A DNA stretch of 64,000 nucleotides, from contig NZ_CP044532.1 in assembly GCF_026427775.1 (NCBI RefSeq), positions 1,612,001 through 1,676,000 of the forward strand, read 5' to 3'. Origin of the DNA: Arthrobacter sp. CDRTa11 (lineage in GTDB: Bacteria > Actinomycetota > Actinomycetes > Actinomycetales > Micrococcaceae). Shown here one piece after another: positions 1 to 64,000 of the stretch (position 1 is the stretch's first letter; every line of letters begins with the position of its first letter). The notes beneath the pieces were generated by a model, which saw nothing but the letters and a program-made list of their open reading frames with translations, had not been told where the DNA came from and made no database searches. A program made the translations under genes and the position numbers.

Positions 1-102
1 CAGCCGAGGCGGCTGGCCCAGAACGAAATGGCCATCGTGCTCGATGGCGATATCGCCGAACTGGGCGACAACATCTCATTGCGTTTTGAGGAGATTCTTT
101 GA
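1..102 (+). CDS. C-terminal end of an upstream protein, possibly FHA-domain (partial)
   Basis: Only the last 33 codons are present, read in frame from base 1 to the TGA at 100-102. The visible end contains VLDGDIAELGDN followed by a short strand ending FEEIL. This resembles the last strands of an FHA domain (D-G-D-x-I-x-L-G), which would suit a neighbour of a Ser/Thr kinase and an FHA-FtsK ATPase, but the fragment is too short to prove it. The stop overlaps the TTG start of the kinase gene (TTGA), so the two are probably translationally coupled in one operon. Confidence 0.55.
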   Translation, partial: QPRRLAQNEMAIVLDGDIAELGDNISLRFEEIL

Positions 103-1892
103 GTTCGAAACGGCCTGTTGCGCCGCCGCCCCACATCCCGGGTTTTAACTACATCAGCCTGCTGGGATCCGGCGGGTTCTCCGACGTCTACCTCTACGAG
201 CAGGACCGGCCGCGGCGGAAAGTGGCTGTCAAGGTCCTGCTGTCCGACCTGAAAACGGACGGCGCGCGGCGGAGGTTCGAGTCTGAGGCCAACCTCATGG
301 CCCAACTCTCCTCCCACCCCTACATCGTGACCATCTACGAGGCTGAGGTAACTGAGGCAGGACATTCCTACCTGGCCATGGAGTATTGCTCCAGGCCCAG
401 CCTTGATGTGCGCTACCGGCGCCAGCGATTCAGCGTGGACGAAGTCCTGGCCGTGGGCATCCAGGTGGCATCCGCCGTCGAAACCGCCCACCGGGCAGGC
501 ATTGCGCACCGGGACATCAAACCGGCGAACATCCTGGTCACTGATTACAACCGCCCGGCACTGACAGACTTCGGGATTTCCGGAACGCTGGGCAGCGATG
601 CCGACGACGACGCCGGGATGTCAATTCCGTGGTCCCCGCCAGAACAGTTCACCGATGGGCCCATCGACGGCGTTTTGGTGGATGTCTGGGCCCTGGGGGC
701 CACGCTGTACACACTGCTGGCCGGGCGGTCTCCCTTCGTGATGCCGGGGGCCGACAATTCCCAGCGTGAACTGATTTCGCGCATCAGCACCATGGCACTG
801 CCCAAGCTCGGCCGCGCCGACGTTCCGGAGTCCCTCGAACTGGCACTCTCCACCGCCATGGCGAAGTCAGCATCGTCCAGGTACTCCTCGGCCCACGCGT
901 TCGCTCTTGCCCTGCAGCGGATCCAGGCTGAGCTGAACCTCTCAGTCACCCCCTTCGAGGTGCTCGAAGAACCCCATCAGGAGGACGGCCACCCGGACGA
1001 CGGCTTCGAGGAAACCCGGGTCCGCAGCGTTGCCGCCATCGATCCGGAGCGCACAGGCAGCGCCCCGACATTCCCGGCACGTACCCGTCCCCAGGGCCCC
1101 GGCCCATTCCCGGTGGCTGGCCCCCCGTCCGCCAGGCCGGCGGCCGGTCCGGCTTCCCCTGTCCCGGCGGCAGACGCCGCCCGGCCCCAGGTCCCGGGCC
1201 ACCTCTTCGGCGGCCAGCATCCCCAGGGAAACCCGGCGGGGGAGTGGTCGCACGCCACCATGCTCCGCGGCAGCACACCCGCCGCCTACGGCACGCCGCA
1301 GGACGCCACCGTCCACCGCCCGTCCCTCCTGACGGCTGACACCGGACAACCTTACGGTCAACCTGCAGGACGACCCTCGGGACAACCCGAGCTTGACGCC
1401 ACCGTCGGCCGTCCGGCCATGGCCCGGGGGAACGCCCCCAGTCCTGCCCCCGCCGACCACGGCAAACGCAACCTGTGGCTGGCGATCACCGGAGGGACCC
1501 TGCTGGCCGTCGCCGTCGTGGTGGGAATTGCCTTGTCTGCAACGGCCCCGCCGAAGCCAGTACCCACCGAGCAGGTCAGCAAGCCTCCGGTAGATCCCCT
1601 GGATAACGGGACTGTCCCGGACGTCGAGGCACTAGGCGGGTACCTGGACGGTGCAGGAACAGTGAGTTTCACCTGGAACAATCCCCAGCCGAAACCCGGT
1701 GATGTCTTCAAGTGGCGGGTCTTCGCGCCCGGGGAGACCGAGGGTCCCTACCAGTCCACTACCTCGTCCTTTGTCGAGGTGAAACCAAATCCCTCCGGAA
1801 CCACCTGTATCAGGGTGATGTTGGTCCGAAGTGACGGGTCCTCCTCTCCCATGGAAGAAGAAGATTCGGTCAGCTGCGTGCCCAATAAGTAG
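99..1892 (+). CDS. Membrane-anchored eukaryotic-type Ser/Thr protein kinase (PknB-like)
   Basis: A 597-residue Hanks-type kinase. Visible motifs are the glycine loop GSGGFSDV (about 23-30), VAVK with Lys45, the catalytic HRDIKPAN (137-144), DFG (157-159) and SPPE (178-181). The kinase domain ends near 280. A long Pro/Ala/Gly-rich linker follows, then one hydrophobic membrane segment at about 456-482 and an extracytoplasmic tail of about 110 residues that looks beta-rich. There are no PASTA repeats, so it is not a canonical PknB. The TTG start overlaps the upstream stop. With FHA-type neighbours on both sides, it probably phosphorylates threonines that FHA domains read, and so regulates the secretion-like locus; that role is inferred. 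Confidence 0.9.
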   Translation: MSSKRPVAPPPHIPGFNYISLLGSGGFSDVYLYEQDRPRRKVAVKVLLSDLKTDGARRRFESEANLMAQLSSHPYIVTIYEAEVTEAGHSYLAMEYCSRPSLDVRYRRQRFSVDEVLAVGIQVASAVETAHRAGIAHRDIKPANILVTDYNRPALTDFGISGTLGSDADDDAGMSIPWSPPEQFTDGPIDGVLVDVWALGATLYTLLAGRSPFVMPGADNSQRELISRISTMALPKLGRADVPESLELALSTAMAKSASSRYSSAHAFALALQRIQAELNLSVTPFEVLEEPHQEDGHPDDGFEETRVRSVAAIDPERTGSAPTFPARTRPQGPGPFPVAGPPSARPAAGPASPVPAADAARPQVPGHLFGGQHPQGNPAGEWSHATMLRGSTPAAYGTPQDATVHRPSLLTADTGQPYGQPAGRPSGQPELDATVGRPAMARGNAPSPAPADHGKRNLWLAITGGTLLAVAVVVGIALSATAPPKPVPTEQVSKPPVDPLDNGTVPDVEALGGYLDGAGTVSFTWNNPQPKPGDVFKWRVFAPGETEGPYQSTTSSFVEVKPNPSGTTCIRVMLVRSDGSSSPMEEEDSVSCVPNK

Positions 1893-1956
1893 GAATGGCC
1901 TGGCCAGCAGACAGGCCGACGAACAACATGCAATGCCCTATGAGGAGGCACGGAAA

Positions 1957-2661
1957 ATGGGGGATCTAGCAATAGATTTCTGTGGTGAGTGGTACGAACC
2001 GTCGGATGAGGATATTTTCAACATCGGGCGTGAGGGCGACCTTGAAGTGGACGACAACCCTTACCTGCATCGCCAGTTCCTGCAGGTGGCCCGCTACGAC
2101 GGAATGTGGTGGCTCAGCAACGTGGGCAGCATGCTGTCGGCAACAGTCGCCGACGGTTCCGGCGGCATGCAGGCCTGGCTGTCTCCTGGGGCACGCATAC
2201 CCCTCGTCTTCAGCCACACCAACATCATTTTCACCGCCGGACCCACCACATACGAGTTCGCCGTTCACCTCAAGACGCCGTCGTTCCGCCAAGAGGCCCG
2301 GGACGAAAACAGCAATGGCGACACCACCATCGGCCCCGTGGTGTTCACGGACTCGCAGAAAGCGCTCATCGTTGCGCTCGCCGAACCGATGCTCCGCCGC
2401 GAAGGGACGGGATTCAGTGCCATTCCGTCATCGGCCGCTGCAGCCAAGACGCTCGGCTGGGCCCTGACCCGGTTCAACCGCAAGCTGGACAACGTCTGCG
2501 ACAAGCTGGACAGGGTTGGAGTAGTGGGACTGCGCGGCGGAGGCGGAAAACTGGCCACCAACCGGCGCGCCAGGCTTGTTGAACATGCGGTTACGTCCCA
2601 TCTGGTCACGCCTGAAGACTTGTATCTGCTCGAAAAGATGAGGGGCGTGGACGAAGGATGA
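1957..2661 (+). CDS. FHA-like plus winged-helix protein of a type VII secretion-like locus
   Basis: The ATG at 1957 is chosen because a strong GAGGAGG precedes it; the open frame runs further upstream into the kinase gene. The protein has 234 residues. The N-terminal part (about 25-125) has the alternating short strands of an FHA-like fold (YLHRQFLQV, WWLSNVGS, then a conserved TYEF-type strand). The C-terminal part (about 130-225) looks like a helix-turn-helix or winged helix, containing GWALTRFNRKLDNVCDKL. The canonical FHA residues (GR, SxxH, N-G) are not evident, so phosphothreonine binding is uncertain. The stop overlaps the next start (ATGA), indicating co-translation with the large ATPase. 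The role is probably an accessory or regulator of that ATPase. Confidence 0.7.
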   Translation: MGDLAIDFCGEWYEPSDEDIFNIGREGDLEVDDNPYLHRQFLQVARYDGMWWLSNVGSMLSATVADGSGGMQAWLSPGARIPLVFSHTNIIFTAGPTTYEFAVHLKTPSFRQEARDENSNGDTTIGPVVFTDSQKALIVALAEPMLRREGTGFSAIPSSAAAAKTLGWALTRFNRKLDNVCDKLDRVGVVGLRGGGGKLATNRRARLVEHAVTSHLVTPEDLYLLEKMRGVDEG

Positions 2662-5600
2662 GGATTCGGCTGACACTTCGCCGGGACCCGGCTGAGACCA
2701 AGGACCTCGCGGTCACCGTTGACGGCCTGGCCACGGTGGCGGACACTGCCACGCAGCTCTGGTCCGCCGACCCGGACCGCAAGGGGGTCCCGGCCCCGGA
2801 AAACCTTTCGCTGCGGATCGACGAGGCCTTCGTGGCCGGCGGGATGCGCGGCAATGTCCTGACCCGCACGGACAACCTGCTGGAATCAGGGCTGCGCCCC
2901 GGCTCGGTTGTTTCCCTGACCCAGGTCAGCGCCCAGTTTGACGCTCCGGGCGCCAACCGGGGCCCGGCCGCCGCTACCCTGCGGATCCTGTCCGGTCCCG
3001 ACGTCGGCCAGGAGTTTTCCCTCCCCTCGGGCACCAGTTACATTGGCCGGGACCGGGACGTTGACATCCGGCTGAGCGATCCCATGACCTCAAAACGGCA
3101 CGCCCGCATCACCGTAGGCGAAAGCGTCGAGATCGTGGACACCAATTCGGCCAACGGCCTTCTGATGGACGGACTTCCGGTCACCAGGGCCACGCTTAAT
3201 TCCTCAGACACGGTGACCCTTGGTGATACCACCGTCACAGTGGTTCCGCTGGGGCGGAACCAGGCGGCAGCGCCGACGTCGCCCCTTGTCGATTTCAACC
3301 GGTCACCGCGCGTGGTTCCCCGGTTTGAATCGCCCAAGCGGGTGCTGCCGGCGGGACCCAAACGGCCGGACAACCAGCCTTTCCCCTACATCATGCTGAT
3401 GGCGCCGCTGCTGATGGGTGCCGTGATCTTCGCAACCACCCGGAACCTGATTTCCGTTGTGTTCATGCTGATGATGCCGCTGTTCGTGGTGGGCCACTAC
3501 GTCGACCAGAAGATACAGACCAAGCGCCGAATGAAGGAACAGCTGAAGCACTTCCGGGAGTCCATGGCCGCGTTCCGCCAGGACATCACCGAACTGCAGC
3601 ACGTTGAACGCTCCGTCCGGCTGCAGGAGGCGCCCTCTGTCAGTGACACCGTGGATTCCATCTACAAACTGGGGCCGCTGCTCTGGACCCACCGCCCCGA
3701 GCACAAGGGCTTCCTGGGCCTGAGGTTTGGCCTGGGCACTGCGCCGTCCCGGGTGATACTTGAGGAGTCGTCGAACAACGACACCGAAGTGGAATACATG
3801 CGCGAGATCCAGGACTGCCTCAAGCAGTTCAAGGACATCGAGGGCGTGCCGGTGGTCTCCCAGCTGCGGACGGCGGGATCCTTTGGTGTCGCGGGAGCAC
3901 GCGGACTGGTTGATGACGTGGCCCGCGGCATGGTTTTGCAGTTGGCGGGCCTTCACTCACCCGCCGAGGCCGTCATAACAGCCATCACCTCAGCCCAGTC
4001 CCGCGAACGCTGGAACTGGCTGCAGTGGCTTCCGCACGTAGGTTCGGGCCACAGCCCGATCAGCGGCGACCATCTGGCCGCAGGCTCAGCAGGCGGTTCC
4101 TCCCTCCTGGCCCGCCTTGAGGACCTGGTGGACACCCGTGAAGCGTTGGCCCAGCGCTCCGGCGCCGACCTCCGCCCGGAGCTTGACCCCGCCAACGTGG
4201 AGGTTCCCGTGCCGGTCCTGCCGGCGGTCCTGGTCATTGTGGAGGACGACGCCCCTGTTGACCGCGGACGGTTGACGCGGCTCGCCGAGCGCGGGCCCGA
4301 TTCCGGCGTTCATGTCATGTGGGTGGCCACCGACATCCAGGCTCTCCCTGCCGCGTGCCGGGATTTTATGGTGGTGGACGGCGATCACGGCACCACCACC
4401 GGACAGGTGCGGCTTGGCCAGCACACCTACCCCGTCAGCTGCGAAAGCCTCGACGCGGATCTCGCCGCCCAGCTGGCCAGGATGCTCTCCCCGGTAGTGG
4501 ACGTGGGCAAGCCCATGAGTGACGACTCGGACCTGCCGCGTGCGGTGTCCTACGCCACCCTGATCGGCAAGGACTTCCTGGACAACCCGCAGGCCGTGGC
4601 TGAACGGTGGAAAGAGAACAACTCTGTCCATGCCACCGCCGTCCAGAACCGCAAGGACAATGGGACGCTCCGCGCGCTGGTGGGTTCAAAAGGCATTGAA
4701 CCGCTGTACCTGGACCTGAAGAACGAGGGGCCGCACGCCCTGGTGGGCGGAACCACCGGTGCCGGCAAGTCGGAGTTCCTGCAGTCCTGGGTCATGGGCA
4801 TGGCCGCCGCCTACAGCCCTGACCGGGTGAGCTTCCTGTTTGTGGACTACAAGGGCGGGGCCGCTTTCGCCGATTGCCTGCACCTGCCGCACACCGTAGG
4901 CCTGGTCACCGATCTCTCCCAGCACCTGGTCCGCCGGGCCCTGACCTCCCTCCGGGCAGAACTCCACTACCGGGAGCACCTGCTGAACCGGAAAAAGGCG
5001 AAGGACCTGCTGGCGCTTCAACGCGAAGCCGATCCCGATGCTCCGCCCTACCTGATCATCATCGTGGACGAATTCGCTGCGCTGGCCACCGAAGTGCCTG
5101 AATTCGTGGACGGTGTTGTGGATGTGGCCGCCCGCGGACGTTCACTGGGACTCCACCTGATCCTGGCCACCCAGCGTCCCGCCGGTGTGATCAAGGACAG
5201 CCTGCGGGCCAACACCAACCTCCGCGTGGCCCTGCGGATGGCGGACGTAGAGGATGCCACCGATATCCTCGGCGTCCCGGACGCCGCCTACTTTGACCCA
5301 ACCATCCCGGGCCGCGGCGCCGCAAAGACCGGTCCTGGCAGGATCCAGGGCTTCCAGACCGGTTATGCAGGTGGCTGGACCACCGAGAAGCCACAGCGGC
5401 CTCAGATCGACATCGTTGAAATGGCCTTCGGTTCAGGTCCCAGCTGGGATCTGCCTGCCCCCGACCAGCCGGTAAAGGAAGACCCCGCCGGTCCGAACGA
5501 CATCTCCCGGATGACCACCAACATCGTCCGTGCGGCCGAACTCCTGGCCATCCGCCCGCCGCGCAAACCCTGGCTGGATGAGCTTGCCAAGACCTACGAC

Positions 5601-7103
5601 TTCTCCAAGCTCCCCAATCCGCGGACGGACGAGCGGCTGCTCCTGGGAGTGGCGGATGATCCTTCCCGGCAGGACCAGCCCACGGTCTTCTACGAACCGG
5701 ACAAAGACGGCAACATGGCCATCTACGGTACCGGCGGCTCAGGAAAATCAGCGGCCCTGCGCGGTATCGCGATTGCCGCGGCCGTCACTCCGAGGGGAGG
5801 TCCGGTCCACCTCTACGGGATTGACTGCGGGTCCTCGGGGCTGAAGATGCTTGAAGAGCTGCCGCACGTGGGGGAGATCATCAGCGGGGACGACGTGGAA
5901 CGCGTCGGACGCCTCCTTCGCCTGCTGCGCGACATCGCTGATGAACGCTCCGCCCGTTTCGCCGAGGTCAGGGCCTCCACCATCGTGGAGTACCGGAGGC
6001 TGGCGAACCGCCCCGGTGAAAAGCGGATCTTTGTGCTGGTGGACGGAATGTCCGCATTCCGCGAGACCTACGAGTACAGCAAACTTTCCGCACTGTGGGA
6101 TATTTTCCTGCAGCTGGCAACCGACGGACGTCCCCTGGGCATCCACCTTGTCGTGACGGGTGACCGCCCCAACTCCGTGCCGGCGTCGCTGCTGGCGTCC
6201 ATTCAGCGCCGGCTGGTTCTGCGGCTCTCCTCCGAGGACGACTATCTGACCATGGCGGTTCCCAGGGACGTCCTCAGCAACACCTCGCCGCCGGGCAGGG
6301 GCCTGCTGGATGGTCTGGAGGTCCAGCTCGCGGTCCTGGGAGGCAACTCCAACCTGGCCCTGCAGGCGAGGGAGGTCCACAAGCTCAGCGAGGCGATGCT
6401 CCGCCAGGGCCTGGACAGGGCACCAAGGATCGAACGGCTCCCGGAGCAGGTGGACCTCGACGTGCTGCCAGCCGGCCGTCCGGACCTGCCGGTGATCGGC
6501 GTCGACAACGAAACGCTGGAACCGGCGGAGATCATGGCGAAGGGGCCGCTGCTGGTGTCAGGTCCGCCCGGCGCCGGAAGAACCGTGGCGCTGGTCACTC
6601 TCGCCTACGCGCTCAGGCGCTCCAACCCGGAGACGGAGCTCGTCTACATCGGCTCGAGGCGGTCAGCTGTAGCCTCGCTGCCCATCTGGAACCGGTCGAT
6701 AGTAGGCGCGGATGACCTCGCCGAGGTGGCCGAAGACCTGATCGAGCATTCATCCGGAAATCCCGGCGCGGTGGCCATCTTCATCGAGGGCCTGACAGAG
6801 TTCACCGACACGGTGGCAGAATCGCGGATAGGGCAACTGGTGACGGCGTCAATCAAGGCCGACCAGTGGGTCATCGGGGAGTCCGAAACGTCCACCTGGT
6901 CTTCAGCCTGGTCCCTTTCCCAGCCCTTCAAATCGGGGCGCCGCGGACTGCTGATCAACCCCGGCGACATCGAAGGCGACAGCCTGCTCAACACCTCCCT
7001 GGGCAGGGTCAGCCCCGACTTCATCCCCGGCCGCGGGTACATTGTGGGCCGGGGCAAAGTACGCAAACTGCAGATCGCGCTGCCGCCTGAAAACAGGGGC
7101 TGA
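2658..7103 (+). CDS. FHA-FtsK/SpoIIIE ATPase, EccC/EssC-like type VII secretion motor
   Basis: A 1481-residue protein. The order is an N-terminal ubiquitin-like region (about 1-95, YukD/EsaB-like), an FHA domain (about 105-198, with YIGRD, SKRHARI and N-ANG), two membrane segments (about 245-285), then three RecA-like ATPase modules. The first has Walker A GGTTGAGKSE (about 697-706) and Walker B IIIVDEF (about 800). The second has GTGGSGKSA (about 1023) and VLVDGMS. The third has GPPGAGRT (about 1301), with Arg replacing the Walker lysine, so it is probably degenerate. This matches EssC/EccC-type motors that export WXG100 proteins. EccB, EccD and WXG100 genes are not in view and may lie upstream. 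ATGA overlap with the preceding gene. Confidence 0.9.
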   Translation: MRIRLTLRRDPAETKDLAVTVDGLATVADTATQLWSADPDRKGVPAPENLSLRIDEAFVAGGMRGNVLTRTDNLLESGLRPGSVVSLTQVSAQFDAPGANRGPAAATLRILSGPDVGQEFSLPSGTSYIGRDRDVDIRLSDPMTSKRHARITVGESVEIVDTNSANGLLMDGLPVTRATLNSSDTVTLGDTTVTVVPLGRNQAAAPTSPLVDFNRSPRVVPRFESPKRVLPAGPKRPDNQPFPYIMLMAPLLMGAVIFATTRNLISVVFMLMMPLFVVGHYVDQKIQTKRRMKEQLKHFRESMAAFRQDITELQHVERSVRLQEAPSVSDTVDSIYKLGPLLWTHRPEHKGFLGLRFGLGTAPSRVILEESSNNDTEVEYMREIQDCLKQFKDIEGVPVVSQLRTAGSFGVAGARGLVDDVARGMVLQLAGLHSPAEAVITAITSAQSRERWNWLQWLPHVGSGHSPISGDHLAAGSAGGSSLLARLEDLVDTREALAQRSGADLRPELDPANVEVPVPVLPAVLVIVEDDAPVDRGRLTRLAERGPDSGVHVMWVATDIQALPAACRDFMVVDGDHGTTTGQVRLGQHTYPVSCESLDADLAAQLARMLSPVVDVGKPMSDDSDLPRAVSYATLIGKDFLDNPQAVAERWKENNSVHATAVQNRKDNGTLRALVGSKGIEPLYLDLKNEGPHALVGGTTGAGKSEFLQSWVMGMAAAYSPDRVSFLFVDYKGGAAFADCLHLPHTVGLVTDLSQHLVRRALTSLRAELHYREHLLNRKKAKDLLALQREADPDAPPYLIIIVDEFAALATEVPEFVDGVVDVAARGRSLGLHLILATQRPAGVIKDSLRANTNLRVALRMADVEDATDILGVPDAAYFDPTIPGRGAAKTGPGRIQGFQTGYAGGWTTEKPQRPQIDIVEMAFGSGPSWDLPAPDQPVKEDPAGPNDISRMTTNIVRAAELLAIRPPRKPWLDELAKTYDFSKLPNPRTDERLLLGVADDPSRQDQPTVFYEPDKDGNMAIYGTGGSGKSAALRGIAIAAAVTPRGGPVHLYGIDCGSSGLKMLEELPHVGEIISGDDVERVGRLLRLLRDIADERSARFAEVRASTIVEYRRLANRPGEKRIFVLVDGMSAFRETYEYSKLSALWDIFLQLATDGRPLGIHLVVTGDRPNSVPASLLASIQRRLVLRLSSEDDYLTMAVPRDVLSNTSPPGRGLLDGLEVQLAVLGGNSNLALQAREVHKLSEAMLRQGLDRAPRIERLPEQVDLDVLPAGRPDLPVIGVDNETLEPAEIMAKGPLLVSGPPGAGRTVALVTLAYALRRSNPETELVYIGSRRSAVASLPIWNRSIVGADDLAEVAEDLIEHSSGNPGAVAIFIEGLTEFTDTVAESRIGQLVTASIKADQWVIGESETSTWSSAWSLSQPFKSGRRGLLINPGDIEGDSLLNTSLGRVSPDFIPGRGYIVGRGKVRKLQIALPPENRG

Positions 7104-7132
7104 GCGCACCTGTATGCGGCGGGCCGCGAATT

Positions 7133-7204
7133 CTTGGAATTTGCGGCCCGGCCGCGTGCTGTAGCAGACTACCGGGAACACCCGTTGGGCGGAGGGGGCC
7201 GCGC
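7133..7204 (+). promoter_or_regulatory. Conserved upstream element, copy A (promoter or 5' leader)
   Basis: A block of about 70 bases before the first proline-rich surface protein. It recurs nearly unchanged before the second one (7865-7940). The shared parts are TTTGCGGCCCGG, a short dyad GTAG-CAGA-CTAC with GGGAACAC directly after it, and GGGGGCCGCGC. TTGCGG followed by a weak TAGCAG could be a promoter, but the spacing is short. Conservation outside the coding regions of two paralogs suggests shared regulation. Confidence 0.55.
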
Positions 7205-7222
7205 AAAGTCGAAAAGGTATAC

Positions 7223-7804
7223 ATGCCCCGATCCTCCACTGTGCTCCGCGCTGTTTCTGTGACGGGGGCAGCTTCGGTCCTGGCACTCTCCACCGGCCTT
7301 GCCGCAGTTCCGCCTGCCGCAGCTGACACTCCCGAGCCTGCCCCTACCTGCCGGCTCATCTGCCTCCCGGGCCCATCCGAACCGGATCCCGAGGATCCGC
7401 CGGGTCCCCAACCGACTCCTACTTCCCCGAAACCTACCGCCACGGCAGCGCCGCCGGCCCCGTCCCCGCCGGCTCCGCCACAGCCCGCGGACCCGGTCCC
7501 TGCCCCGGCTCCCACCCTTGCCCCCGCGCCCGAAGAGACTGCCGTTGAGGAGACACCCTCCGCTGAGGCCACAGTCATGTCAACCAGCGCCGCTCCGCCC
7601 AGCGGAGCACCCTCCACAGAACCAAACTGGAACAAGCCCATCACGGGGTCAGCGAAGTCCACTCAGGCTGCCGCTGTATCGCCGGGGAACGGGCCTGGCT
7701 TCGGAGACCCCCGGCTGCTGACCATCATGGCTGGGGTGCTTCTGGTGGGGCTCGCCGGCCTGGCCTTTGCCTGGTGGAGCAGGAACCGGGTCTCGGCCCA
7801 CTGA
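7223..7804 (+). CDS. Secreted proline-rich surface protein with C-terminal membrane anchor (paralog 1)
   Basis: A 193-residue protein not recognised by family. It has an N-terminal signal peptide (hydrophobic stretch about 10-33 ending in an AAAD-type cleavage region), two nearby cysteines (CRLIC), a Pro/Ala/Thr-rich stalk, a conserved NWNKPIT segment at about 135-141 and one C-terminal membrane helix followed by a basic tail. No LPXTG motif is visible, so it is probably held by the helix rather than by sortase. GAAAAGG precedes the ATG. The next gene is a paralog with the same architecture and upstream element. Position suggests a link to the type VII-like ATPase, which is inference only. 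Confidence 0.75.
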   Translation: MPRSSTVLRAVSVTGAASVLALSTGLAAVPPAAADTPEPAPTCRLICLPGPSEPDPEDPPGPQPTPTSPKPTATAAPPAPSPPAPPQPADPVPAPAPTLAPAPEETAVEETPSAEATVMSTSAAPPSGAPSTEPNWNKPITGSAKSTQAAAVSPGNGPGFGDPRLLTIMAGVLLVGLAGLAFAWWSRNRVSAH

Positions 7805-7864
7805 GCATGCTGGCGGCCGCCGTTGGTGCCCACCGGGAGCCCTTATAACCTGCGGGCTGATAAT

Positions 7865-7940
7865 TCCTGAGATTTGCGGCCCGGCGGCGTGTTGTAGCAG
7901 ACTACCGGGAACACATGTTCGCAGCGGAGGGGGGCCGCGC
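7865..7940 (+). promoter_or_regulatory. Conserved upstream element, copy B
   Basis: Second copy of the element at 7133-7204, in the same position relative to the second surface-protein gene. The core including GTAG-CAGA-CTAC-CGGGAACAC is identical. The flanks differ by several substitutions and a few inserted bases, as expected for an old duplication kept under selection. Confidence 0.55.
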
Positions 7941-7957
7941 CCGTCCAAAGGCAACAA

Positions 7958-11741
<3,784 letters not shown>

Positions 11742-11840
11742 CTTCCCGCCGGGAGCGGACTTTCTGCCGGGAGTGATAGTTCCGTCACGGAAACGCCTTC
11801 TTCCGGGCGTCCGGGCTCAGCCTGCCACTACCATTGTCAG

Positions 11841-12344
11841 GTGCATCCGCAGATAACCATCCGTCCCGCCACTGCGGAAGATTTCGACGACGTTGCCCGG
11901 ATCACGCGGGACTCCTACCTCGCCGCGGGGTACTTCGACAGCCCTGACCACCCCTACATCCTGCAGATCCAGGACGTGGCCCGGCGTGCGCAGAGCGCTA
12001 CGATCTGGGTGGCTGAGCGCCGCGGCCAGGTTGTCGGCTCGGTGACCCTGGCCCGAGCCGGGGAACCGTATGCCGACATCGCCCTGGATGACGAGCTGGA
12101 GTTCCGGATGCTGGTGGTGGATCCGCACGTACAACGCAGCGGAGCCGGGAAGGCCATTGTTGAGGCCATCATCAACCACGCCAAGTCGCTCACCGGCATT
12201 AAGGCAGTTGCCCTCACTACTGGAAAAACCTGGGAGAGCGCCCATGGTCTCTACCGGAAGTTCGGGTTCCAGCGCGTCCCGGAGCGTGACTGGTTTGTTC
12301 CCGGCACCGACATAAAGCTGCTGGTTTACCGGCTCGAGGTGTAG
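11841..12344 (+). CDS. GNAT family N-acetyltransferase
   Basis: A 167-residue single-domain GNAT enzyme using acetyl-CoA; the substrate is unknown. The start is ITIRPATAEDFDDVARI, the core strand is ELEFRMLVVDP, and the acetyl-CoA loop follows as VQRSGAGKAIVEA (R-x-x-G-x-G/A). The C-terminal GLYRKFGFQRV is typical. The GTG at 11841 has no Shine-Dalgarno sequence, but TACCAT ends exactly six bases before it, which fits a leaderless transcript. Confidence 0.88.
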   Translation: MHPQITIRPATAEDFDDVARITRDSYLAAGYFDSPDHPYILQIQDVARRAQSATIWVAERRGQVVGSVTLARAGEPYADIALDDELEFRMLVVDPHVQRSGAGKAIVEAIINHAKSLTGIKAVALTTGKTWESAHGLYRKFGFQRVPERDWFVPGTDIKLLVYRLEV

Positions 12345-12390
12345 CCACCCTAAAGTGGTGCCGACTCATTTCAGCTTTGAAAGGCCCACC

Positions 12391-12774
12391 ATGCGCAAAA
12401 CCTTCGGCACTGGCTCCGTCTGGGAGCAGACCCTCGGCTACTCACGGGCAGTCCAGGTGGACAATACGCTTTACATTTCAGCCACCGCCGCCAGCGGTGA
12501 GGACGGCATCGTGGGTGATGACTTTTACACCCAGACCCAGTACATTCTCCAGAAGCTCGGGGCCGTCCTCGCCGATGCGGGTTTCAGCTTCGCTGACGTT
12601 GTCCAGTCCAAGCTGTACGTAACCGACATCAGCAAGTGGGAAGAGGCCGGGCGCGCCCACGGCGAAGTCTTCGGCGAGATCCGTCCCACCCTTTCCCTGG
12701 TCCACGTGCTGCCGTTCCTGGACCCTAAGATGCTTGTGGAAATCGAGCTCGTAGCCCAAAAGAGCGCCAGCTAG
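12391..12774 (+). CDS. RidA family reactive-intermediate deaminase
   Basis: A 127-residue YjgF/YER057c/UK114-like protein. RidA enzymes hydrolyse reactive enamine/imine intermediates from PLP enzymes; some family members do other jobs. Family signals are the N-terminal YSRAVQVDNTLYISA segment, the central DVVQSKLYVTDI and the C-terminal PTLSLVHVLPFLDPKMLVEIE region. The usual catalytic Arg of true RidA (R-x-x-x near PTRS) appears replaced in PTLSLV, so it may belong to a different subgroup. ATG at 12391 is preceded by AAAGG; TAAAGT at 12351 is a possible -10. A long hairpin lies just after the stop. Confidence 0.88.
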   Translation: MRKTFGTGSVWEQTLGYSRAVQVDNTLYISATAASGEDGIVGDDFYTQTQYILQKLGAVLADAGFSFADVVQSKLYVTDISKWEEAGRAHGEVFGEIRPTLSLVHVLPFLDPKMLVEIELVAQKSAS

Positions 12775-12787
12775 CCCAGCGAGAGCC

Positions 12788-12835
12788 CGAACGAACACTT
12801 GAGGCCCAACTTGTGGGGGCTTAAGTGTTCGTTCG
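12788..12835. terminator. Long hairpin after ridA
   Basis: A perfect 13-bp inverted repeat: CGAACGAACACTT at 12788-12800 and its complement at 12823-12835. Partial pairing continues inward (GAGGCCC against GGGGGCT). It sits between convergent genes and can end transcription from both sides. There is no clear T-run, so it may instead be a dispersed palindrome. Confidence 0.6.
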
Positions 12836-12861
12836 CGCTGTAACTAACCTGCCGAGGGGTG

Positions 12862-13524
12862 TTAGGTGGAGGGCAGGCCGTAGCGGTGCTCCGGCCTGCC
12901 GGTGGTTCCGTAGCGCAGCTGGATGTCTACGGCGCCGTCATCAGCCAGCGACGACAGGTACCGCTGCGCCGTGGCCCGGGAAACGCCCACTCGCGTGGCC
13001 ACCTCCACGGCCGAGTACTGCTCGCCGGGAACCAGCGATTCGAGCACCGCAGCCTCGGTGGCGGACCGCGGTTTCGCCGACGCCGCCACCTCGCCGGGAA
13101 TCAGCGACCGTTTGGCCCGCTCCACCGATTCCTGGTCCAGCACCCCGGGTTGGCCCAGGATGCGGCGGTACCGCGCGTAGGACCGCAACTGCTGGGAGAG
13201 CGAATCGGCGGTAAACGGCTTCAGGAGGTAGCCCAGGGCGCCCCGGCGAAATGCCTTGCGGAGCGATGCCGCGTCTGACGCCGCACTTAGGATCATGGTG
13301 TCCACATCAAGCTGCTGCAACAGGTCCAGCCCGGACGCATCCGGCAAATAGACATCCAGAAGCACCAGGTCCGGGCGCAGGCTGTGGATGGCCTGCAAAG
13401 CGAGCGACGCCGTCCCCACCGGCGCCAGTGCCAGGAAACCCGCCACCGAGTCCACATAGGCAGCGTGCAGCTTGGCCACATGGAAGTCGTCGTCCACAAT
13501 CAGCACCCTGAAATCCTCAGGCAT
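12862..13524 (-). CDS. Response regulator, CitB/DcuR type
   Basis: A 220-residue two-component regulator. The receiver domain shows the acidic cluster VDDD (11-13), phospho-acceptor Asp57 in VLLDVYLPD, the conserved Ser near 80 and Lys102 in LLKPF. The C-terminal part has a helix-turn-helix (YSAVEVATRVGVSRATAQRY). Its start overlaps the sensor kinase gene by eight bases. Start ATG at 13524. With the divergent CitMHS transporter, it probably activates uptake of citrate or another di/tricarboxylate. Confidence 0.9.
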   Translation of the reverse strand: MPEDFRVLIVDDDFHVAKLHAAYVDSVAGFLALAPVGTASLALQAIHSLRPDLVLLDVYLPDASGLDLLQQLDVDTMILSAASDAASLRKAFRRGALGYLLKPFTADSLSQQLRSYARYRRILGQPGVLDQESVERAKRSLIPGEVAASAKPRSATEAAVLESLVPGEQYSAVEVATRVGVSRATAQRYLSSLADDGAVDIQLRYGTTGRPEHRYGLPST

Positions 13525-15286
13525 CGTTGTCCTTTCCTGCCAAGTCTTTGGCTGCGGAGTCTTTGGCTGCCAAGTCCGTGGCTGCGCCCGCGGTTGTCCG
13601 CGGCAGCGAGGCCATAAATACTGCACCCGGCCCGCCGACGGAACCCGGTTCCAGAACCCTGACGTCGCCGCCGCGGCGGCGGGCCAGCTGCCGCGCGAGG
13701 GCCAGCCCCAGGCCGTGGCCGCCGCTGGACAGGACGGGACCTGCACCGCGGGCAGCAGCAGCCGTGGTGAAGCCCTCCGCGAACACCATCTCCGGATCTA
13801 CCCCGGCTCCCAGACCGTCGCCGGAATCGGCGACGACGATGTGCAGGGTCCCGCCGTCGTCGTCCGGTTCATCCAGGACTTCCAGTTCAACCCAGCGGTC
13901 CGTCGCAGAGCCGGCCACGGCGGCATTGACTGCGTTGTCGATCAGGTTTCCCAGCACCGTGGTCACATCCTGGGGTTCAGTGACCTGGCCGCGGACCAGG
14001 GTCTCCGGCCCGATCCGCAGGGTGACTCCACGTTCATCGGCTTCCACCCCCTTCGCCCCGACAAAGGCCTGCAGATAGGGGTCCTGGAGCAGCTCGGCCT
14101 GGTCGACAGGGAATTTCAGCGGCCCCGTAGCAGCCAGCCGGGCCAGGTATTCCCGCGCCTGCTGGTGCTGGCCCATGCCCATAAAACCGGCCAGGGTGTG
14201 CAGCTGGTTCGCGAACTCGTGGCGCTGGGCGCGAAGGGCGGTGGACATGGTGCCCACTGCGTCCAGCTGCCGGGTCAGGTGCTGCAGTTCCGTGCGGTCG
14301 CGGAGCATCACCACCCAGCCCAGGTCCTCGCGCCGGTGCAGGGCCTTGCGCGCGCTTGCCACCAGTCCCCGTCCTGCCGCCACAAGTTCCATCGCCTCCG
14401 CCGCATCGGCCTGGGCACCGCCCGGAGCCGGGCGGGTCAGGGACTTCAGCTGCGCCGGAACCGGGGCCTCCTCCCAAAGCGTCCCGGCAAGGTCAGGCAG
14501 CGCCAGCAGCCGTTGGGCTGCGGCGTTGAAGACGCTGATCCGGCCGTCGGCCGAAATGCCGATAACGCCGTCGTCCACTCCCTGCAGCACCGCCACCTGA
14601 TCATGGACCAGGGTGCTGATTTCTTCCGGCTCCAGGCCCAGCGTGAGCCGCTGCAGCCGGCGCCGCAGCAGGAACGAGGCCAGCACACCCGCCAACAGGG
14701 CGCCGGCCGCGGTCAGTGCAACCGGCCCAATATCCCTGGCCAGGCTCTGGCCCACTGTCTCCATGGAGTAGCCCACGCTCACCTCACCCACCACGGTTCC
14801 GGTGCCCGGCGCATAAACAGGCACTTTGGCGCCCGCCGATGGGCCAAGCGTCCCGGTGTTCCGGGTGGTGATTTCCTGGCCGGAGAGGGCCTCGGAGGGG
14901 TCTGTGCTGACCTTTTCACCCAGGCGGTCCGGGTCCGGGTGGGCGAGCCGCAGTCCCGTCTCATCGGTGATGACCACGAACAGTGCACCGGTGCGGATCC
15001 GGGCGTTTTCCGCCTCCGCCATCAGCGGCCCATCCCTGAGCTCGGCGGGCGGGGGAGTTCCTGCCTGCTCACTGATGGACTGGACATCCGCCCGCACCGA
15101 AGGATCGGAAGCAACGGTGCGCGCCAGCGTCAGGGCCTGGTTTTCGGCCTCGCGGCCCACCCTGTCGTACGTCAGCCAGGCGTGGACCGCTGCGCTGAGG
15201 AGGGCCACCAGCAGGACAACCCCCAGTTGCAGGAGCAGGGTCTGGGTGGAGAACCGCAACGGCCGCCGTGGCACGGAACCCTGCAT
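13517..15286 (-). CDS. Sensor histidine kinase, CitA/DcuS type
   Basis: A 589-residue kinase starting at the ATG at 15286, which has a clear AGGAGGAT upstream. Order: membrane helix (about 15-37), an extracellular PAS-like sensor (about 40-170), second membrane helix (about 180-205), cytoplasmic PAS (about 220-325), the SpoOB-type phospho-acceptor segment QRHEFANQLHTLAGF (near 355), then a HATPase domain with NLIDNAVNAA and a G-x-G-L-G-L-AL lid. The C-terminus ends in a short repetitive AKD tail (TDLAAKDSAAKDLAGKD) encoded by near-identical DNA repeats. Pairs with the regulator at 12862; the likely ligand is citrate or a related acid, inferred from the neighbouring transporter. Confidence 0.9.
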   Translation of the reverse strand: MQGSVPRRPLRFSTQTLLLQLGVVLLVALLSAAVHAWLTYDRVGREAENQALTLARTVASDPSVRADVQSISEQAGTPPPAELRDGPLMAEAENARIRTGALFVVITDETGLRLAHPDPDRLGEKVSTDPSEALSGQEITTRNTGTLGPSAGAKVPVYAPGTGTVVGEVSVGYSMETVGQSLARDIGPVALTAAGALLAGVLASFLLRRRLQRLTLGLEPEEISTLVHDQVAVLQGVDDGVIGISADGRISVFNAAAQRLLALPDLAGTLWEEAPVPAQLKSLTRPAPGGAQADAAEAMELVAAGRGLVASARKALHRREDLGWVVMLRDRTELQHLTRQLDAVGTMSTALRAQRHEFANQLHTLAGFMGMGQHQQAREYLARLAATGPLKFPVDQAELLQDPYLQAFVGAKGVEADERGVTLRIGPETLVRGQVTEPQDVTTVLGNLIDNAVNAAVAGSATDRWVELEVLDEPDDDGGTLHIVVADSGDGLGAGVDPEMVFAEGFTTAAAARGAGPVLSSGGHGLGLALARQLARRRGGDVRVLEPGSVGGPGAVFMASLPRTTAGAATDLAAKDSAAKDLAGKDNDA

Positions 15287-15424
15287 GATCCTCCTTGAAC
15301 GTGGGGTGGGATGGCGTGAGCACAATGCGCAAAATGCTCCCAATAAGCAGTATGCCAATCAATTGAGCCAAAGGCACTGCCGTGACGCCCGCCACCATAT
15401 GGTCTGTAGCACGCGTCACACCGC

Positions 15425-15440
15425 TGTGTCGCCGTTCACA
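15425..15440 (+). promoter_or_regulatory. CRP/FNR-like dyad before the CitMHS gene
   Basis: TGTGT-CGCCGT-TCACA differs by one base from the half-site pair TGTGA-N6-TCACA. It ends 14 bases before the GTG start, so a bound protein would block rather than recruit polymerase, unless transcription starts elsewhere. The 15287-15454 region is the only intergenic space for both divergent promoters. Confidence 0.3.
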
Positions 15441-15454
15441 AGAAGGAGCCGGCC

Positions 15455-16939
15455 GTGCTGGTATTACTTGGATTCGCCATGATCGCGGTATTCATGGTGC
15501 TGATCATGACGAAGAAGTTGACGCCAGTGCTGGCGCTGATCATCGTACCCACTGTTTTTGGACTTTTTGCAGGCGCCGGCCTGGGCATCGGGGACATGGT
15601 CCTGGACTCGATGAAGTCCATGACCTCCACCGCGGCCCTGCTGATGTTCGCCATCATCTACTTCGGCCTGATGATCGACGTCGGGCTGTTCGATCCGCTG
15701 GTCAAGTTCATCCTCCGCAAGCTGGGCAATGACCCCGCCAAGGTGGTGCTGGGCACGGCCATCCTGGCCGCAGCCGTATCACTCGACGGCGACGGCTCCA
15801 CCACCTTTATCCTCACCACGGCGGCCATGCTGCCCGTCTACCTCCGGCTGAAGATGAGCCCCGTGGTCCTGACCTGCGTGGCCGGCCTGGCCAACGGCAC
15901 CATGAACATCCTGCCGTGGGGCGGCCCCACAGCCCGCGCCGCCACCGCCCTGAAGATTGACGTCAACGACGTCTTTGTTCCCATGATCCCGTCCCTGATC
16001 GCAGGCCTGGCAATTGTGTTCGTGTTCGCCTGGCTGCTGGGCCTGCAGGAACGCAACCGCCTCCGCGCCGCCGCGCCTGAGATCTGGGCGACGCCGTCTG
16101 CGGCAGAACCTTTTTCACCGGAAGCGTTCGACGGCGGTACCGCCTCCGTCACGGCCGGCACCGGCAGCGCCGGGTCACCTGCCCCCGGAACCGGAAGCCC
16201 CGCCGTCGGCGGTCCCGGTGCAGGCTCATCCCTCGCGCTGCTCGAACGCACCGAATCGCTGGTTGATGACCGGGACACCGCCATGGCTGACACCGCCCTG
16301 GATCCGAACCGCACCACGCTCCGGCCCAAACTGATCTGGTTCAACCTGGGCCTGACGGTGGCCGTGATGGCGATGCTCATCGCCGATCTGGTACCCCTGC
16401 CGTTTGTCTTTATGGTGGGCTCGGCCATCGCCCTGATAGTGAACTTCCCGAACGTCAAGGAACAGGGCGCCCAGCTGATCGCCCACGCGCCGTCCATCGT
16501 TGCCGTGGTGAGCATGGTCATGGCCGCCGCCGTCCTTACCGGTGTCCTGACCGGAACCGGCATGGTGGAGGCAATGTCCGCCTGGCTGGTCCAGATCATC
16601 CCGTCCAGCATGGGTCCGTTCATGGCAGTCATTACCGGCGTCCTCAGCATCCCCATGACGTTCTTCATGAGCAACGATGCTTTTTACTTCGGCGTCCTTC
16701 CTGTCCTGAGCGAAACGGCCGGGCACTACGGCATCAGCGCTGCGGAAATGGCCCGGGCATCCATCACTGGCCAGCCCTTCCACCTGCAAAGCCCGCTGGT
16801 CCCTGCCATCCTGCTGCTGGTTTCCCTGGCCAAGGTGGACCTCGGCGACCACCACAAGAAGGTTCTGTGGCGCACAGCTGTGGTGTCCCTGGTCATGCTG
16901 GGAGTGGGCATGCTGACCGGAGCCATCGGTATCGGCTAG
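15455..16939 (+). CDS. CitMHS family citrate/divalent-metal transporter
   Basis: A 494-residue inner-membrane transporter with about a dozen hydrophobic segments. CitMHS proteins import citrate complexed with Mg2+ or Ca2+ in symport with protons. Supporting features are the N-terminal KKLTPVLALIIVPTVFGL, the SLDGDGSTTFIL segment and NILPWGGPTARAAT, both typical of the family. The central cytoplasmic loop (about 205-275) is a Gly/Pro/Ser-rich low-complexity linker. Start GTG at 15455 follows AGAAGGAG. It is divergent from the CitA/CitB-like pair, which very probably controls it. Confidence 0.9.
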   Translation: MLVLLGFAMIAVFMVLIMTKKLTPVLALIIVPTVFGLFAGAGLGIGDMVLDSMKSMTSTAALLMFAIIYFGLMIDVGLFDPLVKFILRKLGNDPAKVVLGTAILAAAVSLDGDGSTTFILTTAAMLPVYLRLKMSPVVLTCVAGLANGTMNILPWGGPTARAATALKIDVNDVFVPMIPSLIAGLAIVFVFAWLLGLQERNRLRAAAPEIWATPSAAEPFSPEAFDGGTASVTAGTGSAGSPAPGTGSPAVGGPGAGSSLALLERTESLVDDRDTAMADTALDPNRTTLRPKLIWFNLGLTVAVMAMLIADLVPLPFVFMVGSAIALIVNFPNVKEQGAQLIAHAPSIVAVVSMVMAAAVLTGVLTGTGMVEAMSAWLVQIIPSSMGPFMAVITGVLSIPMTFFMSNDAFYFGVLPVLSETAGHYGISAAEMARASITGQPFHLQSPLVPAILLLVSLAKVDLGDHHKKVLWRTAVVSLVMLGVGMLTGAIGIG

Positions 16940-16989
16940 TCTGAAAGTGCCTGTGTCCGGCCCTCGCGGCAGGACCAGGCAGTGAAGGT

Positions 16990-17030
16990 GCCCGTCTGAC
17001 GCCCGCTGGGGGTCGTCAGACGGGCATCTT
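16990..17030 (+). terminator. Rho-independent terminator of the CitMHS gene
   Basis: A perfect 12-bp stem (GCCCGTCTGACG at 16990-17001, complement at 17014-17025) with a 12-base loop, then ATCTTCGTTT. It lies about 50 bases after the transporter stop and before the gatC promoter region (TAGACT at 17042 is a plausible -10). Confidence 0.85.
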
Positions 17031-17084
17031 CGTTTCCCCACTAGACTGGTTCGGAAAACAATTCAAACTTTGCAGGGGAGATCC

Positions 17085-17381
17085 ATGGCTGCGATCAACC
17101 GTGACGACGTCGCGCATCTCGCGCGGCTCGCTCACATCGAGATGAGTGCTGAAGAGCTGGACAGGATGGCCGGCGAGCTCGCCGTCATCGTTGATGCCAT
17201 CAAGTCCGTCAGTGAAGCCGCCGGTGACGATGTCCCGGCGACCTCCCACCCGATTCCGCTGAGCAACGTGTTCCGCGAAGACGTGGTGGGCCACACCTTC
17301 ACTGCGGAGCAGGCACTCTCGGGGGCGCCGGATTCCGATGAGAACCGTTTCAAGGTCCCCGCAATCCTGGATGAGGACTAA
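17085..17381 (+). CDS. gatC: Asp-tRNA(Asn)/Glu-tRNA(Gln) amidotransferase subunit C
   Basis: A 98-residue GatC, the small subunit that stabilises the GatA-GatB amidotransferase. Starts at ATG 17085 behind CAGGGGAG. Characteristic start INRDDVAHLARLAHIEMS, then the central acidic helix and a C-terminal segment RFKVPAILDED that wraps GatA. Followed three bases later by gatA. GatCAB converts misacylated Glu-tRNA(Gln), and Asp-tRNA(Asn) where present, to the amidated forms; actinobacteria commonly lack GlnRS. Confidence 0.95.
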   Translation: MAAINRDDVAHLARLAHIEMSAEELDRMAGELAVIVDAIKSVSEAAGDDVPATSHPIPLSNVFREDVVGHTFTAEQALSGAPDSDENRFKVPAILDED

Positions 17382-17384
17382 CCC

Positions 17385-19004
17385 ATGACTGAACAAAACT
17401 CCGCCGGCTCCAGCAGTTCAAACGGCGCGGACAGCCTGATCCGTTCCTCCGCAGCGCAGCTCGCCGCCAAATTGGCCGCCCGCGAGGTCTCCGCCGTCGA
17501 GGTCACCCAGGCGCACCTGGACCGGATCGCCGCTGTGGACGGCGGCGAACGCGGCGTGCACGCCTTCCTCCACGTCAACACCGAGGAAGCACTCTCCGTG
17601 GCAGCCGAGGTTGACGCCATCCGCGCCGCCGGCGGCGCAGCGGCCGACGAGCTCCACGAACTCGCCGGCGTGCCCATCGCCGTCAAGGACCTCATTGTCA
17701 CCGTGGGCCAGCCCACCACTGCCGGTTCCAGGATCCTGGAGGGCTGGCACAGCCCGTACGACGCCACAGTGGTCAAGCGGCTGCGCGCAGCCAGGATGCC
17801 CATCCTGGGCAAGACCAACCTGGACGAATTCGCCATGGGCTCCTCCACTGAGCACTCCGCCTTTGGACCTACCCGGAACCCCTGGGACCTTGACCGGATC
17901 CCCGGCGGTTCCGGCGGCGGTTCCGCTGCGGCGGTGGCGGCATTCGAGGCACCGCTGGCCCTGGGCACAGACACTGGCGGCTCCATCCGCCAGCCCGGTG
18001 CCGTGACCGGCACCGTGGGGGTCAAACCCACCTACGGCGGGGTGTCCCGCTACGGCGCCATCGCCATGGCTTCCTCGCTGGACCAGATCGGGCCGGTTTC
18101 GCGCACTGTGCTGGACTCTGCACTGCTGCACCAGGTCATCGGCGGGCATGATCCGTTCGACTCCACCTCGCTGCAGGACCCCCTGGCCGATCTCGTGGCC
18201 GCCGCCAGGATTGGCAACGTGGAAGGCCTGCGGATCGGCATCATCAAGGAACTCCACGGCGAGGGATACCAGGCCGGCGTCGAAAACCGCTTCCACGACT
18301 CGCTGGAGCTCCTCAAGGAGGCCGGAGCGCAGATCGTTGAGGTCTCCTGCCCCAACTTCAAGTACGCCCTGGGTGCCTACTACCTGATCATGCCATCCGA
18401 GGCCTCCTCAAACCTGGCCAAGTTCGACGGCGTCCGGTACGGTCTCCGCGTCCTGCCCGAGGACGCGCCCATGACGATCGAGCGCGTGATGGGGGCCACC
18501 CGCGCCGCCGGCTTCGGCGACGAGGTCAAGCGGCGCATCATCCTGGGCACCTACGCCCTGAGCGCCGGCTACTACGACGCCTACTACGGCTCCGCCCAGA
18601 AGGTGCGCACCCTGATACAGCGCGACTTTGATGCCGCCTTCACCGTGGCCGACGTCCTGATCTCGCCCACTGCGCCCACCACGGCCTTCAAGCTGGGGGA
18701 GAAGCTGGATGACCCGCTGGCCATGTACCTCAACGACGTCGCTACCATCCCCGCAAACCTCGCCGGTGTGCCGGGACTGTCCCTGCCCGGCGGCCTGGCC
18801 GACGAGGACGGATTGCCCGTGGGCATCCAGCTGCTGGCCCCGGCCCGCGAGGACGCCCGCCTGTACCGTGTCGGAGCAGTCCTGGAGTCACTGCTAGAAG
18901 CGAAATGGGGCGGCCCGCTCCTGGACCGTGCACCCTCGCTGACGGCCCCCGACCTTACCGTTTCCACGGCTGGCGCCGTTCCGAGCCATGGAGGTTCACT
19001 CTGA
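17385..19004 (+). CDS. gatA: Asp-tRNA(Asn)/Glu-tRNA(Gln) amidotransferase subunit A
   Basis: A 539-residue amidase-signature enzyme that releases ammonia from glutamine for GatB. The Ser-cis-Ser-Lys triad region is visible: Lys in VPIAVKDLI, the Gly/Ser-rich [14 protein letters not shown] and the nucleophile loop [12 protein letters not shown]. Start ATG at 17385. The stop overlaps the gatB start (TGATG), giving a tight gatC-gatA-gatB operon. Confidence 0.96.
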
Positions 19005-20509
19005 TGACTGACGCAATCCTGACCTTCGAAGAGGCCATGGAGAAGTACGATCCCGTGCTGGGGTTCGAGGTCCACGTGGAGCTCAACACCAAGAGCAAGA
19101 TGTTCTCCTCGGCGCCCAACGTGTTTGGCGATGAGCCCAACACCAACGTCAACGAAGTGGACCTTGGCATGCCCGGCGTCCTGCCGGTGCTGAACAGGAC
19201 CGCGGTGGAGTCCTCCATCAAGATCGGCCTGGCGCTCAACTGCAAGATCGCCGAGAACTGCCGGTTTGCGCGGAAGAACTACTTCTATCCGGACACGCCC
19301 AAGAACTTCCAGACCTCCCAGTACGACGAACCCATCGCCTACGACGGGTACCTGGACATCGAACTGTCGGACGGTACAGTCTTCCGGGTGGAGATCGAGC
19401 GTGCCCACATGGAGGAGGACGCCGGCAAGCTGACCCACATGGGCGGGGCCACCGGCCGCATCCAGGGCGCCGACTTCTCCCTGGTGGACTACAACCGCGC
19501 CGGCGTTCCGCTGGTGGAAATCGTGACCAAGCCGATCGAGGGCGCCGGTTCCAGGGCTCCCGAACTGGCGAAGGCCTACGTGGCCGCCGTCCGCGAGATC
19601 GTCAAGAACCTTGGTGTTTCCGACGCCCGCATGGAGCGCGGAAATGTCCGCTGCGACGCCAACGTGTCACTGCGGCCCCACGGCCGTGAACGCTTCGGCA
19701 TCCGTTCTGAAACCAAGAACGTCAACTCCCTGCGCGCCGTCGAACACGCCGTCCGCTACGAGATCCAGCGGCACGCCGCCGTTCTTGACTCCGGCATCCC
19801 CGTGGTCCAGGAGACCCGGCACTGGCATGAGGACACGCGCACCACCACCTCGGGACGGCCCAAGTCCGACGCCGATGACTACCGCTACTTCCCGGAACCT
19901 GACCTGGTGCCGGTGGTTGCATCACGTGAATGGGTGGAGGAGCTTCGGGCTACCCTGCCCGAGCCGCCGGCCGACCGGCGCAAGCGGCTTCAGGCCGACT
20001 GGGGGTATTCGGACCTCGAATTCCGTGACGTGGTCAACGCCGGCGTCCTGGTCGAGATCGAGGAAACCATTGCCGCCGGAGCCTCCGCCTCCGTGGCGCG
20101 GAAGTGGTGGATGGGCGAGATTGTGGGCCGCGCCAAGAATGCCGACGTCGATCCCGGCCAGCTGGGCGTCCAGCCGGCCACCATCGTAGACCTGGCAAAA
20201 ATGGTGGAAGACGGCAAGATCAACAACAAGATGGCCACCGAGGTGCTGGACGGCGTCCTTGCCGGCGAAGGTACCCCGGCAGAGATCGTGGAGAAGCGCG
20301 GCCTGGCTGTTGTCTCCGACGATGGACCGTTGCTGGAAGCCATCGATGCCGCCCTCGCCGCACAGCCTGACATTGCAGACAAGATCCGCAACGGAAAGCT
20401 CCAGGCCATCGGCGCTATCGTGGGCGGCGTGATGAAGGCAACCCGCGGGCAGGCCGACGCCGGACGGGTCAAGGAACTGATACTCGAAAAGCTCGGCGTC
20501 AAGGCCTGA
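19004..20509 (+). CDS. gatB: Asp-tRNA(Asn)/Glu-tRNA(Gln) amidotransferase subunit B
   Basis: A 501-residue GatB, the kinase/transamidase subunit that binds tRNA and activates the misacylated amino acid. Family markers are [16 protein letters not shown] near the N-terminus, the [13 protein letters not shown] segment, [14 protein letters not shown], and the C-terminal YqeY-like helical domain (about 355-500). The open frame extends 99 bases upstream inside gatA, but ATG 19004 (MTDAIL) is the natural start by overlap with the gatA stop. Confidence 0.96.
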
Positions 20510-20523
20510 GTACCTGTTTTTAC

Positions 20524-20589
20524 CCCAAGTGGGTCGCACTTAACGTCGTCAAAACGCCTCATAACAACGTTAAATGCGACCCAGTTGGG
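20524..20589. repeat. Long palindrome after gatB (repeat family, copy 1)
   Basis: Arms of 23 bases at 20524-20546 and about 20567-20589 pair with only two differences (one of them G-T). The loop contains CAAAACGCCTCATAAC. The outer ends CCCAA.T are shared with the copies at 21318 and 39421 while the inner arm sequence differs, yet each copy stays self-complementary. It lies 15 bases after gatB and could act as a terminator or as a dispersed extragenic palindrome. Confidence 0.75.
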
Positions 20590-20703
20590 CTTTAAGTACT
20601 CACATCCGGCCGGGCAAAAGTACTCGTGTTCAGCAGCGGTTGCCGGCCTTACACTGAAATCCCCGGGGCGCCGAAGCCCTGCACGTGCTGGAAGAGGGAT
20701 CCC

Positions 20704-21330
20704 ATGTCTTTCCGAAAACCCCTAAGTATCCGCAAGGCGCTGCTGGCCGGGGTGGTGGCTCTGGCTCTGACCGGGACGGGAGCAGCACTCACCTGGGCAG
20801 CCTCGGACGAACCGTCCGGAACGCCGTCGGAATCCGCTCAGGGACAAGGCAAGAACAAGGCAGACAAGGCAGCCAAGGCCGGGAAAGGCCCCAAGGCTGA
20901 CAAGGCCAACCGTCCCCAGGAGCTGCACAGCGAAAGCGTGGTCAAGAAGAGCGACGGCACGTTCGAGACCCAGGTGAGCCAGCGGGGCACGGTTGAGGCC
21001 GTGACTGATTCCTCGGTCACCGTCAAAAGCGAGGACGGCTTCAGCCAAAGCTACGCCGTGAACGCGGAGACCCGGATCATCAAGATCCCCGCTCCGGCAG
21101 CGGACGGAAGCCCGGCCAAGGGCCCGGATGGCAAGCGCCTGAGGCCCTCAGACGTCCCCATCTCCGAAATTGCTGTAGGCGAAACCATCAGGGTTTCCGG
21201 AGTCAGGGCAGGCAGTGACGTCACTGCCAAGCAAGTGGTGGAAGGTGCAGGTGCCGGACCCGGCAACGGCTTGGGGCTGGGCAGGGGACAGGGCAGGGGC
21301 CTGGACAAGGGCGCATCCCCAAGTAAGTAG
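20704..21330 (+). CDS. Exported DUF5666-like protein
   Basis: A 208-residue protein with an N-terminal signal or anchor (about 12-33) behind a basic start. A Lys/Ala/Gly-rich linker follows (about 45-75). The C-terminal beta domain (about 85-180) contains GTVEAVTDSSVTVKSEDG and a repeat-like RVSGVRAGSDVTAKQV, both typical of DUF5666/OB-like domains. The last 25 residues are Gly/Arg-rich. Start ATG at 20704. The final codons and stop (PSK-stop) lie inside the left arm of the palindrome at 21318. Function unknown; likely cell-envelope. Confidence 0.75.
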   Translation: MSFRKPLSIRKALLAGVVALALTGTGAALTWAASDEPSGTPSESAQGQGKNKADKAAKAGKGPKADKANRPQELHSESVVKKSDGTFETQVSQRGTVEAVTDSSVTVKSEDGFSQSYAVNAETRIIKIPAPAADGSPAKGPDGKRLRPSDVPISEIAVGETIRVSGVRAGSDVTAKQVVEGAGAGPGNGLGLGRGQGRGLDKGASPSK

Positions 21331-21383
21331 TGCTAACTGGCGTTTTAGGGGCCCATAACGACACTTCGCACTACTTAGTTGGG
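21318..21383. repeat. Long palindrome overlapping a stop codon (repeat family, copy 2)
   Basis: 27-base arms (21318-21344 and 21357-21383) with four mismatches. The loop GTTTTAGGGGCCCATAACGAC nearly equals that of copy 3. The left arm contains the last three codons and the TAG of the preceding gene. Two further copies of the outer half-motif AGTTGGGCC follow (around 21392 and 21410), as if the right arm tip had been repeated. The element sits between convergent genes. Confidence 0.75.
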
Positions 21384-21407
21384 CCAGGGCTTAGTTGGGC
21401 CGGGCGG

Positions 21408-22328
21408 TCAGTTGGGCCAGGGATGCTCTACCAGTCCTGTCATGATGGCCTGGAGCGCCTCGCAGACGATCGTCACGGACCGGCGTTTCAGATTCTCCGG
21501 ACGGGCCAGGATGTCGATCCGCCGCCGCGTGCTGATGCCTTCAAGGGGCCGCAGCACAATGTCCGGATTGAGCACGGGGCGGGCCGTGTACCGGGGCAGC
21601 AGGCCCACCACCCCGCCCGCCGCCACCAGGGCGGCCACGGTGGAGTAATCGTTGATCCGGTGGACAATGTTCAGTTCCCTGCTGGCAACTGCAGCGACGG
21701 CGGACAGCACGTCGGCGGGGGAGTAGCCGGCGTGGCTGGTCACCCAGGGTTCGCCCACGACGTCGTCCGCCGTGACCCTGGCCTGTCCCGCCAAATGGTG
21801 GCCCGCCGGAAGTGCCACATCCAGCGGCTCATGTGCGAGCGGAATCACGGCCACCCTTTCCACCGGCCAGCCGGGGCTGTGGTCCATCCGGTGGGCAAGT
21901 ACGAGGTCATAACGTGCGGTGAGGGCAGGAAAGTCGTGCTGCGCCACGTCCTCGTCCGAAAGCTGGATCCGCGGCTGCCCGGGTGCATCGAGCATTCCGG
22001 CAAGTGGAGCAAACAGTGCCTGCCCGGCGCTGTGGAAGCCGCTGATGGTCACCGGCGCTACTGAGGAATGGTGATACGCGCCGATGGCGGTTCTCGCGTC
22101 CGCCATGGCGCTGACCACGGCGGCCCCGGCGTCGGCGAGCACTTGGCCGGCCTCCGTCAGCACCAGGTTCCGCCCTTCCTTCCTGGTCAGCGGTACCTCC
22201 ACGCTCCGCTGCAGCAGGGCCAGCTGCTGGGATACGGCGGAGGGCGTGACCATCAGGGTCTCCGCCACTGCCTTGACGCTGCCGAGTGCTCCGAGTTCCC
22301 GGAGGATCTCCAGCTGGTGAATTTCCAT
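21408..22328 (-). CDS. LysR family transcriptional regulator
   Basis: A 306-residue LTTR. Starts at ATG 22328 (MEIHQLEILREL). The helix-turn-helix is at about 15-40 (GSVKAVAETLMVTPSAVSQQL), followed by the linker helix and a periplasmic-binding-like effector domain (about 90-300). It is divergent from tdh-kbl, so threonine or a related metabolite is a reasonable effector. An ATTG-N10-CAAT dyad lies seven bases before its start, which suggests autoregulation. Confidence 0.88.
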   Translation of the reverse strand: MEIHQLEILRELGALGSVKAVAETLMVTPSAVSQQLALLQRSVEVPLTRKEGRNLVLTEAGQVLADAGAAVVSAMADARTAIGAYHHSSVAPVTISGFHSAGQALFAPLAGMLDAPGQPRIQLSDEDVAQHDFPALTARYDLVLAHRMDHSPGWPVERVAVIPLAHEPLDVALPAGHHLAGQARVTADDVVGEPWVTSHAGYSPADVLSAVAAVASRELNIVHRINDYSTVAALVAAGGVVGLLPRYTARPVLNPDIVLRPLEGISTRRRIDILARPENLKRRSVTIVCEALQAIMTGLVEHPWPN

Positions 22329-22334
22329 CAGGCC

Positions 22335-22393
22335 ATTGTACGCATTAGCAATCACTACATCGTCGATTGAGAAGATAACTGTTGTGCTAATGC
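22335..22393. promoter_or_regulatory. Candidate LysR operator in the LysR-tdh divergent region
   Basis: ATTG-N10-CAAT at 22335-22352 fits an LTTR recognition dyad. Overlapping it, a perfect 9-bp inverted repeat GCATTAGCA (22342-22350) and TGCTAATGC (22385-22393) spans 52 bases, the size of an LTTR recognition-plus-activation site. It is placed between the two divergent starts. Confidence 0.5.
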
Positions 22394-22462
22394 TTTTTCC
22401 TCGCTGTAATGGGACAGGCAGCATGGTGCCAGCAACGAGGATTTTCTAGAGTGAGGAAGCCA

Positions 22463-23509
22463 ATGAAGGCTCTGTACAAGGCCGGACCCCAGGCCGGGTT
22501 CGAACTGGTGGACCGGCCTGAACCGGAAGCCGGCCCCGACGACGTCAAGATCCGGGTCATCACCACGGGCATCTGCGGCACCGACCTGCACATCCAGGCC
22601 TGGGACGCATGGGCGCAGGGCATCATTGAGGCACCGCTCATCCCCGGCCACGAGTTCTATGGCGAAGTCGTGGACGTCGGCGCCGACGTCCGGGACGTCA
22701 AGGTGGGCGACAGGGTGTCCGGTGAAGGCCATGTGGTCTGCGGAATCTGCCGCAACTGCCGGGCCGGCCGGAGGCAGATGTGCATCCACACGGTCAGTGT
22801 TGGCGTGCAGCGCGACGGTGCGTTCGCCGAGTTTGTCGTCATTCCGGAAACCAACGCCTGGGTCCACCACGATCCCTCTGTCACGCCGGAACTGGGCGCC
22901 ATCTTCGACCCCTTCGGCAACGCCGTGCACACCGCCCTGAGCTTCCCCCTGGTGGGGGAGGACGTCCTCATCACCGGTGCAGGCCCGATCGGGCTGATGG
23001 CCATCGCCGTGGCCCGGCACGCCGGCGCCCGGAAGATCGCCATCACCGATGTCTCCCAGCCCCGCCTGGACCTTGCCCGCCAGTTGGGGGTTGACCTGGC
23101 CATCGACGTCTCCACCACCCGGATCAGGGACGCCCAGCAGGAACTTGGCATGCGCGAAGGCTTTGACATCGGCATGGAAATGTCCGGCCACCCCACAGCG
23201 CTTCCTGAGATGATCGACAACATGAACCATGGCGGCCGCATTGCCATGCTGGGGCTGCCCAGCCAGTCCATCACCATCGACTGGGGCAAGGTAGTGACGC
23301 ACATGCTCACGCTGAAGGGCATCTACGGCCGCGAGATGTTCGAAACCTGGTACGCCATGAGCGCCATGCTGTCCTCCAACCCGGTGCTCCATGCTGCCAT
23401 TTCGGCCGTGGTGACGGACAGGCTTCCCGCCCAGGACTGGGAAAAGGGTTTTGATATTGCCCGCGCCGGCGTCGGCGGCAAAGTTGTCCTCGACTGGACC
23501 GAACTCTAA
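22463..23509 (+). CDS. tdh: L-threonine 3-dehydrogenase
   Basis: A 348-residue zinc-dependent medium-chain dehydrogenase oxidising L-threonine to 2-amino-3-ketobutyrate with NAD+. Visible: catalytic-zinc region GICGTDLHI and GHEFYGEVV, structural-zinc cysteines in [15 protein letters not shown], and the NAD-binding GAGPIGLMA. Start ATG at 22463 behind GTGAGGAAG. It is followed eight bases later by kbl, the next enzyme, and is divergent from a LysR gene. Confidence 0.93.
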
Positions 23510-23517
23510 GGAGCACC

Positions 23518-24714
<1,197 letters not shown>

Positions 24715-24735
24715 GACCGCGGACTGCTGGCAGCT

Positions 24736-24822
24736 GATTCTGCGGGTCCCCGATTCTGCGGGCCGTCAGTTCGCCGGGCGCCAACTCAGATTCGCCAACT
24801 CTGCGGGCGCCAACTCTGCAAG
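24736..24822 (+). repeat. Degenerate local tandem repeats after kbl
   Basis: Two copies of GATTCTGCGGG are followed by three related units of GCCAACTC[A/T]G. They lie between the kbl stop and the next gene, whose RBS (AAGGATGG) follows directly. No coding potential is seen. They resemble other gene-end repeats in this window in position but not in sequence. Confidence 0.5.
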
Positions 24823-24831
24823 GATGGACCC

Positions 24832-25938
24832 ATGACTGCACACTACGATGTCCTGATTGTGGGCGGCGGGATCGCCGGCCTGTCCGTTGCCTCGGCGCTC
24901 GCCGGCAAATGCAGCGTGGCACTGGTGGAAGCCGAGCAGGAACTGGCCTATCACACGTCCTCCCGGTCCGCCCGGAATCTGATTCCCAGCTACGGCCCTG
25001 CCGTGGTCCAGGAACTGACAGTCCGGACCCTGGAGCTGATGGCGGCCCGGGACAGTGAACTGCCTGAGCGCGTCCTGGCGCCCGGCAGTTTTATGCTTAT
25101 CGGCAGCGAGGACGGCGTCAGGGCAGAGGCCAGCGGCCATATGCAGCCCATCCCGCATGCGAAAGCGCTGGAGCTTTGCCCCGCACTGGTTCCGGAATCC
25201 TTCACGGCTGCGGGCCTGGATACCGGAGCCTTCGCCTGCAACGCGCCCCTGCTGCTGGCTGATCACCGGCAGCGTGCCGAGGGTGCCGGAGCCGACATCA
25301 TCACGGGCGCCCGCGTGCACTCTGCCCAGCGCCTGGGCTCCGGCTGGGAGATCGGTGCAGGGCAGGAAGCGTTCCAGGCCGGGGTTCTGGTCAATGCCGC
25401 AGGCGCCTGGGCGGACGAGCTGGCAGTGATCAGCGGCGTGGAAAAGCTTGGCCTGCAGCCGTACCGGCGCACCGCGGCGATTGTCGACGTCGAACACCCG
25501 CTGCCGGAGGGCTGTCCTATGGTGGCGGCGGCGGACAGCTCCTTCTACTTCCGCCGGGACGGCAGCGATGTCCTGGTCTCGCCGTCGGAGAAGGTCCCCA
25601 GTGGGCCGGAGGACGCCAAGCCCCGCCCGGGCGACGTGGAGCGGCTGGTGGCCAGGCTCAACCAGGTGACCACACTGGGGATCCGCGGTGTGCGGAGGGC
25701 CTGGACCGGGCTGCGGACAGAAGCGGCGGACGGCATCCCGGTGGCAGGATTCGATGCTGAAGCGCAGGGGTTCTACTGGCTGGCCGGGCAGGGCGGCTAC
25801 GGCTTCCAGACGTCGTCGGCCATGGCGGAGCTTGCCGCGGAGCAGATCCTGGCCGGCCAGGGACCAGCCGGGACGGACAGTCCGGCATCCCGGACAGCGC
25901 AGGCCCTTGCCGCCACCCGCTGGTCCATCCGGCGCTGA
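24832..25938 (+). CDS. FAD-dependent oxidoreductase, D-amino acid oxidase/dehydrogenase type
   Basis: A 368-residue flavoprotein of the DAO superfamily. The N-terminal Rossmann motif is VLIVGGGIAGLSVASAL (about 6-22), with the acidic end of strand two at VALVEAE. The C-terminal GLRTEAADGIPVAGFD and WLAGQGGYGFQTS match the conserved FAD-binding end of glycine oxidase/D-arginine dehydrogenase-like enzymes. Substrate unknown; a D-amino acid or sarcosine-like amine is likely. Start ATG at 24832 follows AAGGATGG. hutI begins 11 bases after its stop, so the two probably share a transcript in amino-acid catabolism. Confidence 0.85.
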   Translation: MTAHYDVLIVGGGIAGLSVASALAGKCSVALVEAEQELAYHTSSRSARNLIPSYGPAVVQELTVRTLELMAARDSELPERVLAPGSFMLIGSEDGVRAEASGHMQPIPHAKALELCPALVPESFTAAGLDTGAFACNAPLLLADHRQRAEGAGADIITGARVHSAQRLGSGWEIGAGQEAFQAGVLVNAAGAWADELAVISGVEKLGLQPYRRTAAIVDVEHPLPEGCPMVAAADSSFYFRRDGSDVLVSPSEKVPSGPEDAKPRPGDVERLVARLNQVTTLGIRGVRRAWTGLRTEAADGIPVAGFDAEAQGFYWLAGQGGYGFQTSSAMAELAAEQILAGQGPAGTDSPASRTAQALAATRWSIRR

Positions 25939-25949
25939 AGAATGGTTCC

Positions 25950-27161
25950 ATGAGCACCCTGATCACCAACATCGCCGAGCTAATGACCCAGGACCTGGAG
26001 CACCGGGTCCTGAAGGACGCCGCCGTGGTCATCGACGGCGAACGGATCGAGTGGATCGGCGCCGCAGCTTCGGCGCCAGCGGCGGATGAGGCGGTGGATG
26101 CCGGTGGCCGGGCGCTGCTTCCCGGCTGGGTTGATTCCCACACCCACCTGGTGTTCGCGGGCGACCGCACCGTCGAGTTCGAAGCCCGGATGGCGGGCGA
26201 GGCGTACTCGGCCGGAGGCATCGCGGTGACCATGGAGGCGACCCGGCGCGCGCCGGATTTTGACCTCACCCGGCTGGCCATGGGGCGCGTGGCCGAGGCC
26301 GTCTCCCAGGGCACCACCTACTTTGAGACCAAAACGGGCTACGGGCTGGACACCGAGCACGAGGCGCGGAGCGCCAGGGTGGCCTCCACCGTGGCAGATG
26401 AAGCAACCTACCTTGGAGCCCATCTGGTCCCGGCCGGCATGGATGCCGACGAGTACACGAAACTGGTCTGCGGGCCGATGCTGGAAGCGGTCCGCCCCTA
26501 CGTGCGCTGGGCGGATGTGTTCTGTGAAGAGGGTGCCTTCACTGCCACACAGTCCCGTGAGGTACTGCAGGCCTGCCGGGACGCCGGCCTGGGCCTGCGG
26601 GTCCATGGAAACCAGTTGGGTGAAGGACCCGGCGTCCAGCTTGCCGTGGAGTTTGAAGCCGCCAGCGTGGACCACGTGAACTATCTGTCGGACGCGGACA
26701 TCGCGGCGCTGGCCGGAACCTGGTCCGGCTGGGACGCCGGCCAGGGCAGCGGAAGCCGGGGCACGGTGGCCACCTGCCTTCCCGCGTGCGATCTGTCCAC
26801 GCGGCAGCCGCTTGCCCCCGGGCGGCGGCTCCTGGATGCGGGAGTCCAGCTGGCGCTGGCCTCCAACTGCAACCCGGGGACCTCGTACACCAGTTCCATG
26901 GCGTTTTGTGTGGCCACCGCTGTGCTTCAGATGAGGCTGACTGTCCACGAGGCGGTCCGGGCCGCCACCTACGGCGGGGCGCTGGCGCTGCACCGGGACA
27001 GCGGGAACGACGCCGACGGCGAGCGGGCCGTGGGCTCCCTTGCGGTAGGACACAGGGCCGACCTGCACCTGCTCAACGCGCCCTCCGCCACCCACCTCGC
27101 GTACCGGCCGGGCATGCCGCTCACGTACGCTGTATGGCGGGCAGGTATCCGACAACGCTGA
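25950..27161 (+). CDS. hutI: Imidazolonepropionase
   Basis: A 403-residue amidohydrolase that opens the ring of imidazolone-5-propionate in histidine degradation. Metal-binding motif HTHLVFAGDR near 60; the substrate loop ETKTGYGLD, VHGNQLGEGPGVQ and the conserved SNCNPGTSYTSSM are present. The other hut genes (hutH, hutU and the last step) are not next to it, so it may be split from them. It is 11 bases from the upstream flavoprotein gene. Confidence 0.93.
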   Translation: MSTLITNIAELMTQDLEHRVLKDAAVVIDGERIEWIGAAASAPAADEAVDAGGRALLPGWVDSHTHLVFAGDRTVEFEARMAGEAYSAGGIAVTMEATRRAPDFDLTRLAMGRVAEAVSQGTTYFETKTGYGLDTEHEARSARVASTVADEATYLGAHLVPAGMDADEYTKLVCGPMLEAVRPYVRWADVFCEEGAFTATQSREVLQACRDAGLGLRVHGNQLGEGPGVQLAVEFEAASVDHVNYLSDADIAALAGTWSGWDAGQGSGSRGTVATCLPACDLSTRQPLAPGRRLLDAGVQLALASNCNPGTSYTSSMAFCVATAVLQMRLTVHEAVRAATYGGALALHRDSGNDADGERAVGSLAVGHRADLHLLNAPSATHLAYRPGMPLTYAVWRAGIRQR

Positions 27162-27184
27162 GTCAATCTGTGAATTTGACGGAA

Positions 27185-27214
27185 GTTGATCATTTGAGGT
27201 CTGTTATGATCAAC
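27185..27214 (+). promoter_or_regulatory. Candidate operator of the DeoR-type regulator
   Basis: A perfect 8-bp inverted repeat, GTTGATCA (27185-27192) and TGATCAAC (27207-27214), spaced by 14 bases. The second arm overlaps TATGAT (27205-27210), a good -10 hexamer. Forty bases downstream lies the ATG of the regulator at 27255, so autorepression is plausible. Confidence 0.55.
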
Positions 27215-27254
27215 AAACGTCACATTGGGTGGCTTTTGACGCTGAGAGGCCTGC

Positions 27255-28049
27255 ATGACCCGGAACGACAGACTGACCGCCATTCTGGACCTCCTTGCCG
27301 AAACCGGGCAGGTGGAGGTGGAGGAAATTGTCACCAAGCTTGGTGTTTCGCCTGCCACCGTCAGGCGCGACCTGGACAGCCTGGCCAAGCGGAGGCTCCT
27401 GACGCGGACCAGGGGCGGAGCCACCACGGGGGCCCTCGCCTACGACCTTCCAGGCAGGTATAACCGGGACGACCACGCTCAGGCCAAGGAAGAAATCGCC
27501 CAGGCGGCATCTGCCCTGATCAGTCCCGGTGCGGTGATCGGGCTCTGTGGCGGCACCACCAGCACGGCGCTGGCCCAGATCCTGGCAACCCGCGAAGACC
27601 TCAACGCTCCGTCCAACCAGCCAACCCTGACGGTGGTCACCAACGCCATCAATATCGCGGCGCAACTGGCCGTCCGGCCCAACATCAAGGTGATGGTGAC
27701 CGGCGGCATCCTCAACCCGCGTTCCTATGAATTGGTGGGACCGTACACGGACATCATCATGCAGAAGGTGGTCCTGAACATCGCTTTCATCGGCGTCAAC
27801 GGCATCGATCCCGTGGTGGGACCCACCAACACCGGCGAGGCCGAAGCGTCCGTCAACGCGCTCCTGGCCAGCAGGGCCCGGGTCTCCTACGTGCTGGCCG
27901 ATTCGTCCAAGGTGGGTGTGCGCGCCTTTGCCACCATGGACGGGTACGAGTTCACACGCCTTATCACCGACGCCGGCATTTCAGCCGAGGATAAGGCGGC
28001 CTTTGAGGCCACCGGCACCGAAGTCATTGTTGCGCCGAAACTCGCGTAA
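27255..28049 (+). CDS. DeoR/GlpR family transcriptional regulator
   Basis: A 264-residue repressor. The N-terminal helix-turn-helix covers about 20-55 (VEEIVTKLGVSPATVRRDLDSL), followed by the DeoR effector domain, a sugar-phosphate-binding fold with GLCGGTTSTALAQIL. Effectors of this family are usually phosphorylated sugars. No sugar operon is adjacent, so the target is unknown. An inverted repeat overlapping its -10 suggests autorepression. Confidence 0.9.
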   Translation: MTRNDRLTAILDLLAETGQVEVEEIVTKLGVSPATVRRDLDSLAKRRLLTRTRGGATTGALAYDLPGRYNRDDHAQAKEEIAQAASALISPGAVIGLCGGTTSTALAQILATREDLNAPSNQPTLTVVTNAINIAAQLAVRPNIKVMVTGGILNPRSYELVGPYTDIIMQKVVLNIAFIGVNGIDPVVGPTNTGEAEASVNALLASRARVSYVLADSSKVGVRAFATMDGYEFTRLITDAGISAEDKAAFEATGTEVIVAPKLA

Positions 28050-28127
28050 GGCCCCCGCAGTTCCGCTGTCGCGACAGCCGCTGCCTGGAGAAGCGGATGG
28101 GTGAAAAGGCCGCCGACTGGGAAGCCG

Positions 28128-28808
28128 CTAGAAAATGACCGGGGGCGCGTCCAGCACAGTCTCGTCCACCCTGCGGTCCACCCACTGGCTGAACGGGATG
28201 TCGAGTTCGTACTTGTTCAGGTCGGTCCGCACCAGCGTCCGCACCGCCGCGTTGTCCGGGTTGTTGAGGGACTCGAAGTACTCCACTGACCAGTGGAACC
28301 ACCGCATGCAGAACAGGCGCATGGTGAGCCCGTGCGTTACCAGCAGTGTGTTCGGCGCATAGTCGGGCTTGGACCAGTGGCGGTAGAGCGTTTCCATAAA
28401 CGAGGAGATCCGGTCGTAGACGTCCGAGCCGGATTCGCCCTCCCGGAAACGGTAGAAGAAATGGCCGTACGCGTTGCGCAGTTCCTTCTGGTCTTCAATA
28501 TCGCCGCTGATCTGGAAGTTGGCCCAGTCCTGCTCGCGCAGCCGCGGTTCCTCGATCACCCGCTCGGTGAGGCTTCCGAGGTTCAGTGCCTCGAGGGTCT
28601 GATGGGCCCTCAGGTAGGGCGAGACATAGACGCACACCTGGCGGCCGTCCAGCTCGTACCGGATCTGCTCGCCGGCTGCCCTCGCCTGCTCCACACCCAG
28701 GGCGGTCAGTGGAATCCGATAGTCCGGCACCCTGTTGTAGATCGAGGTATCGGCGTTGGCTGCAGACTGGCCGTGCCGGATCATGATAATTTTCCCGGGC
28801 GCACTCAT
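28128..28808 (-). CDS. Histidine phosphatase superfamily protein (phosphoglycerate-mutase-like)
   Basis: A 226-residue enzyme with the catalytic motif IIMIRHGQS near the N-terminus, the second-motif Arg and Glu later, and the C-terminal LLVTHGLTMRLFC holding the second catalytic His. It could be a broad phosphatase or a small-molecule mutase; sequence does not decide. The start is the ATG at 28808, preceded by GGGG at suitable distance; a TTG three codons upstream is less likely. Divergent from the CAAX protease gene. Confidence 0.88.
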   Translation of the reverse strand: MSAPGKIIMIRHGQSAANADTSIYNRVPDYRIPLTALGVEQARAAGEQIRYELDGRQVCVYVSPYLRAHQTLEALNLGSLTERVIEEPRLREQDWANFQISGDIEDQKELRNAYGHFFYRFREGESGSDVYDRISSFMETLYRHWSKPDYAPNTLLVTHGLTMRLFCMRWFHWSVEYFESLNNPDNAAVRTLVRTDLNKYELDIPFSQWVDRRVDETVLDAPPVIF

Positions 28809-28911
28809 AAGCCCCAAGCATAGGTGCCGCCGGAGCGGCGCAGCTGTTTGACAGCCCTTTGACCCGGTAATGCATCAGCGAAGAACCAGAAACTACAGGC
28901 AAGATGGGAGC

Positions 28912-29691
28912 ATGTTGGTTCCCTCCCGCCGTCGGCTGCGCCTTGAAGTTTGGATCGTCTTGGGGCTGTCCCTGGGCCAGTCCGCCGTCTACTCCGTGGT
29001 CCAGCTGCTGGATAAGATGACGCGCGCCCCGCTGGCGGAAGGCACCTCAACCCTCAACCGCTCGCAGAGCACCCGTGAATACTTCGATCTCACCTACCAG
29101 TTACTGGACATCGTCTTCGCGCTGGTGCCGGTCCTGCTGGTCATCTACTTCCTGTCCGACCAGCGGCAACCGGGGGCGGGGGACGGCGCACATGCAGGTT
29201 CGGCCTTCCGGAAGCTTGGCTTCAACTTCGCCAGGCCCGGCCGGGACATGCTGCAGGGTCTTGGACTTGCCGCCCTGATCGGCATCCCGTCACTTGGCCT
29301 CTACGCGGCAGGGCGGGCATTAGGCATTACCACTGCCATCATTCCCAGCGCCCTGGATTCCTACTGGTGGACGGTGCCGGTGCTGATCCTGTCCGCCGTG
29401 CGGCACGCGGTGGTGGAGGAAGTGATTGTGGTGGGCTACCTGATGGACCGTTTCGGCAAATTCGGCTGGAGCATGCCCCTGGCAATCTTCGCCAGCTCCA
29501 TGCTGCGCGGCAGCTACCACCTCTACCAGGGCTTTGGGCCCTTCATCGGCAACGCCGTGATGGGGGTGGTGTTCGCCTGGCTCTACACCCGGACAAAGCG
29601 GGTGATGCCACTGGTGATTGCGCACGCTCTGTTGGACATTGTGGCGTTCGTTGGCTTCAGCCTCTTTGGGTCTGCCGTAGGCCTCGGGTGA
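28912..29691 (+). CDS. CPBP family intramembrane metalloprotease (CAAX protease-like)
   Basis: A 259-residue integral membrane protein with six or more hydrophobic segments. CPBP (Abi/CAAX) motifs are EEVIVVGYLMDRF (the paired Glu), the SSMLRGSYHLYQG histidine segment and HALLDIVAF near the C-terminus. Family members cleave prenylated or bacteriocin-type peptides; the substrate here is unknown. The ATG at 28912 has GATGGGAG upstream; an ATG at 28870 also exists. Its 3' end converges on the glyoxalase-like gene with a shared terminator between. Confidence 0.87.
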   Translation: MLVPSRRRLRLEVWIVLGLSLGQSAVYSVVQLLDKMTRAPLAEGTSTLNRSQSTREYFDLTYQLLDIVFALVPVLLVIYFLSDQRQPGAGDGAHAGSAFRKLGFNFARPGRDMLQGLGLAALIGIPSLGLYAAGRALGITTAIIPSALDSYWWTVPVLILSAVRHAVVEEVIVVGYLMDRFGKFGWSMPLAIFASSMLRGSYHLYQGFGPFIGNAVMGVVFAWLYTRTKRVMPLVIAHALLDIVAFVGFSLFGSAVGLG

Positions 29692-29731
29692 GGTGGGAGA
29701 AAACCAAGGAGCGACGGCGGCGTTAAAGTAA

Positions 29732-29783
29732 TTCGGCCGCCATCGGCAGGTGACGTCATTGGCACCCGCTGATGGCGGCCGAA
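29732..29783. terminator. Bidirectional terminator between convergent genes
   Basis: A perfect 13-bp inverted repeat, TTCGGCCGCCATC at 29732-29744 and its complement at 29771-29783. Inside the loop, GCAGGTG can pair with CACCCGC. GTTTGTT follows on the plus strand. It lies midway between the CAAX protease gene and the convergent VOC gene. Confidence 0.8.
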
Positions 29784-29821
29784 GTTTGTTCCCAGCGGCC
29801 GTTGACCGGCCGGGGGAGGGC

Positions 29822-30460
29822 TTAGATGGTGACTGCCCCGGAGGCGGTTTCGAACGTGACGGAAAGGATGCCGGGGGTTCCATGCGGAGCCACCCATTCC
29901 ACTGCTACATCCTCAAGCGGCTTTTCGACAGGTTCGCCGAGCCATTCGGTCACCCGTTCCGCCGAGCCGGCAATGGTCAGGCAGGACATCTTGACGTTGC
30001 TTTCATAGGCGTTGGACGGGTGCAGGGCGGGATCGCCTTCCCACTTGAGCATGTATGGGACCTGGGGATCGGCGATGAGGCCCAGGATTCCGATCTGCTT
30101 CCACACAAGTTCGCGGCCGTCGGGGAACTTCCGGTTGCCGTTGACGGCAGAGCGTCCCAGCCGGCGTTCGAACGGGGCGAGGTCGTCCACTTCGACGCAC
30201 CAGCCCATCCAGCCGCCGCCGGCGGCAGAGCGTGCACGCACGGCCTGTCCGAACGGCGCTTTGTCCGATGCCGGGTGGTCAAGGACCTCCACTACTTCAA
30301 GGTATTTGTGGCCCGCGAGTGGAATGATCATGTTCCGGGTTCCGAAACGGGGGTGCACTCCACCCTTCACGGCTTCGACGCCGAGGGCGGACGAAATTCG
30401 TTCGGTTGTGGCAGCCAGGCCATCGTGTTCACAGGCGTAAGAGACGTGATCCATGCGCAT
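29822..30460 (-). CDS. Glyoxalase-like (VOC superfamily) protein
   Basis: A 212-residue protein with the N-terminal MDHVSYAC strand and the F-G-T-R-N loop of glyoxalase-like domain proteins (PF13468-type). A second beta-alpha-beta half follows around 110-205. VOC proteins bind a divalent metal through His/Glu residues; His at MDHV is visible. The chemistry is unknown. Alternative starts at 30469 and 30454; the one at 30460 is a compromise and AAGGGC sits close to it. A strong DtxR/IdeR-like iron box lies about 40 bases upstream, suggesting iron control. Confidence 0.8.
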   Translation of the reverse strand: MRMDHVSYACEHDGLAATTERISSALGVEAVKGGVHPRFGTRNMIIPLAGHKYLEVVEVLDHPASDKAPFGQAVRARSAAGGGWMGWCVEVDDLAPFERRLGRSAVNGNRKFPDGRELVWKQIGILGLIADPQVPYMLKWEGDPALHPSNAYESNVKMSCLTIAGSAERVTEWLGEPVEKPLEDVAVEWVAPHGTPGILSVTFETASGAVTI

Positions 30461-30497
30461 GCCCTTCATCTTGGCACTTTGTGATCGGGCTCTCAGC

Positions 30498-30516
30498 TAA
30501 GGGTAGCCTTACCCGC
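30498..30516. promoter_or_regulatory. Candidate DtxR/IdeR iron box
   Basis: The 19 bases TAAGGGTAGCCTTACCCGC match the palindromic DtxR/IdeR consensus TWAGGTWAGSCTWACCTWA at 15 of 19 positions. It lies 38 bases upstream of the VOC gene start (minus strand), where a repressor would overlap the promoter. It is far (about 300 bases) from metX on the plus strand. Confidence 0.55.
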
Positions 30517-30689
30517 TTTCTACTTTGTGTCATGAGTGGACATTGGCCCGGAAACCATGGTTAGGAAGTCTGCTGACTATGGCCCTGCGGATGCAGCCGG
30601 GCGGTCGCCGGCACCTGGGCTGCAGGCCGGGAAAGTCATAACCAGTCACACTCTTGGTCAAGAGGCATGGCTGTTTCGTACACTCGAAG

Positions 30690-30790
30690 CAGGTCATGAG
30701 TGCCAGTGACAGCCCCGGCTTGCTGGCCGGCAACCCTCCTTCCGCGGTGGGGTGCCCCGGGTGAAGACCTGGCCTGCCGGTCACTTGACG
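30690..30790 (+). ncRNA. SAM-IV riboswitch
   Basis: The stretch beginning GGTCATGAGTGCCAGTGAC and continuing with CCCCGGCTTGCTGGCC, GGCAACCCTCC, CGCGGTGGGGTGCCCCGGG and GAAGACCTGG matches the actinobacterial SAM-IV riboswitch as I know it. P1 pairs AGGTC (30691-30695) with GACCT (30766-30770). A downstream hairpin (GCCTGCCGG with CGGCGGGC) precedes the metX start and could hide its RBS. SAM-IV aptamers bind S-adenosylmethionine and turn off methionine genes. Confidence 0.88.
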
Positions 30791-30819
30791 GCGGGCAAGC
30801 GCGTAGAAAAGGTCCTCAC

Positions 30820-31935
30820 ATGACGATTACCGTCTCCCGCACCGCCGTACCTGAAAACGGAGTGGTCCAGTTCGCCACCATCGGCGGACTCGAACTCGAA
30901 GCCGGAGGTTTCCTGCCGGATGTCACCCTGGCCTATGAAACCTGGGGCACACTCAACCATGACGCCTCCAACGCCATCCTGATCGAGCACGCCCTGACAG
31001 GCAGCACCCACGTCACGCGGGGCGACACCGATGAACCGGGCTGGTGGGAACAGCTGGCCGGCCCCGGTGCTCCGGTGGACACGGACAGGTTTTTTGTGGT
31101 CTCCGTGAACATCGTGGGCGGCTGCTACGGTTCCACCGGACCGTCGTCGCCTGCCCCTGACGGAAAGCCGTGGGGCTCCCGCTTTCCCTTGGTGACACTG
31201 CGGGACAGCACGGTTGCCGAGGCGCGGCTGGCTGACCTGCTGGGCATCCAGAGCTGGTTCGCCGTCCTGGGCGGCTCCATGGGCGGCGCGCGTGCCCTGG
31301 AATGGGCCCTGACCTACCCTGAGCGGGTAGAGCGGTGTGCCGTGGTATCGATCGGCGCCGCGAGCACGGCGGAACAGATTGCCTTCGCCCAGGCCCAGAC
31401 CCTCGCGATCCGCCAGGATGCCAACTTCAACAACGGCGACTACTACGGCGGTCCCTCTCCGGAGGACGGCCTGGCCCTGGCCCGACGGATAGCCCACATC
31501 ACCTACCGCTCGGCCCGGGAACTTGACGGCAGGTTCGGACGCTTGGCCCAGGCACCCGAAACACCATTCCAGGCACCGGCTCTGGGCGACCGCGGCCGCT
31601 ATCAGGTGGAAAGCTACCTGGACCACCAGGGCAACAAGCTGGTCCAGCGCTTCGACGCCAACAGCTACATCGCCATCACCGAGGCCCTGATGAGCCACGA
31701 CGTTTGCCGGGGGCGCGGTTCCCTGGACGAGGCCCTGGCCACGGCGACAGCCCGGTTCTTTGTGGCGGCCGTGGACAGCGACAGGCTCTACTTCCCGTCC
31801 CAGTCACACGAGTTGGCGGCAGCCCTGCCGGGCGACGTTGATGTGCACATCATTGAATGCCCCATCGGCCACGACGGCTTCCTCACCGAAATCGGCCAGC
31901 TGGGCAGCCAGCTCAGGACGACGTTCCTGGTCTAA
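30820..31935 (+). CDS. metX: Homoserine O-acetyltransferase MetX
   Basis: A 371-residue alpha/beta-hydrolase-fold enzyme that acetylates homoserine with acetyl-CoA, the committed step of methionine synthesis. The nucleophile Ser lies in LGGSMGGARALEW, the catalytic His in IGHDGFLTE, and the conserved HALTGSTHV is near the N-terminus. Start ATG at 30820; GAAAAGG lies 6-8 bases upstream. A SAM-IV riboswitch directly upstream provides repression by S-adenosylmethionine. Confidence 0.95.
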   Translation: MTITVSRTAVPENGVVQFATIGGLELEAGGFLPDVTLAYETWGTLNHDASNAILIEHALTGSTHVTRGDTDEPGWWEQLAGPGAPVDTDRFFVVSVNIVGGCYGSTGPSSPAPDGKPWGSRFPLVTLRDSTVAEARLADLLGIQSWFAVLGGSMGGARALEWALTYPERVERCAVVSIGAASTAEQIAFAQAQTLAIRQDANFNNGDYYGGPSPEDGLALARRIAHITYRSARELDGRFGRLAQAPETPFQAPALGDRGRYQVESYLDHQGNKLVQRFDANSYIAITEALMSHDVCRGRGSLDEALATATARFFVAAVDSDRLYFPSQSHELAAALPGDVDVHIIECPIGHDGFLTEIGQLGSQLRTTFLV

Positions 31936-32025
31936 GAAGAAGTCCTGCCCGGAAAGTTCCTGGCACGGAAAGTTCCTTGCCCAGGAAGTTCCCGGGCTGG
32001 AAACCTCCTGGGCCGTGAAGTTTTT
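31936..32025. repeat. Degenerate 16-base tandem repeat after metX
   Basis: About six imperfect units of the type GGAAAGTTCCTGGCAC follow the metX stop and fill the gap to the convergent SHOCT gene. GGAAGTTCC is itself palindromic, so the array can form small hairpins that may end transcription from both sides. Confidence 0.55.
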
Positions 32026-32029
32026 TGCG

Positions 32030-32536
32030 TCAGCCGTTCATGATCTCCGCCCGGCGCGCCATGTACTCATCCATGGCCATTTCGCCGTTGCTGTACTGCT
32101 GGTCAAGTTCTGCAAGCTTGCGGGCACGGTAGCCCTGCGGGGCCGACGGCAGCGGGGGAGTGGAGGGGGCCGCAGGCTTCTGCGGTTCCTGTTCCCGGTC
32201 CCGGGGAGGCACTGGCTGGCCGTACGGCGGGCGTTGCTGGTCCGGCGTCGGAAGCTGCTGGCCCGGCAATGGTTGGAACGGGGGAAGTGGCTGGCTGGGC
32301 GGCAGGGGCTCGGGGCTGCTGATCTGGCGGAAGCCGCCGCTCATGTAGTCCTGCTGGGTGTAGCCGTCGCGCGGCTGGTTGCTCTGCGGTCCCGGACGGG
32401 GACCGGGGAACTGGTCCGGGTAGCGTCCGGAGAAGCTCTGTTCCTGGTTCCGGCGGTTGACGTATTTCCGGTACATCCGCATCCCCATCGGTATCAGGAA
32501 TGACAAAATGATGATCCAGAAAAACAGGTTGTTCAC
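32030..32536 (-). CDS. Single-pass membrane protein with C-terminal SHOCT domain
   Basis: A 168-residue protein starting at GTG 32536 (VNNLFFWIIIL) with GAGAGG upstream. One membrane helix (about 3-20) is followed by a basic stretch, a long Pro/Gln-rich linker (about 50-130) and a C-terminal SHOCT domain (ARKLAELDQQYSNGEMAMDEY). SHOCT domains are short oligomerisation-type motifs; the function of this protein is unknown. It lies 13 bases after the winged-helix gene on the same strand, so the pair probably forms an operon. Confidence 0.78.
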   Translation of the reverse strand: MNNLFFWIIILSFLIPMGMRMYRKYVNRRNQEQSFSGRYPDQFPGPRPGPQSNQPRDGYTQQDYMSGGFRQISSPEPLPPSQPLPPFQPLPGQQLPTPDQQRPPYGQPVPPRDREQEPQKPAAPSTPPLPSAPQGYRARKLAELDQQYSNGEMAMDEYMARRAEIMNG

Positions 32537-32549
32537 GGTGCTGCGCCTC

Positions 32550-33842
32550 TCATATGTGTCCTTCCAGCTTAGCCCCGGACTCCTTCCGGACAGTGGGGAT
32601 GCCAAGAAAGGCTCCATAGGCGGCGACGGCGGCCTCCACCGCCTGCTCCATATCGGTGTTTCCGACCGCACCGGCAAAAGCGGCGTGTGACCCTGCCGAC
32701 GTGGACAGGCGGATGTCCAGTTCGCACCGGCCGGGCAGCATGGTGTGCCGCCAGGAACCGGCCATCCTTCCGTTCAGCAGCACCACGTGTAGCAGGGCGC
32801 CGTCGGCGGGGATCGCGGGAGCGCTGCCTCCCAGGTAATGCCTCGTGGCCGAGTAGCCCATCACGTATTCGTCGTAGCACTGGATCAGGTCGATCCGGGG
32901 CTCCGCCCCATGAACCGGCCCGCGGCCTGCATCTGCGGCATCCCGCTCCGGCCCCGGTTCGGCTCCGGCTCTGAAGTAGAAGACGACGCCGTCAATTTCG
33001 TGCGTTCCCAGGGCGTCCTGTTCGTTCTCCAGGACATCCTGAACGCCCTGCCGGACGTCAGCCATGGTCAGCCCGGACCAGTCGGCGCAGTCCTTGACCG
33101 TGGCCGGACCGCGGCTGCTGAAATAGCGCCGGGCCAACGTGGCAAGGGCTTCTGCCCGGCTCACTTCAGGAGCGGCCGGAACGCGCTCGTCGAACAGGGC
33201 ATACGTCTGTTTGAGGGCCCCACTTGGACTGCGAACAGGGGTCCCGCTGACTAGAACCGCACTGATCTCCGCATGCATGATGAGGTAGGCAAGTTCTACA
33301 CCCTTGGCCGCGAAGCCCGCATCCTGCAGTCTTGCGGCAAGCTGCTCCCTGGTCAGATGCTGGCCGCCCCGGACGGCGTCGGCCAACACATCTGCGCTCC
33401 GGGCCGCGGCCGCCGCGTCGATGCCTGTCTGCCGGTACATTCCGGCGTTCCCCTGATGGAGCCTGGGCGCGGACAGGGCCATCAGCCAACGGAGGTCGTC
33501 GCGATGGACAAAATGCCACGTTGGCCGGAGGATGTGGGTCCGCAGGATCCGCCCGTCGGCCACGGCATCTTCCACCTGGGCCGCTGTGGCCGTTGGCGGC
33601 TGCCGAACTGCGTCCTGGGCCGTCTGCCGAGGAGCCTGCTGGGATGTCCCCTGTGTCGGCTGTGAAGCAGTACGCTGCGCCGAAGCTGTGCGTTGCGCCA
33701 AACTCCAGCGGGCATACGGGAACTCCTGGGCCTGCACCGCCAGCAGGTTCCGAAGTGCATCCTCGGGCGAAGCGGCGCCGGGGCCGCGCAGCATCTGGGC
33801 GTGCAGCCTCTTCCGCACCACGCCGTCCGGGTCTATGGCCAC
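32550..33842 (-). CDS. Winged-helix DNA-binding protein, AlkZ/HTH_42-like
   Basis: About 430 residues. The family pattern is three winged helices; members include the AlkZ DNA glycosylases that unhook crosslinks. Visible: LRNLLAVQAQEFPYARWSLA near 40, RTHILRPTWHFVHRDDLRWL near 108 and YDEYVMGYSATRHYL. The family QxQ/QxD catalytic motif may be the QAQ at 37-39. Between residues 50 and 90 is an unusual Gln/Thr/Ala-rich insert with repeats (RTASAQRTAS). The GTG at 33842 has AGGAAGG upstream; a TTG eight codons earlier is possible. Confidence 0.75.
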   Translation of the reverse strand: MAIDPDGVVRKRLHAQMLRGPGAASPEDALRNLLAVQAQEFPYARWSLAQRTASAQRTASQPTQGTSQQAPRQTAQDAVRQPPTATAAQVEDAVADGRILRTHILRPTWHFVHRDDLRWLMALSAPRLHQGNAGMYRQTGIDAAAAARSADVLADAVRGGQHLTREQLAARLQDAGFAAKGVELAYLIMHAEISAVLVSGTPVRSPSGALKQTYALFDERVPAAPEVSRAEALATLARRYFSSRGPATVKDCADWSGLTMADVRQGVQDVLENEQDALGTHEIDGVVFYFRAGAEPGPERDAADAGRGPVHGAEPRIDLIQCYDEYVMGYSATRHYLGGSAPAIPADGALLHVVLLNGRMAGSWRHTMLPGRCELDIRLSTSAGSHAAFAGAVGNTDMEQAVEAAVAAYGAFLGIPTVRKESGAKLEGHI

Positions 33843-33866
33843 AGGCGTCGGTCCCTTCCTGTCCAA

Positions 33867-33957
33867 GGTTCTTGTTCCGGGTCTTGTGGGTCTTGTCCTG
33901 GTCTTGCCTGGGGCTTGTCCTGGATCTTATCCGGGGTCTGTCCTGGTTTTGCCCTGC
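33867..33957. repeat. Degenerate 11-12-base tandem repeat
   Basis: About seven imperfect units related to GGTCTTGTCCTGG fill the gap between the SGNH-hydrolase stop and the winged-helix start on the minus strand. It shows no conserved reading frame. Units vary by substitution and single-base gaps. Confidence 0.55.
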
Positions 33958-33965
33958 GGGCTGCG

Positions 33966-34832
33966 TCAGCGGCGCGCGTCAGTGGTGCCCAGCGGACCTT
34001 CGCCGGAACCCAGCGGGACGCCAGGACCGAAGACGGGACCCGCCGTCGGACGTTTTGCCGTGATGCCATCACCGGAGGAGCGGTGGCGGAGCCGCCTGAC
34101 CACCCAGGGGACAAAGTACTCGCGGGCCCAGACGAGATCGCCGGTGCGTGCTTCGCGCCACGTGCGCGGCGGCAGCGGCTTGGGCATCAGCGGTTCCAGG
34201 CTGTGGCTGACGTTTAGGGAGTCAAGGACCATGGCTGCGATGGTGTGGTGGCCCAGCGGTGAAAAGTGCAGCCGGTCCTGGTCCCACATCTGGGGGTCGC
34301 TGAGCTGGCGCAGTGACCACATGTCGGCGATGATGGCGTCGTGGCGGGCTGCCACGGTCCGGAGGTTCTCGTTATAGATGGCTACTTTGCTTCTGACCCG
34401 GCCCAGCACGGAGGAGCCGGTGTCGGGCCCGTTGAACAGGACCACAGTGGCGCCGCTCAGTGACAGGATCTGCACCACGGAATCAAGCTTTTCAGCGAGG
34501 GCGTCCGGATCGCCGCCGGGCCGGATGAGGTCGTTGCCGCCGGCGGAAAGTGTCACCAGGTCAGGCTTCAGGGCCAGGCATGGTGCCAGTTGCTGGTCCA
34601 CGATCTGCTGCAGGAGCCGGCCGCGGACGGCAAGGTTCGCGTAGGCGAAATCGTTGTGGCCACGGCCAAGTTCCTCGGCCACCCGGTCTGCCCAGCCGCG
34701 GTAGCCGCCGGGGCTTGAGGGCTCGGGATCGCCGATGCCCTCGGTAAAGGAATCCCCCATGGCCACGTACCGGCTCCAAGGGTGGGATTCCACGGTTGCC
34801 GCGGGGGTCTGCATTGCTCTTGCTTCGCTCAC
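33966..34832 (-). CDS. SGNH/GDSL-family hydrolase
   Basis: A 288-residue esterase/lipase-fold enzyme with block I MGDSFTEGIGD (nucleophile Ser), the block III Asn in SAGGNDLI and block V DRLHFSPLGH with the catalytic Asp-His. Block II glycine lies in the NLAVRG segment. No signal peptide is evident, so it is probably cytoplasmic. The start GTG at 34832 has GGCAGGA upstream; an ATG six codons later is the alternative. The C-terminal 60 residues after the catalytic domain are Arg/Pro/Gly-rich and unlike the family core. Divergent from the hydrolase at 34901. Confidence 0.87.
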   Translation of the reverse strand: MSEARAMQTPAATVESHPWSRYVAMGDSFTEGIGDPEPSSPGGYRGWADRVAEELGRGHNDFAYANLAVRGRLLQQIVDQQLAPCLALKPDLVTLSAGGNDLIRPGGDPDALAEKLDSVVQILSLSGATVVLFNGPDTGSSVLGRVRSKVAIYNENLRTVAARHDAIIADMWSLRQLSDPQMWDQDRLHFSPLGHHTIAAMVLDSLNVSHSLEPLMPKPLPPRTWREARTGDLVWAREYFVPWVVRRLRHRSSGDGITAKRPTAGPVFGPGVPLGSGEGPLGTTDARR

Positions 34833-34900
34833 GGTCTTATCCTGCCTTCTCCCTTTCAAGCTACGCCAACGTAGGTTGCTACCGATGGGTAACTGTAAGA

Positions 34901-35560
34901 ATGGAAACCATGACTGACGCCCAAGTATTTCCTGCCCCCGTTATTTTGTGGTCCCAGCCGGAGGCCCAGCGCATCGGAAAGCCGCTGCTGATCCTGCTCC
35001 ACGGCTATGGCGCCAACGAGCGGGATCTCCTGAGCCTGGCGGACATGCTTCCCGGGGACTTTGCCGTGGCCTCTGTCCGTGCCCCGCTGGCGATGGGAGA
35101 GGGATTCACCTGGTTCCCGCTGACGGGGTCCGTTGAATACTCCGTCGACGCCGTCAAGAAGGCATCCGGCTACGTGCTGGAGTGGATTGACCGCATCAAA
35201 GAGGACCACCCGTCGGTGACACTGCTGGGCTTTTCCATGGGGATGGCCATGGCCACCACGCTGCTGCGGGAGCGCCCCGCTGACTTTGCCGCCGTCGTCG
35301 GGCTGTCCGGCTTTGTGGTGGACGGAGGCGACGATCCCGCGTTCCGGGACGACGAACTGGACGGGACTGTGCCCATGTTCTGGGGCCGGGACCAGCAGGA
35401 TCCGGTGATCACACCGGACAAGATCGACTACACCATGGCCTGGGTGCGCAAGCACGTCAAGCTCACCAAGGTGCTCTATACCGGAATGTGGCACGGCATC
35501 AACCAGCAGGAAATCGGGCACGTGTCCGAGTTCCTCACCCATGAAGTCCTGAACAAGTAA
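34901..35560 (+). CDS. Alpha/beta hydrolase, carboxylesterase/phospholipase type
   Basis: A 219-residue serine hydrolase. LLILLHGYGANERDLL forms the oxyanion region, LLGFSMGMAMAT contains the nucleophile Ser (G-x-S-x-G), and the catalytic Asp and His lie in FWGRDQQDPVI and GMWHGI. It resembles the YpfH/esterase D-like phospholipase/carboxylesterase family. The ATG at 34901 is followed in frame by another at 34910; the latter has GGAAACC just upstream and cannot be excluded. Its stop abuts the convergent S4 gene. Confidence 0.87.
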   Translation: METMTDAQVFPAPVILWSQPEAQRIGKPLLILLHGYGANERDLLSLADMLPGDFAVASVRAPLAMGEGFTWFPLTGSVEYSVDAVKKASGYVLEWIDRIKEDHPSVTLLGFSMGMAMATTLLRERPADFAAVVGLSGFVVDGGDDPAFRDDELDGTVPMFWGRDQQDPVITPDKIDYTMAWVRKHVKLTKVLYTGMWHGINQQEIGHVSEFLTHEVLNK

Positions 35561-35561
35561 G

Positions 35562-35798
35562 TCAGGAAGCTTCCGCCGCCACCACCCGCACGGTCTGGTT
35601 GTTAACTGTCACGGTGTCGCCGTTGTGCAGTTGGCGGCCACGCCGGTCATCGATCTCGCCGTTGACCTTGACCAGGCCGTTCTTGATGAGCTCCGCGGCC
35701 TCCACGCCATCCTCCACGAGGTTTGCGAGCTTCAGGAGCTGGCCAAGGCGGATCATGCTGTCGCGGATGGGGATCTCTTCGATGTCCTGGTTGCTCAT
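35562..35798 (-). CDS. S4-domain RNA-binding protein (YbcJ/YaaA-like)
   Basis: A 78-residue protein consisting of one S4 domain: IRLGQLLKLANLVEDG, then AAELIKNGLVKVNGEIDDRRGRQL and the final VTVN strand. Such stand-alone S4 proteins bind structured RNA, often ribosome-linked. Starts at ATG 35798. CATTAT lies six bases before the ATG, so a leaderless message is possible. Divergent from the DMT transporter. Confidence 0.9.
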   Translation of the reverse strand: MSNQDIEEIPIRDSMIRLGQLLKLANLVEDGVEAAELIKNGLVKVNGEIDDRRGRQLHNGDTVTVNNQTVRVVAAEAS

Positions 35799-35831
35799 AC
35801 AAGCAATAATGCCTGACGTAAGGTGAATTCA

Positions 35832-36848
35832 ATGACCCACCCTCCCCGGCTGCCCCTGCTCGCAGGGCTGCTGCTGGCAGTAGGAGCGGGCCTTGCCATC
35901 CCCGTCCAGGGCCGTATCAACGGCGCCCTGGGCGCCCGGCTCGACGACGGCTTTGCGGCTGCGCTGATCAGTTTCGGCACCGGCCTGGTGCTGATGATCC
36001 TGATCTCCCTGGTTCTCCCGAAGGGCCGCGCCGGCCTGGTGAGGATCATCCCCGCCGTCCGCAACCGTGCCTTTCCCCGCCTCTACGTCATGGCCGGCGG
36101 GATCGGGGCACTGTTTGTGATCGCACAGTCCTCCACCATCGGTGTCCTGGGCGTGGCGCTGTTTACGGTGGCTGTAGTGACGGGCCAGACCTTGAGCGGT
36201 CTCCTGGTGGACCGCCTGGGGATCGGGCCGGCCGGCAAGCGGCCCGTGACAGGGATCAGGGTGATCGGCTGCGTCCTGACCATTGCCGCTGTGGCCTGGG
36301 CCGTGTCGCCGAGGTTTGCCGGCGGCGGGGCTGCAAGCGCTGCCGGTGGTGGTGTTACCGGCGCTGCCGGTGTGTCCGGCGGGCCGGAAACGCTCATCCT
36401 GCCCCTCCTGCTGCCCGTCCTCGCCGGCTTCCTGATGAGTTTCCAGCAGGCCATGAACGGAACCGCCACCGTCACCTACGGCACGCCCATCGCTGCCACC
36501 CTGGTGAATTTCGTGGCGGGCTCCTTAGTGCTCACTATCGTCTGGGGGCTAAAGGTTGCCTGGTGGGGGACCGGTAACCCGTTGCCGCCGGACTGGTGGT
36601 ACTACCTGGGCGGGCCGATGGGCTGCGTCTTCATTGGCCTGGGGGCGCTGCTGGTCCGCAGCCTTGGCGTGCTCATTACCGGCCTGGGCATGATCGCCGG
36701 GCAGCTCCTGGGTTCCCTCGGCCTGGACCTGTTGTTTCCCGCACCAGGCACCGTGGTGGCGGCGGCCACCGTCCTGGGTACGCTGCTGACCCTGGCCGCC
36801 ATCGTGCTGGCCACCCTGCCGTGGCCCCGGGGCGCCTTCCGGAGGTAG
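35832..36848 (+). CDS. DMT superfamily transporter, YdcZ/DUF606 type
   Basis: A 338-residue membrane protein with about ten hydrophobic helices in two similar halves, each beginning like LLAVGAGLAIPVQGRING and GFLMSFQQAMNGTATVTYG. This is the fused, two-copy form of the DUF606/YdcZ family, whose substrates are unknown. The ATG at 35832 follows AAGGTG; the open frame also allows a GTG at 35823. A Gly/Ala-rich loop joins the halves (about 170-190). Confidence 0.87.
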   Translation: MTHPPRLPLLAGLLLAVGAGLAIPVQGRINGALGARLDDGFAAALISFGTGLVLMILISLVLPKGRAGLVRIIPAVRNRAFPRLYVMAGGIGALFVIAQSSTIGVLGVALFTVAVVTGQTLSGLLVDRLGIGPAGKRPVTGIRVIGCVLTIAAVAWAVSPRFAGGGAASAAGGGVTGAAGVSGGPETLILPLLLPVLAGFLMSFQQAMNGTATVTYGTPIAATLVNFVAGSLVLTIVWGLKVAWWGTGNPLPPDWWYYLGGPMGCVFIGLGALLVRSLGVLITGLGMIAGQLLGSLGLDLLFPAPGTVVAAATVLGTLLTLAAIVLATLPWPRGAFRR

Positions 36849-36992
36849 TGGCCGGTAGGCTAGGACACGCAGGTTTCTGCAACTTTTTCCTTAGCCCGCC
36901 CCGCAGGCAACCAGAGGTGCCCACCAACGGTGCAAGCGGGGCCAGATAACCGCGGACCGCACCCAGCGGCCTGTAGAAATTGGAGTTCCACC

Positions 36993-38378
36993 ATGGCAGC
37001 AAAATCCGTTCTCGACCAGGTCATTTCCCTTTCCAAGCGGAGGGGCTTTGTATTCCAGGCCGGTGAGATCTACGGAGGTTCCCGTTCTGCCTGGGACTAC
37101 GGACCCCTCGGTGCCGAGCTGAAGGAAAACATCAAGCGACAGTGGTGGCAGTCCGTGGTCCGCGGCCGTGAAGACGTCGTTGGCCTGGACTCTTCCGTCA
37201 TCCTTCCGCGCCAGGTCTGGGAAGCGTCCGGCCACGTGGATGTCTTCTCCGATCCACTGGTGGAGTGCCTGTCCTGCCACAAGCGCTACCGGGCGGACCA
37301 CCTTGAGGAAGAGTACGAGGAGAAGAAGGGCCGCCCCGCAGAAAACGGCCTGAAGGACATTGCCTGCGCCAACTGCGGCACCCGCGGCGAGTGGACCGAA
37401 CCGCAGGAATTCTCCGGACTCCTGAAGACCTTCCTGGGTCCGGTGGCCAGCGAGGAAGGCCTGCACTACCTGCGCCCCGAGACCGCACAGGGCATCTTTG
37501 TGAACTTCAGCAACGTCCTCACCACCTCCCGGAAGAAGCCGCCGTTCGGCATCGGCCAGATCGGCAAGTCCTTCCGCAACGAGATCACGCCCGGAAACTT
37601 CATTTTCCGCACCCGTGAATTCGAGCAGATGGAGATGGAGTTCTTCGTGGAGCCCGGCACGGATGAAGAGTGGCACCAGTACTGGATGAAGGAGCGGATG
37701 TCCTGGTACACCGGCCTTGGCATCCGCGAGGAGAACCTGCGCTTCTTCGAGCACCCGCTGGACAAGCTCAGCCACTACTCCAAGGGCACCACGGACATCG
37801 AATACCGCTTCGGCTTCCAGGGCTCGGAATGGGGGGAGCTTGAAGGCATCGCCAACCGCACCGACTTTGACCTCTCCACCCACGCCAAGGCCTCCGGTAC
37901 GGACCTGAGCTACTTCAACCAGGCCACCAACGAGCGCTACACGCCCTACGTGATCGAGCCCGCCGCCGGCCTGACCCGCTCCTTCATGGCCTTCCTGGTG
38001 GACGCCTACACCGAGGACGAAGCTCCCAACGCCAAGGGCGGCGTGGACGTCCGCACGGTCCTGAAGCTCGATCCGCGCCTGGCGCCGGTCAAGGCCGCTG
38101 TGCTGCCGCTGAGCCGCAACGAGGACCTCTCACCCAAGGCCAAGGACCTGGGTGCCCAGCTGCGCAAGAACTGGAACATCGACTTCGATGACGCCGGTGC
38201 GATCGGCCGCCGTTACCGCCGCCAGGACGAGATCGGCACCCCGTTCTGCATCACGGTGGACTTCGACACCCTGGATGACCAGGCCGTGACCATCCGTGAG
38301 CGCGACACCATGACCCAGGAACGTGTATCCCTGGACAAGGTGGAAGGCTACCTGGCCGCACGCCTGATCGGCGCGTAG
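36993..38378 (+). CDS. glyS: Glycine-tRNA ligase (homodimeric type)
   Basis: A 461-residue class II aminoacyl-tRNA synthetase that charges tRNA-Gly. Motif 1 and 2 regions are visible ([13 protein letters not shown], then [19 protein letters not shown]), and motif 3 near [17 protein letters not shown] zinc-type cysteine pair CLSC is followed by CANCG. The C-terminal anticodon domain covers about 360-450. ATG at 36993 has a TGGAG RBS. A TAGGCT at 36856 is a plausible -10 for a leader of about 130 bases, in which I could not find a T-box. Confidence 0.95.
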
Positions 38379-38380
38379 CC

Positions 38381-39412
38381 ATGGCCATCGAGTACCGCGA
38401 ATGGCGCGACGGCGATGACCTGGCGCTGCTGGAAATCTGGGGAGACCCGGAAACGTTCCAGGCAGGCCAGTTCCGCGGCGCCCTTACAGTCTCCTCCGCC
38501 GGCACCGACGGCACGCCCTGGCGCCGCTGCATCGTGGCCGAGGACGTTGTGGACGGCGTTGGCATTCCGGTGGCCGCCGGTGTGGTCTACGAGGCGTCCC
38601 TGCATCCGGAGCGGCTGTGGACCTACATTGAAGTGGCACGGGATCACCGGCGCGCGGGCATTGGGGCCACGCTCCTGACCATGCTGCGCCGGGAAGCGGA
38701 GCAGTCGCCGTCGGGCGTTTCCAGGCTCCGCGCCAAAGTCCAGCCGGACACTCCCGGAGCCGCCTTCGCCGGCGCGTTCGGGCTTGCGCCCATCCAGCGC
38801 TCGCGGCTGGTGGTGGTGGAACCCGGCGCCCTGAAGCTGCCTGTGTTCCCCGGCAAGGACGACGCCGGCAGGCCCGCCAACGACGAAAACGCCGGCTCCG
38901 ACGTCGTGATGGAACTCGCCACGGGTTCGGTGGAGCTGACGGATGTGGTGGGACGGTACTACTCAGCCATCCACAGCTGGGATTCCCCGGGAGTGCTGTC
39001 GGTGGGACAGGTGCAGAAGCTGTTCCTCGACGACCTGACCGGTGCGCATGGAGCGATCGTGCTGCGGGCCGAACCGGAGTCGGCCTTCGGCGCCGGCGTG
39101 GCCCCCACCAGGAAGGGACGGATCCGCGCCTTCGCCGTCAGCTATGCCGAGGCCGCCCAGGATCCGTTGGCTCCAGAAGGGTCCTCGCCGGCTGCGGCGG
39201 CAACGGATGTATTTGTGGGCCATGACCCGGCCCTGCAACCGGAGGATGCGGCGGCAGCCGTCCGGGACCTGCTCGCACTCATCGCGTACCAGCACCCGGT
39301 CATGCTGGAACTGGACGACTCCATGACAGCCCTGCGTGCCGCCGTCGAGCCATTGCTCGAAAGCGGCAAGGCGCGCCTGGCCGGTGCGGAAACCCTCATC
39401 GTCTCGGACTGA
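38381..39412 (+). CDS. GNAT family N-acetyltransferase (long form)
   Basis: A 343-residue protein beginning two bases after the glyS stop, so probably in one transcript. The first GNAT domain lies at about 1-145: the Y-I-E-V strand, then the acetyl-CoA loop RRAGIGATLLTMLRREAEQ. The C-terminal half (about 185-340) looks like a second, degenerate GNAT lobe without the R-x-x-G-x-G/A loop. Substrate unknown. The stop is just before a large palindrome. Confidence 0.82.
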   Translation: MAIEYREWRDGDDLALLEIWGDPETFQAGQFRGALTVSSAGTDGTPWRRCIVAEDVVDGVGIPVAAGVVYEASLHPERLWTYIEVARDHRRAGIGATLLTMLRREAEQSPSGVSRLRAKVQPDTPGAAFAGAFGLAPIQRSRLVVVEPGALKLPVFPGKDDAGRPANDENAGSDVVMELATGSVELTDVVGRYYSAIHSWDSPGVLSVGQVQKLFLDDLTGAHGAIVLRAEPESAFGAGVAPTRKGRIRAFAVSYAEAAQDPLAPEGSSPAAAATDVFVGHDPALQPEDAAAAVRDLLALIAYQHPVMLELDDSMTALRAAVEPLLESGKARLAGAETLIVSD

Positions 39413-39420
39413 CCCCGTCC

Positions 39421-39486
39421 CCCCAACTGGGTAGCGCCATCTGTCGTTTTGGGGGCCCATAACGACTTGGCGCTACCTGGTTGGGG
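39421..39486. repeat. Long palindrome between convergent genes (repeat family, copy 3)
   Basis: Arms 39421-39448 and 39461-39486 pair along CCCCAAC-x-x-GGTAGCGCCA and inner GTCGTT/AACGAC; two bases are unmatched in the left arm. The loop (GTTTTGGGGGCCCATAAC) is nearly identical to copy 2 at 21318. The middle arm (GTAGCGCCA) differs from copies 1 and 2 but is matched in the opposite arm. Confidence 0.78.
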
Positions 39487-39550
39487 AGGAAAGTACGACG
39501 GCGGCGGGGAGGCACCCGCTCTGGGCTCGCCTTGCTTTGGCTGTCACCCC

Positions 39551-40339
39551 TTACAGGGTCACCTCCACCGCGGTGGGAGGGAGCAGCTGATCCAAGGTGC
39601 TGGAAGCCGGGATGGCGGCGCCGGTGTGCGCGCTGAGTTCCTGCATGACAAAACCGGTGGCCAGGGCATGCCAGAGCCTGACCCGTCGGAACATAAAGTG
39701 CCCTGCCCCTTTGAGGGAAACGTATTGCATCGAGGCGGCCTGGGGGGCGGCTCGGCGGGCGAACTGCAGGGACTCCGAGGGGCTGGTCCAGCGGTCACCG
39801 GTGCCGTGCACGATGAGCACCCGACTGCCGGCAACCCGTGAGGCGGGCGTCGCCGCATTCAACCACGGTGCGAGGGCCACGACGGCGGCCACCTGGGGAT
39901 CGTCGGCGGCGCAGAGGGCTGTCAGCCCTCCCATGGAATGCCCCAGCAGGTAGACCGGGACCCCGGGATGCTGCTGCCTGATCCGGTTGAGGGCCCAGCG
40001 CGCATCCTGCAGGGGCGTCATGGCCTCACCGTTCCAGCCCCGCACACTGTTCCGCATCGACCATACCGCCAGTCCGTAGCTCTTTCCGGCCCGGTGCAGG
40101 TGCCTGGCGAAGGGAATCATCCTGGCCGGGCTCAGGTGGTGGGTCTCCACGGGCTCATAGCTCCGGGACCGGCCGCCGTGCAGCACCAACGCCACGCCGA
40201 GTGTGGGTCCGGATGCCGGGAGCACAGTGATGACCGCCTGCCTCGCCGGGATGGCGGGGGCGCCACTCCCATCGTTTTGCCCGCTCCTGTGGCCGCTCGT
40301 GCCGCCTTCTTCGAGTTCCTCGTGGTCCTCTTGGTCCAT
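39551..40339 (-). CDS. Alpha/beta hydrolase
   Basis: A 262-residue serine hydrolase. VALVLHGGRSRS forms the oxyanion region, YLLGHSMGGLTAL holds the nucleophile Ser, VLIVHGTGDRWTSP the catalytic Asp, and GAGHFMFRR the His. The first 30 residues are acidic and Gly/Ser-rich, without a signal peptide. The ATG at 40339 has no Shine-Dalgarno sequence, but TAGTGT ends six bases before it, a leaderless layout. The substrate cannot be told from sequence. Confidence 0.87.
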   Translation of the reverse strand: MDQEDHEELEEGGTSGHRSGQNDGSGAPAIPARQAVITVLPASGPTLGVALVLHGGRSRSYEPVETHHLSPARMIPFARHLHRAGKSYGLAVWSMRNSVRGWNGEAMTPLQDARWALNRIRQQHPGVPVYLLGHSMGGLTALCAADDPQVAAVVALAPWLNAATPASRVAGSRVLIVHGTGDRWTSPSESLQFARRAAPQAASMQYVSLKGAGHFMFRRVRLWHALATGFVMQELSAHTGAAIPASSTLDQLLPPTAVEVTL

Positions 40340-40393
40340 TTATCAACACTAAGGTGCCGGACGTAGAGTTCAAGGTATGAGGTTTAACTGCTG

Positions 40394-41902
40394 ATGGGTT
40401 CCGGTCACTCCCACGCTTCCACAGGTCATTCGGAGCCGACGGCCCCGGCTGTTGCCGCCCGGCGTAAAGCCAACCGCATCCTCGCGGCCGTGCTGATTCC
40501 GCTCACACTGCTTACCCTCGCGGGAATGGCCATGCTGTGGCCCTCCGGGACCAAAGAGGGCATTTCCCTGGCCAACCCGTATTCGGCGGCGCCCGGCGTG
40601 ACCTTCGACACCGGGAAGATCCAGAGCGTGGTGGTCGAAAGCTGCACGCAGGGAACGCCGTCGTCCGGTTCTTCCGGCGCCCAACAGGAGCAGGGCCAGC
40701 CGCAGCCGGGCCAACAGGAGCCGGGCCAGCAGGGCTCGGACTGTACCTTCGCTTTCACGGAGCCTGACCAGGGCGGCAGTCCGGTCAAGGTAGTCATTAA
40801 CCCGGATGTGGCCAAGTCGCACGGCGTAAAGGCCGGGGACCAGATCAGGTACCTGAACCTTTCCAACGCCCAGGGCGCATCGGCGTCGCAAGGGTCTCCT
40901 GCCTACATTTTTGTGGACTTTGTCCGGACCATGCCCATTGTGTTTTTGGCGCTGCTTTACGCCCTGGTGGTGATAGCAGTGGCACGCTGGCGCGGGCTCC
41001 GCGCCCTGATCGGACTGGTGGGCGCGTACTTTGTCCTGGTCAGCTTTATGCTTCCGGGACTGGTGGAGGGGAAGCCGCCCCTGCTGCTGGCGTTGGTGGG
41101 GTCAACGGTGATCATGATCGGGGTCCTGTACTTTGCCCACGGCTTCTCGGCCAGGACGTCCACCGCGCTCCTGGGAACCATGTTCGGCCTGGGCATTACC
41201 GCACTGCTGGCGGCCTGGGCCACGGATGCCGCCAACCTTGCCGGGGTGGGCAGCCATGATGCCACCACCCTGATCAACACGTCCGCCAACATCTCCATCA
41301 GCGGCGTGATTCTCTGCGGCCTGATCATCTCCGGCCTGGGTGTCCTCAATGACGTCACCATCACGCAGTCCTCAGCCGTGTGGGAACTCTACGAACTCGC
41401 CCCCGGCACCAGCGCCCGCAAACTGTTCACCTCAGCCATGCGGATCGGCCGCGACCACATTGCCTCCACTGTCTACACCATCGCCTTCGCCTACGCCGGT
41501 GCAGCCCTGCCCATCCTCATCATCGTGATGCTGTATAACCGTCCGCTGGGGGAGACCCTGACCAGCGCGGAGCTGTCCGAGGAGGTCATCCGGACCCTGG
41601 TGGGCTCCATCGGACTGGTCCTGGCCATTCCCGTCACCACCCTGATTGCCGTGCTGGTGGTCAAGGCCACCGGTATCCGGACAGCGGGCCAGCCGGAGGC
41701 TGCGCTGCCCGCCGACGGCGCCACGGGCGAACAAGGCACTGTGAGCCCCGGTGCCATCAGCCCGGGCGCTGTCAACCCCGACGACGTCGACGATACCGGC
41801 GCGCTTGCCGCGGCGGCAGCCAGCAGCCGGTCCAGACGCGCAACGTCAGATCCTGCCGAGGCGGCCGGCACCCGCCGCGGCCGGCGGGCAGACCGCGGCT
41901 GA
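40394..41902 (+). CDS. YibE/F family membrane protein
   Basis: A 502-residue integral membrane protein. One N-terminal helix (about 25-47) is followed by an extracytoplasmic domain with a Gln/Pro/Gly/Ser-rich loop (about 90-115) and seven or more helices from about 175 on. Family features are DFVRTMPIVFLALLYALVV and the GVLNDVTITQSSAVWEL segment with the conserved Asp. The C-terminal 70 residues are hydrophilic. YibE/F function is unknown. It is divergent from the hydrolase at 39551. Confidence 0.85.
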   Translation: MGSGHSHASTGHSEPTAPAVAARRKANRILAAVLIPLTLLTLAGMAMLWPSGTKEGISLANPYSAAPGVTFDTGKIQSVVVESCTQGTPSSGSSGAQQEQGQPQPGQQEPGQQGSDCTFAFTEPDQGGSPVKVVINPDVAKSHGVKAGDQIRYLNLSNAQGASASQGSPAYIFVDFVRTMPIVFLALLYALVVIAVARWRGLRALIGLVGAYFVLVSFMLPGLVEGKPPLLLALVGSTVIMIGVLYFAHGFSARTSTALLGTMFGLGITALLAAWATDAANLAGVGSHDATTLINTSANISISGVILCGLIISGLGVLNDVTITQSSAVWELYELAPGTSARKLFTSAMRIGRDHIASTVYTIAFAYAGAALPILIIVMLYNRPLGETLTSAELSEEVIRTLVGSIGLVLAIPVTTLIAVLVVKATGIRTAGQPEAALPADGATGEQGTVSPGAISPGAVNPDDVDDTGALAAAAASSRSRRATSDPAEAAGTRRGRRADRG

Positions 41903-41982
41903 CCGGCGGCCGGTTCCCTGCCGGTTACCGGCCGGTTCCTGAAGGGGGGCGCCGATTTGCCCGGCTTTGCAACAATGGTGAG

Positions 41983-43164
41983 GTGACTGTTGTAGCAACG
42001 CCTCCTGCCCCCAAGCTGGAACTCCCGCCCCTGAAACTGGGTCCCATCACGGTGGATACCCCCGTGATCCTTGCCCCGATGGCCGGCATCACCAACTCCG
42101 CGTTCCGCAGGCTGTGCCGCGAGTACGGCGGCGGCCTGTATGTGGCGGAGATGGTCACCTCGCGCGCCCTGGTGGAGCGCACCCCGGAATCCCTGCGGAT
42201 CATTTCGCACGACGACGACGAAAAGGTCCGGTCCGTCCAGCTGTACGGCGTGGACCCGGTCACCGTGGGCCAGGCGGTGCGGATGCTGGTCGAGGAAGAC
42301 CGTGCGGACCACATCGACCTGAACTTCGGTTGCCCCGTGCCCAAGGTCACGCGGCGCGGCGGAGGCTCGGCACTGCCGTGGAAGATCGACCTTTTCACCT
42401 CCATCGTCCAGACCGCTGTCAGGGAGGCGTCGAAGGGCGGCGTGCCGCTGACCATCAAGATGCGCAAGGGCATTGACGAGGATCACCTGACGTACCTCGA
42501 CGCCGGCCGGATCGCCCGTGATTCAGGAGTGGCCGCCGTCGCGCTCCACGGCCGCACTGCTGCACAGTTCTATTCTGGCCAGGCCGACTGGGATGCCATC
42601 GCCCGGCTGCGGGAAGCGCTGCCGGACATCCCCGTCCTGGGTAACGGAGATATCTGGTCGGCCGAGGATGCTGTCCGGATGGTTCGTGAAACCGGCGTCG
42701 ACGGCGTGGTGGTAGGCCGCGGCTGCCAGGGCCGTCCGTGGCTGTTCGGGGACTTGATGGCCGCTTTCGAGGGCAGCGACGAACGCCACAAGCCGGCACT
42801 GCGCCAGGTGGCGGACGGCGTGTACCGGCACGCCCAGCTCATGATCGAAACCTTCGCCGGCGACGAAGGCAAGGCGCTCCGCGAGATCCGCAAGCACATG
42901 GCCTGGTACTTCAAGGGCTACGTGGTAGGCAGCGAACTGCGCACCCGGCTTGCCATGGTGGCCACCCTCGAGGGCCTCAAGGATACCCTGGACGAACTGG
43001 ACCTGGAGTCGCCCTACCCTGGCGTTGACGCCGAAGGCCCCCGCGGCCGCGCGGGCTCACCCAAGAAGCCGGCGCTGCCCAAGGACTGGCTTGACTCACG
43101 GGCCCTCAACGAGGCCCAGTCCCAGGACATCTCCGCCGCGGAACTGGACGTCTCCGGTGGCTGA
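41983..43164 (+). CDS. dusB: tRNA-dihydrouridine synthase
   Basis: A 393-residue FMN enzyme reducing uridines in tRNA. Visible: VILAPMAGITNSAFRRLCR at the TIM-barrel start, DLNFGCPVPKV with the catalytic Cys, KMRKG, the VALHGRTAAQFYSG strand and NGDIWSAEDA. The length and motifs fit the bacterial DusB type. The GTG at 41983 is the first plausible start. The stop overlaps the dgt start by eight bases, so dusB-dgt(-dnaG) form an operon or near-operon. Confidence 0.92.
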   Translation: MTVVATPPAPKLELPPLKLGPITVDTPVILAPMAGITNSAFRRLCREYGGGLYVAEMVTSRALVERTPESLRIISHDDDEKVRSVQLYGVDPVTVGQAVRMLVEEDRADHIDLNFGCPVPKVTRRGGGSALPWKIDLFTSIVQTAVREASKGGVPLTIKMRKGIDEDHLTYLDAGRIARDSGVAAVALHGRTAAQFYSGQADWDAIARLREALPDIPVLGNGDIWSAEDAVRMVRETGVDGVVVGRGCQGRPWLFGDLMAAFEGSDERHKPALRQVADGVYRHAQLMIETFAGDEGKALREIRKHMAWYFKGYVVGSELRTRLAMVATLEGLKDTLDELDLESPYPGVDAEGPRGRAGSPKKPALPKDWLDSRALNEAQSQDISAAELDVSGG

Positions 43165-44446
43165 GACCAGGACCACAGCACCTGTCCTTCCCGGCTATGA
43201 AGTCCATGACTTCGCCCGCTGGGTGGAGGAACCTCCCAAGAACACCTACCGCTCGGACTTCGAGCGGGACCGCGCCCGGGTGCTGCACTCCTCGGCTCTG
43301 CGCCGCCTCGGTGCCAAGACGCAGGTGGTGGCACCTGACACCGATGACTTTGTCCGGACCCGGCTGACCCACAGCCTGGAGGTGGCGCAGGTGGGCCGCG
43401 AACTGGGCCGTGCCCTGGGCTGCGACCCTGACGTGGTTGACACCGCCTGCCTCAGCCATGACCTGGGGCATCCTCCCTTCGGGCACAACGGCGAGTCCGC
43501 CCTGAACGAGGTGGCCCACGGTATCGGCGGGTTCGAAGGGAACGCCCAGACGCTCCGGCTGCTGACGCGGCTGGAGCCCAAGGTCCTGGCCCCGGACGGC
43601 CGCCCAGCCGGGCTCAACCTCACTCGCGCCAGCCTTGACGCTGCAGCCAAATACCCCTGGTCGGCTTTGGATGCGCCCGTCATCCATGGGCAACGCACCA
43701 GCAAGTTCGGCGCCTACGAGGACGACCTCCCCATCTTCAACTGGATCAGGGAGGGAGCACCGGTGCGCCGGTCCTGCCTGGAGGCGCAGGTCATGGACCT
43801 CGCGGACGACATCTCCTATTCAGTGCACGACGTCGAGGATGCGATCGTTGCCGGGCACTTCCAGCTGCGCTGGATGGACAACCCGGACCACCGCGCCCGC
43901 GTGGTGGGCTATGCCAAACAGTGGTACCTCCCGCATAACGATCCCGCGGCCATCGACGCCGCCCTGGCCCGCCTTGAAGCCACCGACGTTTGGGTACGGG
44001 AGGCCGACGGCAGCCGCAAGTCCATGGCTGCCCTGAAGAACATGACCAGCCAGCTCATTGGCCGGTTCTGCCAGAGCGCCCTGGAGACCACCCGCGCCCT
44101 GTACGGACCGGAAAACCTCACCCGGTACAACGCCGAGCTGATGGTCCCGGACGAGACAGTCATGGAAATCGCGGTGATGAAGGGCCTGGCCACCACCTTT
44201 GTGATGACCACCGAACACCGCCAGCCCATTTACGAGCGCCAGCGCGAAGTGCTGCACGCGCTTGTCACGGCACTGAGCGCCACCGGGGACAGGCACCTGG
44301 AGCCGATGTTTGCCGCTGACTGGCGGGACGCAGCGGACGACGGCGCGCGGCTCAGGGTGGTTATTGACCAGGTGGCGTCGCTGACCGACGGTTCCGCTCT
44401 GGCCATGTACGAACGGCTGGTGGGCAGCCTGCCCTCGCTGTGGTGA
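43157..44446 (+). CDS. dgt: Deoxyguanosinetriphosphate triphosphohydrolase-like protein
   Basis: A 429-residue HD-domain enzyme that removes triphosphate from dNTPs and so limits the dNTP pool. The HD motif is SHDLGHPPFGHNGE (H101-D102), preceded by RVLHSSALRRLGAKTQV and THSLEVAQVGR (the first metal His), and followed by a D-x-x-x-D-I-x-Y segment (LADDISYSVHDVEDA). Starts at the GTG at 43157, inside the dusB end. dnaG follows 70 bases later, a common actinobacterial order. Confidence 0.92.
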   Translation: MAETRTTAPVLPGYEVHDFARWVEEPPKNTYRSDFERDRARVLHSSALRRLGAKTQVVAPDTDDFVRTRLTHSLEVAQVGRELGRALGCDPDVVDTACLSHDLGHPPFGHNGESALNEVAHGIGGFEGNAQTLRLLTRLEPKVLAPDGRPAGLNLTRASLDAAAKYPWSALDAPVIHGQRTSKFGAYEDDLPIFNWIREGAPVRRSCLEAQVMDLADDISYSVHDVEDAIVAGHFQLRWMDNPDHRARVVGYAKQWYLPHNDPAAIDAALARLEATDVWVREADGSRKSMAALKNMTSQLIGRFCQSALETTRALYGPENLTRYNAELMVPDETVMEIAVMKGLATTFVMTTEHRQPIYERQREVLHALVTALSATGDRHLEPMFAADWRDAADDGARLRVVIDQVASLTDGSALAMYERLVGSLPSLW

Positions 44447-44516
44447 GGAACGCCGGAAAGTGGCCATCGCCGTCGCACCTCCGCATGAGGCTGTACCCCC
44501 GCATTAGGATGGCTTT

Positions 44517-46442
44517 GTGGCTGGCCTGATCAAACGTGAAGATATCGACGAAGTACGCCAGCGCACGGACATCAAGGAAGTGGTTGACGGCTATGTCACG
44601 CTCAAGAGTGCCGGCCTGGGAACGTTCAAGGGACTGTGCCCCTTCCATGACGAGCGCTCGCCGTCGTTCACTGTCCGCCCGCAGGTAGGCAGGTACCACT
44701 GCTTTGGCTGCGGCGAGGACGGAGACGTCATCGCCTTTGTCCAGAAGCAGGACCACACCTCTTTCCAGGAAGCCGTGGAGAAGCTGGCCGCCCGCATCGG
44801 CTACGAGCTCCGCTACGAAGACGGCGGCACCGGCCCCAACCGGGAGGAAGTGGGCAAGCGGCAGCGGCTCCTGGACGCCCACAAGATTGCGGACGAGTTC
44901 TTCCGCGCCCAGCTGCTCACCCCCGGCGCCGCAGAGGGCCGCAGCTTCCTGCACGGCCGCGGCTTTGACCGGGCCGCGGCGGAACAGTTCGGCGTTGGCT
45001 ATGCACCCCAGGGCTGGGACGCGCTGCTCAAGCACCTCCGCGGCCGCGGCTTTACCGACCAGGAATTGAAGCTGACCGGGATGTTTTCCGAAGGAAACCG
45101 TGGCATCTATGACCGGTTCCGCGGCCGCCTGATCTGGCCCATCCGGGACATCGCCGGCGACACCATCGGATTCGGCGCCCGCAAGCTCTACGAGGATGAC
45201 CAGGGCCCCAAATACCTGAACACCCCGGAAACCACGCTCTACAAAAAGTCCCAGGTCCTCTACGGGATCGACCTCGCCAAGCGGAACATCGCCAAGGACC
45301 GCCAGCTGGTGGTGGTGGAGGGCTACACCGATGTCATGGCCTGCCATCTGGCGGGAATCCCGACGGCGGTGGCCACCTGCGGTACAGCGTTCGGCACCGA
45401 ACACATCAAGATCGCCCGCCGCCTGCTGTCCGACGACGGCACCGGCGGAGAAGTTATCTTCACCTTCGACGGCGATGCCGCCGGGCAGAAGGCGGCCCTG
45501 CGGGCCTTCGAAGAGGACCAGCGCTTCACCGCACAGACCTACGTGGCCGTGGAGCCCACCGGGGCCGACCCCTGCGACCTGCGCCAGAGCAAGGGCGACG
45601 AGGCAGTGCACGCGCTGGTTCAGTCGCGCCGGCCACTGTTCGAATTCGCCATCCGGACCACCCTCAAGCAGTTCAACCTCGACACCGTGGAAGGGCGGGT
45701 GCAGGGCCTGAAGGCCTCGGTGCCGGTAGTGGCAGCCATCAGGGATGCCTCCACGAGGACAGGCTATTGCCAGGCGTTGACTGGCTGGTTGGGAATGCCG
45801 GATCCCAACGAGGTGCTGCGGATGGTCAGTGCCGCCGTTAAGCGCGGCGACCACGCCGGCGCTGGCAGCCCTTCAGCCGCCAGTGCCCAGGCCCAGGGGA
45901 GGCCCACGCAGGCCGGGGGACCCGGCGTGGCTGCGGGACCGGCGTCGGGCGCTGTGCCGTCCTATCACCGTCCGGATCCACGGGATCCCGTTGCCTCCAT
46001 GGAGCGGCAGGCCCTTGAGGTGGCGCTGCAGGAGCCCGCGCACCTCGGCGGCGGCATCTGGGAGCGTTTCGCGGCCGTGAGGTTCGCCACACCGGCCTTC
46101 CAGGCAGTCCACGATGCCATGCGGGCAACAGGGCCCGGCCTCACGGAAGATCCCGTCCGCTGGGTGGAACAGATCATGCATGAAGTGCCCGAGCCGCTTC
46201 GAGGGCTCGTTTCGGAGCTTGCCGTAGTTCCGCTGCCGGCCAGCACCGCCGAGGCCGTCCAGAAATACTGCAAGGACATCCTGTCGCGGCTGTTCGAGCT
46301 GCAGATCACCCGGGTGAAGGCGGACAAGATGGGCCAGCTGCAGCGGCTCGATCCTGCCTCTGACCCGGAGGCATTCCAGCGCCTGAACCGGGAACTGATG
46401 ATGCTTGAGATGGAGCGCCGGGCGCTGCGCTCGGAGGCCTGA
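44517..46442 (+). CDS. dnaG: DNA primase DnaG
   Basis: A 641-residue primase making RNA primers for replication. The zinc site has C41, H44, C62 and C65 (GLCPFHDERSPSF and YHCFGCG). The TOPRIM motif EGYTD has Glu268, and FTFDGDAAGQKA provides the D-x-D. A Gly/Pro/Ala-rich linker (about 455-485) leads to the C-terminal helicase-interacting helical domain. The GTG at 44517 has TAGGAT exactly six bases before it, so it may be leaderless, although AGGA is also a possible weak RBS. Confidence 0.95.
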   Translation: MAGLIKREDIDEVRQRTDIKEVVDGYVTLKSAGLGTFKGLCPFHDERSPSFTVRPQVGRYHCFGCGEDGDVIAFVQKQDHTSFQEAVEKLAARIGYELRYEDGGTGPNREEVGKRQRLLDAHKIADEFFRAQLLTPGAAEGRSFLHGRGFDRAAAEQFGVGYAPQGWDALLKHLRGRGFTDQELKLTGMFSEGNRGIYDRFRGRLIWPIRDIAGDTIGFGARKLYEDDQGPKYLNTPETTLYKKSQVLYGIDLAKRNIAKDRQLVVVEGYTDVMACHLAGIPTAVATCGTAFGTEHIKIARRLLSDDGTGGEVIFTFDGDAAGQKAALRAFEEDQRFTAQTYVAVEPTGADPCDLRQSKGDEAVHALVQSRRPLFEFAIRTTLKQFNLDTVEGRVQGLKASVPVVAAIRDASTRTGYCQALTGWLGMPDPNEVLRMVSAAVKRGDHAGAGSPSAASAQAQGRPTQAGGPGVAAGPASGAVPSYHRPDPRDPVASMERQALEVALQEPAHLGGGIWERFAAVRFATPAFQAVHDAMRATGPGLTEDPVRWVEQIMHEVPEPLRGLVSELAVVPLPASTAEAVQKYCKDILSRLFELQITRVKADKMGQLQRLDPASDPEAFQRLNRELMMLEMERRALRSEA

Positions 46443-46565
46443 CGCTCCCTGCCACGAGGAACCCGCGGGGGATCCGGGATAGGAACCGGCACCAATTGCC
46501 GCTCCCGCTTTCACTTCCCGATTTCACTTCCCTGCGGGGGCTTGCTAGGCTAGTAGCCGCTTCAT

Positions 46566-46638
46566 TCCTCCTTAGCTCAATTGGCAGAGCATTCGACTGT
46601 TAATCGAAGGGTTGCTGGTTCAAGTCCAGCAGGAGGAG
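46566..46638 (+). tRNA. tRNA-Asn (GTT), copy 1
   Basis: 73 bases folding as a standard tRNA. The acceptor TCCTCCT pairs with AGGAGGA, the anticodon loop is CTGTTAA with anticodon GTT, and TTCAAGT forms the T-loop. The 3' CCA is not encoded. The sequence is identical to copy 2. A TAGGCT around 46546 is a plausible -10. Confidence 0.95.
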
Positions 46639-46643
46639 CGCAC

Positions 46644-46680
46644 AATCCCCGTTCCGGTCCGCCGGAACGGGGATTTTTTC
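46644..46680 (+). terminator. Terminator of tRNA-Asn copy 1
   Basis: A 14-bp stem, AATCCCCGTTCCGG (46644-46657) with its complement at 46662-46675, a TCCG loop and six Ts at 46674-46679. It ends transcription before copy 2, so each copy has its own unit. Confidence 0.92.
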
Positions 46681-46763
46681 ATACCCGGGGAGGGTATTTT
46701 GCCTTCACGGATCCTCGATTTCCCTTACCCCCGAAACCTTTGCTAATGTCATACCTGCTTCCT

Positions 46764-46836
46764 TCCTCCTTAGCTCAATTGGCAGAGCATTCGACTGTTA
46801 ATCGAAGGGTTGCTGGTTCAAGTCCAGCAGGAGGAG
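46764..46836 (+). tRNA. tRNA-Asn (GTT), copy 2
   Basis: Identical in sequence to copy 1 and 198 bases downstream of it. A TAATGT near 46744 may serve as -10. Its own terminator follows. Two identical copies in separate transcription units raise tRNA-Asn dosage. Confidence 0.95.
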
Positions 46837-46844
46837 CAACACAA

Positions 46845-46884
46845 GAAAGATCCCCGTTCTCAGCTCTGAGGGCGGGGATCTTTC
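46845..46884 (+). terminator. Terminator of tRNA-Asn copy 2
   Basis: GAAAGATCCCCG and CGGGGATCTTTC pair across an inner CTCAG/CTGAG stem, ending in TTTCGTTGTT. It resembles the copy 1 terminator in layout but not in sequence. Confidence 0.85.
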
Positions 46885-46908
46885 GTTGTTGGGGATATGG
46901 ACGCGGAG

Positions 46909-47316
46909 TCACACAAAGTCCATCTCGACCTGCAGGAAACGCTCCGCCTCGGCTATGGCTGCCAGGAAAGCCTCCTGCTCGGTGGGGGACTTTCGCGGCT
47001 GGCGCGGATGCCATTCGTGATGAGCAGAATGGACCCGGACAAAACCGGAATCTGGGGGAGCGTAGAAGATGCCGAATCGCTGCACAGGCCACTCCGGTGA
47101 GGTCTCAGGCGCCACCAGGAGGGCGGCATTGAAGGCCGGGTTGTACCACTGGGCGATGGGCCGCCTACGGTCTTCGGTGAAGAGCCCGGCCGCGTAGAGC
47201 GCTGCGGACTGTTCTCCGGTTTGGGCGCACAAGCGTTCCCACCACAGAGGCAAAATGCCGGAGTCGCACCGTTGCCACGTGGCCGGGAGTGGCGGTTGGT
47301 CCTGCCAGCTGGGCAC
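46909..47316 (-). CDS. Conserved hypothetical protein
   Basis: A 135-residue soluble protein without a recognised family. It is rich in Trp, His and Pro (HSAHHEWHPRQPRKSPTEQ near 96-114) and ends in a helical FLAAIAEAERFLQVEMDFV. No signal peptide or membrane helix. The GTG at 47316 has no SD but TAAAAT lies exactly six bases upstream, a leaderless promoter layout, which supports it as a real gene. Confidence 0.65.
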   Translation of the reverse strand: MPSWQDQPPLPATWQRCDSGILPLWWERLCAQTGEQSAALYAAGLFTEDRRRPIAQWYNPAFNAALLVAPETSPEWPVQRFGIFYAPPDSGFVRVHSAHHEWHPRQPRKSPTEQEAFLAAIAEAERFLQVEMDFV

Positions 47317-47365
47317 GGTCCCATTTTATCCCGGGAACGGCCCCCGGGGGGAGGTCAGGGGGAGG

Positions 47366-47545
47366 TCAGGGCCGGTTCCACGGGCCCGGGTTGACGCGGT
47401 ACAGCAGGGCAGCGCCGGCCAGCATTCCCAGAATTATCCCGATGGCCGGGTTGCCCAGGGCCCGGCCGGCAAAATAGCCCGCGACGGCGCCCAGCACCGC
47501 TCCGAGGAAGAGTCCCCTTCGGTTCTGGTGCGGTCTGCGTTTCAT
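47366..47545 (-). CDS. Small glycine-zipper membrane protein (59 residues)
   Basis: A 59-residue open frame starting MKRRPHQNRRGLFLGAVLG. A basic N-terminus is followed by two hydrophobic, Gly-rich stretches (GAVLGAVAGYFAGRALGNP and a G-x-x-x-G-type IIGLGMLAGAA-like segment, order read from the sequence as IGIILGMLAGAALLY) and an Asn/Pro-rich end. AAGGTGG lies at the right distance before the ATG. The composition is that of a small inner-membrane glycine-zipper protein. Function unknown. Confidence 0.7.
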   Translation of the reverse strand: MKRRPHQNRRGLFLGAVLGAVAGYFAGRALGNPAIGIILGMLAGAALLYRVNPGPWNRP

Positions 47546-47609
47546 CGTTCCACCTTACTGGGGGCCAGATCAAATGGCTGGCGGCCTAAATAATGGCCGC
47601 CGGTCAATC

Positions 47610-47650
47610 AGTGGATGGCCTGACTAGCGGATGGCCTGACTAGTGAATGG
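47610..47650. repeat. 16-base tandem repeat at the efflux-pump stop
   Basis: AGTGGATGGCCTGACT (47610-47625) is followed by AGCGGATGGCCTGACT and a partial third copy. Read on the minus strand, each unit ends in a TAG like the stop of the Bcr/CflA gene, so the stop region itself appears to have been repeated. A 7-bp hairpin (GGCGGCC/GGCCGCC, 47580-47601) lies beside it. Confidence 0.6.
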
Positions 47651-48863
47651 AGGGAACGGTCCGGGGCCGGACCACCAGCCACAGCGCTGCGATCGAGAGC
47701 AGGATGCAGGCGGCCTGGACCGCGCCCATGGGGGTGGAACTTTCAATCCCCAGCCAGCCCACTACCGGCGAGATCAGCCCGGCCATCAGGAATGTTGCGG
47801 CCCCCAGCAGGGAGGCCGCGGTGCCGGCCTTGTCGCCGTGGCTTGCCAGTGCAAGCACCTGCACGCAGGGAAAAGTAAAGCCCGTCCCCAGGATGTAGAA
47901 CCACAGCGGCACCATCACGCCCCACAGCCCCAGTCCCATTTGATCGAAAATCACGATCAGCAGGGCCATCAGGAACATCCAGGCGGTGGAACAGGCGAGG
48001 ATCCATTGCGGCGGGATCCGCCTGATCAGCCTGGAACTTGTCTGCACGCCGGCCACAATGCCCAGCGAGTTGATGCCGAACAGGAGTCCGTACTGCTGTG
48101 GCGAGAAGCCGAAGATGTCCTGGAACAGGAACGGTGAGGCGGAGAGGTAGGTAAACAGGCCGGCAAAGTTCATGCCGCCAAGGAGCAGGAGGCCCACAAA
48201 GATCCGGTCGGTGAAAAGGACGCGGTAGCGTTGGCCGGCCGTCAGGCCGGACTGGCCGCGTTTTTCCGGCGGCAGGGTTTCGCGGACCAGGAAGAGGGCG
48301 GCGATGACCACCAGCGTGCCGTAGGCCGCCAGGAACACAAAAATCCCCGGCCAGGGCATCACCAGGAGGAGCTGCGAGCCAATGACCGGAGCCAGGATGG
48401 GTGCCAGTCCGTTGACAAGTGCCATCCGGGAGAACATCCGCACCATCGCGTACCCGGAGAACAAGTCGCGGACCATCGCCATGGCAACAACTCCGCCGCC
48501 GGCCGCGCCCACCCCCATCAGGACGCGGAAGAGTCCCAGGGAGGCGATGTCGGTGGAGATGGCTGCCCCCACTGAAGCGGCGATGTGCACCGCGGTGGCG
48601 AGGATCAGGGGAAACCGCCGGCCAAACTTGTCGCTGAACGGTCCTACCACCAGCTGGCCCAGGGCAAAGCCCACCGTGGTGCCCGCGAGGGTCAGCTGGA
48701 CCTCGGCCTCGGATACTCCCAGGCTGGCCTCGAGCGCCGGAAAAGCCGGAAGGTACAGATCGATAGTGAAGGGGCCCAAAGCGGTGAGTGCACCGAGCAA
48801 AAGGATGTACAGGAGTTTCCGGCGGCGGCTCAGCGAGTCGCCCGGGTTGGTGGGAATGGTCAC
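47640..48863 (-). CDS. MFS multidrug efflux transporter, Bcr/CflA family
   Basis: A 407-residue, 12-helix drug/H+ antiporter. Bcr/CflA markers are ALTALGPFTIDLYLPAFP in helix 1, QLVVGPFSDKFGRRFPL at the loop 2-3 (the MFS G-x-x-x-D-R-x-G-R-R type motif) and helix 5 motif-C-like LAPVIGSQLLL. The GTG at 48863 is preferred because AGGA precedes it at a good distance; an ATG at 48896 would add 11 residues without an RBS. The substrate could be chloramphenicol, bicyclomycin or sulfonamide-like drugs, which sequence cannot decide. Confidence 0.88.
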   Translation of the reverse strand: MTIPTNPGDSLSRRRKLLYILLLGALTALGPFTIDLYLPAFPALEASLGVSEAEVQLTLAGTTVGFALGQLVVGPFSDKFGRRFPLILATAVHIAASVGAAISTDIASLGLFRVLMGVGAAGGGVVAMAMVRDLFSGYAMVRMFSRMALVNGLAPILAPVIGSQLLLVMPWPGIFVFLAAYGTLVVIAALFLVRETLPPEKRGQSGLTAGQRYRVLFTDRIFVGLLLLGGMNFAGLFTYLSASPFLFQDIFGFSPQQYGLLFGINSLGIVAGVQTSSRLIRRIPPQWILACSTAWMFLMALLIVIFDQMGLGLWGVMVPLWFYILGTGFTFPCVQVLALASHGDKAGTAASLLGAATFLMAGLISPVVGWLGIESSTPMGAVQAACILLSIAALWLVVRPRTVPSIH

Positions 48864-49041
48864 GGAGATCCATCCTAGGCCCGAAACAACCAGCATTTAC
48901 AGCGTTGGAGGGCACGCCGCGGCAGATGACCGAAGTTCGGCCTGAACCTGAATGATAGTTTTGGGGGCGGGGGCGGTGCAGCTGCACTCTCCCGCAGCAC
49001 AGGGAAGCTGAATCGACCATGAAACCAGTTAGGCGGAACCG

Positions 49042-49896
49042 ATGAGCGGACGTCACAGCGGGCGGACCAGCCAGGGGCTGCGCCTCACCGCGCTGCCCAA
49101 AACGCTAAAACTCCTCGTCCGGCTGGCGCCCCGCCAGCTCAATGACGAGATCGCCCTCGCCAAGGTGGAGATCAAGCGCAAGGGCATTCAGCTCGGCGTT
49201 GCCGCGGCGTTTATGGGCGTTGCCCTTATTTTCGTCGCGTTCCTTGTGGTGGGTCTCATTGTTGCCGCCATCATGGGGCTGGCCACCATCATGCCCGCCT
49301 GGCTGGCCGCCCTGCTGGTCTGTGCTGCCTTCCTGCTGATTGCCGCGATCGGGGGCCTGATCGGCCTCCGAAAATTCAAGCAAGCCATGCCACTGGTGCC
49401 TGAGGAGACGCTTCGCGGAATCCGGCATGACATCGGCGTAGCCAAGGAAGGGTCAGACTTCAACGCCGCCATCCTTGATCCCGCCAGCCCCGAGGCTAAG
49501 GCCGCCAAGGCCGCCAAGGATGAAGCTGCAGCCAAGGCGAAGGCAGAGAAGAAAGCCAAGGCAGAGGCCCACGACAAGGAATACCCGCACGCTTCCGAAC
49601 CTGAACTGCACCGCCGCCTGCATCAGCGGCGCAACCACCTGGCCCAGGCCCGCGATGAGCTTGACAGTGAGCTCGACGTCAAGACCCAGGCCAGCTTCCT
49701 CTTGGCCGCAGCGCAGGACAAGCTGAGGGAGGGCCAGTCGTTGGTGGACCACGGCAAGGACTTCGCCGGCCAGAAGTTGGCCGCGCTGTCCGAAAAGACA
49801 GGCGGGGCCGCGCCCCGGTGGAAGCCGCTGGCAGCTTTTGCTGCGGCCGCCACAGTTTTCGCCGTGCTGCTCCGCAAGCTGCTTAGGGATCTGTAA
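49042..49896 (+). CDS. Holin superfamily III-like/DUF3618-like membrane protein
   Basis: A 284-residue protein. Residues about 20-115 match the phage-holin-III-type (PF07332-like) pattern of an amphipathic NDEIALAKVEIKRKG start and two membrane helices. A Lys/Ala-rich coiled-coil linker follows (about 150-185), then a DUF3618-like segment (ELHRRLHQRRNHLAQARDELD, about 190-215) and a last C-terminal membrane helix. The two-domain fusion is the interesting part. These are general actinobacterial envelope proteins, not evidence of a prophage. Confidence 0.72.
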   Translation: MSGRHSGRTSQGLRLTALPKTLKLLVRLAPRQLNDEIALAKVEIKRKGIQLGVAAAFMGVALIFVAFLVVGLIVAAIMGLATIMPAWLAALLVCAAFLLIAAIGGLIGLRKFKQAMPLVPEETLRGIRHDIGVAKEGSDFNAAILDPASPEAKAAKAAKDEAAAKAKAEKKAKAEAHDKEYPHASEPELHRRLHQRRNHLAQARDELDSELDVKTQASFLLAAAQDKLREGQSLVDHGKDFAGQKLAALSEKTGGAAPRWKPLAAFAAAATVFAVLLRKLLRDL

Positions 49897-50037
49897 GCGG
49901 GCCAGCTGAAGCGGGTACGCGGAACGGACGGGCACCTAGCCTTTCGGCCACGGACAAGAGAGACAGCCGGACACAACAGGCAAAGCAAAAAAGAAAAACG
50001 TACGCCCTGACAGGCAGCGGGAAGGAAGGGGGACGGG

Positions 50038-50664
50038 ATGAGGATTATTGGCGCTGGCTCCCGTCCGGGCCGCCCGCACGTTGACCACGACCGCGTGCTG
50101 ACCGTGCCCAACGTGCTCACCGTCCTGCGCTTTATGGGTGTGCCGATCTTCATTTGGCTGGTACTGGCCCGGCAGGAGTATGGCTTCGCGGTCCTGGTGC
50201 TGGCCATCATGGCCGGCACGGACTGGGTGGATGGGTACGTGGCCCGCCGTTTTGACCAGGCTTCCAAGCTCGGCCGCGTGATGGATCCGATCGCTGACAG
50301 GCTGGCACTGATTGCAGTTGCCATCACGCTGGTTATCGCCGGCATTGTCCACTGGCTTTACCTTGCCGCGCTGGTGGTACCGGATGCTGTTCTTCTTGTC
50401 CTGACCCTCTCCTACTTCCACGGCCACCCCGACCTGCCAGTGAGCCTGATCGGAAAGATCCGGACCGGCCTCCTGCTCCTGGGCACACCTCTTTTGGTCC
50501 TGTCCCGGCTGGATGTGCCGTTTGCCGATGCTCTTTTTGTTGCAGCCTGGATAGTGCTCGGCCTGGGCCTGACCGGTCACTGGATTGCCGCGTACAACTA
50601 TTTCTGGGCCATCCTGCGGAAGGGCAGAATGCAATCACATCATCACGACGGCGGCACCGCCTGA
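50038..50664 (+). CDS. CDP-alcohol phosphatidyltransferase family protein
   Basis: A 208-residue membrane enzyme transferring a phosphatidyl group from CDP-diacylglycerol to an alcohol. The full catalytic signature is present: D62, D65-G66, A69-R70, G79, D83, D87 (D-x2-D-G-x2-A-R-x8-G-x3-D-x3-D). Five to six hydrophobic helices. It may be a PgsA- or cardiolipin-synthase-type enzyme; the acceptor alcohol is not decided. The stop overlaps the next gene (TGATG). Confidence 0.9.
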   Translation: MRIIGAGSRPGRPHVDHDRVLTVPNVLTVLRFMGVPIFIWLVLARQEYGFAVLVLAIMAGTDWVDGYVARRFDQASKLGRVMDPIADRLALIAVAITLVIAGIVHWLYLAALVVPDAVLLVLTLSYFHGHPDLPVSLIGKIRTGLLLLGTPLLVLSRLDVPFADALFVAAWIVLGLGLTGHWIAAYNYFWAILRKGRMQSHHHDGGTA

Positions 50665-51572
50665 TGGTCTGGGTAGCTGTCCTGCTCGCGGTGCTTGGCG
50701 CTTTTTTCCTTGCCCTCGGAGCCCAAAAACAGGGGAGTGCTGTCAAGGCCGATACAGGCGGCCTGGCGCTGAGCTCCAACGGTTTTCTTCGCCTGCTGCG
50801 CAATCCGCGGTGGATGTTGGGCCTGCTCCTGTTGTGCACCGGAATGGGCATGAACGCGATTGCCCTGGTGTCCGCGCCGCTGACGGTTGTCCAGCCGATC
50901 GGCGCCATTGCCCTGGTCATCACCACCGTTGTCAACGCCAGGGACCAGGACCTGACGATTAACCGGGCCACGGTGGTAGCTATCGCGGGCTGCGTCACGG
51001 GGTCCGCCCTCTTTGTGCTCCTTGCCGTGAATGCGACCCAGGAAAACCATCACGTCGGCCAGGCGGACGAGCTCACCATTGTGCTCCTACTGGCACTGGC
51101 GGTGGGTCTGTTTGGCACGCTTGCGGTGATGTTCAGGCACCGGATGAGTGCCTTCATCTACATTATTGGGGCCGGCGTCCTGTTCGGCTTTGTGGCTGTG
51201 CTGACACGGATTATCGGCAAGCACCTCCTGGACCCCAACGGCCTGGCACTGCTAAATGTCCAGTGGTATTCGGTGGTGGCCATCGCGGCGGCCGGCGGGC
51301 TTGGTTCCTGGTTTGTGCAGAACGCCTACTCCGGCGGACCGCCGGACCTGGTCATTGCCGGGCTCACTGTCATCGATCCGATTGTGGGCATCGCCATAGG
51401 CATCGTTATCCTCGGCGAACTGCGTCCGGACGTCCATGCCGTGACGGCAATTGCGATGGCCGCTGCTGCTTCGCTTGCTATCGTTGGGGTAATCGCCCTT
51501 TCCAGGCACCATCCCGAGGTCACCAAGCGCAGGAAAGACGCGCGGAAGACCGTGGGCAGGGCGTCCCGCTAG
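50664..51572 (+). CDS. DMT/EamA-like membrane transporter
   Basis: A 302-residue protein with about nine hydrophobic helices in a drug/metabolite-transporter arrangement (NAIALVSAPLTVVQPIGAIAL in the first half, DLVIAGLTVIDPIVGIAIG in the second). The substrate is unknown. It also resembles NIPA-type Mg2+ transporters in general layout. Coupled to the phosphatidyltransferase gene by a TGATG overlap. The last 20 residues are basic. Confidence 0.83.
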   Translation: MVWVAVLLAVLGAFFLALGAQKQGSAVKADTGGLALSSNGFLRLLRNPRWMLGLLLLCTGMGMNAIALVSAPLTVVQPIGAIALVITTVVNARDQDLTINRATVVAIAGCVTGSALFVLLAVNATQENHHVGQADELTIVLLLALAVGLFGTLAVMFRHRMSAFIYIIGAGVLFGFVAVLTRIIGKHLLDPNGLALLNVQWYSVVAIAAAGGLGSWFVQNAYSGGPPDLVIAGLTVIDPIVGIAIGIVILGELRPDVHAVTAIAMAAAASLAIVGVIALSRHHPEVTKRRKDARKTVGRASR

Positions 51573-51584
51573 CCGAAGTCCCCT

Positions 51585-51686
51585 CAACGCCGATCCACAC
51601 GCCCGATTTTTCCACCGATTCAACCCGTACCAAGCCGATTTATGCCGGTATTTGCCAGACCGATTTTCACTCTGCCGATTTTCACT
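51585..51686 (+). repeat. Degenerate CCGATTTT repeats after the transporter gene
   Basis: CCGAT(T) recurs six times at irregular spacing (for example CCGATTTTTCCACCGATTC and GACCGATTTTCACTCTGCC). No hairpin or reading frame is seen. It resembles the other gene-end repeats in this window in location. Confidence 0.4.
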
Positions 51687-51767
51687 AAGAGGCCCGGCCA
51701 CCGTGCCAGCGGCCAACCGGTGCTGCAGCGTCAGCTGACAGTGCCGTGACCATCAGGAGCTCTCCAC

Positions 51768-52964
51768 GTGACAACGCCCGCTGACCAGCCACCCCTGACT
51801 ATCCTGATTGCCGCGGATACGTATCCGCCGCACATCAACGGAGCCGCCACCTTCGGCTATCGCCTGGCCAAGGGTATGACCGGGCGCGGGCACAACGTGC
51901 ACGTACTGGCCTGCCGCGCCGACGACGGTAAGAGCTTCACGGAGTTCCGGTCCGAGGCCACGGTGCACCGGCTTCGGTCCCACGGCGTGTGGACCCATGA
52001 GTACTTCCGCATCTGTTTCCCGTGGGAAATCAAGAAGGAAATCAGCCTCCTGTTCGACCGGATCAAGCCGGACGTGGTGCACATCCAAAGCCACTACATG
52101 ATCGGCGAGCATGTTCTCTATGAGGCGAAAAAGCGCGGCATACGCATCGTGGCCACCAACCACTTCATGCCGGAGAACCTGAACCCTTTCCTGCCCTTCC
52201 CGCAGTGGTTCAAGGACATCATCGGGCGAATCTCCTGGAAGGACATGGGCAAGGTCATGGGGAAGGCGGACGTCATCACCACGCCCACCCCGCTCGCTGC
52301 GAAGGCAATGCACCAACACGCCTTCCTTCGTAAAGTCCTGCCGCTGTCCAACGGGATTGACTCTTCGGCCTATGAACTGAAGCCGGGGGAGGTCATTGAA
52401 CGCAATCCCTACCCCACAGTGGTGTTTGTTGGACGCCTGGCCGAGGAAAAGCACGTGGATGTGCTGATCAAGGCTGTCTCGAAGACGCCGCCCGAGCTCA
52501 ACGTCCACCTCGAAATCGTGGGCGGCGGCGAGGTCCGCCCGGCGCTTGAGGCATTGGTTGACAGGCTGGGCCTGGGGGAGCGGGTGACGTTCCTGGGGCT
52601 TGCCAGCGACGAGGAACTCCGCGAGACCTACATCAAGGCGGACCTGTTCTGCATGCCCGGCACGGCCGAGCTGCAGTCACTGGTGACCCTGGAGGCGATG
52701 TCCGCGTCAACGCCTGTGTTGCTGGCGGACGCCATGGCCCTCCCGCACCTGGTGCGGGACGGGGAGAACGGCTTCCTGTTTACGCCCAACGACAGCGACG
52801 ACCTCTCGGCCAAGGTCACCAAGATCCTCCAGCTGCCGCCCGAGCAGCTCGCCGCCATGGGCCGGGCCAGCCGCAGGCTGGTGGAACCTCACAGCATGCA
52901 GGGCACTCTGCAAACCTTCGAGGATCTCTACCGGGGTGCCGGTTTCGAGGACAAAGTGGTCTAG
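51768..52964 (+). CDS. Glycosyltransferase family 4
   Basis: A 398-residue GT-B enzyme. The N-terminal acceptor domain begins ILIAADTYPPHINGAATFG and includes DVVHIQSHYMIGEHVL. The C-terminal nucleotide-sugar domain has VVFVGRLAEEKHVDVLI and the E-x7-E motif in GTAELQSLVTLEAMSA, where the usual E of ESFGLVxLEAMA is AELQS. The family includes mannosyltransferases of PIM and glycolipid synthesis (PimB/MgtA-like); the sugar and acceptor are not known. GTG start after CAGGAG. Confidence 0.88.
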   Translation: MTTPADQPPLTILIAADTYPPHINGAATFGYRLAKGMTGRGHNVHVLACRADDGKSFTEFRSEATVHRLRSHGVWTHEYFRICFPWEIKKEISLLFDRIKPDVVHIQSHYMIGEHVLYEAKKRGIRIVATNHFMPENLNPFLPFPQWFKDIIGRISWKDMGKVMGKADVITTPTPLAAKAMHQHAFLRKVLPLSNGIDSSAYELKPGEVIERNPYPTVVFVGRLAEEKHVDVLIKAVSKTPPELNVHLEIVGGGEVRPALEALVDRLGLGERVTFLGLASDEELRETYIKADLFCMPGTAELQSLVTLEAMSASTPVLLADAMALPHLVRDGENGFLFTPNDSDDLSAKVTKILQLPPEQLAAMGRASRRLVEPHSMQGTLQTFEDLYRGAGFEDKVV

Positions 52965-53041
52965 AGGGGTTCCTCTGTTTGCTAGAGTGTTTTTGCCCCG
53001 CGGGCGCTGAAGTCCCCAGGACCAGGCCCCGCCGGGCACAC

Positions 53042-53115
53042 GGGGCTATAGCTCAGCTGGTTAGAGCGCGGGACTCATAATCCTAAGGTCCTCGGTTCAA
53101 GTCCGAGTAGCCCTA
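53042..53115 (+). tRNA. tRNA with CAT anticodon (Ile2-like, or elongator Met)
   Basis: A 74-base tRNA with CTCATAA in the anticodon loop. The acceptor GGGGCTA pairs with TAGCCCT with a G-T at the first position. The GGGGCTATAGCTCAG start is usual for tRNA-Ile, so it is probably a tRNA-Ile2 whose C34 is turned into lysidine by TilS. Elongator Met remains possible. The 3' end lies exactly at the start of the accessory island, so it is a likely attachment site. Confidence 0.88.
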
Positions 53116-53127
53116 CAGCTAGATTCT

Positions 53128-53156
53128 GCGGGTTTCAGCCTGATTCAGGCTTCCGC
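53128..53156 (+). terminator. Possible terminator of the CAT-anticodon tRNA
   Basis: AGCCTG pairs with CAGGCT across ATT (53137-53151), with an outer GCGG/CCGC pair. No T-run follows. It is 12 bases after the tRNA and may be part of the attachment region instead. Confidence 0.4.
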
Positions 53157-53234
53157 GAAATCGACCTGTGTCACTAACTTGTCACTACGGGAAGTTATCC
53201 ACAGGCTAGGCGCCCGTTTTGACCTCACCGTCAG

Positions 53235-53444
53235 GTGCTTTCTGGTTTCTTAGGAGACTCCGCGTTCATCCTCAACCGGCTGGTGGCGCACGCGAAGGCG
53301 TGGATAAACACGATCCGTTCCATTCGCACGAGGGCTTCGGAGCACGACGGTGAGGCATGGGTGAGACTCGCTGAGTACGCCACACGGACGCTAGAAAGCG
53401 CCGCTCGGGAGTCTGGCTCTGCACGGAGCGTTCTGATGCGGTAG
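53235..53444 (+). pseudogene. C-terminal relic of the helical-repeat gene at 55810
   Basis: A 69-codon open frame. Residues about 12-60 align without gaps to residues 73-121 of the intact protein at 55810, with about 23 of 49 identical by my count (LNRLVAH against LNRLIAH, then EAWVRLAEYATRT against EVWTLLHAYATRT at the same distance). The N-terminal half is missing, cut at a TGA and the tRNA-side non-coding region, and no RBS is visible. After its stop, a different frame stays open into the next gene, so the 3' end may also carry a frameshift. Confidence 0.65.
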
Positions 53445-53581
53445 AGCGGCTTCTAAAGGCTAGCCGGAACCCTACGACAACTGGGCGAGTCGCTGCGGAA
53501 GTGCAGCAGGCTGGGACGCCTGACACGGTTCACCATCGCTGTCCGATAAGGTTTCTGGAACGCCGACGGACAAGGGACAGT

Positions 53582-54646
53582 ATGCAGGACCATGATCGAG
53601 TAGCACGATTGGTAAGCACCGCCCTCGATAATTTCGACAACCCCGGTAAATCTCTCGCCTCCCTCGTGCGGCAGGCAGCCCGCATCGCATCATTGCGGCA
53701 GGACTTCGCAGCGCAGTACCGCTTCCAGATAGAATTGCTGGATGTCGCCTCCGGTGCCGCAAAGACCGACCCGACCATTGACGGTATTAACAACAACCTC
53801 ATCACGCTCCTCGGTGTTGAGGACGCGCGGAAGCAGGTGTTGACGGCGTACTACGGCTATGAGCGTGGACGCCGAATGACTGGCACCGAGAACATCAACG
53901 TCATCAGCATCGCCCAGATTGAAGCCAACCTCGCACAGCTCCACAGCGTGTACGCCGAGTACTCCGTGACTGACAAGGGAAGCAGCTACTACGCCCACGA
54001 GGCGGCTATCGCCGCTGACAAGCAGCAAGCCAAGTTGCTCCCAATGATCCAAGCCCACTCGGAGATCGTTGAGCACGTTCGGCAGGACGTACATAGCTAC
54101 CTGTTGCTCACCGAAACCAACCTGCACAGCGGCAAGCCGACCAGCAGCGTTTTCGAACGCGGGCTGGAGTACGTCCGGGCTTCGTTGGCTGAACGCGCTC
54201 CGGCAGCTCTCGAAAAGTTCTCGGCGGCGGAAGCGAGTCTTGCGGCAGGCACTCCCGAGGACCTGTCTCATGCCCTAACCAGCACGCGCCGGATGATCAA
54301 GGCTCTTGCCGACGCGCTCTACCCGGCAACGGGAGAAACAATCGTCGGCGTAGACAAAGTCGAGCGCGCTATGGACGACGAGGCATACCGCAATCGGTTG
54401 ATCCAGTTCGCCAAAGAGAAACTCGGCAAGCGCCTTCAAGGCAAGGTCATGGGTGACGCCCTTGCTAGCTATGGCAAGCGCATCACGAATCTGGACTCTA
54501 TGGCTAGCAAGGGCGTGCACAGCGATGTCACCGCTGCTGAGGCTGAGCAGTGTGTCATTTGGAGCTTCATGCTTGCCGCTGACCTCCTCCGCATTGCAGA
54601 CGGAACGTCGGCAGACTTGGCACCAGTAGGCGCTCCGGGTGAGTGA
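53582..54646 (+). CDS. Uncharacterised helical protein in the defence island
   Basis: A 354-residue protein I cannot assign with confidence. The start is ATG 53582, with AAGGGA ahead; the frame is open further upstream. The N-terminus (SLASLVRQAARIASLRQDF, about 25-43) resembles AbiTii-type N-terminal regions. The C-terminal half (about 245-345) resembles HEPN-like helical domains, with ALTSTRRMIKALADALYP and a final KGVHSDVTAAEAEQC-type helix. An R-x4-6-H RNase motif is not seen. Its stop overlaps the 22-codon relic at 54639 (GTGAGTGA). A role in phage defence is inferred from location only. Confidence 0.6.
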   Translation: MQDHDRVARLVSTALDNFDNPGKSLASLVRQAARIASLRQDFAAQYRFQIELLDVASGAAKTDPTIDGINNNLITLLGVEDARKQVLTAYYGYERGRRMTGTENINVISIAQIEANLAQLHSVYAEYSVTDKGSSYYAHEAAIAADKQQAKLLPMIQAHSEIVEHVRQDVHSYLLLTETNLHSGKPTSSVFERGLEYVRASLAERAPAALEKFSAAEASLAAGTPEDLSHALTSTRRMIKALADALYPATGETIVGVDKVERAMDDEAYRNRLIQFAKEKLGKRLQGKVMGDALASYGKRITNLDSMASKGVHSDVTAAEAEQCVIWSFMLAADLLRIADGTSADLAPVGAPGE

Positions 54647-54707
54647 CTACGACGCCGAGAGCTTCGAAGCAGCAGCCATCGCCGGTGACTGCGAGCTTGC
54701 ACGATGA
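54639..54707 (+). pseudogene. 22-codon N-terminal relic of the helical-repeat gene
   Basis: VSDYDAESFEAAAIAGDCEL lines up with MTGYDAEEFERRAIAGDWKA of the intact protein at 55810; 12 of 22 positions are identical. The DNA shares the 18-base block AGCCATCGCCGGTGACTG (54674-54691 and 55845-55862). The GTG overlaps the upstream stop and the TGA overlaps the next ATG (ATGA). It is thus a truncated copy wedged in frame between two genes. It may now serve only to couple translation. Confidence 0.7.
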
Positions 54708-55324
54708 TTTCCGATTCCATCCCGTGGCGTGAGGAACTCTGGCGTGTAGCCGACAGGCTGGAAAAGAAGTCCAAGCAACAGCGGTGGACCGAGCGGAGCA
54801 GCTTCCTCGTCGAGCGGGACATGATGACGAGTGCCTACGCCATCCGGAGACTCAACGAAGCGCACAAGATTTCTGACGTCTTGGCGAAGACACGGGTGCC
54901 GGTGATCCGATACGCCCGGATCGGAGGCGTGCCAGACATCTGGAATCGGCAGGAATTCTGGGAACACTACGATCTGGAAAACGGACAGGGTGACCAGATC
55001 ACGATTCCGCACCTCTGCAACCAATTGATCCACAGCTTTGTTTGGATCATCAGCGGCAATAAGGACACCGAGCTATTCGACGGCGCGTTCGTCGCCTCAG
55101 AAAACGAACGCCACAAGCATCTGTACTTCCTCCCCGTTGAAAGTCTCATTGATCTTTGCCGGAAGGTTGCTGCTGAGGACATCGGCTCCGTCCAGTACCA
55201 GCGAGGAACCGACGGGATTATGCGGATCGTCAGCGTCAAGGTCATGGAAGACGACTGGCAGGAACCTGATCCCGGCATGCTGATGCTCAGCGCCGAGGCA
55301 CGCGCAAGCTACCGGGAGTCATGA
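54704..55324 (+). CDS. Uncharacterised soluble protein in the defence island
   Basis: A 206-residue protein without a recognised domain. Charged N-terminal helices (about 5-45) are followed by a mixed region with PHLCNQLIHSFVWIISG (about 106-122), which resembles an alpha-helical Cys/His segment, and a C-terminal part with many acidic residues. It overlaps the relic at 54639 (ATGA), so translation is coupled. It ends just inside the convergent gene at 55319. Function unknown. Confidence 0.65.
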   Translation: MISDSIPWREELWRVADRLEKKSKQQRWTERSSFLVERDMMTSAYAIRRLNEAHKISDVLAKTRVPVIRYARIGGVPDIWNRQEFWEHYDLENGQGDQITIPHLCNQLIHSFVWIISGNKDTELFDGAFVASENERHKHLYFLPVESLIDLCRKVAAEDIGSVQYQRGTDGIMRIVSVKVMEDDWQEPDPGMLMLSAEARASYRES

Positions 55325-55753
55325 TCCGCCTTCGAAGTGGGGCGAACACGACTCGCGTGGAGGGAGTTCCGGCAGCAACATCGCATAAGCGTCTCGATGA
55401 GCTTGCGTCCACCGGGTCAGGGCGATGACCTGCTGGGGCTGAAAGGTTTCTTCCAACGGCGACGGACCGAGGGCGACGAACGGCTCCACACCGAACTGGT
55501 GCGAGGTTGCGTCGATCCGAATCCCCGACTCAGACCGAAGCCAATCGTGATTTCCGTTGGCAGACACTCCGTTGACGATATGCCACTTGCCTAACCCTCT
55601 CGCTTGGAGCAGGTTGCCGAGGAAGAACGAAGCGACAGAGCAGCAGTTTGTGGGAAAGAAGTTCATGACCGCCATTGGCGGCTTCCACTCGACCCGGTGA
55701 ACGGCGGCGATGAAGTCCGCCAACAGATGCTCCAAGTTCTCAATCTCGTTCAC
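55319..55753 (-). CDS. Small protein with a transglutaminase/papain-like Cys-His pattern
   Basis: A 144-residue protein on the opposite strand to its neighbours. FPTNCCSVASFFLGNLL (Cys at a helix start) and GNHDWLRSESGIRIDATSH (His then Asp) fit a papain- or transglutaminase-type Cys-His-Asp layout, as in NlpC- or LCP-like folds. The assignment is inferred from pattern only. GTG 55753 has GAGGA upstream. It overlaps the neighbour at 54704 by six bases tail-to-tail. It could be a peptidase, acyltransferase or inactive relative. Confidence 0.6.
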   Translation of the reverse strand: MNEIENLEHLLADFIAAVHRVEWKPPMAVMNFFPTNCCSVASFFLGNLLQARGLGKWHIVNGVSANGNHDWLRSESGIRIDATSHQFGVEPFVALGPSPLEETFQPQQVIALTRWTQAHRDAYAMLLPELPPRESCSPHFEGGS

Positions 55754-55797
55754 TGCGATCCTCAGGCTTCCGTGACGGGTGTATGTCCAGTAAAGCC

Positions 55798-55803
55798 TAG
55801 GCT
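55798..55803 (+). promoter_or_regulatory. Leaderless -10 of the helical-repeat gene
   Basis: TAGGCT ends six bases before the ATG at 55810, with no Shine-Dalgarno sequence between. The same hexamer-to-start distance is seen at 11841, 40339, 44517 and 47316. Transcription would begin at or next to the start codon. Confidence 0.55.
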
Positions 55804-55809
55804 GGCTTC

Positions 55810-56196
55810 ATGACTGGATACGATGCCGAAGAGTTTGAGCGGAGAGCCATCGCCGGTGACTGGAAAGCCGCAATCAGCGTGCTGTCCCGTGCATCACTGA
55901 AACCCGAAGTACTGTCCGTTCTCATGACAGAGGATGCCCACATCGAGGTACGTCTTGCTTTGGCGATGCGTCCAGATGTCACGCCGGAACAGTTGGCATG
56001 GTGCGCTGAAACGGACGATGCGCACATGCTGAATCGGCTCATCGCTCATCCCCGTACGCCGCTCTCCACGATCAAAGGCATCAGGGATCGCTCTGAGGGT
56101 ATGGCAGGTGAAGTCTGGACTCTGCTGCACGCCTACGCCACGAGGACCGCAGAGCGCCGCGTGAGGGAGGCCGGCGGGCTTCACAGGGGTACTTGA
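55810..56196 (+). CDS. Helical-repeat (LRV/HEAT-like) protein, intact copy
   Basis: A 128-residue protein built of short helical repeats: EDAHIEVRLALAMRPDVTPE (about 41-60) is followed by a second unit, ETDDAHMLNRLIAHPRTPLS (67-86). This resembles leucine-rich-repeat-variant or HEAT-type repeats that bind partners. The first 20 residues (MTGYDAEEFERRAIAGDWKA) and the C-terminal EVWTLLHAYATRT recur as relics at 54639 and 53235. The next gene is gajA (131 bases on). Role unknown; a partner or regulator of the neighbouring defence genes is possible. Confidence 0.72.
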   Translation: MTGYDAEEFERRAIAGDWKAAISVLSRASLKPEVLSVLMTEDAHIEVRLALAMRPDVTPEQLAWCAETDDAHMLNRLIAHPRTPLSTIKGIRDRSEGMAGEVWTLLHAYATRTAERRVREAGGLHRGT

Positions 56197-56327
56197 TACC
56201 GGCAAGGCAACTCAAGTCCGTAGCCTTTCAGCATGTCGGGCGGAGGATGGGGGTGCTGCGTTGTCATAATGAGGAGCTGAAGCGTTGGGGCGTCCTTCCT
56301 AGCCCCTGTGTCGTTGACGGGGGACCA

Positions 56328-57947
56328 GTGAAACTAAGCACTTTCAAAATTGAGAATCATAGCCGGTTGGCGGATTGCACTATCGAGGTACGTAAACATC
56401 TCGTAATCGTGGGTCCAAACGACGTTGGGAAGTCTTCGCTACTCCGATGCCTTGACCTACTGCTTGGTGCTTCAACTGCCGCACTCTACGGCAGACTAGA
56501 CGCCACCGATTTTAGGGATAAGTCGCTTCCGTTCGTTGTCGACGCGACCTTGACTGATCTCAAGCCGGACGACTACGCCCTGTTTCCGGATGAGATTTAC
56601 GTCGATCCGGTTACTGGGGAGAGGCACCTGCGAGTGCAGTTGAGCGTGAGCCTTGATTCCGAGGAGACGCTCAGCGCCACGAGAACTGCGCCGGACGGTT
56701 CGACAGGCAGGCAAATGTCACGGGATCAGTTAGCGGGCTTGGGCTGGAAGACAGTAGGCGCAGCGCATTCGACGTCCCGAGACTTCAGAGACGACCGCAA
56801 CACCTCGCTGGACGACATCATTTCCGCGATCGAGCTTGGAGACGAGGAGGCGCAATTTGAGTCGATTGCCGCAGCTTTTCAAGGTCAACTTGATGGCTCC
56901 GCTGTTCTAAGGAAGCTTCGATCACGGTTATCCAATCAGCTCAAGAAGGCGCTCCCTGAAGGCATCGAGCAGGACGACTTAAGTTTCGTTTCGACTGCCA
57001 CGGACGACTTGCTGAGTGACGTCAGACTCCAAATTCGTCGGAAGGGCGAGCTGCGGAACATGACGGAACAGTCAGACGGGGCAAGGGCTCTTTTTGCTAT
57101 CGCGCTGTACGATCTCGTTGCTGAGTCGGCGAATATTGTTGCCATCGACGAACCAGAAATACATCTTCATCCATCCAGCCAACGAAGCCTAGGGCGCTTA
57201 CTCCGCGATGGGGCAAACCAAAAAATCTTGGCAACTCATTCACCGGATATCGTCGGCATCTTTGACGTTGACGACGTCGTTGTCGTTAAGCCCGGTGGCG
57301 TCGTGGTTCAGCCGTCAGCCGGGTTTCTCGACGATGAGGAACGGCTACTTGCACATTGGTGGGTGGCGAATAAGTTAGAGCCCTTAACCTCCAGACGGGT
57401 AGCGCTGGTTGAGGGACCGGCTGATCGGATCATCATTCAGAAGGCAGCGGAGCTGACGGACAGGGACCTCGACCGGTTGGGCGTCGCACTAGTGGAACTG
57501 GGCGGCGCGGGCGATGTGAAGTACGTTCACAAGTTGTTCGGCAGTTCGGGCTTCAACGTGGCGATGTCGATCCTGATTGATCGCGATGCAGTAAGCGAGA
57601 CTGAAACTCACCTAGGTTTGACAGAATCTGAGTTCGCGTCGAACTCAGTATTCGTGTCAGAGGCGGACTTAGAGGACGAGTACACTTCCGCACTTGGTCA
57701 CATCGAACTCTTTGCGGCTTTGGAGTCTTCCAAGCTATTCACAAAGAACGAGCTGAGGAACTGTACGCGGTCGGGGACAGGCGGAACAGTTCTCCCCGCT
57801 GACGTCGCCGCGTTTTGCAGGTTCAAATCAAGTTACAAGGTCCGAGCTGCCTTGGTCGCGGCAAGCATTATGGATGAGGCGTCGGCGCGAAAAGTGGGCA
57901 GCGTTGATGCATTGCTGTCCGACGTGATGGAGCGCTCAGAATGGTAG
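56328..57947 (+). CDS. gajA: Gabija GajA: OLD-family ATPase-TOPRIM endonuclease
   Basis: A 539-residue protein. The N-terminal ABC-type ATPase has Walker A GPNDVGKSS (29-37), a signature-like QSDGARALFAIAL and Walker B VAIDEPEIHLH (D274-E275), then the switch histidine in LATHSPDIV. The C-terminal TOPRIM nuclease has Glu362 in LVEGPAD and D418/D420 in LIDRDA. Length and order fit GajA, which nicks DNA when nucleotides fall during phage attack. GTG 56328 is preceded by GGGGGA. The stop overlaps gajB by seven bases, the usual gajA-gajB arrangement. Confidence 0.88.
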   Translation: MKLSTFKIENHSRLADCTIEVRKHLVIVGPNDVGKSSLLRCLDLLLGASTAALYGRLDATDFRDKSLPFVVDATLTDLKPDDYALFPDEIYVDPVTGERHLRVQLSVSLDSEETLSATRTAPDGSTGRQMSRDQLAGLGWKTVGAAHSTSRDFRDDRNTSLDDIISAIELGDEEAQFESIAAAFQGQLDGSAVLRKLRSRLSNQLKKALPEGIEQDDLSFVSTATDDLLSDVRLQIRRKGELRNMTEQSDGARALFAIALYDLVAESANIVAIDEPEIHLHPSSQRSLGRLLRDGANQKILATHSPDIVGIFDVDDVVVVKPGGVVVQPSAGFLDDEERLLAHWWVANKLEPLTSRRVALVEGPADRIIIQKAAELTDRDLDRLGVALVELGGAGDVKYVHKLFGSSGFNVAMSILIDRDAVSETETHLGLTESEFASNSVFVSEADLEDEYTSALGHIELFAALESSKLFTKNELRNCTRSGTGGTVLPADVAAFCRFKSSYKVRAALVAASIMDEASARKVGSVDALLSDVMERSEW

Positions 57948-59626
57948 TGCCAACTGCTAAGCAAGCCCTTATTCGCGATTCGCCGGAACTAAGCATGCTG
58001 GTCGTAGCCCCTGCGGGATGCGGCAAAACCGAAGCCCTAGCACTCCGGATTGCAGGACTCATCAAGCGTGATCAGGTACGTAGACCTCGAAGAATCCTCG
58101 TCGTCACATTTTCCAAAAGAGCGCGAGATAATATTCGCGAGCGTCTCAAGTACTACGTGGATTCCCGCAAGCTTCAAGACATGGTCACGATTGCTAACTT
58201 CCATGGCTTGGCAGCCAGAATAGTCCGTGCTCACGGCAACGTCATCGGTGTTGAGGCGGACGCTGCGCTTCCGGATTCTGACTGGGTTGCCGCCGAGTGC
58301 CGACTGCGTGGGCTCGGCTACGATCGGACAGACGATGTGCGTCGGGTTCTTCGCAACACCAAATTGCAGCCGTTCACGGACGAGGAAGTCCTACACTCGC
58401 TCCGAGAGCACGGTGACACGATAGCGGAGTCAATTGAATTCAAGCGACGAGAGGAGGGACGACTTACCTACGAAGACCTCTTGCGCCACGCCGAAGTCAT
58501 CCTCCAAAACGAATCTGTTGCCGACATCTACGCACAACACTTCGAATGTGTGGTCGTAGACGAGTTCCAAGATTTGACACTCCAGCAACTTCGACTTGTC
58601 AGGAGCATCGGAGGGGACAAAGTAACTTTCGCCGGAGACCTCGCACAGGGAATCTACTCGTTCTCCGGTGCTGCCCCCAACGACGTTTACGAGTCAATCT
58701 TGGAGTATGCCGAGAAACAGATTGTTTTCGCGGAATCCCATAGGTCATCCCCTGCCGTTCTGGAACTTGTCAACGCTCTACGTAACTTCACTGGCGGTGA
58801 ACACCTAACATGTGCAGCGCCGGAAGCTTGGTCTGAAAATGGGCTGGCTGGCGTAGCTTCGTTCACCACCACGGAAACTGAGGCGCAGTGGGTCTACAAA
58901 TTCGCAGCCTATGTACTGGAACGTGCTCCTACTCATCGCGTCGGGGTCATCTGTCGGACGGCAGGGAGACGCCGGTTTGTGGACGAAGCCTTCAAAGCGG
59001 GAAGCCTGCCATGGCACCGATGGGACGACCCTTTGTTGGACAGGGAAACTGCGAACGCCACTCGTCGAATTCTGTCCGACCTTAAGCGCACGTCGTGGCA
59101 GCGTGCCGAAAACCCCACCGAGTTCCTCATGAATATGGCAGATGCAGAGGCACTTCACGACCCAGATACGCGTACCTCCCTGCGAGAGGCACTGGAGTGG
59201 GTGCATGATGAACTGCTTCGAGGCGCGGAAGCAACGGACTTGCTTGCCCGGATCAAGGTCGGTGACTCATCTGCATTCATCAGCGCTCCCGGCGTTCATC
59301 TCCTGAGCGGGCACGCGGGCAAGGGGCAGCAGTTTGATTGGGTTTGCGTGGTTGGGGCTGAAGAAGGCGTGCTCCCGTTCTTCAAGGCGACGTCCTCCGA
59401 GGAACTAGCTGAAGAAGCGCGCGTTCTCTCCGTCATGATTTCGCGGGCTAGGCATGGGGCGCTGGTCTTACATTCGAAGTCTGTGGCGGACTCATACGGG
59501 AGGACTCGAAGTAAAGACGCCTCTCGGTTCGCCAGTTCACTCAAGAACGCCCCTTTGTGTCGGAGCGGTTCAGCCATTGTTGAGTGGCTGAAAGCCGCTG
59601 ACTGGCAGAAGATATCTGCCAATTAG
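57941..59626 (+). CDS. gajB: Gabija GajB: UvrD/PcrA-like helicase
   Basis: A 561-residue superfamily 1 helicase. Motif I is APAGCGKTEA (Lys29), motif Ia VTFSKRARDNI, motif II VVVDEFQDLT (D207-E208), motif III-like FAGDLAQGIYSFSGA, and motif VI EEARVLSVMISRARHGALVL. It lacks the long 2B regions of full UvrD. GajB forms a supercomplex with GajA and senses DNA termini and nucleotide hydrolysis in published Gabija work. The overlap with gajA indicates coupling. Together they form a complete pair. Confidence 0.9.
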   Translation: MVVPTAKQALIRDSPELSMLVVAPAGCGKTEALALRIAGLIKRDQVRRPRRILVVTFSKRARDNIRERLKYYVDSRKLQDMVTIANFHGLAARIVRAHGNVIGVEADAALPDSDWVAAECRLRGLGYDRTDDVRRVLRNTKLQPFTDEEVLHSLREHGDTIAESIEFKRREEGRLTYEDLLRHAEVILQNESVADIYAQHFECVVVDEFQDLTLQQLRLVRSIGGDKVTFAGDLAQGIYSFSGAAPNDVYESILEYAEKQIVFAESHRSSPAVLELVNALRNFTGGEHLTCAAPEAWSENGLAGVASFTTTETEAQWVYKFAAYVLERAPTHRVGVICRTAGRRRFVDEAFKAGSLPWHRWDDPLLDRETANATRRILSDLKRTSWQRAENPTEFLMNMADAEALHDPDTRTSLREALEWVHDELLRGAEATDLLARIKVGDSSAFISAPGVHLLSGHAGKGQQFDWVCVVGAEEGVLPFFKATSSEELAEEARVLSVMISRARHGALVLHSKSVADSYGRTRSKDASRFASSLKNAPLCRSGSAIVEWLKAADWQKISAN

Positions 59627-59802
59627 AACAAATCTGCTGCGCGTTGCTCAGGCGGAGCACGGCGTCGATTGTCGGCTGCACAGGCAGTGGTCTTCACTGC
59701 CACCATCCAAGAAGTCAGAGCCTACCGAAATACACTGCGTATCCGGCAGATCGGTTGGCTTAGGATCAGAACGACGCATTGAGAATCTGGAGAAAGCACT
59801 GC

Positions 59803-61638
59803 ATGGAGCCCCACGGACGCTTGACACTGACATGGACCGGCAAAGACGCCTCCCTGATAAACGCCCCTGATGGGGGGTACGAGTGGGTGGCACAAGACGA
59901 CGTCCGCGTACATGAAGTCAGGCGATTGCTGCCGGAAGATCACTGCTCGTCCTCTGTTGCCGAACCGACGCCCGGTGCCACCGATGACAACATGCTCATC
60001 ATTGGGGATTCATCTGATGCGCTCCGCGCCTTGATCCACCATCCCGATTACGCGCAAAAGTACCGGGGCAAAGTGAAGCTCGTCTACGTCGATCCGCCAT
60101 TTAACACTGGTCAGACCTTTGAGCACTACGACGATGGTCTGGAACACTCGGTGTGGCTGACGGTGATGCGGGATCGGCTGGTTCAGATTCGTGATTTGCT
60201 GTCCGAAGACGGCTCGGTCTGGGTCCACCTTGACGACGCCGAAATGGCTTACCTCAAAGTCATCATGGATGAGGTGTTTGGACGACGAAATTACGTCACG
60301 TCGGTGATCTGGAGGAAGGTCGACAGCCCGAACGATAACAAAGTAACTGTCACCCCTGATCACGAAAACATCCTCTGCTACACCAAGAATCCGTCCACAC
60401 GGAACACATTCAATCGGAAGATTGATCCCGCACTGGCGGCTGCCTACGGGAAGGTTGATGAGTCTGGACGCCGCTATCGGGACAGGCTGCTCAGGAAGAA
60501 CGGGAAGAGCAGCCTCCGGTCAGACCGGGAGACGATGTTTTTCAAGCTAACCGATCCAGACGGAAACGATGTTTATCCGATTCGTGATGACGGTCGCGAG
60601 GGACGATGGGCGGCAGGTGTTGAGGGTGTTCAGCGAGCCGAGGCTGAAGGTCGCCTGATCTGGACCAAGCGGATCGATGACGCTGGAGTCGAAAAGTGGG
60701 TTCCGTACACGCGGGAGTATGCGCCCGACGTTCCAGAGCGTCCATGGGCAACTATCTGGACTGACGTTCACACGAGCCGACAAACCAAAGCTCATTTGAA
60801 GACCATGTTCCCTGAAGAAGGAACACAGTTCTCCACGCCCAAGCCCGAGCTGCTGCTCGAACGAATCATTCACATTGCGAGCAACCCCGGCGACATCGTC
60901 TTGGACTGCTTCGGCGGGTCTGGGACCACCGCGGCCGTTGCACACAAGATGGGACGGCACTGGGTCACCGTTGAGCTTTCGCAAAATACCGTCAACACGT
61001 TCACGAAACCGCGTCTCCAGAGAGTCACCAATAACGAGGACCCCGGCGGCATAACTATGTTGCCGCCGAGAGAAGTACCCACGGAAGACGATTTCCCCGA
61101 AGGCGGGGTGCTCGATGAGTACAAAACCGCCAACAAAGTGCTGAAGGAGCTAGTCAACGCCGGACTGCTGAACTCCAACGATGCAGCCGTCCAAGAACTC
61201 AAGCGACTCACCAAATCGAAGGTGATTCCTGCGGAAGAGCGGTGGGCAGGCGGCGGCTCGTTTGGTGTCTATAGTATTGCCCCGAGCATGTACACGCTGG
61301 ATGAAGACGGGTACCCGCTTTTTGCCGACCACGCTCTCAACGGAGTGTTTACAGAGGGGGCACGGGTGCAGCTTGGCTTCGCCAAGAACGCAATTGATAG
61401 GTACCCCTTTGCTGGTCAGCGAGACACGACTCTGCTGGCAGTGGTAGATGGGATTGTCAGTGCAGCCAATGTCAGGGACATCGTCCGATCCCTTCGCGAG
61501 GATGAGCGAGTCATCGTAGCCAGCAAAGGTATTGCACCGGGAGCCTCGGAGCTACTCCGCGCGTCGTCTCCCGGTTCTCACATAAAGAAGTTTCCACTGC
61601 ATGCATCCTTTGACGTCCTGAAGGCGGTTCGCTCATGA
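59803..61638 (+). CDS. mod: Type III restriction-modification methyltransferase Mod
   Basis: A 611-residue adenine-N6 methyltransferase of the beta type, where the catalytic motif precedes the SAM motif. DPPF is at 97-100 (YVDPPFNTGQTF) and the SAM motif DCFGGSGTTA at about 368-377. The region between (about 175-330) is the likely target-recognition part, and the C-terminal 220 residues are extra. Mod recognises and methylates one strand of a short asymmetric site and provides specificity to Res. ATG 59803 follows GGAG. The stop overlaps res (ATGA). Confidence 0.9.
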   Translation: MEPHGRLTLTWTGKDASLINAPDGGYEWVAQDDVRVHEVRRLLPEDHCSSSVAEPTPGATDDNMLIIGDSSDALRALIHHPDYAQKYRGKVKLVYVDPPFNTGQTFEHYDDGLEHSVWLTVMRDRLVQIRDLLSEDGSVWVHLDDAEMAYLKVIMDEVFGRRNYVTSVIWRKVDSPNDNKVTVTPDHENILCYTKNPSTRNTFNRKIDPALAAAYGKVDESGRRYRDRLLRKNGKSSLRSDRETMFFKLTDPDGNDVYPIRDDGREGRWAAGVEGVQRAEAEGRLIWTKRIDDAGVEKWVPYTREYAPDVPERPWATIWTDVHTSRQTKAHLKTMFPEEGTQFSTPKPELLLERIIHIASNPGDIVLDCFGGSGTTAAVAHKMGRHWVTVELSQNTVNTFTKPRLQRVTNNEDPGGITMLPPREVPTEDDFPEGGVLDEYKTANKVLKELVNAGLLNSNDAAVQELKRLTKSKVIPAEERWAGGGSFGVYSIAPSMYTLDEDGYPLFADHALNGVFTEGARVQLGFAKNAIDRYPFAGQRDTTLLAVVDGIVSAANVRDIVRSLREDERVIVASKGIAPGASELLRASSPGSHIKKFPLHASFDVLKAVRS

Positions 61639-64000
61639 GTTGGCTGGAGAACGATCAGGAGCTTGTGGCGGAAATCGGTGTCCGGGTCGGGCTCCGGGAC
61701 CCCAACTGCCGCGCGCTGTCCGCCATCGTCGATAATATCGGTGCGGACGATTTCCGCGAGGTTGTCTGCGATCTGGCGACCGGGGTGGGCAAGACTTACA
61801 TCACCGCTGGATTGGTCGAGTATCTCTTTGCCAAGGGTGTTCGAAATGTCCTGATTATGACTCCGGGCAAAGTTGTCTTGGAGAAGACGGTAGGAAACTT
61901 CACTCCGGGGCACCCCAAGTACATACCGAACTTGGAAGTCCAGCCCCTTGTTGTGACGAGAGAAAATTTTCAGCGCTCCGAGGTGGGCGATGCCCTCCAT
62001 AACCCGAACACGCTCAAGATTTTCATCTTCAACGTCCACCAGCTTCTCAAACCCAATATCAAGGACAACAGGGCGACATTCGAGCCTAATGAGTTCATCG
62101 GCACCGGGTTGTATGAGCACCTTCAGACAGCCGACGATCTGGTTGTCATTGCAGATGAGCACCACACTTACCACGAGCAAGCAGCCAAGTTCTCGAAAGC
62201 TGTCCGGGAGATCAGCCCCCGTGCGCTCGTTGGGCTGACTGCGACCCCAGCCGAAGCCGACCTTGAAAAGGTCATCTTCCGTTATCGACTGGCTGATGCG
62301 ATCGTCGACGAGTACGTGAAAATCCCCACGCTTGCCTACCGCCTCAATGGTCATGCCTCAGTCGATCTTCAGTTGGCAGATGCCTGTGCAGTTCGGGATG
62401 CCAAAGAGCTTGTCTATCTGGACTATGCCGTTCAGGAAAACCTTCCCGCTCGGAAACCTTTGCTGCTAGTCGTCTGTGCAAGCATCAGCGAAGCCACCGA
62501 CTTCACCGACAAGTTGGTCAGTGAACATTTTGGCGGTGACCAGAGTGCTGTCCTCTGCATTACCAGCGAGTCTTCTGAAGCTGATTTGCAGGCACTGGAA
62601 ACTGTTGAACGCCCGGACTCGCCTGTGCGCGCTGTTGTCAGCGTCAGCAAGCTGAAAGAGGGCTGGGATGTAAAGACAGTTGCAGTGATCATGGTGACAC
62701 GAAAGCTGGCTTCTGAAACTCTAACTGAGCAGATTATGGGACGCGGGCTGAGACTTCCCTTTGGTCGCCGTGTTGGCATTCCTTTGATCGATCAGCTCGA
62801 CATCATCGACCACCAGAGCTATAAGAAGCTTCTTGCCCAGAAGAACCTTCTGCTGGAACAGCTAATCCCAGACGAAGACGTCCGGAACCACGTCCGGGAA
62901 GAACATGAGACCGAGCCGGGGGAGACGGACAGCCCCACAGCGGGAGTGGTGGCTAACCACACTGAGGATGATTCCCTTTCGTCGACGGGTACTGGTGCTG
63001 GAGACCCGGCAGCAGGACCGGATGGTATTGCTTTTGCTTGGAGCCCCGGTGCACCCGCCGCAGAGAATGACGCAACTGTGTTGGACGCCTCGGAAGTTTT
63101 CCTGATTCAGGAAATTGGACAACGAGTTCAGCAGGCGCAGAAGCCGACACACATGTACAAAGACGCAAAATTCAAGGAGATTTACTTCCCAGCGCAGAGA
63201 ACGGAAATCACTCCGGCAGCCTTTAGTCTCTCGGCGGTCAATAACGCTCAGGCATTCAGCGTCGGCGCCAAGTACACCCAAGAAGTGTCTGACCGCCTGA
63301 CTCGTAAGGCACTGGAGGCAACGCGGGATGAAGCCGGAACGGTGTCTATCCAAGAGGTTCAACAGGATTACCTTGAGGGCTATCAGGAGAAAGCTCCGGT
63401 CTCGGAGGTTAAGTCTGAGGTGATCGCGCGGCTGAGAAAGAAAGACCTGTTTGTCGGGACCACTGCGGAGAAGAACGCTCTAAACCGTCTCGTTGATCAG
63501 TTTCTGCTCGGCGCTGGAGTAGGCAAGGACCAAGACAGCATCGAGTGGGGCGTGAACCGTACGGTAATGGCAGTCAACGGATTGCTTAGGCTCATCGATG
63601 ACAGCTACGCGAAGCAAACGTCCGTTGGCGTCCCCTCGTTTCGTTTTGAACTTGTTGAAGTGCCTCTGTCGCCAGTCATCTTCCCCGACAAGCCAATCGT
63701 GCACAAAGACATGGCTGGACCAGTCAAAGACCGCTACTACAACGGATGGAAGCGCTCTGCGATGCCGTTGGTCGCCTTTGACGCAGCAACTACCGAACTG
63801 GCACTAGCGCGGCTCATTGATGCGACACCCGAGGTAGCCGCTTGGACCCGGCTCTACGTAAATGGCGACCGAGATGTGAGCATCGATGTGGGCGCACGGA
63901 GCTATTACCCTGACCTCATCGCGGTCGATGAGGACAACGTCCACTACCTCATAGAAGGCAAAGCGGACAGGGACCTCACGCGACAAGAAGTCACGGAAAA
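61635..64000 (+). CDS. res: Type III restriction endonuclease Res subunit (partial, runs off the right end)
   Basis: 788 full codons are present and the frame is still open at base 64000. The N-terminal superfamily 2 helicase has Walker A ATGVGKT (48-54), DEHH box IADEHHTYH (174-177), the GLTATPAE motif III and motif VI QIMGRGLRL (366-373). The C-terminal nuclease site YPDLIA (D760) with IEGKA (E774, K776) fits the PD-(D/E)xK pattern of Res. An acidic/Ser-Gly-rich linker is found near 420-465. Res translocates on ATP and cuts when two Mod-Res complexes meet. ATGA overlap with mod. Confidence 0.92.
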   Translation, partial: MSWLENDQELVAEIGVRVGLRDPNCRALSAIVDNIGADDFREVVCDLATGVGKTYITAGLVEYLFAKGVRNVLIMTPGKVVLEKTVGNFTPGHPKYIPNLEVQPLVVTRENFQRSEVGDALHNPNTLKIFIFNVHQLLKPNIKDNRATFEPNEFIGTGLYEHLQTADDLVVIADEHHTYHEQAAKFSKAVREISPRALVGLTATPAEADLEKVIFRYRLADAIVDEYVKIPTLAYRLNGHASVDLQLADACAVRDAKELVYLDYAVQENLPARKPLLLVVCASISEATDFTDKLVSEHFGGDQSAVLCITSESSEADLQALETVERPDSPVRAVVSVSKLKEGWDVKTVAVIMVTRKLASETLTEQIMGRGLRLPFGRRVGIPLIDQLDIIDHQSYKKLLAQKNLLLEQLIPDEDVRNHVREEHETEPGETDSPTAGVVANHTEDDSLSSTGTGAGDPAAGPDGIAFAWSPGAPAAENDATVLDASEVFLIQEIGQRVQQAQKPTHMYKDAKFKEIYFPAQRTEITPAAFSLSAVNNAQAFSVGAKYTQEVSDRLTRKALEATRDEAGTVSIQEVQQDYLEGYQEKAPVSEVKSEVIARLRKKDLFVGTTAEKNALNRLVDQFLLGAGVGKDQDSIEWGVNRTVMAVNGLLRLIDDSYAKQTSVGVPSFRFELVEVPLSPVIFPDKPIVHKDMAGPVKDRYYNGWKRSAMPLVAFDAATTELALARLIDATPEVAAWTRLYVNGDRDVSIDVGARSYYPDLIAVDEDNVHYLIEGKADRDLTRQEVTE

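What the first reader, a model, noticed from the sequence alone, without database searches (positions are those of the whole stretch)
53235..56196. A helical-repeat gene present as one intact copy and two relics, alternating with cargo genes
Seen directly: the intact protein at 55810 has an N-terminal relic at 54639-54707 and a C-terminal relic at 53235-53444. The C-terminal relic aligns ungapped over 49 residues with about 23 identities. The N-terminal relic shares 12 of 22 residues and an 18-base DNA block. Their order is C-relic, cargo, N-relic, cargo, intact, gajA. A single gene split by insertion would give N before C, so at least two extra copies, or a recombined tandem array, are needed. 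Inference: this gene marks the borders of exchangeable cargo modules in a defence locus, perhaps by homologous recombination between copies, and its helical repeats may serve as an adaptor to changing partners.
Basis: partly seen in the sequence, partly recalled or inferred. Interest (0 to 1): 0.85.

Follow-up and report, generated by a model that had tools for sequence, protein, structure and literature searches.

The report
Phage hotspot edge gene with relics
A small, unnamed gene of soil bacteria and their viruses repeatedly sits at the edge of a spot where defence and other cargo genes are swapped, and this genome keeps one intact copy plus two cut remnants.

Summary
Terminal profiles of the family recover both relics well above background, inside a real 22.3-kb island running from tRNA-Met to a 52-bp att repeat beside a tyrosine integrase. 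The island carries Gabija and type III restriction-modification.

The 128-residue protein belongs to a family with no Pfam, NCBIfam, PHROG, PADLOC or PDB-sequence match. It is predicted to be an alpha-solenoid and appears to be under purifying selection. In the genomes searched, full-length members occur only in the window's taxonomic family. In five related (pro)phages it is the constant edge of a variable slot: 12 of 14 genes between the putative lysis genes and it are unique, against 10 of 46 on the tail-lysis side. One such prophage sits in the same tRNA-Met in a relative. In bacterial islands it lies beside exchangeable cargo and is often cut (8 of 14 copies broken in 206 genomes). In one relative, cargo lies between its N- and C-terminal pieces.

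In three of four same-locus pairs tested the copies are not sisters (window AU p 0.004). Recent in-situ duplication and recombination between the window's copies are not supported; serial acquisition fits best. What the protein does, including any adaptor role, is untested.

The parts
53042..53116 (+). tRNA-Met (cat). Bases 53065-53116 are the 52-bp att core, repeated exactly at window-equivalent 75407-75458 outside the window: left border of a 22.3-kb island
53235..53444 (+). C-terminal relic of the solenoid gene (profile positions 69-125), divergent copy
53501..54646 (+). Cargo 1 (381 aa as listed; start uncertain), unknown function; 77% identical homologue in the solenoid-bearing island of G109
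   Evidence: no convincing family
54639..54707 (+). N-terminal relic (22 codons, GTG start), overlapping the end of cargo 1 and the ATGA start of cargo 2; profile match ends at residue 17
54704..55324 (+). Cargo 2 (206 aa), unknown function; homologues are neighbours of the solenoid gene in G037, G051, G006
55319..55753 (-). Probable gene, 144 aa, facing away from the intact copy; weak similarity to phrog_12251 (E 0.0013) and YunG (E 0.069)
55810..56196 (+). Intact solenoid (LRV-like helical repeat) gene, 128 aa
56193..57947 (+). GajA of Gabija (true start possibly further inside)
57941..59626 (+). GajB of Gabija
59779..61638 (+). Type III methyltransferase (Mod)
61635..64000 (+). Type III restriction subunit (Res), running past the window end to about 64151

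Best explanation
The 128-aa gene is the conserved edge gene of an accessory-gene slot in Arthrobacter-type mobile elements. In temperate phages the slot lies between the putative lysis genes and this gene; in integrative islands the gene lies beside defence and other cargo. Cargo is replaced at the edge gene, and replacement sometimes cuts into it. The window's tRNA-Met island acquired cargo several times with separately derived copies; two copies were truncated at joins and one is intact. Shown: the island and its borders, the two relics, the phage slot and its constant edge, the non-sister relation of intact copy and C-relic, and cargo between the two ends of the gene in a relative. Inferred: that the joins arose by replacement, the order of events, the separate origin of the N-relic (too short to place), and that islands and phages exchange this region. 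The protein seems selected for in its own right; my guess is a protein-binding solenoid used by the element while resident in the host.
For: Phage slot: in five (pro)phages with related tail and lysis-side genes, 12 of 14 genes between the putative lysis genes and this gene have no relative in the compared parts of the other four, against 10 of 46 on the tail-lysis side (Fisher p 2.7e-5), while the gene itself is present in all five. DNA identity is 73-78% in the aligned part of the gene; in the 400 bases upstream 5 of 10 pairs are no better than shuffled sequence. Same site: G188 has a 40.7-kb prophage with an intact copy in the same tRNA-Met, with a 44-bp repeat. Last gene before att: G204, 39-bp repeat. 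Non-sister copies at one locus: window AU p 0.0039, G167 0.033, P0014/P0018 0.00018. Cargo within the gene: G022 has residues 1-22, then DUF3037 and HipA_2 genes and a 120-aa gene, then residues from about 99 to the stop, with DNA past the stop still matching the G188 phage. Broken copies: 8 of 14 in 206 genomes (my count). Shared cargo: related genes (33% identity, E 2e-12) lie upstream of the solenoid gene in the G204 phage (a 50-aa gene between) and in the G109 island (an 81-aa ORF between). dN/dS about 0.065-0.30 in seven pairs.
Against: P0003/P0016 are not significantly non-sisters (AU p 0.09). Breakage compared with neighbouring families is weak evidence (8/14 against 2/14, p 0.046, set up after seeing the data). 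None of the 8 of 14 phage-slot genes tested is a convincing known defence gene. Cargo 2 is a recurrent, not an arbitrary, neighbour. I recognised no phage structural genes in the island, but only part of it was run against Pfam; its integrase is 30% identical to a candidate integrase of the G188 prophage. Island slots have no second conserved border as in the phages. Five of 10 phage pairs score above the shuffled maximum (26) upstream of the gene, two clearly (53 and 93), so the edge is not equally sharp everywhere. dS exceeds 1 in five of the seven dN/dS pairs, so those ratios are rough.
Confidence: 0.6

Rival explanations
1. Partner model: the solenoid is a functional partner (immunity, regulator or adaptor) of the variable cargo and travels with it, so each cassette brings its own copy.
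For: Cargo 2 and the solenoid gene co-occur: 5 of the 6 genomes with cargo 2 have it, the window's included, against 6 of 200 others (p 9e-7), and they overlap by 4 bp in G051 and G006. A DUF6504-like gene overlaps it by 8 bp in G373, and a similar-looking gene in G360 C60. Purifying selection. Four of 24 neighbouring genes carry a HEPN-like R[NDH]xxxH motif (36 of 693 called genes).
Against: Partners differ widely (phage-slot genes, cargo 2, DUF6504-like). The window's cargo 1 and cargo 2 persist beside relics that cannot encode the protein. Cargo 2 occurs in G151 and at a second G109 locus with no copy detected in the fetched stretches.
Confidence: 0.17
2. Ordinary island debris: just one more accessory gene, with relics such as any island gene leaves.
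For: A cargo 2 fragment also exists (G109). The breakage comparison is only marginal. That islands collect pseudogenes is general knowledge.
Against: The fixed position at the phage slot edge, non-sister copies at one place, and N- and C-terminal pieces flanking cargo in G022 are more than random decay predicts.
Confidence: 0.15
3. In-situ tandem duplication with homologous recombination between copies.
For: Three copies in one direction; an 18-base identical block between N-relic and intact gene.
Against: Sister relation of intact gene and C-relic rejected (AU p 0.0039). The intact gene is 81% identical to a protein of another strain but 44% to the C-relic. Longest identical block of C-relic and intact gene is 8 bases.
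Confidence: 0.08

Closest known systems
Hotspots of antiviral systems in P2-like phages and P4-like satellites (PMC9122126; passages seen)
   Same: Small slot with high gene turnover between conserved genes of a temperate phage or satellite (in P4, between psu and int)
   Different: Other host group and other border gene. The border gene here is often cut and recurs as divergent copies in islands. Cargo of the phage slot is not recognised as defence
Leucine-rich repeat variant (LRV) helical repeat proteins
   Same: All-helical solenoid model; the best match among viral models is a phage protein named 'Leucine rich repeat variant' (probability 0.99, but E 0.07)
   Different: No Pfam match at E<=1; about 128 aa with its own conserved N-terminus
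tRNA-integrated defence islands (general knowledge)
   Same: tRNA att core, 52-bp repeat, tyrosine integrase, Gabija and type III R-M cargo
   Different: Contains relics of one small gene at cargo joins

Membership tests
Phage accessory-gene hotspot (P2/P4 kind) | Slot at a fixed place between conserved genes of the phage | tested here: met
   Five of five (pro)phages compared; the second border is the putative lysis genes, named by my reading
Phage accessory-gene hotspot (P2/P4 kind) | High turnover of the genes in the slot | tested here: met
   12 of 14 genes without a relative in the compared parts of the other four phages
Phage accessory-gene hotspot (P2/P4 kind) | Cargo includes anti-phage systems | tested here: inconclusive
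   No convincing PADLOC match in 8 of the 14 slot genes (best E 0.009). Beside island copies: Gabija and type III R-M, a type I R-M methylase and a KAP gene, HipA_2
LRV repeat family (Pfam PF01816, accession recalled) | Match to the Pfam model | tested here: not met
   No Pfam family at E<=1 for the intact protein
LRV repeat family (Pfam PF01816, accession recalled) | Helical solenoid fold (feature recalled) | tested here: inconclusive
Gabija | Adjacent GajA (ATPase-TOPRIM) and GajB (UvrD-like helicase) | tested here: met
   PADLOC E 1.2e-213 and 3.6e-217; Pfam
tRNA-integrated island | Integrase and direct repeats at the ends, site empty in relatives | tested here: met
   52-bp repeat and integrase; site empty or nearly so in 24 of the 30 relatives examined, which I picked from 206

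The most novel reading that the evidence does not exclude
The solenoid is a shared adaptor: one conserved protein that couples many exchangeable effectors (HEPN-like genes, cargo 2, DUF6504-like genes and others) to a common trigger or host target, so selection keeps it at the edge of every cassette and new cassettes bring, or capture, their own variant.
Probability: 0.15. Interest if true: 0.8.

Novelty: new variant of a known kind. Interest (0 to 1): 0.55.

Why it matters
The gene is a ready bait. Reading the genes beside it should list unrecognised phage-slot cargo and candidate defence genes in Arthrobacter-type bacteria, as psu was used for P4 satellites. It also links phage slots and chromosomal defence islands through one marker whose remnants record past cargo replacement. 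If the adaptor reading were true, it would be a common component of many interchangeable systems.
Full report
OBSERVATION. The window is bases 1612001-1676000 of a 5.16-Mb single-contig genome of what I take to be an Arthrobacter-type bacterium. The genus is inferred: named relatives of the protein are Arthrobacter, and the same-genus genome G126 matches a Paenarthrobacter nitroguajacolicus record in contig length and hit. The intact protein finds the C-relic on its own (E 3.1e-10); the family profile gives E 4.9e-15. The N-relic needs an N-terminal profile: E 1.2e-5 in the genus scan, where unexplained matches start at E 0.009. In the window the relic scores are 30.8 and 76.2 bits against next-best 6.7 and 5.5, and against 9.1 and 8.6 in 454 kb of reversed DNA. 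Plain tblastn alone would not have secured the N-relic.

SETTING. tRNA-Met (53042-53116) lies just upstream. Its last 52 bases recur exactly at window-equivalent 75407-75458, next to a tyrosine integrase at 73665-75122. So relics, cargo, Gabija and the type III R-M pair are in one 22.3-kb island that reaches beyond the window. I examined the same tRNA in 30 relatives that I picked out of 206; in 24 the host gene that follows the island lies within the fetched flank of about 1.5 kb, i.e. the site is empty or nearly so. In G188 the same tRNA holds a 40.7-kb prophage.

THE FAMILY. 27 proteins, the window's own included, were found, 121-168 aa and mostly near 128. The N-terminal region is strongly conserved, and W64, R76 and W103 are among the invariant positions. 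Pfam, PADLOC, NCBIfam and PHROGs give no match for the window protein, and PDB sequences give none for the family profile. The model is confident and all helical (mean pLDDT 91.5, eight helices). The first-ranked viral model is named leucine-rich repeat variant, at probability 0.99 but E 0.07. dN/dS was computed for eight pairs; dS was saturated in one (window against G188), and the other seven give about 0.065-0.30, five of them with dS above 1 and so rough. Whole-genome searches: 11 of 206 same-genus genomes; 7 of 395 family genomes, of which three were new (G344, G360, G373); of 233 order-level genomes the window and two weak partial matches; a further weak partial match. Metagenome members have no taxonomy here.

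PHAGES. Five distinct (pro)phages carry it: G204, G188, G126, and IMG/VR contigs 2721755670 and 2734481943, the last with a frameshift. In G126 and 2721755670 the N-terminus departs from the usual start but the frame is open. By my reading of positions and sequences, not by a family search, the genes on one side are lysin and holin. Between them and this gene lie 14 called genes, 12 of them without a relative in the compared parts of the other four phages; on the tail-lysis side 10 of 46 lack one (Fisher p 2.7e-5; I set the interval limits by hand). The two shared slot genes are one 50/58-aa pair. The other side is the att site (G204, 39-bp repeat), the host chromosome (G126, where I found no att repeat of 16 bases or more in the fetched stretches), both, or a DUF3263 gene and early genes (G188 and the two viral contigs; Pfam was run for one of the three, and the others are its relatives). 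DNA identity is 73-78% in the aligned part of the gene. In the 400 bases upstream 5 of 10 pairs are at the level of shuffled sequence and 5 above it, two of them clearly. This is the pattern described for P2 and P4 hotspots (PMC9122126, passages).

ISLANDS. I count fourteen copies in the 206 genomes. Six are intact: window, G204, G188, G126, G037, G051 (three of these are the prophages above). Eight are broken: the window's C-relic and N-relic, two in G167, and one each in G022 (split), G213 (N-fragment), G109 and G006. Outside that search, G344 and one viral contig are also frameshifted. In G022 codons 1-22 and the codons from about 99 to the stop flank a DUF3037 gene, a HipA_2 gene and a 120-aa gene; DNA beyond the C-piece still matches the G188 phage. 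In G167 two damaged copies 10.5 kb apart flank a type I R-M methylase gene and a KAP-NTPase gene. In G213 the N-piece lies between a large gene matching PADLOC Orf5, HEC-06 and type IV restriction models and an SNF2 helicase gene. In G037, G051 and G006 a cargo 2 homologue lies directly upstream or one gene away, as in the window. Cargo 2 co-occurs with the gene (5 of 6 genomes against 6 of 200, p 9e-7). Related genes lie upstream of the solenoid gene in the G204 phage (a 50-aa gene between) and in the G109 island (an 81-aa ORF between): 33% identity, E 2e-12.

ORIGIN OF THE COPIES. The intact gene is 81% identical to a protein of Arthrobacter sp. UYCo732 and 44% to the window's C-relic. Trees joining same-locus copies are rejected for the window (AU p 0.0039), G167 (0.033) and P0014/P0018 (0.00018), not for P0003/P0016 (0.09). 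In the first three, one copy lies inside and one outside a 27-row clade with 95/95 support, in a tree whose bootstrap had not fully settled. That P0003/P0016 and P0014/P0018 share a contig is inferred from equal contig lengths. So these copies arrived separately or diverged long ago; recent duplication in place is not supported. The N-relic is too short to place.

MECHANISM. Shown: a conserved edge, variable cargo beside it, copies cut at joins. Inferred: cargo is replaced between elements that share the edge; some replacements are illegitimate and end inside the gene; the window's island went through several rounds. The N-relic starts within the end of cargo 1 and ends in the ATGA start of cargo 2. 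In G037 and G109 the same overlap is made with a small serine-recombinase gene (Pfam for the G037 gene), so the relic may keep translation of cargo 2 coupled. The protein's own role is open; apparent purifying selection argues for one.

CONTROLS AND LIMITS. The breakage comparison (8 of 14 against 2 of 14 in cargo 1, cargo 2 and a SLATT-like neighbour; p 0.046) was set up after the fact and is weak. Gene calls are from a simple codon-usage caller of my own; it split the type III Res gene, which is open throughout, so single gene calls may err. HEPN-like motifs occur in 4 of 24 neighbouring genes against 36 of 693 called genes, neighbours included, a lead only. The wider protein search could not be made.

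Noticed in passing
L034 8096-8656, L101 13706-14272, L035 10983-11561, L039 11272-11844: A small serine recombinase-like gene lies next to cargo 2 or its fragment in four genomes; in G037 and G109 its stop overlaps the cargo 2 start (ATGA). Pfam Resolvase was tested for the L034 gene only.
   Followed up: partly
L101 14269-14337: N-terminal fragment of a cargo 2 homologue in G109, about 12 kb upstream of the damaged solenoid gene: a second gene cut at the same kind of place.
   Followed up: partly
window 55319-55753 (-): 144-aa probable gene with a Cys...His...Asp pattern (my reading), weakly like phrog_12251 and YunG.
   Followed up: partly
L034 9227-9724 (-), L031 8864-9589 (-), L037 8887-9372 (+): Genes upstream of the solenoid gene with an RNxxxH motif typical of HEPN ribonucleases (meaning of the motif recalled).
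   Followed up: partly
L042 3722-4006, L044 6851-7168: DUF6504-like genes overlap the start of the solenoid gene by 8 bp in plasmid-like contigs of another genus (Pfam E 0.0098 for the L044 gene, below Pfam's cut-off; the L042 gene by resemblance).
   Followed up: no
window 59779-64000: Type III Mod and Res pair directly downstream of Gabija; Res runs out of the window.
   Followed up: partly
L077 (window-equivalent 64194-73206): Island genes of unknown function, including an ArsR-type regulator and a 460-aa gene without Pfam match.
   Followed up: no
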